64,000 nt of DNA, taken from Pandoraea norimbergensis. GTDB taxonomy: Bacteria > Pseudomonadota > Gammaproteobacteria > Burkholderiales > Burkholderiaceae. The position numbers and the translations under genes were made by a program. The stretch is from positions 2,728,001 to 2,792,000 of the forward strand of contig NZ_CP013480.3 in NCBI RefSeq assembly GCF_001465545.3, given 5' to 3'. Of the stretch, positions 1 to 64,000 are shown piece after piece. Within the stretch, counting starts at the first letter, position 1. Each line of letters begins with the position of its first letter. The notes under the pieces are model-generated. The model saw only the letters and a program-made list of their open reading frames with translations, made no database searches and was not told where the DNA came from.

Positions 1-85
1 TGCCCGGCTCAAGTCGGAGCACGGATTAGGCCACGGACATGCCAATGCGCTGGTGGCTTATCAACGGGCACAAGCCGCGTCGTGA
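1..85 (+). CDS. DUF4287 domain protein, C-terminal fragment (5' end outside window)
   Basis: Reading from base 2 gives an open frame that ends at the TGA at 83-85. The encoded tail contains KSEHGLGHGHANALVAY. The GLGHGHANA signature is typical of the C-terminal end of DUF4287-domain proteins, small bacterial proteins of unknown function. Only 27 residues are visible, so the call rests on this one motif. The next gene starts 53 bases later on the same strand and has its own Shine-Dalgarno sequence. Confidence 0.7.
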   Translation, partial: ARLKSEHGLGHGHANALVAYQRAQAAS

Positions 86-138
86 GTTGATCCATTAATA
101 TCAGCGCTTACCGATCAACACACGAGGCGAGGAAAGGC

Positions 139-621
139 ATGAACCGAGATAATCAGTGGCGGCGGGTTGCCGATCGATTCGGATTTCCGGTCGACGACGA
201 GATCAAGGTCGGCGGGAAATACACGCCGGTGCTTATCGATGGCGATATGGCGTATGTCGCCGGACAGATCCCGAGAATCGGCGAAACGGTGCATTTCGTT
301 GGCTGCGCGGGCGACACAATTTCGCTGGAAGAGGCGCGGCAGGCGGCCGGGGTTTCTGCGCTGCGGGCGCTTTCATTGATCCACCGTGCGTGCGGCAGCC
401 TCGACGCGGTCGTCTCGGTACCCCGCATCAGCGTCTTCGTGCGAAGCGCGCCAGACTTCACGCTGCAAAGTGAAGTGGCCGATGGGGCTTCGGATGTCCT
501 TTTTGAAGTCCTTGGAGAGTCGGGTGTGCACACGCGCACCTCGGTCGGCGTGCTTCAATTGCCCAAAGGCGCTGTCGCCGAAGTCGACTTCATCTTCAGA
601 ATCCGCCCGCCGGGCAATTAA
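139..621 (+). CDS. RidA/YjgF/YER057c/UK114 family protein
   Basis: A 160-residue protein of the Rid family. RidA members hydrolyse reactive enamine/imine intermediates released by PLP enzymes. The C-terminal half carries the Rid core RTSVGVLQLPKGAVAEVDF. Its arginine (about residue 133) matches the substrate-carboxylate-binding Arg of active RidA proteins, and a following glutamate is also kept. The N-terminal GKYTPVLIDGDMAYVAGQIP is the usual first strand of the fold. The protein is somewhat longer than the 125-130 residues of canonical RidA, as in the YjgH-like subgroups. The ATG at 139 is preceded by GAGGAAAGG, a strong ribosome binding site. The precise substrate is unknown. A TauE/SafE exporter follows on the same strand. 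Confidence 0.85.
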   Translation: MNRDNQWRRVADRFGFPVDDEIKVGGKYTPVLIDGDMAYVAGQIPRIGETVHFVGCAGDTISLEEARQAAGVSALRALSLIHRACGSLDAVVSVPRISVFVRSAPDFTLQSEVADGASDVLFEVLGESGVHTRTSVGVLQLPKGAVAEVDFIFRIRPPGN

Positions 622-735
622 GCATGCCTGTCGGATGCTATAAGCAAATCCGTATCGGCACATAGCGAAGTGCGATCGGCACGGCACGCCGTCACGCCCA
701 GAATGCAATCACGAAGAGCGCAGACGGGGACGACG

Positions 736-1491
736 ATGGATTCGGTGTATCTGGTGGTGATTCTGGGCACCATCGTGGCGGGTTTCATTCAGGGTTTGTC
801 GGGCTTTGCCTTCGGGCTCGCCGCGATGTCCTTCTGGGCTTGGGTGCTCGATCCACGGCTCGCCGCCACGCTGGCCGTCTTTGGCGCGCTCTCAGGACAG
901 ATTCTCGCCGCCGTCACCATGCGGCGCGGCGTGGATTTCAAGCGGCTGCTGCCGTTCGTGCTGGGTGGCTTGCTCGGGATTCCACTGGGCGTAGCGTTGC
1001 TCCCGCGACTCGATATGGATTGGTTCAAGGCCATCCTCGGGACGCTGCTGGTGATCTGGTGTCCGACGATGTTGTTTGCCAGAAACTTGCCGCGGATCTC
1101 GTCGGGCGGGCGCGCGGCGGATGCGCTGGTGGGGATGGCGGGCGGGGTACTTGGCGGCGTTGGTGGGTTTGCTGGCACGCTGCCGACGCTGTGGTGCACT
1201 CTGCGAGGTGTCGACAAAGACGTACAGCGCGCCGTGATTCAGAACTTCAACCTGTCGATGCTGCTGGTGACGATGGGCACTTATCTGGCCACCGGTATCG
1301 TGACGCGCGACATGCTGCCGTTCTTCGGTATCGTTGCGCTTGCCATGCCCATCCCCACGCTGCTCGGCGCGAAACTCTACATCGGCATCAGCGAAGCCCG
1401 CTTTCGTCAGGTGGTGCTGGGTCTGCTGACGGCGTCGGGGGTGACGTTGCTGGCGTCGTCACTGCCGACGTTGTTTGAGCGGGGGCTATAG
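736..1491 (+). CDS. TauE/SafE family membrane exporter
   Basis: A 251-residue hydrophobic protein of the TauE/SafE (DUF81) family, which exports sulfite, sulfoacetate or other small anions across the inner membrane. It shows the two-repeat layout: an N-terminal repeat beginning with GTIVAGFIQGLSGFAFGLAA and a second after about residue 130 with GMAGGVLGGVGGFAGTLP, each carrying the G-x-x-x-G-x-x-G-F pattern. About seven or eight membrane segments can be drawn. The frame is open upstream to 670, but ATG 736 starts directly before the first membrane segment and follows a GACGGGGA purine stretch. The sulfonate genes from 2487 onward release sulfite, so sulfite export is a plausible role, but the repressor gene lies between them and the substrate is inference. 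Confidence 0.8.
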   Translation: MDSVYLVVILGTIVAGFIQGLSGFAFGLAAMSFWAWVLDPRLAATLAVFGALSGQILAAVTMRRGVDFKRLLPFVLGGLLGIPLGVALLPRLDMDWFKAILGTLLVIWCPTMLFARNLPRISSGGRAADALVGMAGGVLGGVGGFAGTLPTLWCTLRGVDKDVQRAVIQNFNLSMLLVTMGTYLATGIVTRDMLPFFGIVALAMPIPTLLGAKLYIGISEARFRQVVLGLLTASGVTLLASSLPTLFERGL

Positions 1492-1538
1492 CGATGCCAA
1501 AGCACAAGAATTTGGTAATTAACGGCAGAAATCGAGCG

Positions 1539-1562
1539 TAAGAACCAAAATTTTGGGTCTTA
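1539..1562. repeat. 24-base near-perfect palindrome between convergent genes
   Basis: TAAGAACCAAAA (1539-1550) and TTTTGGGTCTTA (1551-1562) are complementary at 11 of 12 positions with no spacer. The site lies between the end of the TauE/SafE gene (1491) and the end of the converging repressor gene (1601). As RNA it could fold into a hairpin on either strand and act as a bidirectional terminator, although no clear U-tract follows on either side. A protein-binding site is the alternative. Confidence 0.45.
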
Positions 1563-1600
1563 TCGAGATCAGTCTGCGAAACCGGTTAGCGCCATTCACC

Positions 1601-2308
1601 TCACAGCAATGCCCCGCGCCAGATCACTCGCCCTACGATGTCGAGACTCTCGAGCGGTGCCTGTATCGGTGCGTATTGCGCGTTGTCCGACGTGAGCGAC
1701 ACGACACCGCCCAACTGCCGCTGAAGCCGTTTGATGAGCAGGTCGCTGCCGTCGCGCAGCACATAGACTTCGCCATCGGCGACGTTCGCCACCTGACGGT
1801 CTACGACCAGCGTGTCGCCCGCTCGAAAGGTCGGCGACATGGCATTGCCTTCGACGCGCATGGTGGCCAGATGTACCGGATCGTAACCGTGTCTTGCCAG
1901 CCACTCCTGACAGAACGCCAGTTGAACCAGCTTTTCCGGTGAGGACGCCGGCACCGGGCAATCCGGCTCGCCGCCACGATAGAGCGGCAACAGCGTCAGA
2001 TGGTTGTCAGGCCAAACATCTCGAACCACCGTCTCCATCGGGCCGCGCCCCGTCAACAGCCATTCCAGTGTCACGCCCCCCGCTTGTGACAGGGCAATGA
2101 GCACGCGCCTCGAAGGCTCGGCACCGTTCAGGTACTTCTGAAATCCACTCGCTGAAATACCCGCCTGCCGCACCAGTGCGCTCGCATTCCCGGCACGTGC
2201 CACCAGCAAACGCAGGCGTCCGATGAAATCGTCATCGGTCTCATGCACCGAGGCCACGACTGCCGTCTCGTCGATCTCCGCCTTCTGCACTTTCTCCGCT
2301 TTTGTCAT
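1601..2308 (-). CDS. HTH transcriptional regulator with S24 (LexA/CI-like) C-terminal domain, catalytic Ser replaced
   Basis: A 235-residue CI/LexA-like repressor. Residues about 27-85 form an XRE-type helix-turn-helix (SALVRQAGISASGFQKYLNG). Residues about 145-235 form an S24 peptidase-like domain with EGNAMSPTFRAGD and, further on, LLIKRLQ. In S24 proteins the first motif is normally G-D-S-M-x-P-T, with Ser as the self-cleavage nucleophile. Here that position is Ala (GNAM), while the general-base Lys of the second motif is kept. This predicts a repressor that cannot cleave itself and so does not respond to RecA in the usual way. It is divergent from the sulfonate genes across 2309-2486, where a repeated 8-base motif lies. 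No phage genes are nearby, so it is probably a host regulator of the adjacent operon or of itself. Confidence 0.8.
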   Translation of the reverse strand: MTKAEKVQKAEIDETAVVASVHETDDDFIGRLRLLVARAGNASALVRQAGISASGFQKYLNGAEPSRRVLIALSQAGGVTLEWLLTGRGPMETVVRDVWPDNHLTLLPLYRGGEPDCPVPASSPEKLVQLAFCQEWLARHGYDPVHLATMRVEGNAMSPTFRAGDTLVVDRQVANVADGEVYVLRDGSDLLIKRLQRQLGGVVSLTSDNAQYAPIQAPLESLDIVGRVIWRGALL

Positions 2309-2358
2309 GTGCCTCTCCCGTCGCAGTGCAGCGCTGGTATCCCGCCGCGACGATAACC

Positions 2359-2443
2359 ATAGTGAAAAATATCATTAAGAACGTTCGCTATCAGGCAATA
2401 GAATCACCCCATAGCGAATTTCGCGTTGCATGATGATAGCGCA
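2359..2443. promoter_or_regulatory. Array of four 8-base operator-like half-sites
   Basis: The divergent intergenic region carries ATAGTGAA (2359-2366), TTCGCTAT (2384-2391, inverted), ATAGCGAA (2411-2418) and ATAGCGCA (2436-2443). Their starts are 25, 27 and 25 bases apart. The middle two form a perfect inverted repeat. Regular spacing between divergently transcribed genes, one of which encodes a CI/LexA-like repressor, suggests the binding sites of that repressor. This is inference from layout only. Confidence 0.45.
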
Positions 2444-2486
2444 ATGCGGATGTTTCAACACACTCGGTTGATGAAGGAGAGCACCA

Positions 2487-3404
2487 ATGGCCGCATTGCG
2501 TATCGGCGTCCATCCCAACAATCTGCACCTGCAACTGGCCGCGCTGACGTGGCCGCTGCGCTGGCCCGAAACGCTCCTCACGCCGGACGGATTGCCTGCC
2601 GTGCAGTTCGTGGCCTACGGGGAAGGGCGCGACACGGGCCGGTTGATTGCGGACGACGTTATCGACGTCGGCGGTACCGGATCGACGCCCCCCGTGCTGG
2701 CCCAGCACGACGGTGTGCCGCTCGTCTATGTCGCAGCGTCTGCGCCGAGAGGCGCCAACGGGGCCCTCGTCGTACGGGCGGAAGACGGCCCCGGTGATGT
2801 ACCCGGCCTCGCTGGCCGTCGCGTCGCACTGCTCGACGGGTCCTTTCACACATCGTTTCTTGCCGCCGTCCTTGAGCGAGAAGGCCTGTCGTTGCGTGAC
2901 GTCGAACGTGTGGAGCTGGCACCTGCCGATGCCTACCGTGCACTGAGCGATGGTCAGGTCGACGCGTGGATCGCCATGGCGCCTTGGCTTGAGCGCGTGC
3001 GCAGCGAGGCGTCGCGGTGGCGTGTGCTGACGGATATCGGCCCCTACGTGCCCAACCGCTCCGTGTTCTGGGCACGCCGTGAGGCATTTCGTCAGCACAC
3101 GGCGGCGCTCGATGCGGTGTTTTCCGCCCTGACGGCATTGGGCCGCGACGTCGCTGACGATCCCGCTCCCTATGCCGAGCGCCTGGCAGCGGCGGGTATT
3201 TCAGGGGCTGGCGCAACGTCATGGCACGCCGCACTTGCCGCGCGCGATTGGCAATTGCTGCCCTGCGATGCAGCGTTCTACGCCGAACAGCAAGGCGAAG
3301 CCGATCTGCTGCATCGACATGGCGACTTGTCGCACACCATCGATATCCGGCAGTCCGCCTCTGCGGCACCGCTGAATTTTTCAAGCGCTACCCACGCGCG
3401 CTGA
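2487..3404 (+). CDS. ABC-type sulfonate/nitrate substrate-binding-like protein without a signal peptide
   Basis: A 305-residue protein of the SsuA/TauA (NMT1/THI5-like) binding-protein fold. The first lobe starts at once with MAALRIGVHPNNLHLQLAAL and includes DVGGTGSTPPVLAQ, a ligand-loop motif of SsuA-type proteins. The second lobe includes DAYRALSDGQVDAWIAMAPW. No hydrophobic signal sequence precedes the mature-like start, so the protein should stay in the cytoplasm. The start is firm because AAGGAG lies shortly before ATG 2487. It is followed at 32 bases by the SsuD-type monooxygenase. A cytoplasmic member of this fold next to a sulfonate monooxygenase could be an enzyme or a substrate carrier; the desulfinase DszB shares this fold. 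I see no evidence for its catalytic residues here. Confidence 0.75.
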   Translation: MAALRIGVHPNNLHLQLAALTWPLRWPETLLTPDGLPAVQFVAYGEGRDTGRLIADDVIDVGGTGSTPPVLAQHDGVPLVYVAASAPRGANGALVVRAEDGPGDVPGLAGRRVALLDGSFHTSFLAAVLEREGLSLRDVERVELAPADAYRALSDGQVDAWIAMAPWLERVRSEASRWRVLTDIGPYVPNRSVFWARREAFRQHTAALDAVFSALTALGRDVADDPAPYAERLAAAGISGAGATSWHAALAARDWQLLPCDAAFYAEQQGEADLLHRHGDLSHTIDIRQSASAAPLNFSSATHAR

Positions 3405-3436
3405 TTCTCCCAACACCTTGCTTCACGAGTCTTGCA

Positions 3437-4585
3437 ATGAATGTCTACTGGTATCTCACAGCCCCCGACGGACACGCGCCGTGGACGACCGACGGCGCAC
3501 GTACGATCAACTACCGTTACCTCCAGCAACTGGCGCGCGGCTACGACCACCTCGGCTTTACCGGCGCGCTATTTGCCACCGGGGCTCACGACGTCTGGGT
3601 GCTCGGCAGTTCACTGCTTCCCTACACAGAGGACATGAACTTTCTGCTGGCGATTCATCCCGGGCTCATCCAACCGACGTTGCTCGCCAAAATGGCGGCG
3701 ACGTTTCAGGAATTCTCAAAAGGGCGGTTGCTGCTCAACGTCGTCTCGGGTGACGCCAAAATGCTGGGCGCCTACGGTATGAAGATTCCGCATGACGAGC
3801 GCTATCTGATGGCCGACGAGTACCTGACGATTTTCAAGCGTTTGTTCGCGGGCGAAACGGTGACGTACGAAGGCAAATACTTCAGCGTCGAGGGCGCAAA
3901 GCTGGCGTTGCCCGCCGGTAAGTCGATCCCGATCCCGCCGCTGTGGTTCGGCGGTTCGTCCGAACCGGCCATCGAAGTCGCGGCCAAGCATGTTGATACC
4001 TATTTGTCATGGGGAGAAACACCGGACGAGATCGAACAGCGCGTGAAACACGTCAACGCACGTGCGGCGCATTACGGCCGCCGCTTGTCGCACGGTGTTC
4101 GGTTGTACGTGATCTTGCGAGACACCGATGAGGCCGCATGGGCTGAGGCAGATCGCTTGCTCAGTTTGATGGATGACGATGCCATTGCCGCGAATCAGCG
4201 ATTTGTCGGCGGCAGCGACTCCGTCGGGCAACGGCGCATGAGTGCGCTGCATCAGGGCAAACGTCCTGCGCGCGCCCGCGATCTCGAAATCGCGCCCAAT
4301 CTCTGGTCGGGCCTCGGTCTGGTGCGCCCGGGCCCGGGCACAGCCATCGTCGGTTCGCCCGCGACCGTTATCAAGACGCTCAACGATTACGCCTCCCGGG
4401 GCATTGAGACATTCATCCTGTCTGGCATGCCGCTGCTCGAAGAGTCGTACCGCTTCGCCGAACAAGTGCTGCCGCATCTTCCCGTGCGACGTCGTGAAGT
4501 CGCCGAGAAGACATTCACGTGGTCGACGTTGTTCGATCGCGATCCCTCCACGCTCTCCACCGCCTCCGTGCCGCCACAGGCCTGA
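3437..4585 (+). CDS. ssuD: FMNH2-dependent alkanesulfonate monooxygenase family protein (SsuD-like)
   Basis: A 382-residue bacterial-luciferase-fold monooxygenase. SsuD uses reduced flavin and O2 to split alkanesulfonates into an aldehyde and sulfite in the cytoplasm. Supporting motifs are YDHLGFTGALFATGAH near residue 35, LLLNVVSGDAKMLGAYG near 100, PPLWFGGSSEPAI near 180 and GLVRPGPGTAIVGSP near 305, all in the expected order for the family. Length matches E. coli SsuD (381). The frame is open upstream to 3221, but ATG 3437 begins the family-typical MNVYWYL. It lies between two binding-protein genes. No ssuE flavin reductase, ssuB or ssuC is present in this window. The true substrate could be another sulfonate or a sulfone. 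Confidence 0.88.
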   Translation: MNVYWYLTAPDGHAPWTTDGARTINYRYLQQLARGYDHLGFTGALFATGAHDVWVLGSSLLPYTEDMNFLLAIHPGLIQPTLLAKMAATFQEFSKGRLLLNVVSGDAKMLGAYGMKIPHDERYLMADEYLTIFKRLFAGETVTYEGKYFSVEGAKLALPAGKSIPIPPLWFGGSSEPAIEVAAKHVDTYLSWGETPDEIEQRVKHVNARAAHYGRRLSHGVRLYVILRDTDEAAWAEADRLLSLMDDDAIAANQRFVGGSDSVGQRRMSALHQGKRPARARDLEIAPNLWSGLGLVRPGPGTAIVGSPATVIKTLNDYASRGIETFILSGMPLLEESYRFAEQVLPHLPVRRREVAEKTFTWSTLFDRDPSTLSTASVPPQA

Positions 4586-4618
4586 GCATTGCCGCGTTCA
4601 TTTCCATCGGAATCCACT

Positions 4619-5623
4619 ATGAATTTCACTTTCGACGTGCGCCGGACTTTCCGGCGCACGGGAGGGCGTCTTGCCTTCGCGGCCACCCTCATCGCATCGG
4701 CGCTTGCCGTCGCGGCGCTCCCGGTCAGTGCGCAAACCCGTGCCGACAGCATCACGTTACGCATCGCTTATCTCAAAGGCACCTCCGATCTGACGCTGGC
4801 GAAAGCCAAGGGCTCGCTCGATAAGGCATTGGCCGGGCAGGGCGTCAAAGTCGTCTGGGCCGGGCCATTCCCTGCGGCGGCACCGGCGTTTGAAGCGCTC
4901 AACGCCAATGCCGTCGATCTGACGAGCGGCAGCTCCACCTCGTTCGTGACATCGATTGCTGCCGGCGTGCCGATGGCAATCTTCGGCTATCAACCCATGA
5001 CGGCGCGCAACGAAGCCATCGTGGTGCCGCGGGATTCGGCCATTCGTTCGCTGGCCGATCTGGCGGGCAAACAGGTCGCGGTCAACAAGGGCGGCACCGG
5101 CGAATACCTGCTCGTGCGCGCGCTGGTCAAGCACGGCATTGCGCCGGAGACGGTTAAGCGCCGTTATCTGTCGCCAAGCGATACCGGCAGCGCCTTCGTC
5201 GGTGGTGGCGTGGACGCATGGGCCACCTGGGACCCGTTCCTCTCCATCGCGCAGAACAACTACAACGCCCGCGTGCTGGCGGACGGTGCGGCCATCGGTT
5301 CGGACAACGCCGTGGGCTACTTCGTCCGGCAGGACTACCTCAAGGCGCACCCAGACGTGGTGAAGACGGTATTGCGCGTGCTGCGCGCAGAGAACGTGTG
5401 GACCGCAGCGCATCCGCGTGAGGCCGGACGCATCTGGGCGACGGAACTGAATCTCCCGGCGTCGCTCGCCGACAGACTCGGCGAGAACAACGTGTCGCCA
5501 CTGCGGGCCGTGCTCCCTGAGGACGCCACACGCATCGAGAAGGTCGCCCACTGGTACGTGGACAACCGGATCATCCCTGCCTTGCCCGACGTACGCGCCC
5601 ATGTCTCGACGGTGGCTGACTGA
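4619..5623 (+). CDS. Aliphatic sulfonate ABC transporter, periplasmic substrate-binding protein (SsuA-like)
   Basis: A 334-residue SsuA-type binding protein that should capture sulfonates in the periplasm. The start at ATG 4619 gives a clear Sec signal peptide: an Arg-rich start, a hydrophobic core FAATLIASALAVAALPVSA and cleavage near AQT. The frame is open back to 4589. Family features include DLTSGSSTSFVTSIAAGVP, AGKQVAVNKGGTGEYLL and WATWDPFLSIAQNNYNARVL. It follows the monooxygenase by 33 bases and is probably in one operon with it. The permease and ATPase that should work with it are absent here, so it either uses those of another locus or has another role. Confidence 0.85.
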   Translation: MNFTFDVRRTFRRTGGRLAFAATLIASALAVAALPVSAQTRADSITLRIAYLKGTSDLTLAKAKGSLDKALAGQGVKVVWAGPFPAAAPAFEALNANAVDLTSGSSTSFVTSIAAGVPMAIFGYQPMTARNEAIVVPRDSAIRSLADLAGKQVAVNKGGTGEYLLVRALVKHGIAPETVKRRYLSPSDTGSAFVGGGVDAWATWDPFLSIAQNNYNARVLADGAAIGSDNAVGYFVRQDYLKAHPDVVKTVLRVLRAENVWTAAHPREAGRIWATELNLPASLADRLGENNVSPLRAVLPEDATRIEKVAHWYVDNRIIPALPDVRAHVSTVAD

Positions 5624-5641
5624 GTTGAACTGACTTCCTCG

Positions 5642-5669
5642 GAATGATTCCGTCGGACTGATTTCGTCG
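5642..5669. repeat. Two imperfect 14-base tandem repeats
   Basis: GAATGATTCCGTCG (5642-5655) is followed directly by GACTGATTTCGTCG (5656-5669), with two mismatches; weaker relatives flank the pair. The repeats lie between the ssuA-like gene and the porin gene. Function is unknown; it may simply be repeat slippage in a spacer. Confidence 0.4.
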
Positions 5670-5725
5670 AACTAACGTCGACGTCCTCGCAATAGCACAA
5701 GCCGGCACTGATCGGCTCACTCAAC

Positions 5726-6826
5726 ATGACTACGCAAAACTACACGCTCGCATCCTCGCAGGCGGGGCCGGCCTCGCCCGTTCAAAACAAACGCCCGGTA
5801 TCTGCGGCAATCGCTACACTCGCACTCGCGACCGGGTTGGCGCTGCCAACCGCCGCGCATGCCCAATCAAGCGTGACGCTCTACGGTCTGCTCGATCTCT
5901 CGCTCGACTGGTCGCACTCGGGAAACCAAAGCACGTACCGCATGCTCTCCGGTGCGCAAACCGGGTCTCGCTTCGGTTTGAAGGGGTCTGAGGATATCGG
6001 CGGCGGCAACCGCATCAACTTCACGCTCGAGAATGGCTTCAACCTGAACAACGGCACCGCCAGCGATTCCACGTCGATCTTCAACCGGCAAGCGTGGGTC
6101 GGCGCATCCGGTCGATGGGGCGAGGTCCGCTTCGGACGTCAGAACTCGCCGTTGTACGTGCCGCTGGAAGGAAAGTTCGACGCCACCGGCGCGTCAACGA
6201 TCGCGTCTGGCCTGAACAGCTTCGCGACGTTGTCGGTGCGTGCAAGCAATGCCATCTACTACGGCACGCCCGATATTGCGGGCTTTTCGGCGCAGGCGAT
6301 GCTCGGTTTGCGTGACAGCACGACGACACCGCGCAGCGGCATCAACAACTATCACCTCACGGCGTCTTACACACGCGGTCCGGTAGACCTGGGGGTCGGC
6401 TATCAATCGGTGGACAGCGCCACGAATGCGAGCACGCTCAAAGCGTTCTTTGGCGGCGGCTCGTATGACTTCGGCACGGTGCGGCTGTACGCGGGCTTTC
6501 ACCACGCCCAGCAAAGCGATGGCTCGGTGGACAAGAACGTTTATACGGTTTCCGGTGCGTACCGCTTCAACCCGGCGTCGACACTGGCGCTCGTGTACAG
6601 CCACCTCGATGACCGCACGCCCGCCGCGCGCAACGCCGATCACGTGGGCCTGATGTATGCCTATTGGCTGTCGAAGCGCACGTGGCTTTATGCGAGCGGG
6701 GCAGTGCTGCTCAACAAGGGCACGTCGGCCTATGCGCTGGCTGGGTCGACCACGCCCGGCGTTGCCGTCGCCTACCCGGGTGCCGATGCGCAAGGCGTGC
6801 AGATCGGCGTCCAACATCGGTTCTGA
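5726..6826 (+). CDS. Gram-negative general porin (beta-proteobacterial OmpC/Omp32 type)
   Basis: A 366-residue outer-membrane porin. After a signal sequence ending in ALPTAAHA the mature protein begins QSSVTLYGLLDLSLDW, the standard first strand of beta-proteobacterial trimeric porins. The LYG start, a GSRFGLKGSEDIGGG second strand, the FNRQAWVGASGRWGEVRFGRQ region that leads to the constriction loop, and the C-terminal VQIGVQHRF with terminal Phe all fit. The length is usual for a 16-strand porin. No good Shine-Dalgarno sequence is visible before ATG 5726. It follows the sulfonate genes on the same strand and may let sulfonates cross the outer membrane. A strong terminator follows. Confidence 0.92.
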   Translation: MTTQNYTLASSQAGPASPVQNKRPVSAAIATLALATGLALPTAAHAQSSVTLYGLLDLSLDWSHSGNQSTYRMLSGAQTGSRFGLKGSEDIGGGNRINFTLENGFNLNNGTASDSTSIFNRQAWVGASGRWGEVRFGRQNSPLYVPLEGKFDATGASTIASGLNSFATLSVRASNAIYYGTPDIAGFSAQAMLGLRDSTTTPRSGINNYHLTASYTRGPVDLGVGYQSVDSATNASTLKAFFGGGSYDFGTVRLYAGFHHAQQSDGSVDKNVYTVSGAYRFNPASTLALVYSHLDDRTPAARNADHVGLMYAYWLSKRTWLYASGAVLLNKGTSAYALAGSTTPGVAVAYPGADAQGVQIGVQHRF

Positions 6827-6852
6827 GATCCGGGGGCAATCCCCTGACAGTA

Positions 6853-6884
6853 ACGGGCCCCATGCCTTGACGGATGGGGCCCGT
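6853..6884 (+). terminator. Rho-independent terminator after the porin gene
   Basis: ACGGGCCCCAT (6853-6863) pairs perfectly with ATGGGGCCCGT (6874-6884) across a 10-base loop. TTGTCTTT follows. The hairpin lies 26 bases after the porin stop codon and also before the end of the converging groEL gene, so it may serve both strands. Confidence 0.85.
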
Positions 6885-6925
6885 TGTCTTTACGGCTGAC
6901 CGTTTTCAGGCGGGCTCAGTTTGGG

Positions 6926-8575
<1,650 letters not shown>

Positions 8576-8599
8576 TTAAATATCAGAATGAATGGAGGA

Positions 8600-8893
8600 T
8601 TAGTGGGCGGTGACGACAGCGATGATGTCTTCTTCGCGCAATACGAGCAGTTCGTTGCCGTCGACCTTGACGACCTGACCGCCGTATTTGCCGAACAACA
8701 CGCGCTCGCCAATCTTGACGTCCAGCTCGATATGACGGCCATCCTTGTCGCGGCGGCCGGGACCCACGGCGAGGACTTCGCCTTGATCCGGTTTCTCTGC
8801 GGCGCTATCGGGCAACACGATGCCCGAGCTGGTCTTGGTCTCTTGATCGAGACGCTTGACGATGACGCGATCCTGTAAGGGACGAAGGCTCAT
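8600..8893 (-). CDS. groS: Co-chaperonin GroES (Cpn10)
   Basis: A 97-residue GroES that caps the GroEL ring. It starts [15 protein letters not shown], contains the mobile loop [14 protein letters not shown] with the IVL GroEL-binding tripeptide, and ends [14 protein letters not shown]. The frame stays open upstream to 9016 but the family start and length place the ATG at 8893. First gene of the groESL operon, with a CIRCE operator 55 bases upstream of its start. Confidence 0.97.
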
Positions 8894-8948
8894 GACGTTT
8901 CCTTTGGCTTCTGTTTGATCGTGGAGAGAGATAGGAAGTCGGTAGCGA

Positions 8949-8991
8949 TTGGCACTCTCGATCACCGAGTGCCAGACTGATTTGCAGTATA
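8949..8991 (-). promoter_or_regulatory. CIRCE operator (HrcA site) and -10-like element of groESL
   Basis: TTGGCACTC (8949-8957), nine bases, then GAGTGCCAG (8967-8975). This matches the CIRCE consensus TTAGCACTC-N9-GAGTGCTAA with one change per arm. CIRCE is bound by the repressor HrcA and links groESL to heat shock. On the minus strand a TATACT (plus-strand AGTATA, 8986-8991) lies directly upstream of CIRCE and is a candidate -10 element. I see no convincing sigma-32 -35 box. Confidence 0.9.
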
Positions 8992-9119
8992 AAAATGACA
9001 GTGCGCTGCAATCCAATAACCGATTCTCGGATCGATATCTCTACGAAGCATTAGCACGTCAAAAGCACGTCAAAAGCAGGTCAGTAGCGGGGCATCTCCC
9101 TTCACCGCTTCGGCTTCAC

Positions 9120-9965
9120 TCAGGCCGTTCGCAACGCCGCGCTCAGCGTCTGAAGCGTGCGTCTGGCCTGCGCATCGGTGAGCCCGGTATGCAGCACCAC
9201 GTCCCGCACGGGTAATGGGGGAAGGCCAAGACGCTGGCCCACGTCGACAGTGCCGGCCGGGGCTACCCGGTGCGCGAGTGCGGCGACGGCCAGCCCGGCA
9301 GTCACGGCTGCCCCGATGGTGCCGACACCACCGCCCACGAAGACCTCGTGCCACGGCACACCCGCCGCGTCCAGTGCGCTCACGGCCATCGCGCGCACGC
9401 TGCACGGCTTGGCTTGCGTCGCGAGGGGCAGGCCGCCGTTGGCACTCGGTTCGAAGTCGGTCGCCGCCATCCAGCCGAACGATTGCGCCATGATGCGTTC
9501 GCCGTCCAGACGCCGCGTGTCGTGGCGCAACACGATGCACGCGTCGATCTCCGTCGCGTCGTAGCATTCGAGCAATTCGCGTGACGGTGCAATGCGAAGC
9601 TCGACGATCACGCCGGGGTCCGCGTCGTGCATGCGTCGTATCAACAAGGGGAGATTGGCGCCGACCAGATGGTGGCTGATGCCGATGGTCAACCGCCGGG
9701 TCTGGGCGCTGAATGCCTGTAGCGCCGTTTCATGGGCACTGACGAGCGCGCGGGCGGGCGCCAGAAAGGCGAGTCCGCTAGCCGACAGCCGCACCTGACG
9801 CGGCGTGCGATCCAGCAGCCGATGCCCGAGCGTCGCCTCCAGCCGCTTGATCTTGACGCTGACCGCCGACTGGGTGGAGTTCAGCACCTCGGCCGCCCGG
9901 GTGAAGCTCTTGAGTTCGACCGTGAGCACAAAGGCCCGCACGGCATCGATATCTAACGCATTCAT
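9120..9965 (-). CDS. LysR-family transcriptional regulator
   Basis: A 281-residue LysR-type regulator. The N-terminal helix-turn-helix is AVRAFVLTVELKSFTRAAEV followed by STQSAVSVKIKRLEATLGHRLLDR (about residues 8-55), typical of the family. The C-terminal effector domain follows (LTIGISHHLVGANLPLLI), slightly shorter than the usual 300 residues in total. The ATG at 9965 is directly upstream of the HTH. It is divergent from a 55-codon membrane protein gene at 10064 across 98 bases, and LysR regulators often control the divergent gene. The effector is unknown. Confidence 0.88.
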   Translation of the reverse strand: MNALDIDAVRAFVLTVELKSFTRAAEVLNSTQSAVSVKIKRLEATLGHRLLDRTPRQVRLSASGLAFLAPARALVSAHETALQAFSAQTRRLTIGISHHLVGANLPLLIRRMHDADPGVIVELRIAPSRELLECYDATEIDACIVLRHDTRRLDGERIMAQSFGWMAATDFEPSANGGLPLATQAKPCSVRAMAVSALDAAGVPWHEVFVGGGVGTIGAAVTAGLAVAALAHRVAPAGTVDVGQRLGLPPLPVRDVVLHTGLTDAQARRTLQTLSAALRTA

Positions 9966-10063
9966 GATCAGTCATTCGAATTTGTCATCATTGAAATATC
10001 CTGCCATGCACTGTTCGAATGGTCGAGCGCTAATTACGATGGCTCCATCAAAGGAGCTACGTC

Positions 10064-10231
10064 ATGCCTCAATATCAGATCGACCCGCCGCGGGAGCCTC
10101 GGCACGGCCATTCAACCGGAGAGTCCCCAGTATCGGCAAACGCGTTTGTGATGGCGCATGTGGCCAGCGTGGCGGGCGTCGCACTCGCTGTCGCCCTGCT
10201 GACGGCCGCCGTGGTAGCGGTGTGGCGATAG
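10064..10231 (+). CDS. Small single-pass membrane protein (55 residues)
   Basis: An ORF of 55 codons with a strong Shine-Dalgarno AAGGAG (10051-10056) seven bases before its ATG. The first half is hydrophilic and Pro/His rich (MPQYQIDPPREPRHGH). Residues about 32-54 form one hydrophobic segment (VASVAGVALAVALLTAAVVA) ending VWR. It is divergent from the LysR gene and its stop lies 18 bases before the end of the converging AraC-amidase gene. I do not recognise the family. The good start and the membrane pattern favour a real gene. Confidence 0.6.
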   Translation: MPQYQIDPPREPRHGHSTGESPVSANAFVMAHVASVAGVALAVALLTAAVVAVWR

Positions 10232-10249
10232 CCGTTCAGGACAGAAGTA

Positions 10250-12610
10250 TCAGGACGGAAACAGGCACTTCCGGATGATGGCGTGTACGCCCCAATTGCC
10301 GTTCACCACTTGGGTGACCCCGAAGTCGACGCCGACGGAGAGAATCGCGTTCGCCTCGTCTTCGGTCAGCCCGTTCACCTGCATCAGAAACCGGCGCGCC
10401 TTGTAAAAGGCATCTCGCAGGGCGCTGTCCAGTGTCGACTTCAGGTAGATCTGGCTCTGCGCCTTCTGCCCCAACTCGGCGAGATGATTCGGCGAACTGA
10501 AGCCGTGGACGATCCACTCCTTTGCGGTCTCCACCAGCGGATACGTGAGGTCCGCAAACGGCGCATTGGCGGGGATCGCCGCCTTCTTGTGCAAGATCAA
10601 CTGGATCTTGCCGGTGAGCGAACATTCGATGGCCGTGCCACCCAGCTCGGCATCGCCTTGCGACGCGTGCGGGTCGCCGATCGACAGTAGCGCGTCAGGC
10701 ACTGCCACTTTCAGGAACACGCTGGCCCCGCGCGTGACACGCCAGTTGTCCAGATTGCCGGCATAGCTCGACGGCGGAATCGAGTCGATCAGGCCGTCTT
10801 GCGCGGGCGCAACGGCGAGTACGCCGAAGTGCGGCCGCAGCGGGATCTCCACATCCTTCAGCGCGCGATGATTCTTCGTGATCTTCGTGTGGTCGACGGG
10901 CACGCCGGGGTAGTCGATGGTCGTGTGCACCACACCGAACGGATCGCGCTGTGGTGTCCATCGGAAGCTGTAGAGTGCGCGGGCGACGCCATCGTTACGT
11001 TCGCAGTCGATCTCGAAGACGGTGACCACCTCGCGCTCACGCGGGGCCGTCAGCATGTCCTGATAATGAAATCCCCACCACGCCGACGCGTGCGCGCCGA
11101 AGGCCTTGCCTGCATAGGCCGGATTGGCGCTGGGGCGCGGCTGCAACTCGAGAATGCGCACTTCCAGCACATCGCCCGGCATGGCGTCCCTGACGGCGAT
11201 CGGGCCCGTGCAGATATGCACGCCGAAGCCTTCTCCGGCGCCACGCCCGTAGACAGACGCATCCATTGGGCCAGCGCCACGCCGGTCGACGTTCTTCTGT
11301 GTCGCTGTCCAGTGAAAGACGCTCTCGGCGCCCGGGTCGCCTTGCACCATGCGTTCCCAGTCGTCGGTGGCGTGCTGGGTCAGCGTCTCGATCGTGACGG
11401 TATCGCCGGAATCGACCGTCAGCACCGGTGGCAGATCGTGGCTCAGATAGCCCCAGTGCACCGACTCGCGTGTTGCGCGCAGATAGTGATGCTGTCCCGC
11501 CTCGTGAGGCAAATCGGTATGCGCTGCGTTACCGTCATGGCCTTCGGCAGGGGAACGGTGCGCAGTGCGTAGCGCATCTGCCGCCAATCCGGCAGCCCGT
11601 TGTAACGTCGCGGAGGGAAAGTCGGGATGCCCCCGGGAGATGCGTGCACGGGCGGGCAGGGTGCGCGCCTTCACGCTTTGCTCGCGATAGGCCTTCGGCG
11701 ACACGCCGAATCGCTCGCGAAACGCCTGACTGAAATACGACGGGTCGTTGAAGCCCCATCGGTAGCAGATATCGGACACCGATAACTGGTCGTAGACCGG
11801 ATTCGCGAGATCCGCGTGACATCGTTCCAGACGGCTATTGCGCAGATACGTGGAAAAGCTCTGCCCCGAGTCTTCGAACAGCTTGCGCAGATAGCGGTCC
11901 GAGATGTGCTCGTCGTTGGCAATCGCCGACAACGAAAGGTCAGGCTCCGCAAGCCGCGCCTGAACACGGTGGCAAATGCGCGCGAACATGGCTGAACGCG
12001 AGGATGAAAGCCCCGACGTCGCATGAGGTTTGGCCGCCACCAGCGCCGACGCCAGCAACTCGAGCAAGACGCCTTCGACAGGTTCGAGGGCCTGCGCATC
12101 GGGCTCGGCCATGGCGTCGAGTTGATCGGCGATGGTCCGGAGCAGACTGCCGAAGAGCCCGCCGACCGACGGCGGCAGTTTGCACGTGCCGGCGAGCGGC
12201 GCGCTAGCCAGTCGCGGCGCGATCAGCGCGTGCCGAATATGCAGCGTGACGATGCGAAAAGGCGTCCGCGCCACAAAATCAACGCTTTCCATCGCCGGAA
12301 TGCAGGCAATGTCGCCCGTCGCCAGCGGCTCGTCGATCACGCTTCCCGTGAGTTCTGCCTGCCCGTCGAGCAACATGATGAGCAGGTAGCCACGCTCGCC
12401 GCCCGCGCGGGCAGACACGACTTGCGGCGTGGCAGCAATGACGGACACCTCGATGCCTGCGGGCGTGCGATGCGAGAGCAGGGTGCCGTGCAGCGGTTGC
12501 TCAGGCGCAGGCGAGCGAAAATGCAGCCGCGCGTCGAGCAACCGGGCTTGCCAGGCGGGACCCCGCTGGTCATGAGCGTAGGACTCGGTTGAAAAGTGCG
12601 CGCGATCCAA
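10250..12610 (-). CDS. AraC-type regulator fused to an acetamidase/formamidase-family enzyme
   Basis: One uninterrupted frame joins two proteins. The first part (about residues 1-320) is an AraC regulator with an N-terminal sensor region starting FSTES and a C-terminal double helix-turn-helix (LSLSAIANDEHISDRYLRKL, then ICYRWGFNDPSYFSQAFRE). A Pro/Ala-rich linker of about 50 residues follows. The rest (about 370-786) is an FmdA/AmdA amidohydrolase with VHWGYLSHDLPPVLTVDSGD, GVHICTGPIAVRDAMPGD and LLSIGDPHASQGDAELGGT, the motifs found in the neighbouring stand-alone formamidase. No in-frame ATG or stop occurs in the linker, so this is not two genes. I prefer TTG 12610 as start because AGGAG lies seven bases before it; the frame is open to TTG 12688. 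It could sense the amide or ammonia state and regulate the locus itself. Confidence 0.85.
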   Translation of the reverse strand: MDRAHFSTESYAHDQRGPAWQARLLDARLHFRSPAPEQPLHGTLLSHRTPAGIEVSVIAATPQVVSARAGGERGYLLIMLLDGQAELTGSVIDEPLATGDIACIPAMESVDFVARTPFRIVTLHIRHALIAPRLASAPLAGTCKLPPSVGGLFGSLLRTIADQLDAMAEPDAQALEPVEGVLLELLASALVAAKPHATSGLSSSRSAMFARICHRVQARLAEPDLSLSAIANDEHISDRYLRKLFEDSGQSFSTYLRNSRLERCHADLANPVYDQLSVSDICYRWGFNDPSYFSQAFRERFGVSPKAYREQSVKARTLPARARISRGHPDFPSATLQRAAGLAADALRTAHRSPAEGHDGNAAHTDLPHEAGQHHYLRATRESVHWGYLSHDLPPVLTVDSGDTVTIETLTQHATDDWERMVQGDPGAESVFHWTATQKNVDRRGAGPMDASVYGRGAGEGFGVHICTGPIAVRDAMPGDVLEVRILELQPRPSANPAYAGKAFGAHASAWWGFHYQDMLTAPREREVVTVFEIDCERNDGVARALYSFRWTPQRDPFGVVHTTIDYPGVPVDHTKITKNHRALKDVEIPLRPHFGVLAVAPAQDGLIDSIPPSSYAGNLDNWRVTRGASVFLKVAVPDALLSIGDPHASQGDAELGGTAIECSLTGKIQLILHKKAAIPANAPFADLTYPLVETAKEWIVHGFSSPNHLAELGQKAQSQIYLKSTLDSALRDAFYKARRFLMQVNGLTEDEANAILSVGVDFGVTQVVNGNWGVHAIIRKCLFPS

Positions 12611-12701
12611 GACCAATCTCCTGCATGGGTGACGTGGACACCGGGCCGGGGCAACCTGCGCTGCCAACGGCCCGGGAATTGCCGTCAATGATGCAATCCG
12701 T

Positions 12702-12893
12702 CTAGCCGAAGTGCAATTGGCCTCGCATCGCGGCGACGATCACAAAGCCGACAAACGTACCGAAGATGGCGAAAATGCCGCCGAGCACGTTTGGCGCGGG
12801 AATCGGTGCCCGCACGCTTGTGTAGACGATGCCGGTGACCAGACCGACGGCGGCCGCCTGAAGTTCGGTGGCGCCCAGCGTGAGTTCTACCAT
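12702..12893 (-). CDS. XapX-domain (DUF1427) small membrane protein, copy 2
   Basis: A 63-residue protein with two hydrophobic segments (about residues 10-28 and 36-56). They are joined by VRAPIPAPNVLGGIFAIFGT, the XapX signature (P-x-P-A-P-N-x-x-G-G). XapX proteins are small inner-membrane proteins of unknown function. The start at ATG 12893 lies 10 bases after the stop of the first copy, so the two are translated together. Directly downstream comes the AraC-amidase fusion gene. Its place between two amidase genes suggests a role in amide uptake or in passage of the product. Confidence 0.85.
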   Translation of the reverse strand: MVELTLGATELQAAAVGLVTGIVYTSVRAPIPAPNVLGGIFAIFGTFVGFVIVAAMRGQLHFG

Positions 12894-12903
12894 GGCGTTC
12901 TCC

Positions 12904-13143
12904 TCAGGATGACCGGACCGGTCGTGCGTGCGGCACGTCTTCGGCGGGCGGGCGGCCGAACGTCACCGAGCGGCGCCACGCCTGAACAATGAGATAGCCA
13001 AGGTAGGTGAACACGATGGCAAAAATGCCCCCGGCGACGTTTGGGGCCGGAATCGGCAGGTTGAGCCACGAGTACAGCGTGCCCGTGACCAGCCCGACCA
13101 GCAGGGCGACGATTTCGTTGCGCCCGATGTAGACGTATTGCAT
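12904..13143 (-). CDS. XapX-domain (DUF1427) small membrane protein, copy 1
   Basis: A 79-residue paralogue of the next gene. It has two hydrophobic segments around LNLPIPAPNVAGGIFAIVFT and an additional hydrophilic tail rich in Pro and Arg. The first segment (NEIVALLVGLVTGTLYSWLN) and the Gly-rich turn align closely with copy 2. It begins 12 bases after the stop of the formamidase gene. Two different XapX subunits encoded side by side would fit a hetero-oligomeric membrane complex, but this is inference. Confidence 0.85.
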   Translation of the reverse strand: MQYVYIGRNEIVALLVGLVTGTLYSWLNLPIPAPNVAGGIFAIVFTYLGYLIVQAWRRSVTFGRPPAEDVPHARPVRSS

Positions 13144-13155
13144 GGCGTGGGTTCC

Positions 13156-14226
13156 TTACGGTTTTTTCGACTGGCTTGTCGATTGCCGGGCCGCCGTCAT
13201 CGCGTCCGTCTCTCCGGGCGGGAAGATGCTGCGCGGCATCGTGCAATGGATACCCTGCGTGCCGTCGACCACCTGCGTGACACCGAAGTCGGCGGCAACG
13301 CTCATGAGCGAGTACGCGTCGTCGCGCGAGAGACCTTGCTGCTCGGTGAGCAGTTGGACCATGTCGCGGCCGGCGTTCTTGCCGGCCTCGTCGAGGTCGG
13401 GATGGAAGCCGTGGACGATCCAGCAGTCCGGTGTCTCAAGCAGGGGCGACGGGAAGTGGAAGTCCTTGCGCAGCACGATCTGGAACAGCACATTGAGCGA
13501 GGCTTCAATGGCAGTGCCGCTGATCTCGCCATCGCCTTGTGAAATATGCGGGTCGCCGATCGAGAAGAGGGCCCCGTCAACCTGCACCGGGTAGTACATC
13601 GTGGCACCGGCACCGATGCGCCAGTTGTCGATGTTGCCGCCGTGCAGTCCGGGTTCGACCGTGGTCACGCGCCCTTTGGCATCCGGGGCAACACCGGCGG
13701 TGCCCAAGTGCGGGCGCACGGGGACGCGCACCCCTGCCAGTGCCGGTTGTTTGCAGCACTCGCGGTGGTCGACGATCTTTCCCGGGGTGGTGAGCTTGCC
13801 CGGGTAGTCGAACGCGAAGAGGGCGTGAGCGGTGTTCGAGCGGTTATCCAACTCGTAGATGGTGACGCGCTCTTTCTTGAAATCGTCGTACAGCTGTCCC
13901 CAGTGGGCGGCCACGTTAGCGCCGTAACGGAAGCGGGGAATCATCTGAAGATAGCGAACTTCGAGCATGTCGCCCGGTTTCGCGTCTTCGACAAAGATCG
14001 GGCCGGTCATGATGTGCACGCCGGGGTTGCGGTCTTCGTGGGGAATCGTGTCGTAGATGGCACGCACGGCGGCGTCCATCATCAGATCGGGGGCGTCGCC
14101 GGCGTGATGCGTGACGGCTTCGGCGCGAATCAGATCGCCGCTTTTCACCGTCAGTGCGGGTCGCTGGGTCGCGTCGAAGTAGCCCCAATGCACGGTTTCG
14201 GGCCGGGCGGGAAGGTCGTGAAGCAT
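13156..14226 (-). CDS. Acetamidase/formamidase family protein
   Basis: A 356-residue cytoplasmic amidohydrolase of the FmdA/AmdA family, which hydrolyses formamide or short amides to ammonia and the acid. Motifs in order are ETVHWGYFDATQRPALTVKSGD (start), HHAGDAPDLM, NPGVHIMTGPIFVEDAKPGD near residue 68, GGNIDNWRIGAG near 195 and ALFSIGDPHISQGDGEISGT near 218, followed by VAADFGVTQVVDG near the end. The start at ATG 14226 is family-like and GGAG lies shortly before it. It is the first gene of a leftward run with two XapX genes and the AraC-amidase fusion, which carries a second copy of the same enzyme fold. The exact amide is not readable from sequence. Confidence 0.9.
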   Translation of the reverse strand: MLHDLPARPETVHWGYFDATQRPALTVKSGDLIRAEAVTHHAGDAPDLMMDAAVRAIYDTIPHEDRNPGVHIMTGPIFVEDAKPGDMLEVRYLQMIPRFRYGANVAAHWGQLYDDFKKERVTIYELDNRSNTAHALFAFDYPGKLTTPGKIVDHRECCKQPALAGVRVPVRPHLGTAGVAPDAKGRVTTVEPGLHGGNIDNWRIGAGATMYYPVQVDGALFSIGDPHISQGDGEISGTAIEASLNVLFQIVLRKDFHFPSPLLETPDCWIVHGFHPDLDEAGKNAGRDMVQLLTEQQGLSRDDAYSLMSVAADFGVTQVVDGTQGIHCTMPRSIFPPGETDAMTAARQSTSQSKKP

Positions 14227-14404
14227 GCCATGTCTCCTGATTTTTCGTTTTAGGGTGAAGTCATGGTAGTGCCCGACAAAACCCGACGATTAGGAGCGTT
14301 TGACACGTTCTCTGTTGCTGGGAGGAACTAACGTTAACCCCGGTTAGTCCCCCCCGTTAGCCTCCTTAGCCCCCGTTATCCGGGGGTGCCCGTCATTGGA
14401 AGCC

Positions 14405-15103
14405 TCAGGCGTTGGCAAGCGTTGATGCCGCCTCGTCGATGAGCGCGGCGACGTCGACCGGCTTCGACGCCAGCGACGCGTGACTTGCCGCCAGCGTGAT
14501 CACCTTCCTGGCGTTGAGCCGCGCCGACATCATCGCCTCGTTCTCCGGCGCGATCATCCGGTCTTCGCTGGAGATCTGATACCACGACGGCTTTTTCTTC
14601 CACGCCGGGGCCGTAATGGTGTCGCCGAACGTCGACGCGAGGGGAGCCTTCTGCGTCACCGCCATCACGAGCCCTTCTTCCGGCGTCAGATCCTGACAGA
14701 AACTCTCGTGAAACTTATCGGCTTTGATCCACAGATAGCCATCGCTGTCCGGCGCCAGATTCGGTACCGCAACAGGCGGATGCTGCTCGGTGATGCCGCC
14801 GGGGCTTTCCCCTGCGTCGGGCGCGAACGCGGCGATGTAGACAAGCCCGATCACATTGGGTTGATCGCCGGCCTCGGTGATCACGGCGCCGCCATACGAG
14901 TGGCCGACGAGCAGGACAGGACCTTTCTGCTGCGCGATCATCTTGCGCGTACGCTCCGCATCGTCGGCGAGCGACGTGAGCGGCATTTCAACCGCGTGAA
15001 TCGAGGTATAGCCTTTGCGCGTCAATTCGACAATGACCTTCGCCCAATGGGCCGCACCTCCCCAGAAACCGTGAACCAGAATGACGGTCGGTTTATCGCT
15101 CAT
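14405..15103 (-). CDS. Alpha/beta hydrolase (esterase-like)
   Basis: A 232-residue cytoplasmic alpha/beta hydrolase. It starts KPTVILVHGFWGGAAHW (oxyanion-hole HGFWGG), carries the nucleophile elbow LLVGHSYGGAVI with Ser near residue 87, and ends with a late Ala-Ser-His (AASHASLASKP) that supplies the catalytic His. This layout is that of the small esterases and hydroxynitrile-lyase-like hydrolases common in proteobacteria. The start at ATG 15103 is preceded by AGGAGC. It is divergent from the DUF4148 gene. A palindrome GCATC-GATT-GATGC at 15223-15236 lies in the divergent region. Substrate unknown. Confidence 0.88.
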   Translation of the reverse strand: MSDKPTVILVHGFWGGAAHWAKVIVELTRKGYTSIHAVEMPLTSLADDAERTRKMIAQQKGPVLLVGHSYGGAVITEAGDQPNVIGLVYIAAFAPDAGESPGGITEQHPPVAVPNLAPDSDGYLWIKADKFHESFCQDLTPEEGLVMAVTQKAPLASTFGDTITAPAWKKKPSWYQISSEDRMIAPENEAMMSARLNARKVITLAASHASLASKPVDVAALIDEAASTLANA

Positions 15104-15280
15104 GCTCTGCTCCTAGTCGATACTGCTCGCCAGCAAGTTGTCGAGGCATAGCCTGCCGGCGCAAGGGGGCTATCCGGCGCTACCGGAGTAACGACTATAG
15201 GTCATGATTTCGCCCGGTGTGAGCATCGATTGATGCGTCATGCGATGGACATCCTAGGCTTGTCGTTCCTTGTCATCTTC

Positions 15281-15335
15281 ATGACAAATAAGTAATCCCC
15301 GGTTCATCTTGCTGTTTGCCGCCGCTGCTTACGAT
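15281..15335 (+). promoter_or_regulatory. Metal-regulator-like box and promoter of the DUF4148 operon
   Basis: ATGACAAATAAGTAAT (15281-15296) resembles the box of CusR/CopR/CzcR-type regulators (ATGACAANNTTGTCAT). TTGCTG (15309-15314) and TACGAT (15330-15335) are candidate -35 and -10 elements with a 15-base spacer. The same box, -35 and -10 occur upstream of czcC at exactly the same mutual distances. The first arm is also part of a perfect inverted repeat TGTCAT-CTTC-ATGACA (15271-15286). Confidence 0.7.
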
Positions 15336-15399
15336 GGTACCCAACAGTTCCACAGGGACTGACGTCTTTCCGAGTCATCTCAACCCAAGGGGTACCACC

Positions 15400-15729
15400 A
15401 TGATCAAACGCATCGTCCTCATCTCCTCCCTCAGTGCCTGCGCTTTGCTGTCGATGTCTGTGCAGGCCACCGCACGCTACGACAACAACGTGCCGCCGTT
15501 CGCAGCCGACACCGGCTCGGCCGTTGCGCGTGACGACGTGACGAAGCAACTGAAGGACGCGCATGCCAATGGCGTGCCGGTTGCGTCGAACCTCAAGGCA
15601 CTGCAAGGCACGCAGTCAACGTCGAAGATGACCCGCGAGCAAGTGCAAAAAGAGCTGGAAGCGGCGGCTGAACAGGGCCTGCTCAATCAGCCCGATTCGG
15701 TGTATCCGAAACTGCCGCTGGTTGAGTGA
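15400..15729 (+). CDS. DUF4148 exported protein
   Basis: A 109-residue secreted protein. A Sec signal peptide (KRIVLISSLSACALLSMSVQA) is followed by a short charged mature part with TREQVQKELEAAAEQGLL, the core of DUF4148, a family expanded in Burkholderiaceae. The frame is open upstream to 15316, but ATG 15400 begins the signal peptide and follows AAGGGG. Function is unknown. Its promoter matches that of czcC, so it is probably induced together with the metal efflux system. It overlaps or nearly touches the following gene. Confidence 0.85.
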   Translation: MIKRIVLISSLSACALLSMSVQATARYDNNVPPFAADTGSAVARDDVTKQLKDAHANGVPVASNLKALQGTQSTSKMTREQVQKELEAAAEQGLLNQPDSVYPKLPLVE

Positions 15730-15733
15730 CGTC

Positions 15734-16264
15734 ATGCGTCGGCGTCTCCTCTCTTTTTTTCCGGTCGCGACGCTCGTGGCTGTCGCGCTGGCAGCGACCG
15801 TACAAAGCGCGCAGGCCGAAGCCTTCGTCCCGTGTCGCTGGTTGGGCAAGCCATCGCAGTGTGTCTCGGTGCCGATGGAGAGCCGCGACGCCGATGGGCA
15901 AGCCAAGACGTTCGCGCCGCCCCCACCCGAAGTCGCTCGCGTTTATCTCGTACGCTCGCGCACGACCGACCCTCGGCGCGCGACGCCGGTCGACGTGGGC
16001 AATACCCATGCCGGTGATCTCGCGCCCATGACCTATCTCGTACTCGACCTTCCACCGGGCGAACATGAGTTCACGGGGCAGGCAGACGGCACGTTCGGGC
16101 GCAGTCTTCGTCTTGAAGGCGGTCAGGTGTACTTCGCCGAACTCCGTCTGACGCAATGGCTGAACACCATGTACGGTGCCATCGACCCGATACCGGCAGA
16201 GGCAGGCCAACGCGCCGTTGCCGGTGCGCGCCTCGCTCGGGCGGACGGCAGCGAGCATCCCTGA
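15734..16264 (+). CDS. Exported DUF2846-like protein
   Basis: A 176-residue protein with an N-terminal signal sequence (LSFFPVATLVAVALAATVQSAQA). The mature part runs PPPEVARVYLVRSR, then YLVLDLPPGEHEFTGQAD and GGQVYFAELRL. This strand pattern is like DUF2846 proteins (VYxxR...VxPGxH). Function unknown; many relatives are envelope lipoproteins, but no lipobox Cys is seen here. ATG 15734 lies four bases after the DUF4148 stop, so the two genes are one transcription unit under the metal-type promoter. The family call is less certain than the reading frame. Confidence 0.65.
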   Translation: MRRRLLSFFPVATLVAVALAATVQSAQAEAFVPCRWLGKPSQCVSVPMESRDADGQAKTFAPPPPEVARVYLVRSRTTDPRRATPVDVGNTHAGDLAPMTYLVLDLPPGEHEFTGQADGTFGRSLRLEGGQVYFAELRLTQWLNTMYGAIDPIPAEAGQRAVAGARLARADGSEHP

Positions 16265-16283
16265 CGGCCGCCGTCGTCTGAAG

Positions 16284-16338
16284 ATGACAAAAATGTAATC
16301 CCCGTTTCATGTTGGTGATCGCGGCGGGTGCTTACGAT
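16284..16338 (+). promoter_or_regulatory. Metal-regulator-like box and promoter of czcCBA
   Basis: ATGACAAAAATGTAAT (16284-16299) is followed by TTGGTG (16312-16317) and TACGAT (16333-16338). The distance from box to -10 is 49 bases, the same as at the DUF4148 promoter, and the intervening bases are also similar (GTAATCCCCG then TTCAT). The box fits recognition by the CzcR-like response regulator encoded at 22296. Confidence 0.75.
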
Positions 16339-16444
16339 GCCCGCTGTCCGGTCCCTCACGTCCGGGCTCTCCTTTCCCTGTCCGTGCGCGCTCGCCGATC
16401 CGCCATGATCGATTCCCGCCTGCGCGCCGGCTCTCTCTGCGCCC

Positions 16445-17746
16445 ATGAAGACCACCCTCTACGCGACGTGTGTTGCCGTGCTGTTGCTCGGCATCGCCCC
16501 GGCAAATGCACAGCCCGCCGCCAGCGCACCCGGCGCCGTCACCTCGCTCACGCTGGCACAAGCCATGCAGCGCGCACTCGAGAACAACATCGGCCTGAAA
16601 GTCGCGCGACGCGAAATCGATGCGCAGTCGAGCGCGCTTATTCAAGCCGGTGCGCGACCGAATCCCTCGCTGTCGATCCTTCAGGAGGACTTTCGCAGCA
16701 CCGCGCGCACGACGACGACACAACTCACGCAGCCGATCGAACTCGGTGGACAGCGCCAATGGCGTGTCGAGGCTGGGTCAGCCGCGCAGCGTGCGGCCGA
16801 GCTGGACGCGCAGGCGAGCGAAGCCTCGGTACGCAGCGAAGTTGTCGTGCGCTATTTCGAGACGCTGGCAAGCACTGAGCTGGTCGAGCTGGCCACGCAG
16901 ACGGCCAGCATCGCGCAGGAAACTTTCGTTGCCGTGCAGCGCCGCGTGAAAGCGGGCAAGGTCTCGCCCGTCGATGAAGGGCGCGCACAAATCGCCGCCA
17001 ACAACGCACAGATCGAATTGGCCAGCGCGAACGCCGCACGCGATCGCGCTCGCGCACGGCTCGCTCAGGTACTTAGCGTGGGCGAGGGGCAGTTACCCGG
17101 CACATTGTCTGGCAGTCTGGAGTCGCTGCCGATGCTGCCCGAATGGTCGCGTCTCGCGGCGGCGCTCGACACCACGCCTGCGGTGCGATCGGCAAGCGAG
17201 GAAATCCAGCGTCGTGACGCGCTCGCAAAACTGGAGCGCGCGCAACGCATCCCCGATTTGAGCGTCACCCTCGGTCTGAAACGTGTGACCGACGGCGCAC
17301 GCACAGACAATCAGGCGGTCGTTGGGCTCTCGATTCCCTTGCCGATCTTCGACACCCGGCGCGGCGCCACGCTGGAGGCCGCACAACGCGCCGACATCGC
17401 ACGTGACGCCTACCTCGGCGTTCGCCAGCAACAGCAGCAGACGCTCACGAGCGCCTACGCGGAGTTCACGGCGGCGCGCGAAGCCGCCCGCAGGCTCCGA
17501 GAGGACATCCTGCCTCAAGCCCAGAGCGCCTACGACGCTACGCGGCGCGGCTTCCTGCTCGGGAAGTTCGGTTTTCTCGACGTGCTGGATGCGCAACGCA
17601 CGCTCGCGATGGCCCGCTCTCAGTACATCACCTCTGTCGCTAGCGCGTACAGCGCCTACGCCACCGTCGGTCAGGCCGTCGGTGGCAGCGTCGACGGCGT
17701 TTCGCTCCTGTCGGCCGATCGTCTGACCCAACCGCAATATCAGTGA
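16445..17746 (+). CDS. czcC: Outer-membrane factor of a heavy-metal RND efflux system (CzcC-like)
   Basis: A 433-residue TolC-family protein, the outer-membrane channel of a tripartite metal exporter. A signal peptide (MKTTLYATCVAVLLLGIAPANA) is followed by two long Ala/Gln/Arg-rich helical repeats. Markers are SLTLAQAMQRALENNIGLKV near residue 36, ARPNPSLSILQEDF, and in the second half VGLSIPLPIFDTRRG and LGKFGFLDVLDAQRTL, as in CzcC. First gene of czcCBA; the adaptor gene starts nine bases after its stop. Expression is probably controlled by the box upstream and the two-component system downstream. Confidence 0.9.
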   Translation: MKTTLYATCVAVLLLGIAPANAQPAASAPGAVTSLTLAQAMQRALENNIGLKVARREIDAQSSALIQAGARPNPSLSILQEDFRSTARTTTTQLTQPIELGGQRQWRVEAGSAAQRAAELDAQASEASVRSEVVVRYFETLASTELVELATQTASIAQETFVAVQRRVKAGKVSPVDEGRAQIAANNAQIELASANAARDRARARLAQVLSVGEGQLPGTLSGSLESLPMLPEWSRLAAALDTTPAVRSASEEIQRRDALAKLERAQRIPDLSVTLGLKRVTDGARTDNQAVVGLSIPLPIFDTRRGATLEAAQRADIARDAYLGVRQQQQQTLTSAYAEFTAAREAARRLREDILPQAQSAYDATRRGFLLGKFGFLDVLDAQRTLAMARSQYITSVASAYSAYATVGQAVGGSVDGVSLLSADRLTQPQYQ

Positions 17747-17755
17747 GGAATCCTC

Positions 17756-19027
17756 GTGCAACGAGCAAAGAAGTGGATCGTTTTTGGCGGCATCGCCGCA
17801 CTGTGTGTGGGTATCGGTGTCAGCGTCATTCGTGCCGACGGGCGTCAATCGCCGTCAACGCCCGACTCGAAGGCCGCCAACGCGGCGAAGCAGGATGCGC
17901 ATGCCGATCATGACGACGCGAAGGCGTCGGGCGCTGCCCACGGTGAGGGCGATGACGATCATGACGACCATGCCGACGAGGCCAAGGCTGGTGGCGACGA
18001 GCGTGTGACGCTGACCGACGCGCAACAGTCGGCTGCGGGCATCGAGATCAAGACAGCGGGGGCGGCTCAGATTTCCGAGCAAATGGAATTGCCCGGCGAA
18101 GTTCGCTTCAACGAGGACCGGACGGCGCACGTGGTGCCGCGCGTGCCGGGCGTGGTCGAGCGGGTCAACGTGAGTCTCGGGCAGCAGGTCAAGCGCGGTG
18201 ACGTGCTCGCGGTGCTGTTCAGCACACAAGTGTCGGAGCAACGGGCGGAACTGCTCACCGCGCAGGAGCGCAGAGCCGGTGCGCTCAAGACGTACGAGCG
18301 CGAAAAGATGTTGTGGGAAGAAAAGATCTCGGCAGAACAAGACTTCATCGCCGCACAACAGGTCTTGCGGGAAGCGGACATTGCAGTGCGCAATGCCCGG
18401 CAAAAGCTGAGTGCCGTGGGCGCGAGCGCTGCGTCCGGTGACGGGTTGAACCGGATTGAACTGCGTGCGCCGTTCGACGGCACCGTCGTGGAGAAGCACG
18501 CTGCGCTGGGCGAAGCCGTCACGGAGACGGCCAACCTGTTCACGCTGTCCGATATGGGCACTGTGTGGGCCGAGATCGCCGTACCGTCCCAATCGCTTGG
18601 TGCGGTGCGCGTGGGCACCCCCGTGACCGTGCGCTCGACCGCCTTCGATTCACAGGCGAAGGGCACCGTGGCCTACGTCGGCTCGCTGCTGGGCGAACAG
18701 ACTCGCACGGCCAAGGCGCGGGTGTCGCTTGAGAACCCGGACCGCATGTGGCGTCCCGGCGTGTTCGTGAATGTCTTCATCGGTACGAGTCAGGTCAATG
18801 TGCCGGTGGCGGTTGCCGAGGCAGCGATTCAGACCGTCGAGGGCCGCACGGTCGTCTTCGTCAAGACGGCGCAGGGGTTTGTCGCCACGCCGGTGAAGAC
18901 CGGTCGCCGCGACGACACGCACGTCGAAATCGTCAGCGGACTGGCACCCGACACCCCCTACGTGGCCGCCAACAGCTTCGTGCTCAAAGCCGAACTCGGC
19001 AAGAGCACGGCTGAGCACAGCCACTGA
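17756..19027 (+). CDS. czcB: Periplasmic adaptor of a heavy-metal RND efflux system (CzcB-like)
   Basis: A 423-residue membrane-fusion protein that joins the inner-membrane pump to the outer-membrane channel. It starts with GTG 17756 (GAGGAATCC before it). An N-terminal membrane anchor (WIVFGGIAALCVGIGVSVI) is followed by a His/Asp-rich stretch (residues about 45-80, with DHDD and DDDHDDH) that probably binds metal. Then come the lipoyl halves and barrel (VVPRVPGVVERVNVSLGQQV; LRAPFDGTVVEKHAALGEAV), a coiled-coil hairpin between them, and VWAEIAVPSQSLGAVRVG. The C-terminal His pair (AEHSH) may also bind metal. CzcB adaptors typically carry such acidic His-rich segments. Confidence 0.92.
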   Translation: MQRAKKWIVFGGIAALCVGIGVSVIRADGRQSPSTPDSKAANAAKQDAHADHDDAKASGAAHGEGDDDHDDHADEAKAGGDERVTLTDAQQSAAGIEIKTAGAAQISEQMELPGEVRFNEDRTAHVVPRVPGVVERVNVSLGQQVKRGDVLAVLFSTQVSEQRAELLTAQERRAGALKTYEREKMLWEEKISAEQDFIAAQQVLREADIAVRNARQKLSAVGASAASGDGLNRIELRAPFDGTVVEKHAALGEAVTETANLFTLSDMGTVWAEIAVPSQSLGAVRVGTPVTVRSTAFDSQAKGTVAYVGSLLGEQTRTAKARVSLENPDRMWRPGVFVNVFIGTSQVNVPVAVAEAAIQTVEGRTVVFVKTAQGFVATPVKTGRRDDTHVEIVSGLAPDTPYVAANSFVLKAELGKSTAEHSH

Positions 19028-19044
19028 GCCCCGGAGCCAGACGC

Positions 19045-22000
19045 ATGTTCGAACGCATTATTCAGTTCTCGATTGCGCACCGCTGGCTGGTGCTGATCGT
19101 CACGCTCGCCGTCGCCATTGCCGGTGTCTTCGCCTATCAGCGACTGCCCATCGATGCGGTGCCCGACATCACCAACGTGCAGGTGCAGATCAACACGAAT
19201 GTGCCCGGATACTCACCGCTCGAAGCGGAGCAGCGCGTCACGTATCCGATCGAGACCGCGATGTCGGGCCTGCCGGGGCTTGAGCAAACGCGCTCGATGT
19301 CGCGCTATGGCTTGTCGCAGGTCACGGTCATCTTCAAGGACGGCACCGACATCTATTTTGCCCGCCAACTCGTGGGCGAACGCATCGCACAGGCGCGCGA
19401 GAAATTGCCCGCCGGCATCAACCCGGAGATGGGCCCGATCTCCACCGGGCTAGGGGAAATCTATCTCTGGACGGTCGAGGCTTCGCCCGACGCGCGCAAG
19501 CCCGACAACACCCCCTACACGTCGACCGATCTGCGCGAAGTGCAGGACTGGATCATCAAGCCGCAGCTTCGTAGCGTGCCCGGTGTCACCGAGATCAATA
19601 CGATCGGCGGCTTTGCCAAGGAGTATCAGATTGCGCCGGACCCGGCGCGGCTGATCGCTTACGGGCTGACGTTTACCGACGTCGTGCGCGCATTGGAGCG
19701 CAACAACGCCAACGTGGGGGCGGGTTACATCGAGCGGCGCGGGGAGCAGTATCTGGTTCGCGTGCCTGCACAAGTCGAAAGCGCGGAGGACATCGGCAAC
19801 GTCGTCCTCAACAACGTGAACGGTGTTCCGGTACGGGTGAAGGACGTTGCAGAGGTCTCACTCGGGCGTGAACTGCGCACCGGCGCCGCGACTGAGAACG
19901 GCCGCGAGGTCGTGCTCGGCACGGTGTTCATGCTGATCGGCGAGAACAGCCGCACCGTGTCGCGTGCCGTGTCGGAAAAGATGATCTCGATCAACAAGAG
20001 CCTGCCGCCCGGCGTCTCCGCCATTCCGGTGTACGACCGCACCGTGCTGGTGGAAAAGGCGATTGCGACCGTCAAGAAGAACCTGCTTGAAGGCGCGGCG
20101 CTGGTGATCGCCATTCTTTTCCTGTTCCTCGGCAATCTGCGTGCCGCGCTGATCACCGCGCTCGTGATTCCGTTGTCCATGCTGATGACCTTTACCGGCA
20201 TGGCGGCCGGCCGGGTCAGCGCCAATTTGATGAGCCTCGGCGCACTCGACTTCGGCATCATCGTCGACGGGGCGGTCGTGATCGTCGAGAACTGCGTGTT
20301 GCGGCTCGCGCATGCGCAGCGGGCGCATGGCCGCCCGCTCACCATGCAGGAGCGCTTGCATGAGGTCTACGCCGCAGCGCGTGAAGCCAGACGCCCGTTG
20401 CTGTTCGGTCAAGCCATCATCATGGTGGTCTATCTGCCGATCTTTGCCCTCACAGGTGTTGAAGGGAAGATGTTCCACCCGATGGCAATCACCGTAGTCA
20501 TGGCGTTGGGCGCGGCAATGGTGCTCTCGGTCACGTTCATTCCTGCGGCGGTGGCGGCCTTTATCGGCAACCGGGTGGAGGAGAAAGAGAACCGCGTCAT
20601 GGGGGCCGCGCGCCGTCTATATGAACCCGCGCTTGACTGGGCTTTCGGAAACGCTCGCGTCGTGCTGGCCGGTGCCGTCATCGCCGTGCTCATGACATTC
20701 GGCCTGGCAACCCGGCTGGGCAGCGAATTCATGCCGAATCTCAATGAAGGCGATCTCTCGATTCAGGCGTTACGCATTCCGGGCACCAGTCTCACGCAGT
20801 CGGTGCAGATGCAGCAGCAGTTGGAAAAGGCGTTGATCTCGCAATTGCCGGAAGTCGAGCGCGTGTTTGCGCGAACCGGCACCGCAGAGGTCGCTTCGGA
20901 CCCGATGCCGCCAAACATTTCCGACGGCTACATCATGCTCAAGCCGAAGAGCGCATGGCCCGATCCGAACAAGACGCGCGAGCAACTGATTGAAGAGGTC
21001 ACTCGTGTCGCGCAATCGATTCCGGGCAGCAACTACGAGTTCTCGCAGCCGATCCAGCTTCGCTTCAACGAGTTGATTTCCGGCGTGCGCAGCGATGTGG
21101 GCGTGAAGATATTCGGCGACGACATGAACGTGCTGAACGAAGTGGCTGGCCGCATGAGCGCGCGATTGCAAGCGATTCCGGGCGCGACGGAAGTCAAGGT
21201 CGAGCAGACATCCGGGCTGCCGATGCTGACGATCAACATCGACCGGGCGAAGATTGCACGTTACGGCATCAACGTTGCGGATGTGCAGGACACGGTCGCC
21301 GCCGCGCTTGGCGGGCAGACGGCGGGCACGTTGTTTCAGGGGGATCGCCGGTTCAGCATCGTCGTGCGCCTGTCGGATAACGTGCGCGAGAACCTCGATG
21401 CGATCCGGCGCTTGCCGATCTCGCTCCCCGCTGCGAGTGCGGCAACGCCACGCGGCGACGGTGTCGTGGGCGACCCGGCAATGCAACGTGCCGCGTTCAT
21501 TCCGCTGTCCGAAGTCGCCACGCTGGATCTGAGCCCCGGCCCGAACCAGATCAGTCGCGAGAACGGCAAACGCCGAATCGTGGTGAGCGCGAATGTGCGG
21601 GGCCGCGATCTGGGATCGTTTGTCGAAGACGCGCGCGTCGAGATCGAGAAAGTTGCGCTGCCTGCCGGGTACTGGACGGCTTGGGGCGGCCAGTTCGAGC
21701 AGTTGCAGTCGGCGTCCGACCGGTTGAAGATCGTCGTGCCGGTGGCGTTGTTGCTGGTGTTTGCGCTGCTGTTCGCCATGTTCAACAACGTGCGCGACGG
21801 TCTGATCGTGTTCACGGGCATTCCGTTTGCCCTGAGCGGCGGGTTGGTCGCGCTGTGGTTGCGTGGCATTCCGCTCTCCATCACGGCGGCGGTAGGCTTT
21901 ATCGCGCTTTCAGGCGTGGCGGTGCTCAACGGTCTGGTGCTGATATCCTTCATCCGGAATCTCCGAGACGGCGGAAGCCCGTTGGACGTGGCCGTTCGGG

Positions 22001-22269
22001 AAGGCGCGCTGACGCGCCTGCGCCCGGTGCTGATGACGGCACTGGTCGCGTCGCTCGGTTTTGTGCCCATGGCGATTGCCACGGGCACGGGTGCTGAGGT
22101 GCAGCGCCCGCTGGCGACCGTTGTCATTGGTGGCATTCTGTCTTCCACCATGCTGACCTTGCTGGTGCTGCCTGTGCTCTATCGTGCCGTATGCCGGCGC
22201 GAGGCGCAGGGCGGGACGGCCAATCGTTGGGTTGCCCGGATGGGACGTAAATTCCGCCGGCAGAGTTAG
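19045..22269 (+). CDS. czcA: Heavy-metal efflux RND pump, CzcA family
   Basis: A 1074-residue inner-membrane proton/metal antiporter. The family start [20 protein letters not shown], the first periplasmic loop with [18 protein letters not shown], and the fourth membrane segment with [18 protein letters not shown] are all present. The last is the D-F-G-x3-D-G-A-x3-x-E-N signature of divalent-cation (Co/Zn/Cd) pumps, with the two Asp and the Glu needed for proton coupling. It differs from the A-x-G-A-M-x-D-A pattern of the Cu/Ag pumps CusA/SilA. Twelve membrane segments are expected and the length is usual. Third gene of czcCBA; the response regulator starts 26 bases after its stop. Confidence 0.95.
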
Positions 22270-22295
22270 TGGTTCAACGTCAACTTAGGAACGAA

Positions 22296-22979
22296 ATGCG
22301 CATTCTTGTCGTCGAGGACGAGCACAAGACGGGGCAGTACCTGAAGAAGGGGCTGACGGAGGCTGGCTATGTCGTCGACCTCGCCGTCGACGGCGTGGAC
22401 GGTCTGCACATGGCCACCACACTCGCGTACGACCTTGTTGTCCTCGACGTCATGCTGCCGGGCAAGGACGGCTGGCAGGTGCTGGCCGAACTCCGGGCGC
22501 GCCGCCACACGCCGGTGCTGTTTCTGACCGCGCGTGACGATCTCGACGAGCGCATCAAGGGACTCGATCTCGGCGCTGACGATTACATGACGAAACCGTT
22601 CGCGTTTGCCGAGTTGCTGGCGCGCGTGCGGACCATCTTGCGCCGTGGGCGCACGCGTGAGCCCGACGTCTTGCAGATCGGCGATCTCGAATTGAATCTG
22701 CTCGGTCACAAGGCAGTGCGCCAAGGCACGAGCATTACGCTGACGGCGAAGGAATTCCTGCTGCTGGCCTTGTTGATGCGACGCCACGGCGAGATATTGC
22801 CGAGAAGCCTGATTGCCTCGCAGGTCTGGGACGTCAACTTCGACAGCGATACCAATATTGTCGATGTGACGATGCGACGCCTTCGCGCCAAGATCGATGA
22901 TCCGTTTGCCACGAAGATGATTCATACCGTCCGAGGCATGGGCTACGTGCTGGAACTTCGCGAGCCTCGCGAATCATGA
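22296..22979 (+). CDS. czcR: Heavy-metal response regulator (CzcR/CopR-like, OmpR family)
   Basis: A 227-residue OmpR/PhoB-type regulator. Receiver domain: [20 protein letters not shown] with the acidic pair, [15 protein letters not shown] with the phospho-acceptor Asp at about residue 51, LFLTARDD and the Lys of DDYMTKPF. The winged-helix DNA-binding domain covers about residues 125-225 ([33 protein letters not shown]). The frame is open to 22269, but ATG 22296 is the family start and follows AGGAACGA. It probably binds the boxes upstream of czcC and the DUF4148 gene. It overlaps the sensor kinase by four bases (ATGA). Confidence 0.93.
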
Positions 22980-24445
22980 CGAACGCTGCCGAACCGCTAC
23001 GGCATGCCCGGTCGATGCGCGCCAGACTCACGCTGTTTATCGCTGGCTGCATGTTCACTGTGCTGGCGCTCATGGGCTTGTATCTCTACTTCGCACTGGC
23101 AGAACAACTGCGTGCACGCGCCCATCAGGACCTTCTCGGCACTGTCAGTTCGTTGCGCTCGGAGCTCAGAGGCATCACTGACAAGTCGGAGATCGGTGCC
23201 AATCCGCGCCGATGGTACGACGCGACGCACGGGCATCAGAATCTGGACTTCGCCGTGCTGGATGCCAGCGGGAAGACGTTGATCGCGAGTCGTGGCTACC
23301 GTGCCCCCGCAACGGCGCTGACGTACGTCGACAGCCACAACATTCCGCATGAGCGCCACGTTCAGAAGATCGCTAACGCTGAGTTAGGCGTCCGGCTGCG
23401 TTATGTCGCGGCCGACGACGTCATCGGACAAGGCGGCGAGCACGTCATGATCGTGGTGCAACTCGATCCGCGAGAGCAGGTCAACGTGCTGGCCAGTTTC
23501 GCGCTCACGGCAGTGGTGGCGTTGATTGTGGGCACGTTGCTGGTGGCGGCCATGGCGTACTGGTTGGTGACCCTCGGATTAAAACCCTTGCGCACGCTCA
23601 CACAGGCCGCCGAGCAGGTATCGAGCGAACGGCTTGGCCAGCCGCTGGCGGACGACGACACCCCGGCAGAGCTGCGCGACCTCTCGCACGCGTTCAATCG
23701 CATGCTCGCCCGGCTGAACGATTCCTTTACGCGGCTTTCGCAGTTCTCGTCCGATCTGGCGCATGACCTGCGCACGCCGCTATCGAACCTGATGGGTGAG
23801 TCACAGGTCGCCCTTTCACGGGAGCGCACGCCAGCGGAGTACAAGGCAATTCTCGCGTCGAACATCGAGGAATGCGAGCGGCTGTCGCACATGATCACGT
23901 CGATGCTGTTTCTGGCGCGTGCCGATGCCGCCCACGCGAAATTGCAACGGGAACCCACGGCATTGCACGAGCTTGCGGCGTCGATTGCCGAGGACTTCGC
24001 GCCGATGGCGGAGGAGGGTGGTCTGACGATGCAGGTCAGCGGCGATGCCGTCTGCGTCGTCGATCGAGGGTTGGTGCGCCGTGCGCTCGCCAACTTGCTG
24101 ACCAATGCGATTCGCCATTCACGCCCGGGCAGCACGATATCGATACGTTGCTCGGCATTCCCCGACGGTGCTGAAATTGCCGTCCACAATCAGGGCGACG
24201 TGATCCCCGAAATACATCTGCCGAGAATCTTCGACCGCCTGTACCGCGTGGACCCGTCGCGCCATAACGACGGCAGCACACGAACCACAGGTACCGGCTT
24301 GGGGCTCGCCATCGTCAAATCGATCATGGAACTGCATGCCGGCTCAGTGACCGCGACAAGCGACGCCACTGCCGGGACAGAGTTTCGCCTGCATTTTCCG
24401 GCGAAGGCGGGTGGCCTCACGTCGTCGGTACCGCGCGCCCTATAG
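22976..24445 (+). CDS. czcS: Heavy-metal sensor histidine kinase (CzcS/CusS-like)
   Basis: A 489-residue membrane histidine kinase. First membrane segment about residues 18-40, periplasmic sensor about 41-165, second segment about 168-192, then HAMP ([14 protein letters not shown]). The phospho-acceptor box is [16 protein letters not shown] (His near residue 263), followed by N-box [10 protein letters not shown] and G-box [16 protein letters not shown]. This matches the heavy-metal sensor kinase family (CusS/CopS/IrlS). It should phosphorylate the regulator encoded just upstream. Its last 29 bases overlap the end of the converging anti-sigma-factor gene. Confidence 0.93.
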
Positions 24446-25124
24446 ACAGGATGGGCCCCGTCGGACGCCCGATCGGCGACCCGTTGGGCGGCTCAAGCGT
24501 GATCTCGAACAGTTGATTGGGTTGCATCGGCGGCAGGCGATCGAGTGAAATTTCCAACGATTCGCCCGCTTGTACCAGACCCAACGACATCGGCGCGGAC
24601 CAGCCATCGGCCTTGGTCCAGAACTGCAACGCCTTGGCGGGCTGCACTTCCTGCGACTTCAGCGGTATCAGGCGCAGTTTCCGGTTCGCGCCGACTTGCA
24701 CCAGCCACGCCGGTGTCTTGTCCTGCGGCGACATGAGCACGACGACAAATTGCGGCACCGGTGCCGGTGTACGAAGCTGGACGCCGAGCACCACCGCAAG
24801 CACCACCGTTGCAAACGACGCGGCAAGGGCGCCGGTACGCCAGAATCGAACGCTGTTCCACCAGCGCCCCCATCCTTGGGCGCCTGTGGTTGACGTGCTT
24901 CTGCGGATTCTCGGCCAAAGCTGTTTTGAAGGCGGCAAGGGCGCCACGGTGTCGGCCAGTGGCTGGAGTCGCGCTTCCCACTCGGCGACTTTGGCGGTCA
25001 ACACGGGTTCGTGGCGCAGACGCGCCTGCACGGCTTGCCGTTGCGCCCATGGCAGGGTGCCGACGACGTATTCGCCCGCAAGATCGTCGAGCGCGTTAAG
25101 TTCTTCTGGCGTCATCCCATGCAC
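24417..25124 (-). CDS. Anti-sigma factor, RskA type
   Basis: A 235-residue membrane anti-sigma factor. The cytoplasmic N-terminal part (LNALDDLAGEYVVGTLPWAQ) is the anti-sigma domain. A single membrane segment lies at about residues 92-113 (TGALAASFATVVLAVVLGVQL), and a periplasmic RskA domain follows (FWTKADGWSAPMSLGLVQAG, then FEITLEPPNGSPIGRPTGPI). It should hold the ECF sigma factor encoded just upstream at the membrane until a signal triggers cleavage. The sigma and anti-sigma frames overlap. ATG 25124 and ATG 25115 are both possible starts, and the latter gives an ATGA overlap. Confidence 0.88.
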   Translation of the reverse strand: MHGMTPEELNALDDLAGEYVVGTLPWAQRQAVQARLRHEPVLTAKVAEWEARLQPLADTVAPLPPSKQLWPRIRRSTSTTGAQGWGRWWNSVRFWRTGALAASFATVVLAVVLGVQLRTPAPVPQFVVVLMSPQDKTPAWLVQVGANRKLRLIPLKSQEVQPAKALQFWTKADGWSAPMSLGLVQAGESLEISLDRLPPMQPNQLFEITLEPPNGSPIGRPTGPILSIGRAVPTT

Positions 25125-25714
25125 TCACGTAGCGATTGCAGACCGCGTCGCACCCACGCTTTGACACTGCCGAGGGGCGAGCGGAGCCGCTCGGCGATTT
25201 CGCTGTGGGTATAGCCGTCGAGATAAGCGTGAAGAATGCTGGCACGTGGCGACGCGTCGAGCCGTTCCAGACATTCGCCGAGGCGGCCCAGCATTAGCGG
25301 ATCGACCGAAAATGAATTCGAAGCCGCTTCATGCACGGCATCGGTACTCACATGGGCATCAAGGGTTTCGTCGTCCATATCGACCTCACGCTGACGCCCC
25401 CGGATGGCATTCAAGGCCTGATGCCGGACGATGCTGAAAATCCAGCCACGCCCCGAGCCACGGGCGGCGTCGAAGCTGGCCGCGTTGGTCCACAGGCTGA
25501 CGAAGGCATCGTGCAGGACGTCTTCGGCCAATTGCCGGTCGCGCACAATGCGCTGGGCCACGCCGAGAAGGTAGGCGCCATCGCGCTCATAAAGCCGCTG
25601 TAGCGCCCGACGATCCTTGCTGCCACACGCGGCAATCAATGATTCGTAGTCAAAATCATCCTTCTCGTCGTGCACGGGCACCTCTCGGAAGTCATCGGCG
25701 ATATGTCTTGGCAC
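25112..25714 (-). CDS. ECF RNA polymerase sigma factor (SigK-like)
   Basis: A 200-residue extracytoplasmic-function sigma factor. Region 2 contains AQRIVRDRQLAEDVLHDAFVSLW and GWIFSIVRHQALNAIRGR. Region 4 contains ILHAYLDGYTHSEIAERL and GSVKAWVRRGLQSLRECMG. The pairing with an RskA-type anti-sigma factor supports a SigK-like group. The start is GTG 25714. It lies 52 bases after the DUF3455 gene and is probably read from the promoter of that gene, which would make it autoregulated. Three promoters nearby share CTGCATCC-N17-GTA, which resembles the CCATCC-type -35 known for mycobacterial SigK. Confidence 0.93.
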   Translation of the reverse strand: MPRHIADDFREVPVHDEKDDFDYESLIAACGSKDRRALQRLYERDGAYLLGVAQRIVRDRQLAEDVLHDAFVSLWTNAASFDAARGSGRGWIFSIVRHQALNAIRGRQREVDMDDETLDAHVSTDAVHEAASNSFSVDPLMLGRLGECLERLDASPRASILHAYLDGYTHSEIAERLRSPLGSVKAWVRRGLQSLRECMG

Positions 25715-25766
25715 GCAATACAGATCGACTACGTCTTCCGCAAAATGCCCGTGGCTCAGACATGTG

Positions 25767-26315
25767 TCAAGCGGCTTTCCAGAAAATGTAGTCGGCCTGG
25801 TACTTCACCTTCTCCTTGGCGCCCTTCGTTGCCGTAGCGCAAGCGGACGTCGGCGCCACGCCACCTTGTGTGGCGAGCCGCTGGATATAGGTGACACCCT
25901 GCATGGCGCCCGGGCCGGAGGCCGGGTTTGCCTTGACCAATTGCAACGGGATGCTGCCTGCACCGGCGGGCGATATCGCGACCTGTGTGGCAGTGACCTT
26001 GGAACCGTCATTGGATTCCCACGTCGCGGGCGGGCCGTAGTACTTGCCGACGGCATTGCCGCTGCGGTCCATCAACACCGCGTCCGGGCCGATGAAAGTC
26101 CATTCCCACTGGCCTGCGGTGTCTTTCTTTTCCCGGCATTCGTAAAGAATTTCGCCTTTGCCGACGGTTTGCAGAGCAATCGTGTGACCGTCGGGGACAT
26201 TGACCGCTGCTGCCACCGGGGCTGGCGTACCTGACGTGCCGGCCATCGGCACGTTCTGAGCGCAAGCGGCGAGCAGGGTGGAGGCGGCGAGGCTGACTGA
26301 GACTATGCGCATCAT
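25767..26315 (-). CDS. DUF3455 lipoprotein
   Basis: A 182-residue exported protein. The signal sequence ends in a lipobox (STLLAACAQ), so it is likely a lipoprotein. The body contains DGHTIALQTVGKGEILYECR, WEWTFIGPDAVLMDRSGNAV and KYYGPPATWESNDGSKVTA, the features of DUF3455. Function unknown. The frame is open upstream to 26384, but the lipoprotein signal fixes the start at ATG 26315 or 26312. It has its own ECF-type promoter at 26377-26405 and lies directly upstream of the sigma-factor gene. Confidence 0.85.
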   Translation of the reverse strand: MMRIVSVSLAASTLLAACAQNVPMAGTSGTPAPVAAAVNVPDGHTIALQTVGKGEILYECREKKDTAGQWEWTFIGPDAVLMDRSGNAVGKYYGPPATWESNDGSKVTATQVAISPAGAGSIPLQLVKANPASGPGAMQGVTYIQRLATQGGVAPTSACATATKGAKEKVKYQADYIFWKAA

Positions 26316-26376
26316 GGCAAAACTCCTGTGTCGGATCGAGTCGTTTGGCGCCCTGAATATCGGGTCGCTACCTTCT

Positions 26377-26405
26377 CTACACACGAGATGCCGATCTGGA
26401 TGCAG
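26377..26405 (-). promoter_or_regulatory. ECF-type promoter of the DUF3455-sigma-anti-sigma unit
   Basis: On the minus strand CTGCATCC (plus-strand GGATGCAG, 26398-26405), 17 bases, then GTAG (plus-strand CTAC, 26377-26380). The -35 and the spacing are identical to two promoters at 27639-27731. It lies about 60 bases before the DUF3455 start. Confidence 0.6.
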
Positions 26406-26426
26406 ATGAATGCAAATTTTTCGAAA

Positions 26427-26993
26427 TCAGTTGCCGCCGAGCAATTGCTTGCGAAGCGACGGCGCGCGGGTGCGTGGGTCGAGCCAGATACCGAAGAACG
26501 CCTGCGCGAAGGCCGGATCGTCAATTTCCGCCGATACGTTCCCGTTGAGATAGAACCGCGCCCCACGCCCCGGTAGATAGACGCCGCAAAGCTCGTCTCC
26601 GCGAGACACATCACCGAAGGCGCGTCGCATCGCGTCGCGCCATGCTGATAGCGTTGCGTCAGCAATCGGCTGTGTCGCCAGTCGCTGAATCTCGTCAATG
26701 CCTGTTGAGACGATGCGCGCACCGCTGAGGCTGCGCTCGTACGTCAACGACAGCGCAAACGGGATATCGGAAGACAGCGGTGCAATGGAGGCCTTGGGGG
26801 CCCAAAGCTCAGCCCGGTAAAGGCAGAAGCCCAGCACGCAAAATTCTCCCGCACCGATGTGGCGAGCCCCGGCGATGTCGTCGCGGCACCCGGCCCGTGC
26901 GTTGGAAACCGAGCCGGCAGCGATCAGGGAGACCGCGCACACCCAAGAGATGGCGAGGCGGCGGGTGGTCAACAGGGGGGAGGTCAGGATCAC
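26427..26993 (-). CDS. Chalcone-isomerase-like exported protein
   Basis: A 188-residue protein with a signal peptide ending SVSNARA. The mature part has GAGEFCVLGFCLYRAELWAP, IPFALSLTYERSLSGARIV and CGVYLPGRGARFYLNGN, the pattern of bacterial chalcone-isomerase-like proteins (periplasmic, of unknown ligand and not known to be enzymes). The gene starts three bases after the lipocalin stop, so the two are one operon. Such proteins with lipocalins are known neighbours of ECF sigma systems that respond to envelope or oxidative stress. Confidence 0.82.
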   Translation of the reverse strand: MILTSPLLTTRRLAISWVCAVSLIAAGSVSNARAGCRDDIAGARHIGAGEFCVLGFCLYRAELWAPKASIAPLSSDIPFALSLTYERSLSGARIVSTGIDEIQRLATQPIADATLSAWRDAMRRAFGDVSRGDELCGVYLPGRGARFYLNGNVSAEIDDPAFAQAFFGIWLDPRTRAPSLRKQLLGGN

Positions 26994-26996
26994 CTG

Positions 26997-27593
26997 TCAG
27001 TCCTTTTCGCCGGGCGAAGCGAAGCCCGGCTGCCCAAGTTGCCCGCTCACCTGCGGCACCCGTCGAAAACGGGACGTGTCGTAACCCATCGCCTCAAAGC
27101 GCGCCAGCAGCCCGCGATAGGTGGCCTCATCCATCATGGGTTCGCGCGAGAAGACCCAGCCAAGCGACTTGTCGGGGTAACCGAGCAAGGTATAGCGATA
27201 ATCCGGGTCGACATACAAGGTGAGTTGCGAGACGTAAATCGGCCAGAAGAGTCGAACGCTCCAGCGCCCACCGCCGCTGCCGGGCACCACGCTGTCGAGG
27301 AATTGATAGTGACGTTCCGGTTGGTCGAAGCCGTCATTGCGTCCATAAAAGTGATCGTCGATCCGGCCGTCTTCGCGCAGATACCACTCGGCGCGGCTGC
27401 CCACGAAGTCTCGTTCGGCAAAGTACGGGATATTGGCTATCACGTACCAGCGGCCCATATAGCGGGGCAAATCGACAGGCACCACCTGTAGCGGGGTATT
27501 CGCCAGGGGATTCGGGTTGGCGGGCGCGCCCGAGCAGGCGCTCAGCAGCAGGCCAGCGATCGCAGTGAATACCAGCAAGGCGTTTCGCAGCAT
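26997..27593 (-). CDS. blc: Outer-membrane lipoprotein lipocalin (Blc-like)
   Basis: A 198-residue bacterial lipocalin. Signal and lipobox AIAGLLLSACSG; then PRYMGRWYVIANIPYF, the lipocalin G-x-W motif, and late DYRYTLLGYPDKSLGWVFSR and EATYRGLLARFEAMGYD, as in E. coli Blc. It probably binds lysophospholipids or oxidised lipids at the outer membrane. The frame is open to 27794, but ATG 27593 starts the signal peptide. An ECF-type promoter lies 46 bases upstream of the start. It leads an operon with the chalcone-isomerase-like gene. Confidence 0.9.
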   Translation of the reverse strand: MLRNALLVFTAIAGLLLSACSGAPANPNPLANTPLQVVPVDLPRYMGRWYVIANIPYFAERDFVGSRAEWYLREDGRIDDHFYGRNDGFDQPERHYQFLDSVVPGSGGGRWSVRLFWPIYVSQLTLYVDPDYRYTLLGYPDKSLGWVFSREPMMDEATYRGLLARFEAMGYDTSRFRRVPQVSGQLGQPGFASPGEKD

Positions 27594-27638
27594 AGGGTCT
27601 CCGGCATCGAACAGGGGCGATGGGGGCAATGTGTGCGT

Positions 27639-27667
27639 ATACGAGTGGCGCGGCCCATCGGATGCAG
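27639..27667 (-). promoter_or_regulatory. ECF-type promoter of the lipocalin operon
   Basis: On the minus strand CTGCATCC (plus-strand GGATGCAG, 27660-27667), 17 bases, then GTAT (plus-strand ATAC, 27639-27642). The same elements occur on the other strand for the hydrolase and upstream of the DUF3455 gene. Confidence 0.65.
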
Positions 27668-27702
27668 ATGTCGTCAAGAAAATGGACATTTTTTTGTTCA
27701 TC

Positions 27703-27731
27703 CTGCATCCGGAAGCCGATCTGGCACGTAT
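27703..27731 (+). promoter_or_regulatory. ECF-type promoter of the divergent hydrolase gene
   Basis: CTGCATCC (27703-27710), 17 bases, GTAT (27728-27731). It matches the lipocalin promoter at both boxes and in spacing. The start codon of the hydrolase is about 110 bases further on. Confidence 0.6.
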
Positions 27732-27839
27732 TCGAACCTGTGCGCCCGTTGCCGTGGCTATCGGCAATGCCACCACATGGGCGCGCACGCGCATCGTTGT
27801 TCAATTCGCACGAGATCAACCAAAGTCATGGGAGCCACA

Positions 27840-28754
27840 ATGTCGGGCACCTTGCTCAGCAAGCTGCTGTTGGTCGCCTCAGCCGGGGCGGCCCTTACCG
27901 CGTGCAGTCCCGCCTATCTGGTGAATGCGCTGACGCCACGATCCACCTACGAGGCGTCGACCGACCTCGCCTACGGGGAGTCGGCTCGTCAGCGGCTCGA
28001 CGTTTATGTGCCAACGCAGCGCGCGACCTCACCGGCAGGCACGCCGGTCGTGGTGTTCTTCTACGGAGGAAGCTGGCAGAACGGGGAGCGCGCCGACTAT
28101 CGGTTTGTGGGCGAGGCGCTGGCGTCGCGGGGATTTCTGGTGATCGTGCCGGACTACCGGACGTATCCGGAGGTGATATTTCCGGGCTTCATGGAAGACG
28201 CGGCGCTGGCGGTCCGTTGGGCGAAGGATCATGCGCAGGCATACGGCGGCGATACCCGGCGGCTGATTTTGATGGGCCATTCGGCGGGCGCGCAGATTGT
28301 CGCGCTGTTGGCGACCGATCCACGTTATCTATGCGCACAAGGGATGGTGCAGAGCGAGATTGCGGGCGTAGTCGGTCTTGCCGGCCCCTACGACTTTCTG
28401 CCGTTGGAAAGCGATGTTCTGCGCAAGATATTCCCCGAACCGGTACGCACGGCAAGCCAGCCGATCAATTTCGTGTCGGGGCACGAGCCGCCGATGTGGC
28501 TAGGGGTTGGGGACAGTGATAGCGTGGTCGATCCGGGCAACACAGAGCGCTTCGCGCAACGGCTGCGCGCCGCAGGCGACGACGTGGATGTCCGTCACTA
28601 CAATTTGGGACACGTATTGCTGGTGGGAGCGCTCGGCATACCGGTCAGGCAGTTCTCGCCGGTACTGGACGATATCGCGGCCTATGTGTCCGCGCTCCGA
28701 TCGAGTGAACGGGTGGCTGGCAACCATACCCAGTGCCCGAGCCCGGACCAGTGA
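27840..28754 (+). CDS. Alpha/beta hydrolase lipoprotein (esterase/lipase-like)
   Basis: A 304-residue exported hydrolase. The signal ends in a lipobox-like AALTACSPAY. The oxyanion region is VVFFYGGSWQNGERADY, the nucleophile elbow LILMGHSAGAQIVA, and catalytic Asp and His are probably in GVGDSDSVVDPGN and YNLGHVLLVG. This is the pattern of carboxylesterases of the BD-FAE/lipase group. The frame is open to 27633; ATG 27840 has GGGAG (27830-27834) before it and starts the signal. It is divergent from the lipocalin operon and shares the sigma-type promoter, so it probably belongs to the same stress regulon. Confidence 0.87.
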   Translation: MSGTLLSKLLLVASAGAALTACSPAYLVNALTPRSTYEASTDLAYGESARQRLDVYVPTQRATSPAGTPVVVFFYGGSWQNGERADYRFVGEALASRGFLVIVPDYRTYPEVIFPGFMEDAALAVRWAKDHAQAYGGDTRRLILMGHSAGAQIVALLATDPRYLCAQGMVQSEIAGVVGLAGPYDFLPLESDVLRKIFPEPVRTASQPINFVSGHEPPMWLGVGDSDSVVDPGNTERFAQRLRAAGDDVDVRHYNLGHVLLVGALGIPVRQFSPVLDDIAAYVSALRSSERVAGNHTQCPSPDQ

Positions 28755-28821
28755 GGCGCAAAAGCGATGGACGATCTCGCGCTCGCTAGTCCGGGTCAAA
28801 CGATCAATTTCAAACGCTACG

Positions 28822-30291
28822 TCAGTTCACTTCCTTGACCGCGGGCGGCAACCACGTGCCATCAAGCGCTGCTGATGTCGGCCAGTAGGAACGTATGTAG
28901 AGCGAAAAATCGCCGTCACGCGGTGCCGGTAACCAGTTGCTTTCCTTATCGCCACCCGGCGACGTTGCCTGCACGTACAAAGTCAGCGAACCGTCGGCGT
29001 CGTACTTGAGCGTCCTGTTTTTTGTGCCAAGCGAATAGCGGTTCAGCGGGTTCTGCACGAAGAAGTGACGATCGTTGTACAGCGTGAGCGACCAAAACCC
29101 GTAGTTGGGAGGCGTGGCCCCCTTGGCGAACGTGATCGTATAGCGACGCTTCCCGTTCAGGCGCTGACCGCGCTCATCGAGGTCTTGATAGAAGTACTTC
29201 GTCTCGTTGGGTGCATTCACGAAAATGTTCGATCTGGCGACCGCTGTCCGAGTGAAATAATCAGTTCCAAATGCCGCCGTGTTGTTGGTCGTACTCCAAT
29301 GATGCGGAAGCTGTATGCCATAATTTCGGAACTCGAACAACGGCTTAACCAACTCAACATCGGCCTTTGCCGCCTCGTCATTGATTGCCTTGCGGAGCGC
29401 AGGATCCGCTTTGGCGGCCGCGATGACGGCCAACACTTGCGCATAACGTGCCTCCTCGCCGGGGCGGGGAGGCGCGTCCTGAAGGGCCGCTGGCAGGGCA
29501 TCGACAAACTTGTCGGGGAACACCCACTGCGTCTCCGATTCCCCCTGTTTCTGCGCGGGTAACTTCGGCAACGACTTCCAGTCCGTGGACTTCATCGTGC
29601 CGTCGTACTCGTCGAGCGGATACATCATCACTTTCTTGAGCACTTCCTGAACGGCACTCTTGTCCTCGGCAGTGTCGTCCATGAAGATGCGAGGGATGAC
29701 ATTGCCGGTATTCGTCGAAGCCCGGAATACCCCCGAAATTCCCTTCGGTACCGTACCGTTCCAGTTGGGACCAACCAGCAGGTAGAACCCGGGCTTGGTA
29801 CCGTACATCTTGCCCAAGCGAGCAAAGCCGTCGGTTCGTGCGTCAACCACCTGATACACCCAGAAGCGGTCTCCAAAATCGGGAACCTGAACCACTGCTG
29901 GGGACTTATCCAGCGCCAGCAAGCCGCCACCATACACAACGTCCTGATTCGGACAGGCAACCACGTGAACATCCGGGCCGAAGTAGTCGGTCAACATCGT
30001 GAGCTGATTGAGCGGTGCTATCGGGGTGGGCCCCGCGTACGCTCGCTCGGTGAACTGTGAAGACATGGCTCGACGGCTTGCCATGTTCATCATCGGCCAT
30101 GCCCAGAAATACGCATCACGTGTCACGAGGCGCGCATAGGCTTCAGTAATCTTTGTCCCCGCGACCGGGCCAGCGGGCATTGCCGCCTGCCAGTCGGGTG
30201 ATAGCGGTATCGGCTGTTGCGCCATCGCCAGATGGGTGGCGGTGAATAGTGCCGAAGCGCCGAGTGCTGCCAGTAGAGCCTGTCGTGCCAT
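28822..30291 (-). CDS. DUF1254/DUF1214 domain exported protein
   Basis: A 489-residue secreted protein with a signal peptide (LLAALGASALFTATHLAMA). The DUF1254 part (about residues 40-180) includes NQDVVYGGGLLALDKSPAVV and RFWVYQVVDARTDGFARLG. The DUF1214 part (about 350-489) includes YTITFAKGATPPNYGFWSLT and RDGDFSLYIRSYWPTSAALDG. The biochemical role of the family is not established. The start at ATG 30291 follows AGGAGAATGCA. The paralogous gene upstream ends 36 bases before, so the two are likely co-transcribed. The two proteins share the domain order but differ widely in sequence. Confidence 0.87.
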   Translation of the reverse strand: MARQALLAALGASALFTATHLAMAQQPIPLSPDWQAAMPAGPVAGTKITEAYARLVTRDAYFWAWPMMNMASRRAMSSQFTERAYAGPTPIAPLNQLTMLTDYFGPDVHVVACPNQDVVYGGGLLALDKSPAVVQVPDFGDRFWVYQVVDARTDGFARLGKMYGTKPGFYLLVGPNWNGTVPKGISGVFRASTNTGNVIPRIFMDDTAEDKSAVQEVLKKVMMYPLDEYDGTMKSTDWKSLPKLPAQKQGESETQWVFPDKFVDALPAALQDAPPRPGEEARYAQVLAVIAAAKADPALRKAINDEAAKADVELVKPLFEFRNYGIQLPHHWSTTNNTAAFGTDYFTRTAVARSNIFVNAPNETKYFYQDLDERGQRLNGKRRYTITFAKGATPPNYGFWSLTLYNDRHFFVQNPLNRYSLGTKNRTLKYDADGSLTLYVQATSPGGDKESNWLPAPRDGDFSLYIRSYWPTSAALDGTWLPPAVKEVN

Positions 30292-30327
30292 TGCATTCTC
30301 CTGATAGAGCTTGGTAAGCATGTGTTC

Positions 30328-31677
30328 TTACTTGAGACGCTCCACCGGCGGTGGGGCCCACTGTCCTGCTTTGACAATTGCCTTGGGCACATACGCTCTG
30401 AACGTCAGCGAGAAGGGCTTGCCCGTTGCCGATGGCAACCAGTTCGACTCGGAAACGCCCGGTGGAAGCTTGGGGCCAATGCCGATTTTTAATGCGCCGT
30501 CGGGCTCAAATTTCAATGACGAGTCACTGTTGAAGTTGAATCGGTTGAGCGCGTTGGGAACAACTCGGAAGTCAGGGACGCCGACAAGGATCACCGACCA
30601 ATACGCATCCACCACGGCGCTCGGGAGGTTGTCTTTCGCGAACGTGATGGTGTAGCTCTGACTGCCGTCGAGCAGTTGTTCGCTGGCGTCGCGGCTCGCC
30701 ACAAAATAGACGACTTCGCTCGCGACATTGCCCCAGATTCCCGCGTAGTCGACCACCGTGCGCATCCGATAATCGCGCCCGTAGTTGCCTGCACCCGCGC
30801 CGCCGACCCAATGGTTTCGGTAAGGCGCACTCTTGGTCAGCGAAAATTCCTTGAAATCCGGCACGACCGTCTTGTGTAGAAATGCATCGATCTCGCTACG
30901 CAGCGCCGGGTTCTTCGAAATCTTCGCCGAAATCAGTCTGACCTTTTGCTGCATTTCAGGGGCTGCCGGCGAGACGTCAAGGGCACTGGCAAGCACACGA
31001 TCGACGTTTTCGAAAATCTCAACACCCAATAAATCCTGATTGGTGAATGAGGGAATCTTAATGGCCGGGGCGACAACCGGTTTCTTGATGACATCGATTT
31101 TGAATTTCTTCTGCAACGCAACGGCACCCGCCGAATCACGCTTCAACTCCACGCGGGCCAGCAGTTTGGCCTTCTTTCCATGAAGCTCAATTCGCGCGGC
31201 GTCTGAAGGTACTGCCGATGTTGCAGCGGGACTTACCAGCGCGAATTTGCCAAACGGTTTAGACGGGAAAGTGCGCTCGTTGATATTGACGATCACTTCG
31301 CCCCACTCGTCGAGGAGCTGTGCCGTGTAGTAGCGATCGCGTATTTCAGGAACTTCGAGGATGACGGTGCTCTTGTCGTCAACGGCCACCCACGCTTCCA
31401 GATAGGCGACGTCAAGATTGGGGTTCACGAAATCGGCCGACCCGAGCGGGTTGTATTTGATGACGTTGTACCCAGCCCCCGGTGCCCCGAGATCCTGATG
31501 CTCCTGACGAATCACCAGCATTCTGCCGAGCAGGTAGATGTAGGCCTCCGTGATGGTGTCTTTGCTGAGCGCGCTGTCGTGTATATCCTGCGCGAAAGAC
31601 ATGTGCGCAGGCAACATCCCGATCATGCCGGTCAGGTAAAGCCCCGACTTCAGCAACTTTCTTCTTCCTACGGTCAT
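30328..31677 (-). CDS. DUF1254/DUF1214 domain protein with Tat-like signal
   Basis: A 449-residue protein of the same domain order as its downstream neighbour. The N terminus GRRKLLKSGLYLTGMIGML is a twin-arginine-type signal, whereas the neighbour has a plain Sec signal. DUF1254: NPLGSADFVNPNLDVAYLEA and IRDRYYTAQLLDEWGEVIVN. DUF1214: YTITFAKDNLPSAVVDAYWS near residue 345 and PFSLTFRAYVPKAIVKAGQW at the C terminus. It starts 50 bases after the autotransporter stop, on the same strand. Function unknown; Tat export suggests folding or cofactor loading in the cytoplasm. Confidence 0.86.
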   Translation of the reverse strand: MTVGRRKLLKSGLYLTGMIGMLPAHMSFAQDIHDSALSKDTITEAYIYLLGRMLVIRQEHQDLGAPGAGYNVIKYNPLGSADFVNPNLDVAYLEAWVAVDDKSTVILEVPEIRDRYYTAQLLDEWGEVIVNINERTFPSKPFGKFALVSPAATSAVPSDAARIELHGKKAKLLARVELKRDSAGAVALQKKFKIDVIKKPVVAPAIKIPSFTNQDLLGVEIFENVDRVLASALDVSPAAPEMQQKVRLISAKISKNPALRSEIDAFLHKTVVPDFKEFSLTKSAPYRNHWVGGAGAGNYGRDYRMRTVVDYAGIWGNVASEVVYFVASRDASEQLLDGSQSYTITFAKDNLPSAVVDAYWSVILVGVPDFRVVPNALNRFNFNSDSSLKFEPDGALKIGIGPKLPPGVSESNWLPSATGKPFSLTFRAYVPKAIVKAGQWAPPPVERLK

Positions 31678-31727
31678 AGGTCATCTCCGATTGATGAGTA
31701 CTCGCGAAACGTCGTAACGTCGACACA

Positions 31728-34700
31728 TCACCATGTGTATTTCACGCCGGCCCGAACGGCGTATTGGTAATAGCTTTGTTGCCCCCACGAGCCAGACACG
31801 TTGGTCCATCCCGTCCAGCGCTTCCCCAGCAACGCATTGACGCCGATCTTGGCTTCGAAGCGGTCGCGGGGGTACATCGAACCTTGGGGCAATGAATTGA
31901 ACGAAACCGAGCTGTCGGTCTCCGTGTGCCACCAGTTCAACGTGAGATAGGGTTGAATCTGACGGCCGTCGTCACGAACCCAGGTGCGATGCGTGCGAAC
32001 GCCGAGCCGTGTGACCACGCCTGACGAATTGGCCCCGCTGATGCGGGTACCTGTGGGCTCTGTGAAGTCGTTCTCGTTGTAGGTGACGTAGATCACTTGC
32101 GCCTGTGGCTCGACGACCCAGTCTCCACGCAACGGGAAGGCATAGCCGGCCTCGCCCGAAATGGAAAAGCCGTGTGCGTTGTATCGGACACTGTCGAGCG
32201 TGTCGCCGTCGACCCTGTTGTTGAACCACCCGAACTGCGCCCAGGTGTCCACGTACGCGCCCAGTTTGTGTTCGTCGTTCTGATACCAAGTGCCGTAAGC
32301 GCCGAGGCTCCAGCCTTCGACTTTGCCTTGGGCGCGAGCAGAGTTGCCCTGCGCCGTGGCGTTACTGGTGGCGTTTCCGTAGCTCGCCATCGCGCCGACA
32401 TGGACTCGGTCGGTTTCGCTCAGCAGTTTCCAGTCGGCGAACTCGACACCGCCGTGCAGCAGGAACGCGTTCGTGCGCACCCCGAAGATATCGCTCTTGC
32501 TGCGACTGCCTTCCCAGTTGCCCACGACGCGCAACCATCCCGATTTCGGGTTCTCTGACAATCCGTCCGCAGACATGGGCGCCTGATCGTTGGCGTATTG
32601 GGGCTCACCCAGCCGGTCGTGAAGACTATGCACGAACATTTGCCCGGCAAGACGCTGATTGGCGAGATACGCGGCCACTTCCGGGCGGTACAGCGGTTGT
32701 GGCGGGTCGGGGTCCGGCTCGCGGTCCGAGCGCAAATACCAGACGTTACCGCCGGAGCTATCCTCCGCACCGCGGAACAGCCGGTATTCGTAAGGTCCCG
32801 CGACGACGCGGCGATCGAGGGTGAAGGCACCGCCATCGCTGGCCGTCGGGGTCGTGTCGAGAATGTTGACCAAGGCGATGCCATTGCCCGTGGTCAAGGC
32901 GCCCATGCCGCCTGCGTTGTTCACGCGGATGCGCGTTGCACCCGCAGCGCCAGTGGCGGTTGAATCGACAACCAGCATGTCCGAACGACTGTTGGCGCCG
33001 CCTTCGTTGAGCACGGTGTTCAGGAAAAGACGCCCGCCGTTCGAGATGAACTTCCCGCCCCCATTTAAACCAGCCGTTTGCGCCCCCGTGATGACCAGAA
33101 CATTGCCGACGGCACTGCCGCCGCCGGTCAAATCGATCGTGCCGCCGTTAGTGAACTGGGGCACCCCCAGCAACTGACCTTGCACCGCACCACCTGCCAC
33201 GGGGCTGTTGACGCTCTGTCCCAGCGGTTGATAGGCGCCGCTGGCGTCAAAGGTCGTTACGCCGCTGGACGGTTGCGCTGCCAACACCAGCATCCCGGTA
33301 TTGGTCACACTGTTGCCAGCGCCAGTGCCGAGATTCGAAGCAGCGACGCGCCAGGTATCCCGCACGCCCGAGCCCACGCTGTCTGAGAAGTTACGCAGTG
33401 TCCATAGGCCGCCATTGACGATCGAGGTTGTCGCGCCAGTCGCCGTGACAAGACCCGTCATTTGACCGTTGTTGCTGAGCGAGAAGCTCGTGCCCGTCAT
33501 GCTGGTGTCGGCGCGCACGGCGACATCGCTCAGCGCTTGCAGGCCTCCCGTGTTCGTGACCGTCTGCGTCGCGCCGCTCACCTGAACGGCCGCACTGGTC
33601 CCCCAGCCCGCCGAGATTTCTGCCGCGTTGTTGACCGTGACACTGCCGCCCGCGGTTTGTGCATCGATGCCGGATGAGCCGGTGCCGATGGTGGTAATTG
33701 CCCCGGAATTGTCGATGGAGACCGTGCCTGCCGACGTCGCGTTCGCCCAGATACCTTGGCTACCGGTCGCGCCATTGGTCTGAATGGCGCCCTGATTGAC
33801 GATGTTCTGCCCACCCGTGCCTGTCAGTGTTCGGATCCCTTGTTGCGCGTTCCCGCGAGCGACCAGTGTGCCGGTGCTGGTGACAAAGACATCGCCGTGC
33901 CCGGCACCACCCAGATACGCGTTGCTGGCAAGAATGGCAGCCCCCGACCCGTTGACGTCGATGAGCGGGCCACGGTTTTCGATGGTGACTTCCGCGCCCT
34001 GACTGAGCCCTTGTATGCCGAAGGCGCCCGAGCCGCTGCCATCGCCCGAGCCACCGTCTGCATGGGTAACGATGGTGCCTTGAGAGCGAATCGTCACCGT
34101 GCCGTCGATCGCACCGGTGGTGGCATAGATGCCGTTCGCATTGGAATTGAACGTCTCGATGCGGGCGCCCGTGTAGGTGATATCGACGTTGCCTGCCGAA
34201 GGGGAGTCGATTCGAATGCCGCCCGCACCGTTGCCGTGTGCTTCGATGGCACCGCTGTAATTGACGCTCGCGTGACCGCTGCCCGCACTGACGATGATGC
34301 CGTAGCCGCGCGCTGCCGTCGGGCTTCCGTTCACGAGAATGTTGCCCGAACCGGTGACGGCAACATTGCCCGTCCCTTGAGAGAGCACATAAATGGCACG
34401 CGCACCGGCATCGTCCGATGTTGACCCGACCGTCAACTGGCCTTGGTTGTCCACCGATACATTGCCATTGGCCGTCGTTCCGTTACTCACGTAAATGCCG
34501 TGTCCGCCGCCGCCGGTTGTCGTAATTGCCCCGGTGTTCGACACCGTCACACTCCCGCCGGGCGAACTGGCGCGAATGCCGAAGCCGTTGACGCCGTCCG
34601 CCGTGAGCGTGCCGCTATTTCGGATTACGACATCGCCTGTGGTCGCCTCGGAAAACAAACCAAAGGCGTTGCGCCCGATCGCCTGGACGTTAGCCGCATT

Positions 34701-35483
34701 GTCGATAAGACTGGCACCGTCAACCACGCGGGTATGTACGCCCGCATGGTTGCCCTGCGATGACGTGGCGGTGTTATCGACAATAAACGTCACACCACTG
34801 CCGATCTGGGCGGTCGCCGTGCCGGTTCCCGTCGCCTTGATCCAGACGCCGTTGCCACCGACTACGGAAACGGTCCCCGCGCCGCTATGAATGACCGAAG
34901 CGTCACCGCCGCCGCTGGCATTGATGTCGAGGCCATCATGCTCGTTACCGATGACTTGATTCGTGATGTTCAACGTCGTACCGGCGCTGATGGAAATCAA
35001 TGATTTGCCACTTGTCGCGTTGGCGATGGCAACGGTATCTAGCGCCGAGCCCGACGCAACGATGGAATTGACGCCCGCATCGAACGAGATCGTGGCGTTG
35101 GAGGGTGGGGCAGTCCCGCCGGGATTGGTGATTTGCACGTAAACACCATTCACGGCCGTGGGGGGCGCCGTCGAAATGGACGTCCCGCTGACGCTTACCG
35201 TCGCGTTCGCGCCAACGCCTGTGGCGCGCAGTACGTGCCCGGCAGACGTGGAAAACACGGTTCCCGGTTGGGTGGACAACGACGCGTCGTTGCCGGCAGC
35301 GGGTTGGCAGAAGTATCCATTCGCGTACTGCCCCACCGGAACCGCGCCACAAAGCGCTGTTTGCGCATGCACGTCGTCAGCGCCTAGCAAGATCGCGATG
35401 GCATTGGATATGGCGAGCGCGGAGAGGGCTCCCGGAGCTGTTGCTTTCACAGGGAGGGATCGCTCAGTCCGGGGTGGTTGCAT
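31728..35483 (-). CDS. Autotransporter adhesin-like protein (type Va)
   Basis: A 1251-residue autotransporter. A signal region (ALAISNAIAILLGADDVHAQ) is followed by a long Gly/Ser/Thr/Asn-rich passenger (about 40-770) made of short repeats such as NTGAITTTGGGGHGIYVSNG. This is the pattern of a right-handed beta-helix. A junction or autochaperone region follows (about 770-930), with VLVITGAQTAGLNGGGKFIS and YEYRLFRGAEDSSGGNVWYL. The outer-membrane barrel covers about 960-1251 and ends AVRAGVKYTW. No protease or other catalytic motif is evident, so adhesion is the likely role. A palindrome lies 25 bases upstream of ATG 35483 in an AT-rich promoter region. Confidence 0.9.
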   Translation of the reverse strand: MQPPRTERSLPVKATAPGALSALAISNAIAILLGADDVHAQTALCGAVPVGQYANGYFCQPAAGNDASLSTQPGTVFSTSAGHVLRATGVGANATVSVSGTSISTAPPTAVNGVYVQITNPGGTAPPSNATISFDAGVNSIVASGSALDTVAIANATSGKSLISISAGTTLNITNQVIGNEHDGLDINASGGGDASVIHSGAGTVSVVGGNGVWIKATGTGTATAQIGSGVTFIVDNTATSSQGNHAGVHTRVVDGASLIDNAANVQAIGRNAFGLFSEATTGDVVIRNSGTLTADGVNGFGIRASSPGGSVTVSNTGAITTTGGGGHGIYVSNGTTANGNVSVDNQGQLTVGSTSDDAGARAIYVLSQGTGNVAVTGSGNILVNGSPTAARGYGIIVSAGSGHASVNYSGAIEAHGNGAGGIRIDSPSAGNVDITYTGARIETFNSNANGIYATTGAIDGTVTIRSQGTIVTHADGGSGDGSGSGAFGIQGLSQGAEVTIENRGPLIDVNGSGAAILASNAYLGGAGHGDVFVTSTGTLVARGNAQQGIRTLTGTGGQNIVNQGAIQTNGATGSQGIWANATSAGTVSIDNSGAITTIGTGSSGIDAQTAGGSVTVNNAAEISAGWGTSAAVQVSGATQTVTNTGGLQALSDVAVRADTSMTGTSFSLSNNGQMTGLVTATGATTSIVNGGLWTLRNFSDSVGSGVRDTWRVAASNLGTGAGNSVTNTGMLVLAAQPSSGVTTFDASGAYQPLGQSVNSPVAGGAVQGQLLGVPQFTNGGTIDLTGGGSAVGNVLVITGAQTAGLNGGGKFISNGGRLFLNTVLNEGGANSRSDMLVVDSTATGAAGATRIRVNNAGGMGALTTGNGIALVNILDTTPTASDGGAFTLDRRVVAGPYEYRLFRGAEDSSGGNVWYLRSDREPDPDPPQPLYRPEVAAYLANQRLAGQMFVHSLHDRLGEPQYANDQAPMSADGLSENPKSGWLRVVGNWEGSRSKSDIFGVRTNAFLLHGGVEFADWKLLSETDRVHVGAMASYGNATSNATAQGNSARAQGKVEGWSLGAYGTWYQNDEHKLGAYVDTWAQFGWFNNRVDGDTLDSVRYNAHGFSISGEAGYAFPLRGDWVVEPQAQVIYVTYNENDFTEPTGTRISGANSSGVVTRLGVRTHRTWVRDDGRQIQPYLTLNWWHTETDSSVSFNSLPQGSMYPRDRFEAKIGVNALLGKRWTGWTNVSGSWGQQSYYQYAVRAGVKYTW

Positions 35484-35507
35484 CCCTATCTCATTTTACT
35501 AATTTAA

Positions 35508-35525
35508 TAGTAATTAGAATTACTA
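35508..35525. promoter_or_regulatory. Palindrome TAGTAATT-N2-AATTACTA upstream of the autotransporter
   Basis: TAGTAATT (35508-35515) and AATTACTA (35518-35525) form a perfect inverted repeat with a two-base spacer. The core AGTAATT-N2-AATTACT recurs upstream of the MoxR operon at 45754-45769. The site is AT-rich in an otherwise GC-rich region and lies at the autotransporter promoter, so it is probably an operator. Confidence 0.6.
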
Positions 35526-35582
35526 ATCATGATTTGTATTCGATTTTATTCAGATAAATCCGGCTGCGGAAACATCGGAGAG

Positions 35583-37196
35583 TCACTGCTGCGGATCTAC
35601 CGGCTTCCCCCGTATCAGCGCTTCCGGATGAAGCTGGAGGTATTCCGCAAGGACATTCAGCGACCGCAGCGTTTGATTGAGCTCTTTCATGGCGCCACGT
35701 ACGTCCTGTTGCATGGGCGCGTCTTCGGAGAGCGTTCGCTCGGCGGTGCCAAACGTTTTCTTGGCTTCGCCTAGCGCAGACTTCGCTTCGGGGGCGATCT
35801 CAGAATCCAGTTGTTTGAACAAGCCCTGCGCGCTCTCCATGGTCTTGTCGAGCTTGCGTAGCGAGTTGTCGAGATTCTGGCCGATGGTGTCGAACGGAAT
35901 CTTGTTGAGCTTCGCGGCGATATCGGCGACCTGTAGCTGCAACTGGTCCAGCGTATTGGGCACCGTCGGGATCGTGACTTCGCCGTCAATTTCTGTCGCC
36001 TCAGCTCGTGCTGCGTTCGGGAAGAAGTCCAGCGCAATGTAGAGCTGTCCGGTCAGCAAATTGCCGGTTCTGAGTTGCCCGCGCAGACCATGCGCAATCA
36101 GCGCAGTGAATATTTCCCGTCGCTCGTGCCGTTCGACCGGCAATTTGCCCGTCGCATCGCGCCGCCGCAAGCGCTCCGGATAGACGAGTACCGTCACCGG
36201 CATGACCAGACTCTTGTTCTTCGCATCGAACTCGACACCAATGGCCGTGACTTCGCCCAGCGTGATCCCCCGGAAATCGATGGGGGCGCCGACCGACAGC
36301 CCGCGCAACGATTGCGAAAAGCGAAACACCGCGCGTACGGGTTCCGCATCGGGAATCTTCATGGCGCTCGCTTCGTCTTCGGCGAGGAAGAACGCCTGAT
36401 CGGGTTTGGCCATGACCCCGGCGCCGCTGTCCGCCGGCGCCTGAAACGCAATGCCGCCGATGACGACCGACGCGAGCGATTGGGTGTTCACCTGAAAGCC
36501 ACTCGAATCCAGCCGCAGGTTGATGCCGCTGGCATGCCAGAAGCGTGTGTTGCTGCCGACGTATTGATCGAAAGGTGCACGGACGAAGACACGCAGCGTG
36601 ACGCCTTTGCCATCGGCATCGAGCTTGTACGTTTCAACTTGCCCCACCTGAATGCGGCGGAAGTAGAGGGGCGACCCGGTGTCCAGCGATCCGATCTCTG
36701 CACTGTGTAAGACGAACGATTTCCCCGCTTGGCCGCTGGAGACGACTGGGGGCACTTCCAGCCCGACGAAGTGGGTTGCGACGTCGCGCGATTTCCCGGC
36801 GTCCGCGCCGATGTATGCGCCCGAGAGCAGCGTGGAGAGGCCGGACACGCTCCCACCGGCAATGCGTGGACGCACCACCCACCACGTCGACCCCCGGGTG
36901 GCAAATCGCTTCGCGTTCTTCGTCAGATCGACGGTGACGTGCACCGAGGCAAGATCAGGGGAAAGCTCGATATCCTTGACGACACCGATATCGACTTCCT
37001 TGAATTTGACCTTGGTCTTGCCCGCCTCAAGACCGTCGGCGCTCTTGAACTCGATGGTGACCGTCGGCCCCCGGTCGAGGATCGATCGCGCAACCAGCGT
37101 CAGACCGATCACGGCAGCGACCAGCGGTACCAGCCAGACGAGCGACAACGTCCAGCGCTTGCGCGGCTCGATACGCGGCGCGGGGAGCGGTGTCAT
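35583..37196 (-). CDS. MCE-domain protein (PqiB-like intermembrane transport)
   Basis: A 537-residue protein with one N-terminal membrane segment (SLVWLVPLVAAVIGLTLVA) and three MCE domains. The first runs PTVTIEFKSADGLEAGKTKV (about residues 40-130), the second SPLYFRRIQVGQVETYKLD (about 155-270) and the third APIDFRGITLGEVTAIGVEF (about 290-400). A helical tail with LNKIPFDTIGQNLDNSLRKL follows. This is the PqiB layout, in which MCE rings form a lipid path across the periplasm. The frame is open to 37244; ATG 37196 lies just after the stop of the upstream gene. PqiA, the usual membrane partner, is missing here; a glycine-zipper protein gene lies upstream instead. Confidence 0.88.
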   Translation of the reverse strand: MTPLPAPRIEPRKRWTLSLVWLVPLVAAVIGLTLVARSILDRGPTVTIEFKSADGLEAGKTKVKFKEVDIGVVKDIELSPDLASVHVTVDLTKNAKRFATRGSTWWVVRPRIAGGSVSGLSTLLSGAYIGADAGKSRDVATHFVGLEVPPVVSSGQAGKSFVLHSAEIGSLDTGSPLYFRRIQVGQVETYKLDADGKGVTLRVFVRAPFDQYVGSNTRFWHASGINLRLDSSGFQVNTQSLASVVIGGIAFQAPADSGAGVMAKPDQAFFLAEDEASAMKIPDAEPVRAVFRFSQSLRGLSVGAPIDFRGITLGEVTAIGVEFDAKNKSLVMPVTVLVYPERLRRRDATGKLPVERHERREIFTALIAHGLRGQLRTGNLLTGQLYIALDFFPNAARAEATEIDGEVTIPTVPNTLDQLQLQVADIAAKLNKIPFDTIGQNLDNSLRKLDKTMESAQGLFKQLDSEIAPEAKSALGEAKKTFGTAERTLSEDAPMQQDVRGAMKELNQTLRSLNVLAEYLQLHPEALIRGKPVDPQQ

Positions 37197-37210
37197 TGAA
37201 TCCGGCGGGC

Positions 37211-37660
37211 TCACTTGACCGTGTATCCACGGCCCTCCATGCACGCGCCATAGGCATGCCAGTAGCTGGTCATCTGCGAGTTTTGGTTGTTTTGTGCGGC
37301 CTGTGCCTGCGCCGCATGCTGCCGTCGTGAACGCACACCACCGGCAACGGCGCCCGCTGTGGCGCCGACGGCAGCCCCGTGTCCGGGGTCATCGTGCGCG
37401 ACGTCGCCGATGATGGCACCGGCGGCCGCGCCGCGTGCCGCACCGCCGACGCGTGCGCCCGTCGGGCCCTGCGGCGGCGGTGCCTGCTGCGCCACCACGG
37501 CCGGGTCGACGCCGGTGTTCTGTTTGGCCCACGCGTAGCACGCGCCATCGTCGCTACTCTGTTTTTCAGCGCTCTGGCCGTGGGCGGGATAGATCGCGGG
37601 CTTCTGGGCAAACGCAAGCCCTGACATGATCAGGCCTGCACACAAGATGACGGATCGCAT
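37211..37660 (-). CDS. Glycine-zipper exported protein
   Basis: A 149-residue secreted protein. It has a signal peptide (SVILCAGLIMSGLAFAQ), a Cys-containing first half (GACYAWAKQNTGVDP), then a glycine-zipper segment (VGGAARGAAAGAIIGDVAH; GAAVGATAGAVAGGV, about residues 71-108). The tail is Gln/Asn-rich with a second Cys (HAYGACMEGRGYTVK). Two Cys regions may pair. The start at ATG 37660 is supported by GGGAGG four bases upstream; the longer frame to 38311 is a shadow of the next gene. It probably sits in or at a membrane. It precedes the PqiB-like gene by 14 bases. Confidence 0.82.
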   Translation of the reverse strand: MRSVILCAGLIMSGLAFAQKPAIYPAHGQSAEKQSSDDGACYAWAKQNTGVDPAVVAQQAPPPQGPTGARVGGAARGAAAGAIIGDVAHDDPGHGAAVGATAGAVAGGVRSRRQHAAQAQAAQNNQNSQMTSYWHAYGACMEGRGYTVK

Positions 37661-37692
37661 GAGTACCTCCCGTTTCGGGGAAAGGGAATACA

Positions 37693-38724
37693 TCAGAAAA
37701 TGAGCGTCGCCGTGGCCATGAACGTGGCCGTGCTCTTCAGGCGATTGGTGCTGCTCACGGTAGGCACCCATCGAGCAGAAAAGGACAACGGATGCTTGCC
37801 GTCGAGTTTGGTGTCGTAGGTCACGATCGGGCCGAGGGCAATGTCGTGCCCGCGAAAGCCGTTCAACTGGTCGGCAGTCGGTCCGCTGTCGCTGCCCAAC
37901 TGCTGGACCGTGCCGACGATCAGCCCAACACCCAACCCGTTCGCAAATCGCTTGAGCCCCATGACATCGAGCGTGAACAACGGGGCGTTCTGGTAATTCG
38001 TGGCGGTGTTGCGGGTGTAAAACTGAACGCCAGCGACCACATCGAATTCGAGATCGTAGGCAGGAAGAATCTTGGTGTAAGCGACTTGCGGAATGAATGT
38101 CCAGTTGTTCAGGCTGGGGTTGGCGAGCGCGTTGGGATCGTAGCGGCCCGTCGGCGCCCAGACGTTGACCGAGAACGCAATGTGCTCCGTCTTCGAAAAG
38201 TGATAGCCGGCAATCAGCGGCGTGAAGCTGATATCGAAAAGGTTGGACGCATTCTGCGACGTCGTAGCGCTTCTTCGGTCGGTGCCGAGCGTCGCGGAGA
38301 CCTTCGTCCACACATAGGGCAAGGTGAAGCTAGAAGCGAAATTCCAGTTTCCGGTGCCCGTGTCCCACGTCTTCAGGATGGTCGCGAGGGTGAAGGCAAT
38401 CTCACCATCGAGGCCGAGCGACGTCTTGCCCGCCACCGGCACCGACTTGCTGCCGCCGATGCTGCCGTCAAAGTAGATCTCGGCAAAATTGACGGCCACC
38501 ATCGGCGTGGGCGAAACGACGCCGGCGTCTGGCTGCACCGTCGCGCCGCTGATCGGTCGGCCCAAGCCGCCTTCCGTTGCCCACGCGGCGGTGCCGGACA
38601 GCGCCGACGTTGCCGCTCCGATGACAAGTGCCGCCAGCCGCGCGCGTTTGCGAAGGCGGGGGTGCCGTTCCGAAAACCCAGCAAATCCAGTCATACCGAT
38701 GGCGTCGAGACAACGAGGGCTCAT
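37693..38724 (-). CDS. SphA/MetA-pathway family outer-membrane protein
   Basis: A 343-residue beta-barrel protein. After an N-terminal signal region (ARLAALVIGAATSALSGTAAWA) the mature part begins TEGGLGRPISGATVQPDAG, as in the SphA / phenol_MetA_deg family of outer-membrane proteins. Alternating strands such as HIAFSVNVWAPTGRYDPNAL and YDLEFDVVAGVQFYTRNTAT follow, and it ends ATATLIF with a terminal Phe. These proteins are thought to move hydrophobic substrates across the outer membrane. The ATG at 38724 follows GAGGA. It lies 16 bases after the spermidine-synthase-like gene. Confidence 0.82.
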   Translation of the reverse strand: MSPRCLDAIGMTGFAGFSERHPRLRKRARLAALVIGAATSALSGTAAWATEGGLGRPISGATVQPDAGVVSPTPMVAVNFAEIYFDGSIGGSKSVPVAGKTSLGLDGEIAFTLATILKTWDTGTGNWNFASSFTLPYVWTKVSATLGTDRRSATTSQNASNLFDISFTPLIAGYHFSKTEHIAFSVNVWAPTGRYDPNALANPSLNNWTFIPQVAYTKILPAYDLEFDVVAGVQFYTRNTATNYQNAPLFTLDVMGLKRFANGLGVGLIVGTVQQLGSDSGPTADQLNGFRGHDIALGPIVTYDTKLDGKHPLSFSARWVPTVSSTNRLKSTATFMATATLIF

Positions 38725-38740
38725 GGGGTCCTCTTCCGTG

Positions 38741-41404
38741 TCATTGCGTGATGGGACGGGATGCCCGCTGCGGCGCACTTTGCGAAGCGCTCGTTGGCCG
38801 GGACGCGACAAACCAGTTGAAGTACGGGTTGTTTGCTTCGAGCGACAACGCCTGATCGAACCGCGCCCGCCACGTCGATCGGTCGCCGGACATGGCCGCC
38901 AGCGACGCACGATAAAACGCCTGCAATGCAGCACGCGATCGGGTGTAATCCGCGTCAAGTTCAGGCGACGCCCCCACGATCGGTGGCTTGCCCTGTAGCG
39001 CCAGCAGGTGTTCAAGCGTGTTCGGAAACGCGCCTGATCGAACCCAAGGCGCGTACTCGATGCTGGGACGGTCGTCGGTCACCGGGGCGGTGTCCTCGAC
39101 GTAATACGCCAGCCCTGCACGGTCCGTCACCCACGTCGCGAGCAATGCGCCTGCCGAACCGATGCCGACCTCGCGCAGGGCACGGCTGACTTGCGGTTGC
39201 GCATAACGACGCGAAATCGATCCGGCGTCCAGTACCTGAGGTTGCATCGACCCCACCAACAACATCTCGTGAAGCTCCGTGGTCCAGAGACTGGCGTTCG
39301 GGAACACCTTGATGAAGCTCGCGATCAGCGCTTTGGTATCCGCTTCGTTCTGCGTTGGGAGCGGCAACCACTGGGCCACCATCCCGCCCGTTGTGAGGCG
39401 CTGCGCTGCCAGATGGTAGAAGTCTGTCGAATAAAGGTTCGCGACGCCTGCCGCGCTCGGCGGTGGCGGCTCGAGCGTAATCAAATCGAACTGCCGTTCG
39501 TTGGCGAGGAGGGCACGCCGTCCGTCCGTGACCCGGATTCGCATGCGCGGATCGGACGTGACGCCGTAGTTGCCCTGAAATTGCGCGGCAGCCTGCACGA
39601 CGGCGGGAAGCAGTTCGGCGGTTTCTCTGCGGACCAACCCCGGGTATTGCAGCAGTGCCCCTGCTGTAATGCCGGTGCCCAAGCCGATGACCATCGCGCT
39701 CTTCGGTTCGCCGTTCGAGATGATCAGCGGCAGCAGCGCTTGCAATCGCATGTAACGAAGCGACGTCATCGTGTCGCCCGAATTCGAAACGCCCTGAATG
39801 TACAAGCGATTGAAGGTGTGCGAAGTCGATGCCTGCCGGAGTACGGTGACCGTTGCGCCTTGCGCCTCCTTGTACAGCACCACGTCGCCGCCGCGCGCAT
39901 TGGCGAGCAAGCTGGCGAATCGGTCAGCGGGCGTCAGCAGTGCTGTTGCCGCAGCGAGCACGCCAAGTGCCACAACGATGACGCGTGCCCGTGTGTCAGC
40001 CGGACGGCGCACAACAACAATGAGCGCCGTTATCGCCGCACCACCCGCCAGCACGGCGAGCGTGCGGACCAGACCTAACGTGGGAATTAACCAGAATCCG
40101 GTCACCAGCGTTCCGACGATGCCGCCCACGGTATTAAGCGCGATCAGTCGGCCTGCGTTCTGGCCGATATGCCCTTCGTTCGTTGCCATGCGAAGCGCGT
40201 AGGGAAACGCGGCGCCCAGAAACAGCGTGGGAATGAACACGACACCACCACTGGCCACGAGAAAGCGTGCGCACATGGCGACGGTCTCGCTGCGCGAGAG
40301 CTGGAGCGTCACGTGCGCAACGTCGGCCTGAAGTCCGAAGATCCAGTCACCCAGCAGGAAGGTCATGACCACGGCGGACGCCGCGGATGCCGCGATGAGA
40401 GTCGCGAAGGTACCCCATACGTCGCGGCAACGCGCCACATGGCGCGACACCAGCGAGCTGCCAAGGGCGATGCCCGACAGATAGGTCGCCAACACGACAG
40501 CAAACGCGAACGCCCGCGTGCTGACGAACTGCACCAGCGCTTGCGACCAGAACACCTCGTAACCGAGTGCGATGCCCCCGGCGACGGCGTAAATCGACAG
40601 GGCAAACCGTGCCGGCGTTGCGGGAGCGGCATGTGGCGCGGTATCGCCAGCGACCGCGATGCTCGGGTCAATCGTTTCTTGTGGCACAGGTGCCCGGTCG
40701 GCACGGCGCTGCACGGCCAACGCGAGCAGAGCAATTAAAAGGTTGAGCGCAGCGGCGACGCGCGCGCTGCCCTGAATGCCGAACTCGGGCATCAACAGGA
40801 ACGGCACCGTGAGAACGCCGAGCACGGCGCCAGCCGTATTCGCCGCATAAAGCTTTCCGCCGATGACTCCCGCCAGCGCGCCACTCGCCGGACGGCAGGC
40901 GCGAAGCAATACCGGCACGGTGCCACCCATGAAAATCGCAGGCACACCGACGAGCACGAAGGGCAGACACCACGCGAGCGCTCCGGTTCGTGCCTCGAGC
41001 CAGACAAACCACGGCGCTGCGATGGCCATCAGCGCGGTGCTGACGACAGCACTCACCGCCACACAGGCTTCCAGCGCTGCATAGAGCTTCCACGGCTGGC
41101 CAGCCGCATCGACCTTTCGTCCGAAGTACCAGCTTCCGACGGCCAGTCCACCAAAAAATGCGCTCACTGCGATGGAAATTGCGTGCACTTCTACACCGAC
41201 GATCAACGACAGTTGCTTGATCCACAGCATCTGAAAGACCAGCCCCGCTGCACCGGAAAGCACCAGCAGACACGCTGCCGAGCGTAAATAAGGGATGCGT
41301 TCGGGCACCGCGTCAACGGGCAGATTTACGGCTTCGCTGGCGGGCTCGCCGCTCGCTTTGGCAGGTTGGATGGAAGGCAACGTCGACAAGTCAGTGGTGG
41401 GCAT
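38741..41404 (-). CDS. Membrane-fused spermidine-synthase-like protein (MFS/spermidine synthase family)
   Basis: An 887-residue inner-membrane protein. The first part has about 14 hydrophobic segments and starts with LSGAAGLVFQMLWIKQLSLI, the usual opening of fused MFS/spermidine-synthase proteins. The region from about residue 545 to 790 is a Rossmann methyltransferase-like domain of the SpeE type with SAMVIGLGTGITAGALLQYP and FDLITLEPPPPSAAGVANLY. In true spermidine synthases the second motif has a catalytic Asp (D-x-x-D); here it reads LE, which argues against ordinary aminopropyl transfer. The C-terminal tail is TPR-like. It lies between the sulfatase gene and the SphA-like gene in the same direction. 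What it acts on is unknown. Confidence 0.85.
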   Translation of the reverse strand: MPTTDLSTLPSIQPAKASGEPASEAVNLPVDAVPERIPYLRSAACLLVLSGAAGLVFQMLWIKQLSLIVGVEVHAISIAVSAFFGGLAVGSWYFGRKVDAAGQPWKLYAALEACVAVSAVVSTALMAIAAPWFVWLEARTGALAWCLPFVLVGVPAIFMGGTVPVLLRACRPASGALAGVIGGKLYAANTAGAVLGVLTVPFLLMPEFGIQGSARVAAALNLLIALLALAVQRRADRAPVPQETIDPSIAVAGDTAPHAAPATPARFALSIYAVAGGIALGYEVFWSQALVQFVSTRAFAFAVVLATYLSGIALGSSLVSRHVARCRDVWGTFATLIAASAASAVVMTFLLGDWIFGLQADVAHVTLQLSRSETVAMCARFLVASGGVVFIPTLFLGAAFPYALRMATNEGHIGQNAGRLIALNTVGGIVGTLVTGFWLIPTLGLVRTLAVLAGGAAITALIVVVRRPADTRARVIVVALGVLAAATALLTPADRFASLLANARGGDVVLYKEAQGATVTVLRQASTSHTFNRLYIQGVSNSGDTMTSLRYMRLQALLPLIISNGEPKSAMVIGLGTGITAGALLQYPGLVRRETAELLPAVVQAAAQFQGNYGVTSDPRMRIRVTDGRRALLANERQFDLITLEPPPPSAAGVANLYSTDFYHLAAQRLTTGGMVAQWLPLPTQNEADTKALIASFIKVFPNASLWTTELHEMLLVGSMQPQVLDAGSISRRYAQPQVSRALREVGIGSAGALLATWVTDRAGLAYYVEDTAPVTDDRPSIEYAPWVRSGAFPNTLEHLLALQGKPPIVGASPELDADYTRSRAALQAFYRASLAAMSGDRSTWRARFDQALSLEANNPYFNWFVASRPTSASQSAPQRASRPITQ

Positions 41405-41482
41405 GGGAAGACATTCCAGTTCTGCTCAACCGTGCCGGACGCGGGGTCGCGCCGGCACGGTATGCGCTACACGGACTGCGGG

Positions 41483-43099
41483 TTATTCAAGCCCGCGCTT
41501 CTTGAACGACTCGTCAATCTTCTTGTTGACCTGCTTACGGACCTGATCAACGCTGAAGCTGGCAGGGCGCTGACTCGGCGGATACGCCACGAACGTCTGA
41601 AGGAATTCGGATGACTTCATCGTCGCAATCGCCGTCAGATAAGCGTTCTTGGCCAGCCAATCGTTGTATTGATCGGAGGTGATGTCCGCTCGCTCATAGG
41701 GGTCCATGCGCAGGTTGAATATCTTCGGCAGCCGCAGGCAGGTGAATGGCTCCTGCCAGATATTCAGATTGCCCGGCGCCCGCTGCTCGCAGAAAACGGC
41801 CTTGAAGTCGCCAAACCGCATGGCAACCAGCTCGCCGTCGTCATTGAAGTAGTAGAAGTCGTCGCGTGCGCCTTTGGGGGTCTTGCCGGTCAGGTACGGC
41901 AACTGGTTATACCCGTCGAGGTGGACCTTGAAGTTCGTCTTGCCGCCCTTGGGTGTCCAGCCTTTCAGCAAGCGATCCTTCACGCCGGTGTCGCCAGCCG
42001 CAGCCAGCAGCGTGGGGAACCAGTCGAGACCCGAGAAGATGTCGTTGGACACGGTGCCCGGCTTGATCTTGCCCGGCCATCGGATCATTGCCGGCACCCG
42101 GAATGCGCCTTCCCAGTTCGAGTCCTTCTCGCTGCGGAACGGTGTCATTGCGGCGTCAGGCCACGACCACATGTTCGGACCGTTGTCCGTCGTGTAGATC
42201 ACGATCGTGTTGTCCGCGATCTTCAGATCGTCCACGAGCTTCAGCAGCTTGCCGACGTCCTGATCGTGTTCCCACATGCCATCGGCATATTCGTTACCGG
42301 GCATCCCGCTCTTGCCCTTGAACTCCGGCCGCACGTGCGTGTAGACGTGCATGCGCGTGAAGTTCATCCAGACAAAGAACGGCTTGCCGGCCTTGACCTG
42401 CTTCTGGATAAACTCGGCAGCCTTGCCTTCGGTCTCGTCGTCGATCGTCTCCATGCGCTTGCGATTGAGCGGCCCGACGTCCTGCACCTTGCCGTCCGAC
42501 GTGCTATGGATGATGCCGCGCGGCGAGAAGTTCTTGACGTACGGATCGTTACGATCCTTCGGCCAATAGGGACGCTCAGGCTCTTCTTCGGCGTTCAGGT
42601 GATAGAGGTTGCCGAAGAACTCGTCAAACCCGTGGGCCGTCGGCAGATACTCGTTGCGGTCGCCCAGGTGATTCTTGCCGAACTGACCCGTGGCGTATCC
42701 GAGCGGCTTGAGCGCTTCGGCGATAGTGACATCGCCTTTTTGCAACCCGACCGACGCACCTGGTGCGCCCACTTTCGACAACCCGGTGCGCAATGGCGTT
42801 TGTCCGGTAATGAACGACGACCGGCCGGCAGTACAGCTGTTCTCCGCGTAGTAGTCGGTGAACATCATGCCTTCCTTGGCGATCCGGTCGATGTTCGGTG
42901 TCCGATAGCCGACCAGCCCCTGGGTATAGGCACTGATGTTCGACTGCCCGATATCGTCACCAAATATCACCAGAATATTCGGGGGTTTCGCCCCGTTTTG
43001 TGCCGGTGCATCACCGGGCACCACCAGCACGTACGCAGCGGTAAGTGTCACCACTGCGGTACTGGAAAGGCTCAAGAGCCGCTTGACGGAAAACCGCAT
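41483..43099 (-). CDS. Exported sulfatase (arylsulfatase family, Cys type)
   Basis: A 538-residue sulfatase with a Sec signal peptide (LSLSSTAVVTLTAAYVLVVP). The metal site starts ILVIFGDDIGQSNIS with the Asp pair. The activation signature is NSCTAGRSSFITGQTPLRTG, that is C-x-A-x-R, whose Cys must be oxidised to formylglycine. Further conserved parts are GQFGKNHLGDRNEYLPTAHG, NTIVIYTTDNGPNMWSWPDA and IYTTDNGPN with metal-binding Asp-Asn. It hydrolyses sulfate esters in the periplasm; the natural ester is not readable. A strong GGAGG precedes ATG 43099. A formylglycine-generating enzyme is encoded two genes upstream. Confidence 0.93.
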   Translation of the reverse strand: MRFSVKRLLSLSSTAVVTLTAAYVLVVPGDAPAQNGAKPPNILVIFGDDIGQSNISAYTQGLVGYRTPNIDRIAKEGMMFTDYYAENSCTAGRSSFITGQTPLRTGLSKVGAPGASVGLQKGDVTIAEALKPLGYATGQFGKNHLGDRNEYLPTAHGFDEFFGNLYHLNAEEEPERPYWPKDRNDPYVKNFSPRGIIHSTSDGKVQDVGPLNRKRMETIDDETEGKAAEFIQKQVKAGKPFFVWMNFTRMHVYTHVRPEFKGKSGMPGNEYADGMWEHDQDVGKLLKLVDDLKIADNTIVIYTTDNGPNMWSWPDAAMTPFRSEKDSNWEGAFRVPAMIRWPGKIKPGTVSNDIFSGLDWFPTLLAAAGDTGVKDRLLKGWTPKGGKTNFKVHLDGYNQLPYLTGKTPKGARDDFYYFNDDGELVAMRFGDFKAVFCEQRAPGNLNIWQEPFTCLRLPKIFNLRMDPYERADITSDQYNDWLAKNAYLTAIATMKSSEFLQTFVAYPPSQRPASFSVDQVRKQVNKKIDESFKKRGLE

Positions 43100-43185
43100 T
43101 GTTACCTCCTGGCAACGAAAGTCGAAGGTTCAGCACGGGACGCTGCGATGGTGAATCGCATAGCCTCGTGGCCGGTGGTGCACGT

Positions 43186-44277
43186 TCACTTTGGGTGATC
43201 GGAGGGCGCTGAAGGCGGCGCGAAAATCTCGCGCCAGTCATCTTTCATGCTGACGACGGTCCAACCGCGTTTGATTGCCTCGTCCCATGCGCGGTCGAGC
43301 TTGCCGACCTGCGATTTGCGGTCATAGGCATATTCACGCGCGGCGTCGTCGTGATGAATGAGGATGGCGAGGCGAGGCCCGACGCCACGGGTGGTGTATT
43401 CGAGCATCTGGAGGTCGCCGTCTGAGTTGCCGACGGCAAGAATCGGTTGGCGGCCGATACTGCGATAGATAGCGACCGGCTTGCCGGGACCGTCGTCGAC
43501 AAAGTCCACCTTGGGCTCGCGCACCAACTGCGGTTGTCCATCGACGGAACTCAGCTTCAGCCCTTGAACGGTCCCAATCACTTGCTCAGGCGGGATGCCG
43601 TAAGCGCTCTCCGCCCAGGGGCGCATGAACTCGGTGTTCCCGCCCGACACGATGTAGGTCTTGAAGCCGTTGGCGCGCAAATACGCCAGCAATTCCTTTT
43701 GCGGCTGATACGTCAACTCGGTGAAGGGACGGGCGAAGCGGGGATGGCGAGCGTTGGCGAGCCACGTGCGAATGCGCACGTCGTAGTCGTCAACGCTCAT
43801 GCCACTGTTGGCCGCCGCCAACAACTGGAGCAGCGGTTTCTGTTTATCTGCCAGCGCCGCGTGATCGCCCTTCATGAGCGGCGCAAACGCCGGGTTTTTC
43901 TGCCACTCGGGGTGCTTCGGTGCCTGCTCGCGCACCTGTTCGATCATGAAGAGAAACTGGAAATACAGCGGCTGTTCGCTCCAGAGCGTGCCGTCGTTGT
44001 CGAACACGGCAACGCGCAGATCGGGCGGCACGTAGGTCGCAGCGCCATACGTCGTGACGGAGGTGACAAAGCGGGTGATGGTGTCTTTTGCCGGTCCGTC
44101 GCGCCACGAAGGCAAGTCGGGGGCAGGGGCGGAAGCCACGGCAGCAGGCGCGGGCGATGTTGCCGCAGTGGTGACGCTGCCGGTCGAGCTGCATGCCGAG
44201 GCGGCAATGAGTAACGGCGCGCACAGGAGTGCGATGGCTCGGGAACGCCAGGCCCTGCGCATGATGGCTGCGCGCAT
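43186..44277 (-). CDS. HAD-family phosphatase, probable lipoprotein
   Basis: A 363-residue exported HAD hydrolase. The signal ends in a lipobox-like IAASACSS. HAD motif I is VAVFDNDGTLWSEQP (Asp nucleophile near residue 93), motif II the Ser of TYIVSGGNTEFMRPW, motif III a Lys region, and motif IV ILAVGNSDGDLQML. This layout is typical of phosphoserine-phosphatase-like HADs seen beside sulfatases in proteobacteria. Its substrate is unknown. It lies between the sulfatase and FGE genes; the gap to the FGE gene is 13 bases and GGAG precedes ATG 44277. Confidence 0.87.
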   Translation of the reverse strand: MRAAIMRRAWRSRAIALLCAPLLIAASACSSTGSVTTAATSPAPAAVASAPAPDLPSWRDGPAKDTITRFVTSVTTYGAATYVPPDLRVAVFDNDGTLWSEQPLYFQFLFMIEQVREQAPKHPEWQKNPAFAPLMKGDHAALADKQKPLLQLLAAANSGMSVDDYDVRIRTWLANARHPRFARPFTELTYQPQKELLAYLRANGFKTYIVSGGNTEFMRPWAESAYGIPPEQVIGTVQGLKLSSVDGQPQLVREPKVDFVDDGPGKPVAIYRSIGRQPILAVGNSDGDLQMLEYTTRGVGPRLAILIHHDDAAREYAYDRKSQVGKLDRAWDEAIKRGWTVVSMKDDWREIFAPPSAPSDHPK

Positions 44278-44290
44278 TGTCGTCTCCTTC

Positions 44291-45532
44291 TCAGCGGCTT
44301 GAAAGCTGCGTTTTTGCCGAAGCGGCGCGCGACGCCTGCCAGGCGCCGTCGTCCATGACCAACCGGAACCCGAGGTGCGACATGCTGTTGAACGGATCGG
44401 TCCCTCGGCGTGCGCTGGGGCGATAGCTCATGCAGTAGGTCTCGTTGCAAAGGAAGGAGCCACCGCGTGTCACGCGCTTGGGTGCCTGCACCGGAACCCC
44501 CGGTTCGGCCGGGTCCCACGAGTCGGAAGGCCCCGCCGGATTGCTAACCAGCTTGCCCAGTGCAGCTTCGCGTCGGAATTGGTCCGCGCGATACCAGTCG
44601 GCGACCCATTGCCACGCATTGCCGGTCATATCGGACAAGCCGTATCCATTGGGCGGGAACGTGCCCACGGGGCTGGTGCCGATGGCGCCGCCCGCTTTCG
44701 CACTCACCACGGGGAAGGGTTGAGATTGTTCGCCCTGCCAGACGTTTGCCATCTGCTTGCCGTCGGGCGAGAACTGATCGCCCCACGCGTAGGTGGCTTG
44801 TTCAAGTCCGCCGCGCGCGGCAAATTCCCATTCGGCTTCGGTCGGCAGGCGCTTGCCCGCCCACTTGGCATAGGCCTGCGCATCCTCGTAGGACACCTGA
44901 ACGACCGGATGATCGTCTTTGCCGGCGATGTCGCTGCCCGGTCCGCGCGGGTGCTTCCAGTCGGCACCGGGGACAAAACGCCACCAGCGCGAGTAGTCCT
45001 GCAAGGGCACCGGGCGGTCTGTGCCAACGAACACCATCGCCCCGGGAACCAAGGCACTGTCGGGGGGACGAGGGGTTCCCGGGGGTAATTGAACGCGCAG
45101 TGTTTCCCAGTCGGGCTTCTGCTCGGCAGTCGTGACGTACCCGGTGGCGTCGACAAAACGTCGGAATTGCGCATTCGTGACGTGATGCTGGTCCATCCAG
45201 AAACCGTGAATCTTCACCTTGTGTGCAGGCTTCTCATTGGGCTGCGCCATGCGGCTGTCGCTGCCCATCAGGAAATCACCGCCGGGTACCCATGCCATCT
45301 GCGTGGGTCCTCGCACGCCGTCGCCAAGGACGATGGCAACGTGCGCGGCGCCCGACGTGTCTTGACGGCCTACCGCCCACGAGACGGCGGCGCCTGCCGC
45401 GATCGACGCGCCCAAGGCGGCACCCGACCACATCAGGAATTTTCGTCGTGCGGGGACGGCGTGCTTCGACGCGTCCGTCAGTGCCGCGCTGTCATTTCTG
45501 TCCGACGTCTTGCGACTCTTTTGCCTGGCCAT
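44291..45532 (-). CDS. Formylglycine-generating enzyme family protein with Tat signal
   Basis: A 413-residue SUMF1/FGE protein, which oxidises the sulfatase active-site Cys to formylglycine using O2 and copper. The domain starts MAWVPGGDFLMGSDSRMAQP and ends GGSFLCNETYCMSYRPSARR, with the two active-site Cys in the C-x4-C spacing of aerobic FGEs. It also has WEFAARGGLEQATYAWGDQF and the C-terminal SHLGFRLVM. The N terminus has a twin-arginine signal (ARRKFLMWSGAALGASIAAG) after about 27 polar residues. Most bacterial FGEs described act in the cytoplasm, so a secreted form is unusual. GGAG precedes ATG 45532. The gene heads the leftward sulfatase cluster and faces the MoxR operon. Confidence 0.9.
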   Translation of the reverse strand: MARQKSRKTSDRNDSAALTDASKHAVPARRKFLMWSGAALGASIAAGAAVSWAVGRQDTSGAAHVAIVLGDGVRGPTQMAWVPGGDFLMGSDSRMAQPNEKPAHKVKIHGFWMDQHHVTNAQFRRFVDATGYVTTAEQKPDWETLRVQLPPGTPRPPDSALVPGAMVFVGTDRPVPLQDYSRWWRFVPGADWKHPRGPGSDIAGKDDHPVVQVSYEDAQAYAKWAGKRLPTEAEWEFAARGGLEQATYAWGDQFSPDGKQMANVWQGEQSQPFPVVSAKAGGAIGTSPVGTFPPNGYGLSDMTGNAWQWVADWYRADQFRREAALGKLVSNPAGPSDSWDPAEPGVPVQAPKRVTRGGSFLCNETYCMSYRPSARRGTDPFNSMSHLGFRLVMDDGAWQASRAASAKTQLSSR

Positions 45533-45753
45533 GATGCACTCCGTACTGATGAGTCAGTCACAAAAAACAAGGTGACGCCGAATTGAATTTGATGAATACA
45601 TTCACGCTGCCGATGCGTCGCAGATTATCTGCAATTCAAAACGCATTCAATAACAACTTCGAAATATTTCAATTTATTTGACTGATGAATCATCTATCGC
45701 TTAGTGTCTGTCCTGCCATTGCCATTAATGACGTGCATTACTCAGTACTTATT

Positions 45754-45769
45754 AGTAATTTAAATTACT
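45754..45769. promoter_or_regulatory. Palindrome AGTAATT-N2-AATTACT upstream of moxR
   Basis: AGTAATT (45754-45760), TA, AATTACT (45763-45769): a perfect palindrome of 16 bases in the 243-base AT-rich divergent region between the FGE gene and moxR. It ends six bases before the moxR ATG, where a Shine-Dalgarno sequence would lie; none is visible. The same core is found at 35509-35524 upstream of the autotransporter. Confidence 0.6.
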
Positions 45770-45775
45770 TTAATT

Positions 45776-46738
45776 ATGCGCGAATCCATTATTGAGCTTG
45801 AAAGAAATATCGCCAGAACCGTTATCGGACAAGACGACGTGGTCCGGCAGATCCTGATTGCGTTACTCGCTGACGGGCATGTATTACTCGAGAGCCTGCC
45901 CGGGCTGGCGAAAACGCGGACGGTCAAGGCCATCGCGGCAGGTCTGGCGGCGACGATGCGCCGTATTCAGTTCACGCCGGATCTGCTGCCGTCGGATATC
46001 ACGGGTGGGGAGACATTGCTGCAAAGCGGCAATGATCGCGTTCTGCGGTTCCAACCCGGCCCGATATTCGGAAATCTCATCCTTGCCGACGAAATCAATC
46101 GCGCCCCGGCAAAGGTGCAATCGGCGTTACTGGAAGCCATGGAAGAGCGTCAGGTATCCGTCGCGGGCACGACGCACCCGATGGAAAAGCTTTTTATGGT
46201 GATGGCGACACAGAATCCGATTGAACAAGAAGGCACCTATCCGTTGCCGGAAGCCCAAATGGATCGGTTTCTATTGAAAATTCAAATTACTTACCCTTCA
46301 CCAAAAAGCGAAAAGGACATGCTCCGGATGCTTCGTCTGGAAGTCGCGAGTGAGGGGAGTGCGGTGGCAAATCCACTTTCGCAGGCCGATATCTTCGAAG
46401 CCCGGCAGGCGATTCAGGGCATTGAGGTGTCGCCCGCCATCGACGACTACATCGTCGCCTTGGTCGGTGCAACGCGTCATGGGCGAACCCTCGACGACGA
46501 TCTGGCGCGGTGGATTGAGGTCGGAGCGAGCCCACGCGGCGCGATTGGTCTGGATCGCGCCAGCCGTGTTCACGCGTGGTTGGAAACACGCGACTTTGTG
46601 ACACCCGACGATGTTCGTGCCGTTGTGCATCCGGTGTTACGGCATCGCCTCATCTTGTCTTACGAAGCCAATGCCGATGGCGTCGACGCCGACGCGGTGA
46701 TCGATCGATTGGTGAAGAACACCCCGGTACCCGCCTGA
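45776..46738 (+). CDS. moxR: MoxR-family AAA+ ATPase
   Basis: A 320-residue MoxR ATPase. Motifs: RTVIGQDDVVRQILIALLAD at the start, a Walker A-like loop LLESLPGLAKTRTVKA near residue 39, Walker B LILADEINRAPAKVQSALLE near residue 103, sensor 1 MVMATQNPIEQEGTYPLPEA and arginine finger region ASPRGAIGLDRASRV. The Walker A reads GLAKTR, so the usual Gly-Lys-Thr is kept only as AKT, as in many MoxR proteins. MoxR ATPases work with VWA proteins as chaperones for assembly or metal insertion. No Shine-Dalgarno sequence is visible. First gene of a long rightward operon. Confidence 0.93.
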   Translation: MRESIIELERNIARTVIGQDDVVRQILIALLADGHVLLESLPGLAKTRTVKAIAAGLAATMRRIQFTPDLLPSDITGGETLLQSGNDRVLRFQPGPIFGNLILADEINRAPAKVQSALLEAMEERQVSVAGTTHPMEKLFMVMATQNPIEQEGTYPLPEAQMDRFLLKIQITYPSPKSEKDMLRMLRLEVASEGSAVANPLSQADIFEARQAIQGIEVSPAIDDYIVALVGATRHGRTLDDDLARWIEVGASPRGAIGLDRASRVHAWLETRDFVTPDDVRAVVHPVLRHRLILSYEANADGVDADAVIDRLVKNTPVPA

Positions 46739-46775
46739 CACGCACTGCACGATCCATCTGCGGCAGGAGGCACGC

Positions 46776-47792
46776 ATGCATCGGCCCGCATCGAACGATT
46801 CATCCCTGTCGGAAGCCCCCAATACCGTGATCGGAAGCGTTCACGTCGACGTGCCCTATCTGATGGGTTTCGAATGGCACGTGCGCGGCATGCGAATGAC
46901 GGATCCGCTCCCGGTGAGAAGCGTCTTGTCGGGTGGGCATGCATCGCGCCTTCGCGGTCGCGGACTGAATTTCGACGAAATTCGCGCCTACGTGCCAGGC
47001 GACGACATCCGGCACATCGACTGGAAAGCGTCGATGCGATTGGGGCGGGCGCTGATACGCGCCTATACCGAAGAACGCGATCGCCCCGTGACGGTGGTGG
47101 TCGACCAACGCATCGGTATGCACTTTGGCTCGCGGCGTGCGTTCAAGTCGGTGGTAGCCGCCGAGGTTGCCGCCATGGCCGTGTGGATGGGTTTTTCGAA
47201 CGGTGACCGGGTCGGTGGCATGGCGTTCGACGACGCGTCCATCGTGCGCGTGAAGTCTCTGCGAAGCCGCCGCAATATCGCTCGGTTGTTCGGCACGGTC
47301 GTCACGATGAACGGCCAACTGTGCGCCGACAGTCCTGCGCGCAGCAATTACCGGCAACTCAACGACGCATTGGGCCAGTTGCTGCATACGAGTCCCCATG
47401 ACCACTTGATCGTGATCGCCAGCGATTTCGCGGGCGCCGATGAACACACGCAAGCGTTACTGCGGCAATTGCGAACGCACAACGATGTCGTGGCTGCATT
47501 GGTCTATGACCCGCTTTGGCAGCACGTTCAGAACCCGGCGACGCTGGTCGTGAGCGAAGGGCTGCTTCAGGTCGAGTTGCAGATCGAGCGTGAGCGAGTA
47601 CGTGTCCCCGTGTCTGAATTCTTCAAGGGCCGCACCGCACAGGTCGCGGAACTGCTACGCCGCAGCAACGTGCCTTGGTTGCCGGTCTCGACGGCCGAAC
47701 CCGCCATCGATCAGATACGCCATCTGCTCGGCGCACGCCGGCAATCGCATGCGGCACGTCGCGAACCCGTACACGCGGGGGGCGGCTTATGA
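46776..47792 (+). CDS. DUF58 domain protein
   Basis: A 338-residue DUF58 protein, a standard partner of MoxR. The domain signature is FDEIRAYVPGDDIRHIDWKA near residue 70, followed by ALIRAYTEERDRPVTVVVDQ; the rest has a VWA-like fold (LIVIASDFAGADEHTQALLR). The start ATG 46776 is 37 bases after the moxR stop, with GCAGGAGG before it. It overlaps the next gene by four bases (ATGA). It probably links the ATPase to the VWA proteins downstream. Confidence 0.92.
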   Translation: MHRPASNDSSLSEAPNTVIGSVHVDVPYLMGFEWHVRGMRMTDPLPVRSVLSGGHASRLRGRGLNFDEIRAYVPGDDIRHIDWKASMRLGRALIRAYTEERDRPVTVVVDQRIGMHFGSRRAFKSVVAAEVAAMAVWMGFSNGDRVGGMAFDDASIVRVKSLRSRRNIARLFGTVVTMNGQLCADSPARSNYRQLNDALGQLLHTSPHDHLIVIASDFAGADEHTQALLRQLRTHNDVVAALVYDPLWQHVQNPATLVVSEGLLQVELQIERERVRVPVSEFFKGRTAQVAELLRRSNVPWLPVSTAEPAIDQIRHLLGARRQSHAARREPVHAGGGL

Positions 47793-48295
47793 GCACTTCC
47801 GCCCCGGTCGGTGATGGGATTCAGGAGCTCGCGCTTCCGCCCCAAGTGCCCTACACGCCGCAAACATGGGGGTGGGCGGCCTTTGCGGTCTGTCTGTTCG
47901 TGGTGCTGTTGGCCGTGCTATGGCGGAAATGGCGACGGTATCGGCGGAACCGGTATCGCCGCGCCGCACTCGCCGAACTCGACGCCCTCGGCGCACGCAT
48001 GGCCTCGACAACGGTCCCCGCGCAGCGCCGTGAGTCGCTGGCCGCGCTGGCGGTCCTGCTCAAGCGCACGGCACTGGCCGCCTATCCGGCTGCACATGTT
48101 GGCACGCTGCAAGGCGACCAATGGATTGCCTTCCTTAACCAGACAAAGGGGAATTTCGACGGCGCGTCCGGACAGATTCTGACGCTGGCGTGTTACGCCC
48201 CGCAGAGCGCGACCGGCGCCTTGGCGCAGTCCGACATCGACACGCTGGTACATCACGCCGCGCAATGGATCCGTGATCACCATGTGGAAACTTGA
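47789..48295 (+). CDS. DUF4381 membrane protein
   Basis: A 168-residue protein with one membrane segment at about residues 29-48 (WAAFAVCLFVVLLAVLWRKW). Before it stands the short IQELALPPQVPYTPQTWGW lead typical of DUF4381; after it come a basic stretch and a helical cytoplasmic domain (AALAVLLKRTALAAYP). DUF4381 proteins are found in MoxR-DUF58-VWA operons. The frame is open upstream to 47675, but ATG 47789 overlaps the DUF58 stop as ATGA. Role unknown apart from the operon. Confidence 0.88.
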   Translation: MSTSAPVGDGIQELALPPQVPYTPQTWGWAAFAVCLFVVLLAVLWRKWRRYRRNRYRRAALAELDALGARMASTTVPAQRRESLAALAVLLKRTALAAYPAAHVGTLQGDQWIAFLNQTKGNFDGASGQILTLACYAPQSATGALAQSDIDTLVHHAAQWIRDHHVET

Positions 48296-49355
48296 GCTCC
48301 CGTGGTTCCTCTGCGCGTTACCGCTACCGATATTGGTGGCGTGGCTAGTACCGCCGTTTCACACCGTCGCGTCAGCAATTCGCGTGCCATTTTTTCAGGA
48401 GATGGCGCAGGCCGCCGGCGAACGACCCGCGCCGGGCGGTATCCGTCTGCGGCGCAACTGGCTCCAGCGCATCTTGTTGTGCGTCGTCTGGGTGCTGGTC
48501 GTCGCCGCAGCGGCAAGACCCGTCTGGGTCGGTCCACCGATCACGCACGAAAGCCCGGCGCGGGACCTGATGCTGGCCATCGATCTTTCACAATCGATGT
48601 CCACGCCTGACTTCGTGAGCGCTTCAACGGGCGAACATACGGACCGGCTCACGGCCGTCAAGAACGTCGTCGCCGACTTCGTCAGCAAACGTGCGCGGGA
48701 CCGGCTGGGGCTCATCGCATTCGGCGACGCCGCCTATCCGCAGGCGCCGTTGACGCTCGATCACGACAGCATCCGCATTCTCCTCGATCAGATGCAGATT
48801 GGCATGGCCGGGCCTCGCACGGCTATCGGTGACGCCATCGGGCTCGCCGTCAAGCTCATGGAGAAGTCCGCGGCACCTGAGAAGGTATTGATACTGCTGA
48901 CGGACGGCAACGATACGGCCAGTCGCATCCCGCCCGAGCAAGCGGCGAGAATCGCCAAAACCCATCACGTCGTGATTCACACGATCGGCATTGGCGACGT
49001 CAATGCGACGGGGGAAGATCGTGTGGACCTCGCGGCGCTGCAACGTATCGCGAGCCTGACGGGCGGGCACGCCTATCAGGCGCTTGGGCGCGAGCAGGAC
49101 CTTGCCGACGTCTATTCGCAGATCGATCGCCTCACACCGGAGCGCGTCAAGCGCGAAGTCTATCGGCCGCGCACGGAGTACTTCTGGATACCGATTGGGA
49201 TCGCACTGCTGCTGATTGCCGGTTATCACGCGAGCGCGCTGGTCGTGGCAGCCATTCGCGCACGCGGGCGGGACAACGCAGCGGCGGCTCCGGAGGACGC
49301 CGCGTCGTCAGCGATGGCGGACAACGCATACGGTGGAGGCGTCAATGGAAATTGA
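48282..49355 (+). CDS. VWA-domain membrane protein (BatA-like)
   Basis: A 357-residue inner-membrane protein. It has N-terminal membrane segments (WFLCALPLPILVAWLVPPF and ILLCVVWVLVVAAAARPVW), a central VWA domain (about residues 87-285), and a C-terminal membrane segment (YFWIPIGIALLLIAGYHASA). The MIDAS metal site is intact: MLAIDLSQSMSTPDF (D-x-S-x-S), with LTLDHDSIRILL and ILLTDGNDTASR. This is the BatA layout. The frame is open from GTG 48273; ATG 48282 is preferred and overlaps the DUF4381 end by 14 bases. It should work with the MoxR and DUF58 proteins. Confidence 0.9.
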   Translation: MWKLELPWFLCALPLPILVAWLVPPFHTVASAIRVPFFQEMAQAAGERPAPGGIRLRRNWLQRILLCVVWVLVVAAAARPVWVGPPITHESPARDLMLAIDLSQSMSTPDFVSASTGEHTDRLTAVKNVVADFVSKRARDRLGLIAFGDAAYPQAPLTLDHDSIRILLDQMQIGMAGPRTAIGDAIGLAVKLMEKSAAPEKVLILLTDGNDTASRIPPEQAARIAKTHHVVIHTIGIGDVNATGEDRVDLAALQRIASLTGGHAYQALGREQDLADVYSQIDRLTPERVKREVYRPRTEYFWIPIGIALLLIAGYHASALVVAAIRARGRDNAAAAPEDAASSAMADNAYGGGVNGN

Positions 49356-51051
49356 CCTGAGCGTCTTCCACTTCCTGCGGCCGTGGTGGCTCGTGCTTCT
49401 GGTGCCGGCGCTCATGCTGCCGTGGTTGTGGCGCCGCAGCCGCAACGTTCGATTGCAATGGCGACGATTCATTGCGCCGGAGTTGCTGGCGCATTTGATC
49501 GTCGGCGAAGCCCACCGACGCCGACTTCAACCCGTCGACACGATTGGCATCTTGCTGGGACTGGGGGCGCTGTGCGCCGCTGGCCCGACATGGGAACAGG
49601 TCCGCCCGCCGTTCGATCAGGATCTGGCACCCATGGTTGTCGTGCTGAGTCTGGCCAAGTCGATGGGCGCGACGGATATTGCGCCGTCCCGCCTCGATCG
49701 GGCGAAGACGAAGGTGCTGGACATCGCCCGATCGCGCAAAGGTGCACGGACCGGCCTGATCGTATTCGGTGGCTCGGCGCATCTGGTGGTGCCGCCGACC
49801 GACGATCTGGACATGCTGACGCTGTATGTGCCTGCGCTGTCTCCCGATCTGATGCCACATGACGGCAAACGCATGGATCTGGGGCTGGCCGAAGCAGAAC
49901 GGCTGCTGGCTCACGAGACGACACCCGGGACGATCGTCTTCGTCAGCGATGGCATCGATCCGGCGGTGAGGGACACCTTTGTCGCCCGTGCCAAAGCGTC
50001 GAAGCACCAGTTGCTCTGGCTTGCCGTCGGCACACCGCAAGGCGGCGTGATTCGGCGCCCGGACGGCACCGCGGATAGCAACGACACCGGGCAGGCTGTT
50101 GCCACCGGACTGGATCAGCGGGGTATTCAGTCGCTGGCCAACGCCGCAGACATTCCGCTCGCAAGCTTGCGCGCCGACGAGGACGACGTGAGTTGGGTGA
50201 GACGTCGCGCGCAGGCCTTTTTGGCAGACGCCGAGGCAGCACAACGCGTGCCCGTGTGGCGGGAGAACGGTTTTTGGCTGATCGTCCCGCTCTTGCTGAT
50301 CGTGCTGGGTTCGTTCCGGCGGGGATGGGCGGTGAAATGGTCAATCGTTGCGGCATTTCTGGTGGGCATGTCTTCAGGGCCCGAGGTGGTCAGGGCGGCG
50401 GATGCTACCGACGCCGTGCCGGCGAACACCACTGGCTGGCGCTGGATCGACGCGTTCGCCACCCATGATCAGCAAGGGCGCTGGTATTTCAGTCGCGGTG
50501 ACTTCGCAACGGCCGCCGCGCGGTTCGACGATCTGATGTGGAAGGGCAGGGCGCAGTACGCCGCTGGCGCGTATGAAGATGCGCTCGCCACGTTCTCGGA
50601 GGCGCTGGCGCGCTCGCATTCCGCTGAAGCGGCGTTTTACGTAGGCAACACGCTGGCAAAGCTCGAAGACATCGAGGGTGCCATTCAGGCCTATCAACAC
50701 GCGCTAGCGCTTCACCCGAACTGGCCGCCTGCGAAAAACAATCTCGCGTTGATGGAAACGCGCAAAAAGCAGAACGAGGACGCCGAGGACGAACCGCAAG
50801 CCAAGGTCAAAGCCGACGAGATTACGTTCGACAAGCCCAAGGGGAAGGGCATGACGGCGATGGTGGCGATGCCGACGTCCGAGGACATCTGGATGCGTGG
50901 GCTCAATACCTCGCCGGCCGTCTTCCTTCGACAACGATTCGCCGTAGAGGCGCAGCACCCGGCAGGCGTCCGGGACATCCGCGTTGAATCGGGCGCTGCA
51001 CTGGCTGGCAGTGTAACGCCTGCCTCCAAGCCAACCGGGGAGGCGCGATGA
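49345..51051 (+). CDS. VWA and TPR domain membrane protein (BatB-BatC fusion) with degenerate MIDAS
   Basis: A 568-residue protein. Membrane segments near the start (WWLVLLVPALMLPWLWRRSR) precede a VWA domain (about residues 90-290). Further membrane segments lie at about 310-350 (WLIVPLLLIVLGSFRRGWAV), and TPR repeats follow at about 385-480 (GAYEDALATFSEALARSHSA; IEGAIQAYQHALALHPNWPP). This joins BatB and BatC in one chain. The MIDAS motif reads VVLSLAKSM where D-x-S-x-S is expected: the Asp and the first Ser are lost, whereas BatA upstream is intact. The frame is open upstream to 49216; ATG 49345 starts the domain and overlaps the BatA end. Confidence 0.88.
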   Translation: MEIDLSVFHFLRPWWLVLLVPALMLPWLWRRSRNVRLQWRRFIAPELLAHLIVGEAHRRRLQPVDTIGILLGLGALCAAGPTWEQVRPPFDQDLAPMVVVLSLAKSMGATDIAPSRLDRAKTKVLDIARSRKGARTGLIVFGGSAHLVVPPTDDLDMLTLYVPALSPDLMPHDGKRMDLGLAEAERLLAHETTPGTIVFVSDGIDPAVRDTFVARAKASKHQLLWLAVGTPQGGVIRRPDGTADSNDTGQAVATGLDQRGIQSLANAADIPLASLRADEDDVSWVRRRAQAFLADAEAAQRVPVWRENGFWLIVPLLLIVLGSFRRGWAVKWSIVAAFLVGMSSGPEVVRAADATDAVPANTTGWRWIDAFATHDQQGRWYFSRGDFATAAARFDDLMWKGRAQYAAGAYEDALATFSEALARSHSAEAAFYVGNTLAKLEDIEGAIQAYQHALALHPNWPPAKNNLALMETRKKQNEDAEDEPQAKVKADEITFDKPKGKGMTAMVAMPTSEDIWMRGLNTSPAVFLRQRFAVEAQHPAGVRDIRVESGAALAGSVTPASKPTGEAR

Positions 51052-52418
51052 GCCACATATTCCGTGTGCTCGTGTTGACCTTCGCCGCGTTGCTGGTGAT
51101 ACCGGTCTGTCGCGCACAGGAACCCCCGGGCACGATGATTCGGGCGCATCTCGAACCTGCCGGTCCGGTCGTTGCGGGCACACAAGTGAAGTTGGTCGTG
51201 GATGTGCTGACGACGACGTATTTCACCGATGCCCCGGATTGGCCACTGTTTGATATCCCCGGCGCGATCGTCACGTTACCGGATGAGCAAGCGCAAAACC
51301 TGACCGAGACGATCGATGGCCGGGAGTGGTTTGGCGTGAGCCGGACCTATCGGATTGCCCCGCAAGCCGGCCGCGCGTTCGATATTCCCCCAGTAGTCAT
51401 TCATGTGACACCGAGTGGCGCGCCGGCGCCCGTGACCTTGACGACGCCGGGCTTGAAATTTGAAGCGACGGTCCCGCCCGGGGCTCAGGCGATGCGGGCG
51501 TTCTTCCCCACACACGGTCTGCATGTCTCGCAAACGCTTGACCCGGCGGGCGGCTCACTGCACGTCGGCGACACCGTCACACGAACGATCACTCAACGGG
51601 CAGACGGGACGGAGTCCATTCTGATTCCGCCTGCGCCACTGGGCGATGTCGATGGCCTGCAACGCTATCCCCAGCCGGCGAGTACGCAGGATGATTTGGG
51701 CACCGGGCGAAGCCTTGTCGCAGGGGAGCGCCGTGACAGCGCAATGTATGTCGTCAATCGCAGCGGCCGCTTCGAACTCCCTGCGATCACTGTCGAGTGG
51801 TGGAATCTGCGAACGCAGCAGATCGAGCGCGTTGACGTCCCGGCACTTCGAATCTCCGCGAGGGGGGCCGCCGATACACCGCTCTTCGCCATTCCTGCGG
51901 AAGTCGGCGCGAAAGCAACCCACAGGATTCTGGTGCTCGATCTCCGGGATCTGATTGCCCTCGGGACCGTGATTCTACTGCTGGTGGCTGTCGTCTGGTC
52001 ATGGCCACGCCTTTACACGAAAGGACTTCGTGCCGTGCGTCATGTTCGGGCGATGTACGACGCGTGGCGCACGGGCGAACCGCATGCATGGCGGCAGCTA
52101 CGACGCGCCGCCCGCTCGGCCCCTTGGCCGGGCGTGGTGACGGCTTTGTATCAGTGGTTCGATTCGACGGGTTCATCACCGGGGCAGGCGCAGCGCAAGC
52201 GCTGGTCTGGTCTTGGGGGGGACGATGCACTCGCCATTCGTACGCTCACGACAGCCACCGACATGCCTTATCGCCCCCGATCCCAGCCACTATCCGCAGT
52301 CGATGAACAACGCGCGCGCCGAGCGATTCGACGGCTGCGCGTCGAGTTGAAAAAATCACGGCGGACGCATGATTGCCGCCCCGCATTGCCACCGCTCTAC
52401 CCGGGAGACGACGCGTGA
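51048..52418 (+). CDS. BatD-like membrane protein
   Basis: A 456-residue protein with a signal peptide (VLVLTFAALLVIPVCRAQ) and periplasmic beta-rich domains (MIRAHLEPAGPVVAGTQVKL; AGGSLHVGDTVTRTITQRAD; YVVNRSGRFELPAITVEWWN). One membrane segment follows near residues 303-325 (LIALGTVILLLVAVVWSWPR), then a basic cytoplasmic tail. This is the BatD layout (oxygen-tolerance protein family). It overlaps the previous gene by ATGA and the next one by GTGA, which points to tight co-translation. Confidence 0.87.
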   Translation: MSHIFRVLVLTFAALLVIPVCRAQEPPGTMIRAHLEPAGPVVAGTQVKLVVDVLTTTYFTDAPDWPLFDIPGAIVTLPDEQAQNLTETIDGREWFGVSRTYRIAPQAGRAFDIPPVVIHVTPSGAPAPVTLTTPGLKFEATVPPGAQAMRAFFPTHGLHVSQTLDPAGGSLHVGDTVTRTITQRADGTESILIPPAPLGDVDGLQRYPQPASTQDDLGTGRSLVAGERRDSAMYVVNRSGRFELPAITVEWWNLRTQQIERVDVPALRISARGAADTPLFAIPAEVGAKATHRILVLDLRDLIALGTVILLLVAVVWSWPRLYTKGLRAVRHVRAMYDAWRTGEPHAWRQLRRAARSAPWPGVVTALYQWFDSTGSSPGQAQRKRWSGLGGDDALAIRTLTTATDMPYRPRSQPLSAVDEQRARRAIRRLRVELKKSRRTHDCRPALPPLYPGDDA

Positions 52419-53671
52419 GTGATGCGCCCAGCCTTATCGAAAAACTGAAACTGAACAACACGCCGCTCGTGCGCCAGACAGCGACGTTCGCGTTCCTGAT
52501 GTTGGGCCTTGCGTCGCCAATGTCTGCCGTCGCAGACACCGCCGGCGAGCAGAAAGTCACGACAGACGATTCTGCCGGGAAGGCAGACGGCGAAACCAAA
52601 CCCAAACCCGCCAAACGCAGCGTCGTTTGGCGAGATCCCGTCGACAACAAGATCGACGCCAGTGACTTCCTGCTGGACCACAAAGGCGCGCTACCGGTGC
52701 CGGTCGTCATTACTGAACCGGCCATCGGCTATGGCGGGGGCGTGATGTTGATGTTCTTCTCGGAGTCGATGGCCGAGGCTGCGGAGTCTGCCAAAACCAC
52801 CGGAGAAATGGCACCGCCGAACATCACCGGCATCGGTGGTGCGATGACAGAAAACGGCACTTGGGGCGCGGGGCTGGTTCATTTCCACACGTGGGGAGGC
52901 GATGCCATCCGCTATCTCGGGGGGCTGGCCAAGGTCAACATGAAGACCGACTACTACGGGCTTAGCAACTCCGCACGCGCGTATCAGCTGAACGGATGGC
53001 TCACGGTGCAACAGTTGCTGTTCCGTATCGGGCATTCGCATTGGTACATCGGGCCGCGTTACACCTACTTTGATTCGAACACGCATTTCACCGGTCAGGT
53101 GGCGCAGGAACTCAATGTGCCGGACGTGGCCCGGCGTATCGGCAAGGTCGGCCTCGTCATCGACTACGACACGCGCGACAACATGTTTTTCCCGAATCGC
53201 GGCAGTTACGCCGAACTTGAACTTCAGGCCGCGAGACCTTGGGCGGGCAGCTCGCAGTCGTTCGAAACCTACAACGGCCGGGGCTACACGTGGTTGCCGA
53301 TATCTCACACGTGGGTGCTTGGACTGCGACTGGACGGCCGGCTCTCCAGCGGCGACGTGCCGTTTTATGAGCAGCCCTACGTCAAGTTGCGCGGCGTGCA
53401 GCAGGGGCGCTATCAGGACCGCAATGCCGCAATGGTTGAGGCTGAGCTGCGCTGGAATGCCACGCCACGCTGGTCGCTGCTGGGTTTCACCGGTGCGGGC
53501 CGCGCGTGGGGACGATGGAAATCGTTCTCGGAAGCGGATGCCGTGGTGAGTGTGGGCGCAGGCGTGCGCTATCTGATTGCACGGAAGTTGGGGCTGGCCG
53601 TGGGCATCGACGTGGCTCACAGCAAAGGCGAGAACGCTTTTTATATTCAGGTCGGCAGTGCGTGGCACTGA
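52415..53671 (+). CDS. Outer-membrane beta-barrel protein of the BamA/D15 surface-antigen type, copy 1
   Basis: A 418-residue protein. The start GTG 52415 overlaps the BatD stop (GTGA). An N-terminal signal region (ATFAFLMLGLASPMSAVADT) is followed by an acidic and basic linker and the barrel. Family features are VVITEPAIGYGGGVMLMFF, IGKVGLVIDYDTRDNMFFPN and GSYAELELQAARPW, as in the C-terminal half of Omp85/D15 proteins, and a late LRWNATPRWSLLGFTGAGRA. No POTRA domains are present, so it is a barrel-only member. It ends QVGSAWH. A paralogue lies three genes on at 55470. Confidence 0.8.
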   Translation: MSDAPSLIEKLKLNNTPLVRQTATFAFLMLGLASPMSAVADTAGEQKVTTDDSAGKADGETKPKPAKRSVVWRDPVDNKIDASDFLLDHKGALPVPVVITEPAIGYGGGVMLMFFSESMAEAAESAKTTGEMAPPNITGIGGAMTENGTWGAGLVHFHTWGGDAIRYLGGLAKVNMKTDYYGLSNSARAYQLNGWLTVQQLLFRIGHSHWYIGPRYTYFDSNTHFTGQVAQELNVPDVARRIGKVGLVIDYDTRDNMFFPNRGSYAELELQAARPWAGSSQSFETYNGRGYTWLPISHTWVLGLRLDGRLSSGDVPFYEQPYVKLRGVQQGRYQDRNAAMVEAELRWNATPRWSLLGFTGAGRAWGRWKSFSEADAVVSVGAGVRYLIARKLGLAVGIDVAHSKGENAFYIQVGSAWH

Positions 53672-53699
53672 CACGCATCCGCTATTCAGAGGAGGGCAC

Positions 53700-54302
53700 A
53701 TGGCACGTAGCGCCCCAAGCTTTGATCAGACGACGCAACACTTGCTCAGCGACGCCGCTGCACGCGCCGGTGCGGAATATGGTCACGATGCGACCGCATT
53801 GCTCGATCACTTCATTCTGGCCGCCTATGACATTACCCATGGCGTGCACAGCGCGAAGGTGTATCTGAAGCTGTTGGCGGGCGCGGGCGTCGCCGGACTC
53901 CCGAGCGAAAGCACCGTGCAGCGCGCGATTACGCGCATGCGTTCAAAGCTGAAACAGCACGGCCCGGCATCGGCGGCTGCCACCGGCGCCGCAGCGACCG
54001 TCCCAACGGGCTCGGCTTTCGTGTCGGAGGATGTGGTGCGGCATCTCGCCAAGGCGATGGCATTACTGAGCACCAATATCTTCGATGCCGGCGATTTCGA
54101 TTTGCCTCACCGCTCCGACGTCGTGTCGAAGACAGATGACCACAGTGTGGTCGAACGCCTCGAACTCGAGATCCATTCGTTGCGAATGCAGGTGGAAGGA
54201 TTGCGGGCTCAACTCATGGCGGCGCGGATGGCGTTGGCGCAGCTGCTCAATAGCGGCCTCCCGTCGACATCAAGCGACAGATTCCGGGGAACACGGCTTT
54301 GA
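53700..54302 (+). CDS. Uncharacterised protein with C-terminal coiled coil
   Basis: A 200-residue soluble protein with no signal peptide. The N-terminal half is helical (LLDHFILAAYDITHGVHSAKVYLKLL, about residues 40-65) and holds STVQRAITRMRSKLKQH, which looks like a DNA-binding or packing helix. An Ala/Thr-rich linker lies around 95-105. Residues about 155-190 (VVERLELEIHSLRMQVEGLR) form a clear coiled coil. I do not recognise the family. ATG 53700 follows GAGGAGGG, and the gene overlaps the next by TTGA. It is the only probably cytoplasmic protein in the outer-membrane part of this operon, so it may act as a regulator or assembly factor. Confidence 0.65.
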   Translation: MARSAPSFDQTTQHLLSDAAARAGAEYGHDATALLDHFILAAYDITHGVHSAKVYLKLLAGAGVAGLPSESTVQRAITRMRSKLKQHGPASAAATGAAATVPTGSAFVSEDVVRHLAKAMALLSTNIFDAGDFDLPHRSDVVSKTDDHSVVERLELEIHSLRMQVEGLRAQLMAARMALAQLLNSGLPSTSSDRFRGTRL

Positions 54303-55462
54303 CGCCGCCGACGCGGGCGACGCGCGTAGCGGGCGCTGAATCACCGGTCGCCGGGTGGCAACGTGTGGCGTCGCGGGCGCTTGCCGCCGTCGCGCTCGGG
54401 ACCGTGTGTGCCAGCGCATCTGGCTGGACCGCAGGCGGCACCGGTGCCACGGTCGTCGCGCCGACACCGGCTGTCGGTGCAGATGGCACTGAATTGCCGG
54501 TGAGCGAGCGGCACGGGTGGTATCGCGGCATTGTTGGGCCGACCGGTGTGCCCGCGTCTCCCTCAAGTCCGAGCGTTGATCTGAGCGTTCCCGATGCTAC
54601 GGCCGAAACCAAACCTGCGAGGCAATGGGATCGTGCGTTGCCGTTCTTCGCCCAACGGGTGATCGACCGGGGCTACGACCTGCCCAACCCTTACGACGTC
54701 GGGTACTCGTACTTCAACGGCACGCAGCGGTATCAGTTGTCGAACCTGATGGTCGGCGCCAATGGCAACGGCCTGCGGTCGGCAGATTTCGTGCAATTCG
54801 ATCAGTCGCGCATTCGCAGCGAGTCGAATCAATTTCAGTTCGGCGCGTGGCTGTTCCCGTTCATGAACGTCTACGGCATTTTTGGCAATGTGCGCGGGCA
54901 TGGCGATATCGGCATCAGCTTTTCTTCGCTCACCGCGCTGGAACAGTTCTTCGGCATCAACGTGGGGTGTGGCGGGCGACGGCCCGGGCCCGAATGCAGC
55001 AAGTCCATTCGGTTGCCGACGCAGCAGGCGAATTACAGCGGCACCACTTATGGCGCGGGTTTCACCTTGGTGGGAACGTACGGCAACCTGTTCTTCTCGC
55101 TGCCGGTGACCTACACCGTATCGAACATTTCGATGTCGGACAGCAGCATCCAGTCCTGGAACATCTCGCCGCGCATCGGGTGGAACGTGCACCTTGGGGG
55201 TTTCGGGATTCTCACGCCCTACATCGGCGCCACATGGTTTCGTACGCGCGCCACCATTACGGGGCACTTCGATATTCCGATCGATGCCGCCGGTGGACAA
55301 ACCCAACGGCTCGACTATCAGATCGACGAATCGGTGGTCGGTGCATGGAGCGGCGTCGTGGGTGTGAGTTGGGCGGCAAGCAAGCGCTTCGGGCTGCTCG
55401 CGGAGATCGGCTACGGGTACAACCGCAGCGACGTGATTCTCACCGCGTTCCTGCGGTTCTGA
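54299..55462 (+). CDS. Outer-membrane beta-barrel protein of unknown family
   Basis: A 387-residue exported protein. It starts at TTG 54299, overlapping the previous stop. A signal region (VASRALAAVALGTVCASASG) is followed by a Pro/Thr-rich stretch and then a barrel with alternating strands (FQFGAWLFPFMNVYGIFGNV; GAGFTLVGTYGNLFFSLPVT; GIGTPYIGATW-like strands), ending VILTAFLRF with a terminal Phe. Two Cys (CGGRRPGPEC) could form a loop disulphide. The frame and the barrel pattern are clear; the exact family is not. It is co-directional with two BamA-like barrels. Confidence 0.7.
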   Translation: MTPPTRATRVAGAESPVAGWQRVASRALAAVALGTVCASASGWTAGGTGATVVAPTPAVGADGTELPVSERHGWYRGIVGPTGVPASPSSPSVDLSVPDATAETKPARQWDRALPFFAQRVIDRGYDLPNPYDVGYSYFNGTQRYQLSNLMVGANGNGLRSADFVQFDQSRIRSESNQFQFGAWLFPFMNVYGIFGNVRGHGDIGISFSSLTALEQFFGINVGCGGRRPGPECSKSIRLPTQQANYSGTTYGAGFTLVGTYGNLFFSLPVTYTVSNISMSDSSIQSWNISPRIGWNVHLGGFGILTPYIGATWFRTRATITGHFDIPIDAAGGQTQRLDYQIDESVVGAWSGVVGVSWAASKRFGLLAEIGYGYNRSDVILTAFLRF

Positions 55463-55469
55463 GGTGCCG

Positions 55470-56729
55470 ATGCCGGAATCGACTGGATCGAACCGAGTGA
55501 GACGCCCGCGAATGCCGTGGCGTACGGCGAGCCGATGGGGCAGCGGCGCGCTGGTGGTGTGGTCAGCCTTGACGGGCGCTGCGCAGGCGGCTGAAGCCGA
55601 CGCCACAACGACTTCTGGCGACACGTCGTCTGCTTCGTCCCCGGCGTCGTCGACGGCCACTGAGCAGGCAGGATGGCTCGACCGGTTGCTGGCGAAGCTG
55701 GGGGCAGCGGACAAAGTCGACGTGAGCCACGGCATGGATTGGGGTGTCATGCCCGGTCCGTTTTACAACCCCGAGATGGGGTTCGGCATTGGCGCGGCCG
55801 CCGTCGGGTTATATCGGGCCCCGGGTGCGCTGGAGAGCACGCAACTCTCCACACTGACCCTGCATGGATTTCTCACGACTACCGGGGCCGTCGGCATCGG
55901 TGCGGACAATACAACGTTTTTCGGCGACGACAGTCACCGGTTTGTCTTCGCCGGGGCGCTCGTGAATATGCCGACCCAGTATTGGGGCGTTGGATATACA
56001 CGGGCGAGCGACGACGCGAACCGGGAGAAGTACACCAAGCGCAGTGTCTTCGTTCAGCCGAAATTCTTGTGGCGAATCGTGCCGAAAACGTACGTCGGCA
56101 TCGGGCTAGACGCGCATTATTACGCGGCCGCCAATCGCGACAAGGGCGACGCGAGTGCATTTCTCAGCGACCCCGGAGGCCCCTATGTGCGCAGCATCGG
56201 CGTGAGCGCCAATTTTTCGTATGACACACGCGACTTCCTGCCCAATCCGTACAAGGGACAGGCGTTCATCATGACCGGGACGGTCTACCGGCGCGCCTTC
56301 GGCAGCAGCACGGCGTTCGAGTCGCTGGAATGGTCTTACGACCACTACACGCGCTTTCGCGAGCGCGACGTGCTCGCGCTCGATGTCTACGGCAAGTTCA
56401 GCTGGGGCGACGTGCCGTGGAGCATGATGCCGACCTTCGGCGACGGCAAGAGGATGCGGGGCTACTTCCTTGGCCAGTACCGCGATCGCAACATGCTCAC
56501 CGTGCAGTTGGAATATCGCGCGCATCTGGTCGGCCGGCACGGCATGGTCGTGTGGGCAGGCACGGGCGCCATCGCCAACCAGCCCGGTGATCTGACATCA
56601 GCCCATTGGCTGCCCAACGCTGGTGTGGGCTATCGGTTCGAGTTCAAGCCACGCGTCAATGTGCGCTTCGATGTCGGTTTTGGCAAAGGCACACGTGGGG
56701 CGTATTTCCAGATTAACGAGGCGTTCTAG
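55470..56729 (+). CDS. Outer-membrane beta-barrel protein of the BamA/D15 surface-antigen type, copy 2
   Basis: A 419-residue protein. The signal region (SRWGSGALVVWSALTGAAQA) precedes a Ser/Thr/Ala-rich linker and the barrel. The barrel has GPFYNPEMGFGIGAAAVGLY, SIGVSANFSYDTRDFLPNPY and MLTVQLEYRAHLVGRHGMVV, with GAYFQINEAF at the end. The DTRD-x-x-x-N-P-Y element is shared with copy 1 and with Omp85-type barrels. No POTRA domains are seen. ATG 55470 is preferred; the frame is open from GTG 55464. It starts seven bases after the previous stop. Confidence 0.8.
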   Translation: MPESTGSNRVRRPRMPWRTASRWGSGALVVWSALTGAAQAAEADATTTSGDTSSASSPASSTATEQAGWLDRLLAKLGAADKVDVSHGMDWGVMPGPFYNPEMGFGIGAAAVGLYRAPGALESTQLSTLTLHGFLTTTGAVGIGADNTTFFGDDSHRFVFAGALVNMPTQYWGVGYTRASDDANREKYTKRSVFVQPKFLWRIVPKTYVGIGLDAHYYAAANRDKGDASAFLSDPGGPYVRSIGVSANFSYDTRDFLPNPYKGQAFIMTGTVYRRAFGSSTAFESLEWSYDHYTRFRERDVLALDVYGKFSWGDVPWSMMPTFGDGKRMRGYFLGQYRDRNMLTVQLEYRAHLVGRHGMVVWAGTGAIANQPGDLTSAHWLPNAGVGYRFEFKPRVNVRFDVGFGKGTRGAYFQINEAF

Positions 56730-56797
56730 ATGGGTTGACGGCGCCTCGACGTGGACGGATTTCCTACTGTGATGATTGATATTTTCGGGAGAATGCG

Positions 56798-57607
56798 ATG
56801 ACAGCAGCACCGAATCGTGGTGGCCGGTTCCGAAAGGCGGTGTCCGCCAGTGTCTTGGCCATGTGCTCTGCGTTGGCCGGGGCGCAAACGTCCGCAGAGG
56901 ATACGAATAAGAGCAATAATCCGCTCAATCTCGCGCCCTCGTTCAACGTGCAGAACTTCTACACGCCGTCCATCTTTGGCACCGACGGGCACACGAACGA
57001 CTTTCTGTTGCGGCCTACCGTACCGTTCGGTCCGAACGGGCTGGTGCCGGTCCCGCAGATTCTTCGCGCCACGATACCGATCAGCACACGCCCGGACCCG
57101 AACGGGGGCTACAAGACAGGGCTGGGGGATATCAATCTCTTCGATATTCTGTTGTTGAATCCGGGAGCCTCTACCGAGATTGGCGTCGGGCCGTTGGTCA
57201 CCATGCCTACGGCGACTGACAAGACGCTAGGCACCGGCAAGTGGCAAGCCGGGTTAGCCGCTGTCGCAATCAATGCCAGCAAGCAACGCCTTTTGGGGGC
57301 GTTGATCCAGTGGCAACACTCGTTCGCCGGCCAGTCGGACCGCCCGACAGTTCAGTCGCTGACCGCGCAACCGGTCGTGATCTGGAATCTGCCGGAGGGC
57401 TGGTATCTGCGCTCCACGGGCACATGGACGTTCGATCTCCAGCACGGCAACTACTACATCCCTGTGGGTTTCGGTGCGGGCAAGGCATGGAAGGCGGGGA
57501 AGACCATCTTCAATGCCTTCATCGAGCCGCAGTACTCCGTGGCGCATTCCGGCAACGTGCCGAAATGGCAAATCTTCGCCGGACTGAATATGACGTTCGG
57601 CCATTGA
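56798..57607 (+). CDS. Transporter-like outer-membrane protein (MetA-pathway/neuromedin-U-annotated type)
   Basis: A 269-residue exported protein, last gene of the operon. The signal peptide (VSASVLAMCSALAGAQT) is followed by NPLNLAPSFNVQNFYTPSIF, GLGDINLFDILLLNPGASTE and GVGPLVTMPTATDKTLGTGK, and the protein ends MTFGH. This order is typical of small outer-membrane proteins related to phenol_MetA_deg that are often misnamed neuromedin U. They are thought to be channels. GGGAGA precedes ATG 56798. A hairpin follows the stop. Confidence 0.8.
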   Translation: MTAAPNRGGRFRKAVSASVLAMCSALAGAQTSAEDTNKSNNPLNLAPSFNVQNFYTPSIFGTDGHTNDFLLRPTVPFGPNGLVPVPQILRATIPISTRPDPNGGYKTGLGDINLFDILLLNPGASTEIGVGPLVTMPTATDKTLGTGKWQAGLAAVAINASKQRLLGALIQWQHSFAGQSDRPTVQSLTAQPVVIWNLPEGWYLRSTGTWTFDLQHGNYYIPVGFGAGKAWKAGKTIFNAFIEPQYSVAHSGNVPKWQIFAGLNMTFGH

Positions 57608-57616
57608 TTCGGGCGT

Positions 57617-57649
57617 TTCGCCCCGGCGGTGCATCAGCCGCCGGGCGAA
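57617..57649. terminator. Long hairpin between convergent genes
   Basis: TTCGCCCCGGCGG (57617-57629) pairs with CCGCCGGGCGAA (57638-57649), with one bulged C and an eight-base loop. It lies ten bases after the outer-membrane gene and ten bases before the end of the converging lyase gene. A U-tract is weak on both strands, but the position suits a bidirectional terminator. Confidence 0.6.
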
Positions 57650-57659
57650 GACGGTGCGC

Positions 57660-59216
57660 TTAGTTTGTGCCGGTAATGCCTGCGACAGCAACATCCAGTC
57701 GTTGCCCGGCCGACGACAGTGCCGACGTGCGTTGAGACAGGTGCGCCTGCTCCTGATCCAGTTCCTTGCGAGCCTGCGCAATCATGCGTTTCACAGACGC
57801 CGGGGCAGGGCCGCCGATGCCATCCCGGCGGGCCACATTTCGGACCGGGTCCAACGCGTCGCGCACTGAGGCTTCAGAGATACGAACCGTGTGGCCAAGT
57901 TGCTGCTCGGCGGCGCGCCTGACCATGTCGACGGTGATCTGGTCGGCGCTCAAATTTGCCTGAATGGCCGAATCCACCACTTTCGCTACGATTTCATGCG
58001 CGTCGCGGAAGTCGATGCCCGAGTCGCGCACGATCGCGTCGGCCAGATCCGTCATCGTCGAATAGTTCTTGGCCGCGTCACGCAACATCTGCGCCTTGTT
58101 CACGTGCAGCGATTGCACGACACCTGTCATCGCCCGCGTCGCAGCGATCATGCCGTCGATGGAGCGCGGTTCCAGCGCAACGCGCGCCACGCTGTGTTGA
58201 TACTCGATGCCATTGAGCGACACCAGAATGGACGTCAACGCGCCGACGCTATTCGCGGCGATGGCCCGGGTGCGCTCGATAGAATCCGGATTCTTCTTCT
58301 GCGGCATGATGCTGCTGATGCCCGCGTAAGCGGAATCGAGCTCCGCCAACCGGTACTCGTCCGTCGTCCAAAGCTGGATTTCAGAACCGAGTCGTCCGAG
58401 GTCGCTCAGGTAGATCGCGTTATCGGCAGCGAATTCCGTAATGTGATCCCAGCCGGCGGTGCCTTCGATCGTATCGACGACGAGGCTGTCGAAGCCGAGA
58501 AGACTGGCCGTGCGCTCACGATCCAGCGGCCAACCGGTGCCTGCGGAGGCCGCTGCGCCAAGTGGGCTCTGGTTCATGCGGACATAGAGCTCCTCGTACC
58601 GGTCGATGTCCTTTTTCAAGGCTTCCGACAGCGCCATCAAGTAGTGGCCAAGGGTAATCGGTTGCGCTTCCTTTCGGTGGGTGTAGACCACCATCACCGT
58701 GTCGATGTTGTCTTCGGCTTTATCAATGACGGCGGTACGCAAGGCAATCAATGCTGTGACCGTCCGGTTGATCTGGTCGCGATAGAACATGCGATTCACC
58801 GTGTTCGCGAGGTCGTTGCGGCTGCGTCCCGTATGCATGCGGCCTGCCACGGAACCGATCTCCTTCACGAGCGCGGCCTCGTAGGGCAGGTAGGTGCGCA
58901 GGCTGGCGTCGTCTCGCGCCCGCGCATCGATGGTGTCGAGGCCGGTGAGGATCTTGCGCGCATCGTCCCGGCTGATGATCCCTTTCTCCGCGAGCATGAC
59001 GACGTGCGCGCGGTGCACCCGAACCTCATAGGGAAAGGTGGCGTCCGGCAGCGTCTTCGCGGCCGAGTCGAAGTCATAGAGCGCTTGAAAACCCGGCGCC
59101 TTGGGCACCGACGTTCTGCCGATGCGGCTGGCATCGGGCGTCTGTGCGTGTGCGGCCCATGAAAGGCAAAGCACGGCGGCGGTGACGAGACGCAAAGCGA
59201 AAGGTGTACGGTTCAT
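57660..59216 (-). CDS. Argininosuccinate lyase family protein with signal peptide
   Basis: A 518-residue member of the fumarase/aspartase superfamily closest to argininosuccinate lyase. The signature loop is GISSIMPQKKNPDSIERTRA near residue 300. Other parts are AGRMHTGRSRNDLANTVNRM near residue 127, YTHRKEAQPITLGHYLMALS and LGAAASAGTGWPLDRERTA, all in the order seen in ArgH. The N terminus (TPFALRLVTAAVLCLSWAAHAQTPD) is a clear Sec signal, so the protein should act in the periplasm. ArgH is normally a cytoplasmic enzyme of about 460 residues. The frame is open to 59255; ATG 59216 starts the signal. A LysR gene is divergent. Its substrate is probably not argininosuccinate. Confidence 0.88.
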   Translation of the reverse strand: MNRTPFALRLVTAAVLCLSWAAHAQTPDASRIGRTSVPKAPGFQALYDFDSAAKTLPDATFPYEVRVHRAHVVMLAEKGIISRDDARKILTGLDTIDARARDDASLRTYLPYEAALVKEIGSVAGRMHTGRSRNDLANTVNRMFYRDQINRTVTALIALRTAVIDKAEDNIDTVMVVYTHRKEAQPITLGHYLMALSEALKKDIDRYEELYVRMNQSPLGAAASAGTGWPLDRERTASLLGFDSLVVDTIEGTAGWDHITEFAADNAIYLSDLGRLGSEIQLWTTDEYRLAELDSAYAGISSIMPQKKNPDSIERTRAIAANSVGALTSILVSLNGIEYQHSVARVALEPRSIDGMIAATRAMTGVVQSLHVNKAQMLRDAAKNYSTMTDLADAIVRDSGIDFRDAHEIVAKVVDSAIQANLSADQITVDMVRRAAEQQLGHTVRISEASVRDALDPVRNVARRDGIGGPAPASVKRMIAQARKELDQEQAHLSQRTSALSSAGQRLDVAVAGITGTN

Positions 59217-59359
59217 CGATTTTCTTTTTGAGTTAAGTACGGGTGAACTGACCATGGTTGCGTTTGTCTCCAGTCAGTGCGCTGGCACGGCAGTTCAGTG
59301 CTGGCTTGCGGTATTCTTCCGCATATCAACCGGCTGAAATAGCGATACTTTCTCCACCA

Positions 59360-59382
59360 TTGGTTAAGTTTTGCTATACCAA
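59360..59382. promoter_or_regulatory. Candidate LysR operator between lyase and LysR genes
   Basis: TTGGT (59360-59364) and ACCAA (59378-59382) form an inverted repeat separated by 13 bases, just upstream of the LysR start at 59390. The 173-base divergent region has no other clear dyad. The position fits an autoregulatory LysR site. Confidence 0.4.
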
Positions 59383-59389
59383 TTCGTCC

Positions 59390-60328
59390 ATGAACACTTT
59401 GCCGAAACACCTGCCGCCGCTGCCTGCACTGAAAGCCTTCGAAGCGGTCGCCCGTCTTGGCAGCGTCAGCCGGGCCGCAGATGAGTTGCACGTCACCAAG
59501 GGCGCCGTGAGCCAGCAGATCAAGGCGCTGGAGCTAGACATCGGTGGCACGCTCTTGCGACGTGGCACCCGGGATCAGAAGGCGGAACCGACCGAACTCG
59601 GCGCCGCGTTTCTCGAGTCGGTGCAGCGCTCATTGGGGTTGCTGGAGATTGCGTGCCGGGAAACGCGGCTGGCGGCAAGTGGCCATCAGCGGCGGCGCCT
59701 TTCCCTTTCGGCCAATGCGTCGTTCAGCGCGCTTTGGCTGGTGCCGCGTATCGGGCGCTTCATGGACCAACGGCCCGACATCGACATCGAGGTGCATCTC
59801 CACACGAACCAGAACCCCAGTTGGAAAACGCGCGATATCGATCTTGCATTTCTGCATATCAATGACCGGGGTTCGCGCGTTGCGCAACCGGACGACGTGC
59901 CGTTAGTAGGCGAGACCGTCGTTCCGGTTTGCAGCCCGTCGCTGGTCGCCAGATCCCGGTACGACGATCCGGCGTTGTTCACGCGTCATCGACTGATTGC
60001 CGAGGACCATGCGGCCAGCCCGGAGACGTCGTGGAACGCGTGGCTGGATCGCATGGGGGTTGCGATTGGCGCTTCGCGAGAGCCGCTGATCCTGCATGGC
60101 ATGGGGGCTGTCGTGTCAGCCGCGGTGTCGGGCGCCGGCATTGCGCTAGGCCGCTCGCCGCTGATCGACGAGGAGGTCGCCGCACGTCGGTTGGTGGTTC
60201 TCGTGCCGGATCTCAGGCTGGTGGGCTCATGGCGCTATGTCATGCGGCGGCATCCGGCGCGGGCGCCGGATGAGGCGGTGATGGCATTCGTCGAGTTCTG
60301 CTGCAACGAAGCCACGCCGTCGCGCTAG
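59390..60328 (+). CDS. LysR-family regulator (GcvA-like)
   Basis: A 312-residue LysR-type regulator of the GcvA group. The HTH is LPALKAFEAVARLGSVSRAA followed by HVTKGAVSQQIKALELDIGG; KGAVSQQIK is the recognition helix. The effector domain includes LSLSANASFSALWLVPRIGRF, as in GcvA-like proteins (the phrase ALWLVPRI is typical). The frame is open to 59258; ATG 59390 is the family start. It is divergent from the secreted lyase gene and probably controls it. The last 102 bases overlap the 3' end of the converging PAP2 gene. Confidence 0.9.
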   Translation: MNTLPKHLPPLPALKAFEAVARLGSVSRAADELHVTKGAVSQQIKALELDIGGTLLRRGTRDQKAEPTELGAAFLESVQRSLGLLEIACRETRLAASGHQRRRLSLSANASFSALWLVPRIGRFMDQRPDIDIEVHLHTNQNPSWKTRDIDLAFLHINDRGSRVAQPDDVPLVGETVVPVCSPSLVARSRYDDPALFTRHRLIAEDHAASPETSWNAWLDRMGVAIGASREPLILHGMGAVVSAAVSGAGIALGRSPLIDEEVAARRLVVLVPDLRLVGSWRYVMRRHPARAPDEAVMAFVEFCCNEATPSR

Positions 60329-61294
60329 CCGGCCAATCGCAATCACGGCAACCGCGAGCAGAATACCCGCGAATACATCCACCAGATAATGCCCGCCCCG
60401 GCTAGGCGTCGCGATCAGCATCAACAGATTCAGCCCTGCCCAATAATGAAATCGACGTGTACGCCGTAGCGAATAGGTGATGAGAACGGCAGTGGCGGCG
60501 TGAAAGGATGGTAGCGCAATCAATCCCTGCCTTGGAATCGCAGCGAAACCGGGGAACGCGCCTTCTCGCAACAGGCGAAAGTCGGAGTACCACGCAGCGC
60601 CCCCGATATCTGCAATGTCGTAGTGCAGGAACAGGCTGGCAGCGGGGATAGGCAGGGAAATCAACACACACAATACGGCCGCAACCATGATGTTGATGAC
60701 GAACTCGGGCAATCGATCGGCGTCTCGGTAATAGCCCAGAAGCACGGGAATGAGCAGTAACTGCACCCAGAAACTCGCGTACGCCAATATGAACAAGAAT
60801 TCGATCATCGGGTGCGAATGCACCCATCGATAGTGCGCCAGCCAGTCGAAGCCGAAAAGCCTGTCGAGTGCCATCAGTCGCTCGTCAACCAGCGGTGCGC
60901 CGACAGTCACTGAAAGGTACTGAAGCACGTCGGCGGCAAAGAAGAAGCATTGCAGCACGGCAAACCACGCAAGTCCACGGGCCAATTCCCGGCATCGCAG
61001 CTTTTCGGCATAAGGTGAAAACCGGGCGGTGTGCGAGATGCGGAAGAGGGCGGCCGCCACGAGCAACAGACAGGACATGGCCATGCCGATTCGCGCGACG
61101 AGCGTCGGCGATAACGACAACTTCAACTGATAAATCCACACCAGATCCAGCAAGGCCAGTGCAGCAGTGAAAACCCACGCGGCAACATACAACCTGGCGC
61201 TGGACGGTCGCGAGCGATGGGTGATCGGGTCACGCCGCCGAAACCGGGAGGTAGGAGCGTGCTCGACGTCAGATGGGAAGTGCCTCACTGCCAA
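60227..61294 (-). CDS. PAP2-superfamily membrane phosphatase
   Basis: A 355-residue membrane protein with about seven hydrophobic segments. The catalytic region has LIALPSFHAATAVLITYSLR and TPSRGGHYLVDVFAGILL, matching PAP2 motifs 2 (P-S-x-H) and 3 (S-R-x-x-G-x-H-x-x-x-D). Many such proteins act on lipid phosphates or make inositol/glycerol phospholipids. The TTG 61294 is the first start; GTG 61288 with GGGGGAC upstream is also possible. Its C-terminal 34 codons lie antisense to the end of the LysR gene. It precedes the phosphorylase gene by no clear operon link. Confidence 0.85.
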   Translation of the reverse strand: MAVRHFPSDVEHAPTSRFRRRDPITHRSRPSSARLYVAAWVFTAALALLDLVWIYQLKLSLSPTLVARIGMAMSCLLLVAAALFRISHTARFSPYAEKLRCRELARGLAWFAVLQCFFFAADVLQYLSVTVGAPLVDERLMALDRLFGFDWLAHYRWVHSHPMIEFLFILAYASFWVQLLLIPVLLGYYRDADRLPEFVINIMVAAVLCVLISLPIPAASLFLHYDIADIGGAAWYSDFRLLREGAFPGFAAIPRQGLIALPSFHAATAVLITYSLRRTRRFHYWAGLNLLMLIATPSRGGHYLVDVFAGILLAVAVIAIGRLARRRGFVAAELDECHHRLIRRPRRMPPHDIAP

Positions 61295-61426
61295 GTCCCC
61301 CGTTATACGAGGCGAAGACCTGCCGTTGACGATCCGAATGACTTCAGTTGGCCATTTTATTTAGGGACGCGAGATTGTCAACGCGGCGCAGGACGCTCGT
61401 CAAAGCGCCAGCCCGGTTACGTCAAG

Positions 61427-63205
61427 TCATTGAAGCACGATGCCGCTCACGTCTTGTGCACGCGCAGCCGCTGCGGCCAATCGTTGGGGATCATTACCGT
61501 GGACACGCAGCAATGCGTCACCGGCTCGCACCGATTGCCCCGTGGCGCAAAGCAGATCGACACCCGCGCCCATGTCGGTGGGTCCGCCAGCGTCGCGGGC
61601 AATGCCGGAGACTTCCCAGCCATCAATGGAAGCCACTACGCCGTCTGCCTGTGCAACGATGTCGACGAACGAAGCAGCGGGCATGGCGAAATCTTTTCGG
61701 CCTTGCGCATCGACAATGCGCTCGAAGGCGCGTCGCGCTTCGCCGCTCGCCAGCAGTTGTTCTGCGGTGGCGTGCGCCTTCACAAGATCACCGCCCAGTG
61801 CCGGATGCCACGACAGAATGCGGGCCGCAAACGTCAACGCCTTGGCGCGCAGATCCTTGGGGGCAGTCGCATCGTTGTCGAGCACCTGTAGCACGTCGCG
61901 CAGTTCCAGCGCAGGGCCGATGCCGCGGCCGATCGGTGCGCGTCCGTCGGTGGCGAACGCCTGCACGGTCATGCCCAACGCCGCGCCCACACGTTCAAAG
62001 AGTGCGCCCAACTTTCGCGCTTGCGCCTCATCCGTCATCTTCGCTTGCGGCCCCCAAGGGAGGTCGACGACGACATGCGTGGAGCCTGCGCAGAACTTCT
62101 TCGACAGAATCGACGCCACCGACCAGCGGCGAGTATCGAGCCTGAGCGGCCGCACCATCGCGTTGGTCACGTCGTCAACGCGCGAATGATTGAGCCGGCC
62201 GTTCCATACGATGCAGCCACCGGCTTGCTCGACGGCGGCACGTACCTCCGCGGCATCGAGATCCACCCGCGCCGCCGCTTCCATGGCGTCGGCAGTCCCG
62301 GCGGCAGAAGTGATGGCGCGTGATGATGTTTTCGGCATGCAAAGTCCGTACGCGACGACGAGCGGCACGACGATCAGCGTGATGCGACTGCCGGGCACAC
62401 CGCCCATGGAATGCTTGTCGACGACCATCGGCCGCCCCCAGTCGATGCGAGGCATCAACCGCGTTCGCGCCCGGGTGAGCGCAACGATCTCGTCATCGTC
62501 GATGTGCTCGATCAACAATCGCAGCAGCGCCTCGCCCTCATCCGGGGCGTAACGGTCATACATCAGATCGTCGAGCAGTTGTCCCCACGAGGCTTCATTG
62601 AGCGATACCCCCGTACGCTTGGCGTCAGCCAATTCGCGACTTTTTGGTGGCTGCGCACAGGCCTGCAACGCAGCGGTGAAGCGCGCGATGCCGACGTCGC
62701 TCGTGCTGTCGTTCGACACACGCACGAGCGGCACGCCGGCGGGATAAGCCGTCACGGTGCGAGCCAGCCGTGCAGCGATCTGTTCGGGTGTTTCGCGCCC
62801 GCGTCCTGCGATGCGCGCGGCGAGAACTTCCACCGGCGCGCTGACTTCCACAATAACCAGCCGCTGCACACGGCCGATGAGTTTGGGCAGGATGGCCCGC
62901 GAGCCATTGGCGACGACATGGCGGCCTTGCGCTAATACGTCACGCAAGCTGGCATCGAGCCCGTAATGCAGCCCGTGGGCTTGCCAGGTCACCAGAAACG
63001 CGCCCGCAGCATCACGTGCGGCGAACTCGGCCTCGGTGACACCGATGTGGGCTTCCCCCGGGGCATCGTCAGCGCGCGTGATGGTGCGCGTCGCGAAGAC
63101 GAAGCGGCCGCCATCGGTCAGGCACGTGCGTGCGCCGTCGATCAGCGTATCCTTGCCGGCCCCGCTGGGGCCGACCACGAAGAAGAATATCCCGGGGAGC
63201 GTCAT
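61427..63205 (-). CDS. Fusion of PhnN-like ribose 1,5-bisphosphate kinase and type-2 thymidine/AMP phosphorylase
   Basis: A 592-residue two-domain protein. Residues 1-185 are PhnN-like: FFFVVGPSGAGKDTLIDGAR (P-loop), RFVFATRTITRADDAPGEAH and a lid with RETPEQIAARLART. PhnN makes PRPP from ribose 1,5-bisphosphate and ATP. Residues about 205-592 belong to the nucleoside phosphorylase family: MVVDKHSMGGVPGSRITLIV, then LCMPKTSSRAITSAAGTADA and GRAPIGRGIGPALELRDVLQ. The KTSSRAITSAAGTAD block is that of archaeal AMP phosphorylase and type-2 thymidine phosphorylase. AMP phosphorylase yields ribose 1,5-bisphosphate, the PhnN substrate. The type-2 N-terminal domain (about 80 residues) is replaced by PhnN. 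AAGGGAT precedes ATG 63205. It lies 16 bases after nadC. Confidence 0.88.
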   Translation of the reverse strand: MTLPGIFFFVVGPSGAGKDTLIDGARTCLTDGGRFVFATRTITRADDAPGEAHIGVTEAEFAARDAAGAFLVTWQAHGLHYGLDASLRDVLAQGRHVVANGSRAILPKLIGRVQRLVIVEVSAPVEVLAARIAGRGRETPEQIAARLARTVTAYPAGVPLVRVSNDSTSDVGIARFTAALQACAQPPKSRELADAKRTGVSLNEASWGQLLDDLMYDRYAPDEGEALLRLLIEHIDDDEIVALTRARTRLMPRIDWGRPMVVDKHSMGGVPGSRITLIVVPLVVAYGLCMPKTSSRAITSAAGTADAMEAAARVDLDAAEVRAAVEQAGGCIVWNGRLNHSRVDDVTNAMVRPLRLDTRRWSVASILSKKFCAGSTHVVVDLPWGPQAKMTDEAQARKLGALFERVGAALGMTVQAFATDGRAPIGRGIGPALELRDVLQVLDNDATAPKDLRAKALTFAARILSWHPALGGDLVKAHATAEQLLASGEARRAFERIVDAQGRKDFAMPAASFVDIVAQADGVVASIDGWEVSGIARDAGGPTDMGAGVDLLCATGQSVRAGDALLRVHGNDPQRLAAAAARAQDVSGIVLQ

Positions 63206-63221
63206 CGTCGATATCCCTTGA

Positions 63222-64000
63222 TCAGGCGTCGTCCAGACCGATATCGACGGCCGGGGCCGATTGCATGATCTTGCTCGTCGAGATGTAGTCGACGCCGGTT
63301 TCGGCGATCGGACGAATCGTCTCCAGACGAATGCCGCCCGAAGCCTCGACCTTGCACTTCCCGCCAATCATCGCAACCGCCTTCTTCATGTCTTCAACCG
63401 ACATGTTGTCGAGCATGATGACGTCTACGTCGGTCTCCAGTGCTTCAGCGACCTGATCGAGACGATCGCATTCGACTTCCACCTTGGTCAGCATCGGCAC
63501 GAGTTTTCGTGCGCGCGCCACGGCGGCCGTGATACTGCCGGAGACGGCGATGTGGTTGTCTTTGATCATCACGCCGTTATCCAGCCCCAGACGGTGGTTC
63601 AGCCCGCCGCCGCAGCTCACCGCATGCTTTTCCAGCATGCGCAGGCCGGGCGTCGTCTTGCGGCTGTCGAGCAGCCGAGCGCGCGTGCCTTCGATGGCAG
63701 CTACGTAGCGGGCCGTCTCGTTGGCGATGCCGCTCATGCGCTGCACGATGTTCAGTGCGGTGCGCTCCGCCGTGAGAATGCTGCGGGCATTGCCGGACAC
63801 ATGCAGCAAAATGGCACCCTTCGGGGCGTGCTGCCCGTCGCGCACCTTCACGTCGACCTTGAGCGTCGGGTCGTATCGCAGGAAAATTTGTGCCGCAACG
63901 TCGATGCCGGCAACGATCACCGGCTCGCGGGCATTCATCACGAAGGCACCCGTAGCAGATTCGTCGATCATCGTCTGCGCCGTGAGGTCGCAATAGCCGA
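63222..64000 (-). CDS. nadC: Nicotinate-nucleotide pyrophosphorylase (carboxylating), N terminus outside window
   Basis: A NadC protein of which 259 residues are visible; the frame runs past base 64000. The first codons visible read GYCDLTAQT, the D-L-T-A element of the N-terminal domain. LLDSRKTTPGLRMLEKHAV, then CGGGLNHRLGLDNGVMIKDN, and near the C terminus VEASGGIRLETIRPIAETGV all match quinolinate phosphoribosyltransferase. It joins quinolinate and PRPP to give NaMN, CO2 and PPi in de novo NAD synthesis. A ModD-type homologue is less likely. The PhnN-phosphorylase fusion follows at 16 bases, which could supply PRPP. The ATG 63971 is internal, not the start. Confidence 0.9.
   Translation of the reverse strand, partial: GYCDLTAQTMIDESATGAFVMNAREPVIVAGIDVAAQIFLRYDPTLKVDVKVRDGQHAPKGAILLHVSGNARSILTAERTALNIVQRMSGIANETARYVAAIEGTRARLLDSRKTTPGLRMLEKHAVSCGGGLNHRLGLDNGVMIKDNHIAVSGSITAAVARARKLVPMLTKVEVECDRLDQVAEALETDVDVIMLDNMSVEDMKKAVAMIGGKCKVEASGGIRLETIRPIAETGVDYISTSKIMQSAPAVDIGLDDA

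Follow-up and report, generated by a model that had tools for sequence, protein, structure and literature searches.

One end of the window, the 64,000-nucleotide stretch of the 6.17 Mb Pandoraea norimbergensis genome that we analysed, carries two genes read in the same direction on the minus strand. The downstream gene is a single unbroken frame (61427–63205) of 592 amino acids that starts at the ATG at 63205; the longest frame in the ORF list, 646 residues from a TTG, begins 54 codons too early. The reading frame, profile matches and a fold model together mark its product as a fusion of a predicted PhnN to an AMP-phosphorylase-type enzyme, as a sequence-only reading had recognised. A spacer of 16 bp (63206–63221, minus strand), with an AGGGA-type ribosome site just before the fusion ATG, separates it from an upstream quinolinate phosphoribosyltransferase gene, here called nadC2 (63222–64000, minus strand), and the position and direction that had been claimed for nadC are confirmed. 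nadC2 is cut by the window edge, and its full 277 residues are encoded at L082:6223–7056. The protein scores 309–321 bits against TIGR00078 (NadC), above the cut-off, and aligns to solved QAPRTases, which places it in this family. Elsewhere in the window (57660–59255, minus strand) lies an argininosuccinate-lyase family protein (TIGR00838, 354 bits, cut-off 279.5) with an apparent secretion signal at its start.

The N-terminal half of the fusion (residues 5–180; 62666–63193, minus strand) matches the PhnN profile TIGR02322 with 173.3 bits (cut-off 156) and contains the motif GPSGAGKD, which we take to be the P-loop. This half is predicted to be a PhnN-type ribose 1,5-bisphosphate kinase. It would not be assigned to PhnN by operon membership, as the gene sits outside any C-P lyase operon. 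None of the neighbours scanned was identified as a phn gene, and the C-P lyase genes PhnG and PhnH lie with a separate PhnN about 2.1 Mb away in the same genome, so that the location outside phosphonate breakdown proposed earlier holds. In databases the fusion protein is named either PhnN or thymidine phosphorylase, and once 'multifunctional fusion protein'.

The C-terminal half (residues 187–592; 61430–62647, minus strand) is of the NMP/AMP-phosphorylase type. Its score is above the cut-off for the NF003338 'thymidine phosphorylase' subfamily (517 bits, cut-off 434) and below it for TIGR02645 (386 bits, cut-off 434.6), the AMP_phos equivalog TIGR03327 (338 bits, cut-off 535) and the thymidine phosphorylase profile TIGR02643 (111 bits, cut-off 570.7). 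The nearest solved relatives by E-value are structures of Thermococcus kodakarensis AMP phosphorylase, 4ga5 first and then 4ga4 (E ~1e-67). An AlphaFold model of the fusion (mean pLDDT 90.8) superposes on 4ga4, an N-terminal deletion mutant, with a TM-score of 0.92 (normalised to target length). The phosphate-side motifs DKHSMGGVPGSR ... PKTSSRAITSAAGTAD (residues 263–306; 62288–62419, minus strand) are conserved in the alignment as invariant columns, and both fold and phosphate-side motifs are those of an AMP phosphorylase. One bacterial stand-alone gene of the family named thymidine phosphorylase, L162:6093–7634, scores above the TIGR02645 cut-off and contains the AMP-phosphorylase motifs; genes of this sort may be NMP phosphorylases. 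In two genomes a second gene, distantly related to the phosphorylase half with 30% identity, lies some 3.4–4.6 kb from the fusion (L144:12177–13496 and L146:11420–12838).

The phosphorylase half appears to be altered where the base should bind while retaining its phosphate motifs. The base-side segment of AMP phosphorylase, WGG..L.PADD..I, is replaced throughout the fusion clade, and the replacement in the window (residues 335–361; 62123–62203, minus strand) is fusion-specific against 18 stand-alone enzymes. Comparison of 37 fusion with 18 stand-alone sequences gives clean differences at six positions (R247, A301, N335, H340, N348 and W361 in the fusion), with one fusion deviating at 348 and one at 361. 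The T. kodakarensis enzyme has the residue commonest among stand-alone enzymes at 247, 335, 340 and 348, the fusion residue at 301 and neither at 361. In human thymidine phosphorylase the residue aligned with N348 is a tyrosine that forms part of the base pocket, and from the alignment with this enzyme we infer a base-binding role for segment 335–361. The model is weakest in the changed region (pLDDT 67–76 at residues 331–360), and the change alone does not point to NaMN as the substrate.

The window fusion is also a short form. Stand-alone enzymes have an N-terminal domain of about 95 residues, for which an HMM search gives no match in the window fusion; among the fusions compared the domain is matched between PhnN and phosphorylase in 13/37, with no match in the other 24/37. 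The archaeal AMP phosphorylase is said, in the paper on 4ga4, to require this domain for activity, a point against the cycle proposed below. A phosphorylase tree separates the fused enzymes from the rest by a branch that has 100/100 support, though the program warns of long branches, and the short form demands at least two changes on it.

The fusion and nadC form a family with an invariant partner. In a survey of 398 genomes of the bacterial family, 87 had NF003338 above the cut-off, stand-alone and fused genes mixed. From 51 fusion-like picks 40 were taken into a set of 60 distinct loci, the remainder of which came from other searches; the 11 left out include G389 and G002, with in-frame stop codons. 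nadC lies upstream on the same strand in all 60 loci examined and also at three plasmid loci, which strengthens the tie to NadC first suggested from the window. The two halves share one frame in 59/60 loci and occupy two frames in L014. Kept apart from the 60 are L022, where the contig ends within the PhnN half and leaves nadC and the beginning of that half (the genome of L022, G1148, is counted with the 19 genomes from outside the family considered below), L020, with PhnN alone, L155–L157, which duplicate L003–L005, and L244, which repeats L150; L140 and L141 share one genome. For the 60 loci, the plasmid loci and L022 together, the gap between the nadC and PhnN matches is 9–61 bp in 44/64 and 1.0–2.2 kb in 20/64 (L119–L138), the longer gap mostly holding a divergent MarR-family gene (one member scanned). 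We considered a Cupriavidus-type MarR regulator as a close relative of BpsR and found weak matches only. Another recurrent neighbour of the cassette is a gene for an FRG-domain protein, which occurs at 12 loci (one member scanned), including L008, L011 and L144, and is also annotated on the Variovorax plasmid L290.

Wider surveys recovered few further fusions. Among 369 genomes of a class sample, 52 matched at E <= 1e-110, and, judged by which part of the query was covered, the sole fusion was that of the window's own genome; the other matches cover the phosphorylase part, four of them beginning somewhat earlier, three of these four with stop codons. A phylum sample of 398 genomes gave 21 matches at the same threshold, with five fusions, two of them already known. 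PF02885 matches within the window's own genome were unproductive as leads, one being YbiB-like. The three plasmid loci were examined among 30 listed of 78 matching plasmid records. By annotation the order is MarR/nadC/fusion/TctC in Variovorax (L290) and TRAP/nadC/fusion in Pacificitalea (L291), and by alignment the nadC–fusion order is the same in Paraburkholderia. Since the cassette, with its own uptake genes, sits on plasmids (L290 and L291), it may move between genomes.

In P. norimbergensis the cassette comes on top of a de novo set: an ordinary nadC, the second in this genome, is located with nadA and nadB. The copy comparison covered 38 fusion and 10 non-fusion genomes in one search, and the window's own genome separately. 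The fusion-linked nadC is present in 39/39 Burkholderiaceae fusion genomes and the ordinary one as well in 38 of them, G183 having the linked copy only; three copies of nadC occur in G325 and G335, and in G379 the third is broken. All ten non-fusion genomes have ordinary nadC only. Linked and ordinary nadC (37 and 21 sequences) form separate clades with 100/100 support, a split that is partly a matter of sampling because all ordinary sequences come from Burkholderiaceae. Outside the family, 16/19 cassette genomes have a single nadC match that scores like the linked kind; of the others, G1140 has two linked-like copies, G1146 a linked copy and a fragmentary one beside nadA, and G1141 pieces only. 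nadA was found in 12/12 family genomes tested and was not found in 13/19 cassette genomes outside the family (12/18 without G1148), most of these 13 being MAGs, with G1128 and G1118 rated complete. In these genomes nadC2 may be used to make NAD from imported quinolinate. The nadC of L009, a MAG labelled Bordetella parapertussis, clusters tightly with Zwartia, and the label may be wrong.

The surroundings of the cassette point to pyridine-acid catabolism. Upstream of nadC2, past the window, are genes for an MFS transporter, an XdhC-family protein, a cytochrome-c protein taken for a NicB-type subunit, a 2Fe-2S NicA-type subunit and an alpha/beta hydrolase, together with NicC (solved match 5eow, E 3e-169), NicE (4fq7, E 9e-110) and NicX (7cn3, E 1e-119). 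Among three non-fusion Pandoraea, the Nic cluster without the cassette is kept in L294 and L295 and partly in L293. At >=70% identity NicX is present in 37/39 family fusion genomes versus 18/41 non-fusion genomes of the same genera (Fisher p 5e-7, ignoring kinship); within genera the p values are 0.003, 0.018, 0.036 and 1.0. In 11 of these 39 fusion genomes the distance between NicX and the fusion is 6–10 kb. Outside the family it was found in 1/19 cassette genomes at 71% identity, with two more at 44%, which rules it out as a universal partner of the cassette.

Outside the family a second marker takes this place. In Jezberella the fusion is flanked by an enamidase (solved match 2vun, E 8e-112) and by a protein with named homologues annotated as 6-hydroxynicotinate reductase, which indicates a nicotinate pathway different from the nicA-X type. 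The enamidase occurs at >=59% identity in 14/19 outside cassette genomes (13/18 without G1148), in both family fusion genomes that are without NicX (the enamidase survey tested 11 of the 39) and in 6/38 non-fusion genomes; in eight cassette genomes no more than 12 kb separates it from the cassette. One or other marker is present in 54/58 cassette genomes (53/57 without G1148), at identity thresholds chosen after the lists were seen, and within 12 kb of the cassette in 19/58; G1048, G1128, G1138 and G1144 have neither at these thresholds. Genomes without the fusion can have nicotinate catabolism too (NicX in 18/41 and the enamidase in 6/38 non-fusion genomes), and the annotation of the Variovorax and Pacificitalea plasmids shows no nicotinate genes within 12 kb of the cassette. 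The co-occurrence may mirror a common taste for pyridine acids.

Genes for uptake of the quinolinate type appear to go with the cassette. At locus L119, putatively Cupriavidus, a TctC-family protein is encoded directly after the fusion, and its nearest solved relative is Bug27 (2qpq, E 3e-108). Binding of quinolinate in vitro is reported for both Bug27 and Bug69 (PMC11452294). On the Variovorax and Pacificitalea plasmids nadC–fusion is directly adjoined by TctC or TRAP genes, and in Bosea TRAP genes are found upstream.

We propose, with a probability of about 0.58, that nadC2 and the fusion together make up a quinolinate-utilisation cassette that recycles PRPP. The NadC route spends one PRPP per quinolinate and ends at NaMN, so a cell catabolising nicotinate by this route would need to cleave NaMN and rebuild PRPP; a phosphorylase joined to a PhnN kinase would do both, which is why we prefer NaMN over NMPs as the substrate. 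NadC2 would convert imported quinolinate and PRPP to NaMN, CO2 and PPi, the phosphorylase half would then act in the direction of cleavage, turning NaMN and phosphate into nicotinate and ribose 1,5-bisphosphate, and the PhnN half would use ATP to rebuild PRPP, possibly with channelling between the two halves. The net reaction would be quinolinate + ATP + Pi -> nicotinate + CO2 + ADP + PPi, with PRPP as a regenerated carrier that enables the C2-decarboxylation of quinolinate. The nicotinate would enter nicA-X type degradation in most Burkholderiaceae and the 6-hydroxynicotinate reductase/enamidase type in the Alcaligenaceae-like and Bosea genomes. In genomes that lack nadA, part of the NaMN may also be used for NAD. 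Taken whole, as a catalytic nucleotide-carrier cycle that makes quinolinate a food by way of two unrelated nicotinate pathways, the scheme has in our judgement slightly better than even odds. It is supported by the nadC linkage, the separate nadC2 clade, the changed base segment, the nicotinate markers and the uptake genes. Against it count the four of 58 genomes with neither marker, the single NicX among 19 outside genomes, the post-hoc thresholds and the p value blind to kinship, as do the occurrence of the markers without the fusion, the nadA-less genomes, which fit NAD salvage, and the plasmids without nicotinate genes.

The main rival of the cycle is an NMP route for NAD, in which the phosphorylase half would split AMP, CMP and UMP and PhnN would make PRPP for NadC2, giving NAD from quinolinate. 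Its best support comes from the cassette genomes in which nadA was not found (13/19 of those outside the family), and the linkage of the fusion to nadC also counts for it. E. coli PhnN is reportedly linked to NAD synthesis, to go by the title of Hove-Jensen 2003. The replaced base segment of the fusion clade argues against ordinary NMPs, the substrates suggested by the sequence-only reading, and NaMN fits better, even if the nearest characterised relative is an archaeal NMP phosphorylase (PMC9700705). The route also leaves unexplained both the association with nicotinate catabolism and a second nadC beside a nadA-nadB-nadC set. In Jezberella a prs-like gene about 4 kb upstream of the cassette (L016 831–1802, identified by eye) suggests that PRPP is probably made anyway. 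We consider this route unlikely. NAD synthesis as the purpose of the pair, also put forward earlier, is not supported: in 38 of 39 Burkholderiaceae fusion genomes an ordinary nadC is present besides the cassette, and the cassette goes with nicotinate catabolism. The nadA-less outside genomes come closer to that idea.

In a second alternative, NMN from NAD turnover would be split to nicotinamide and ribose 1,5-bisphosphate, and PRPP would be recycled within pyridine-nucleotide salvage. The replaced segment can be argued in the same way for NMN, and the NAD-linked context and the many members without nadA agree with it; the constancy of NadC as the partner is left unexplained, however, and the neighbour proteins scanned include none named as nicotinamidase or PncB, which makes this route improbable. 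That the protein is a thymidine or pyrimidine nucleoside phosphorylase with an unrelated or inactive PhnN half, as its database name 'thymidine phosphorylase' would have it, is very improbable given phosphate motifs and a nearest fold of the AMP-phosphorylase type, a PhnN half that scores above its curated cut-off and shares a frame with the phosphorylase in 59/60 loci, and a joined chemistry that would be sensible only for a 5'-phosphorylated substrate.

If the proposed carrier cycle is correct, a protein known in databases as PhnN or thymidine phosphorylase would gain a function, a phosphorylase that cleaves NaMN would join the known enzymes, and PRPP would be seen to serve catabolism as a catalytic carrier that is regenerated. 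Second nadC copies and orphan quinolinate-binding proteins would then be accounted for as well. We know of no NaMN phosphorylase so far, and this would be the first. The component families are known; neither the fusion, nor the second nadC that constantly accompanies it, nor the carrier cycle is described in the literature found, in a search judged by titles and the starts of abstracts.

Several known systems resemble parts of this arrangement. The archaeal AMP/NMP phosphorylase (T. kodakarensis TK0352; 4ga4/4ga5) has the same fold and the phosphate-side motifs KTSSRAITSAAGTAD and HS.GGVPG, whereas the enzyme here is fused to PhnN, is a short form without the N-terminal domain, has a replaced base segment and falls below the TIGR03327 cut-off. 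PhnN kinases share with the fusion half a score above the TIGR02322 cut-off, but the fusion stands outside a C-P lyase operon, and it is the genome's separate PhnN that lies beside PhnG and PhnH. In the archaeal pentose bisphosphate pathway, or NMP shunt (PMC9700705), a phosphorylase likewise yields ribose 1,5-bisphosphate, which there leads to ribulose 1,5-bisphosphate; here PRPP would be the product, and the logic of the earlier suggestion, from ribose 1,5-bisphosphate to PRPP, is supported. Closest in context is the salvage of quinolinate in Bordetella by NadC with Bug69 and Bug27, where nadC similarly lies beside TctC/Bug genes, and the same account notes that bug27 adjoins nadC and phnN in Variovorax and Jezberella (PMC11452294). 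The Jezberella phnN next to bug27 is the PhnN::phosphorylase fusion. The term 'phosphorylase' is absent from the main text of that paper by a term search (PMC11452294), and it is the recycling of PRPP and the link to nicotinate catabolism that we propose here.
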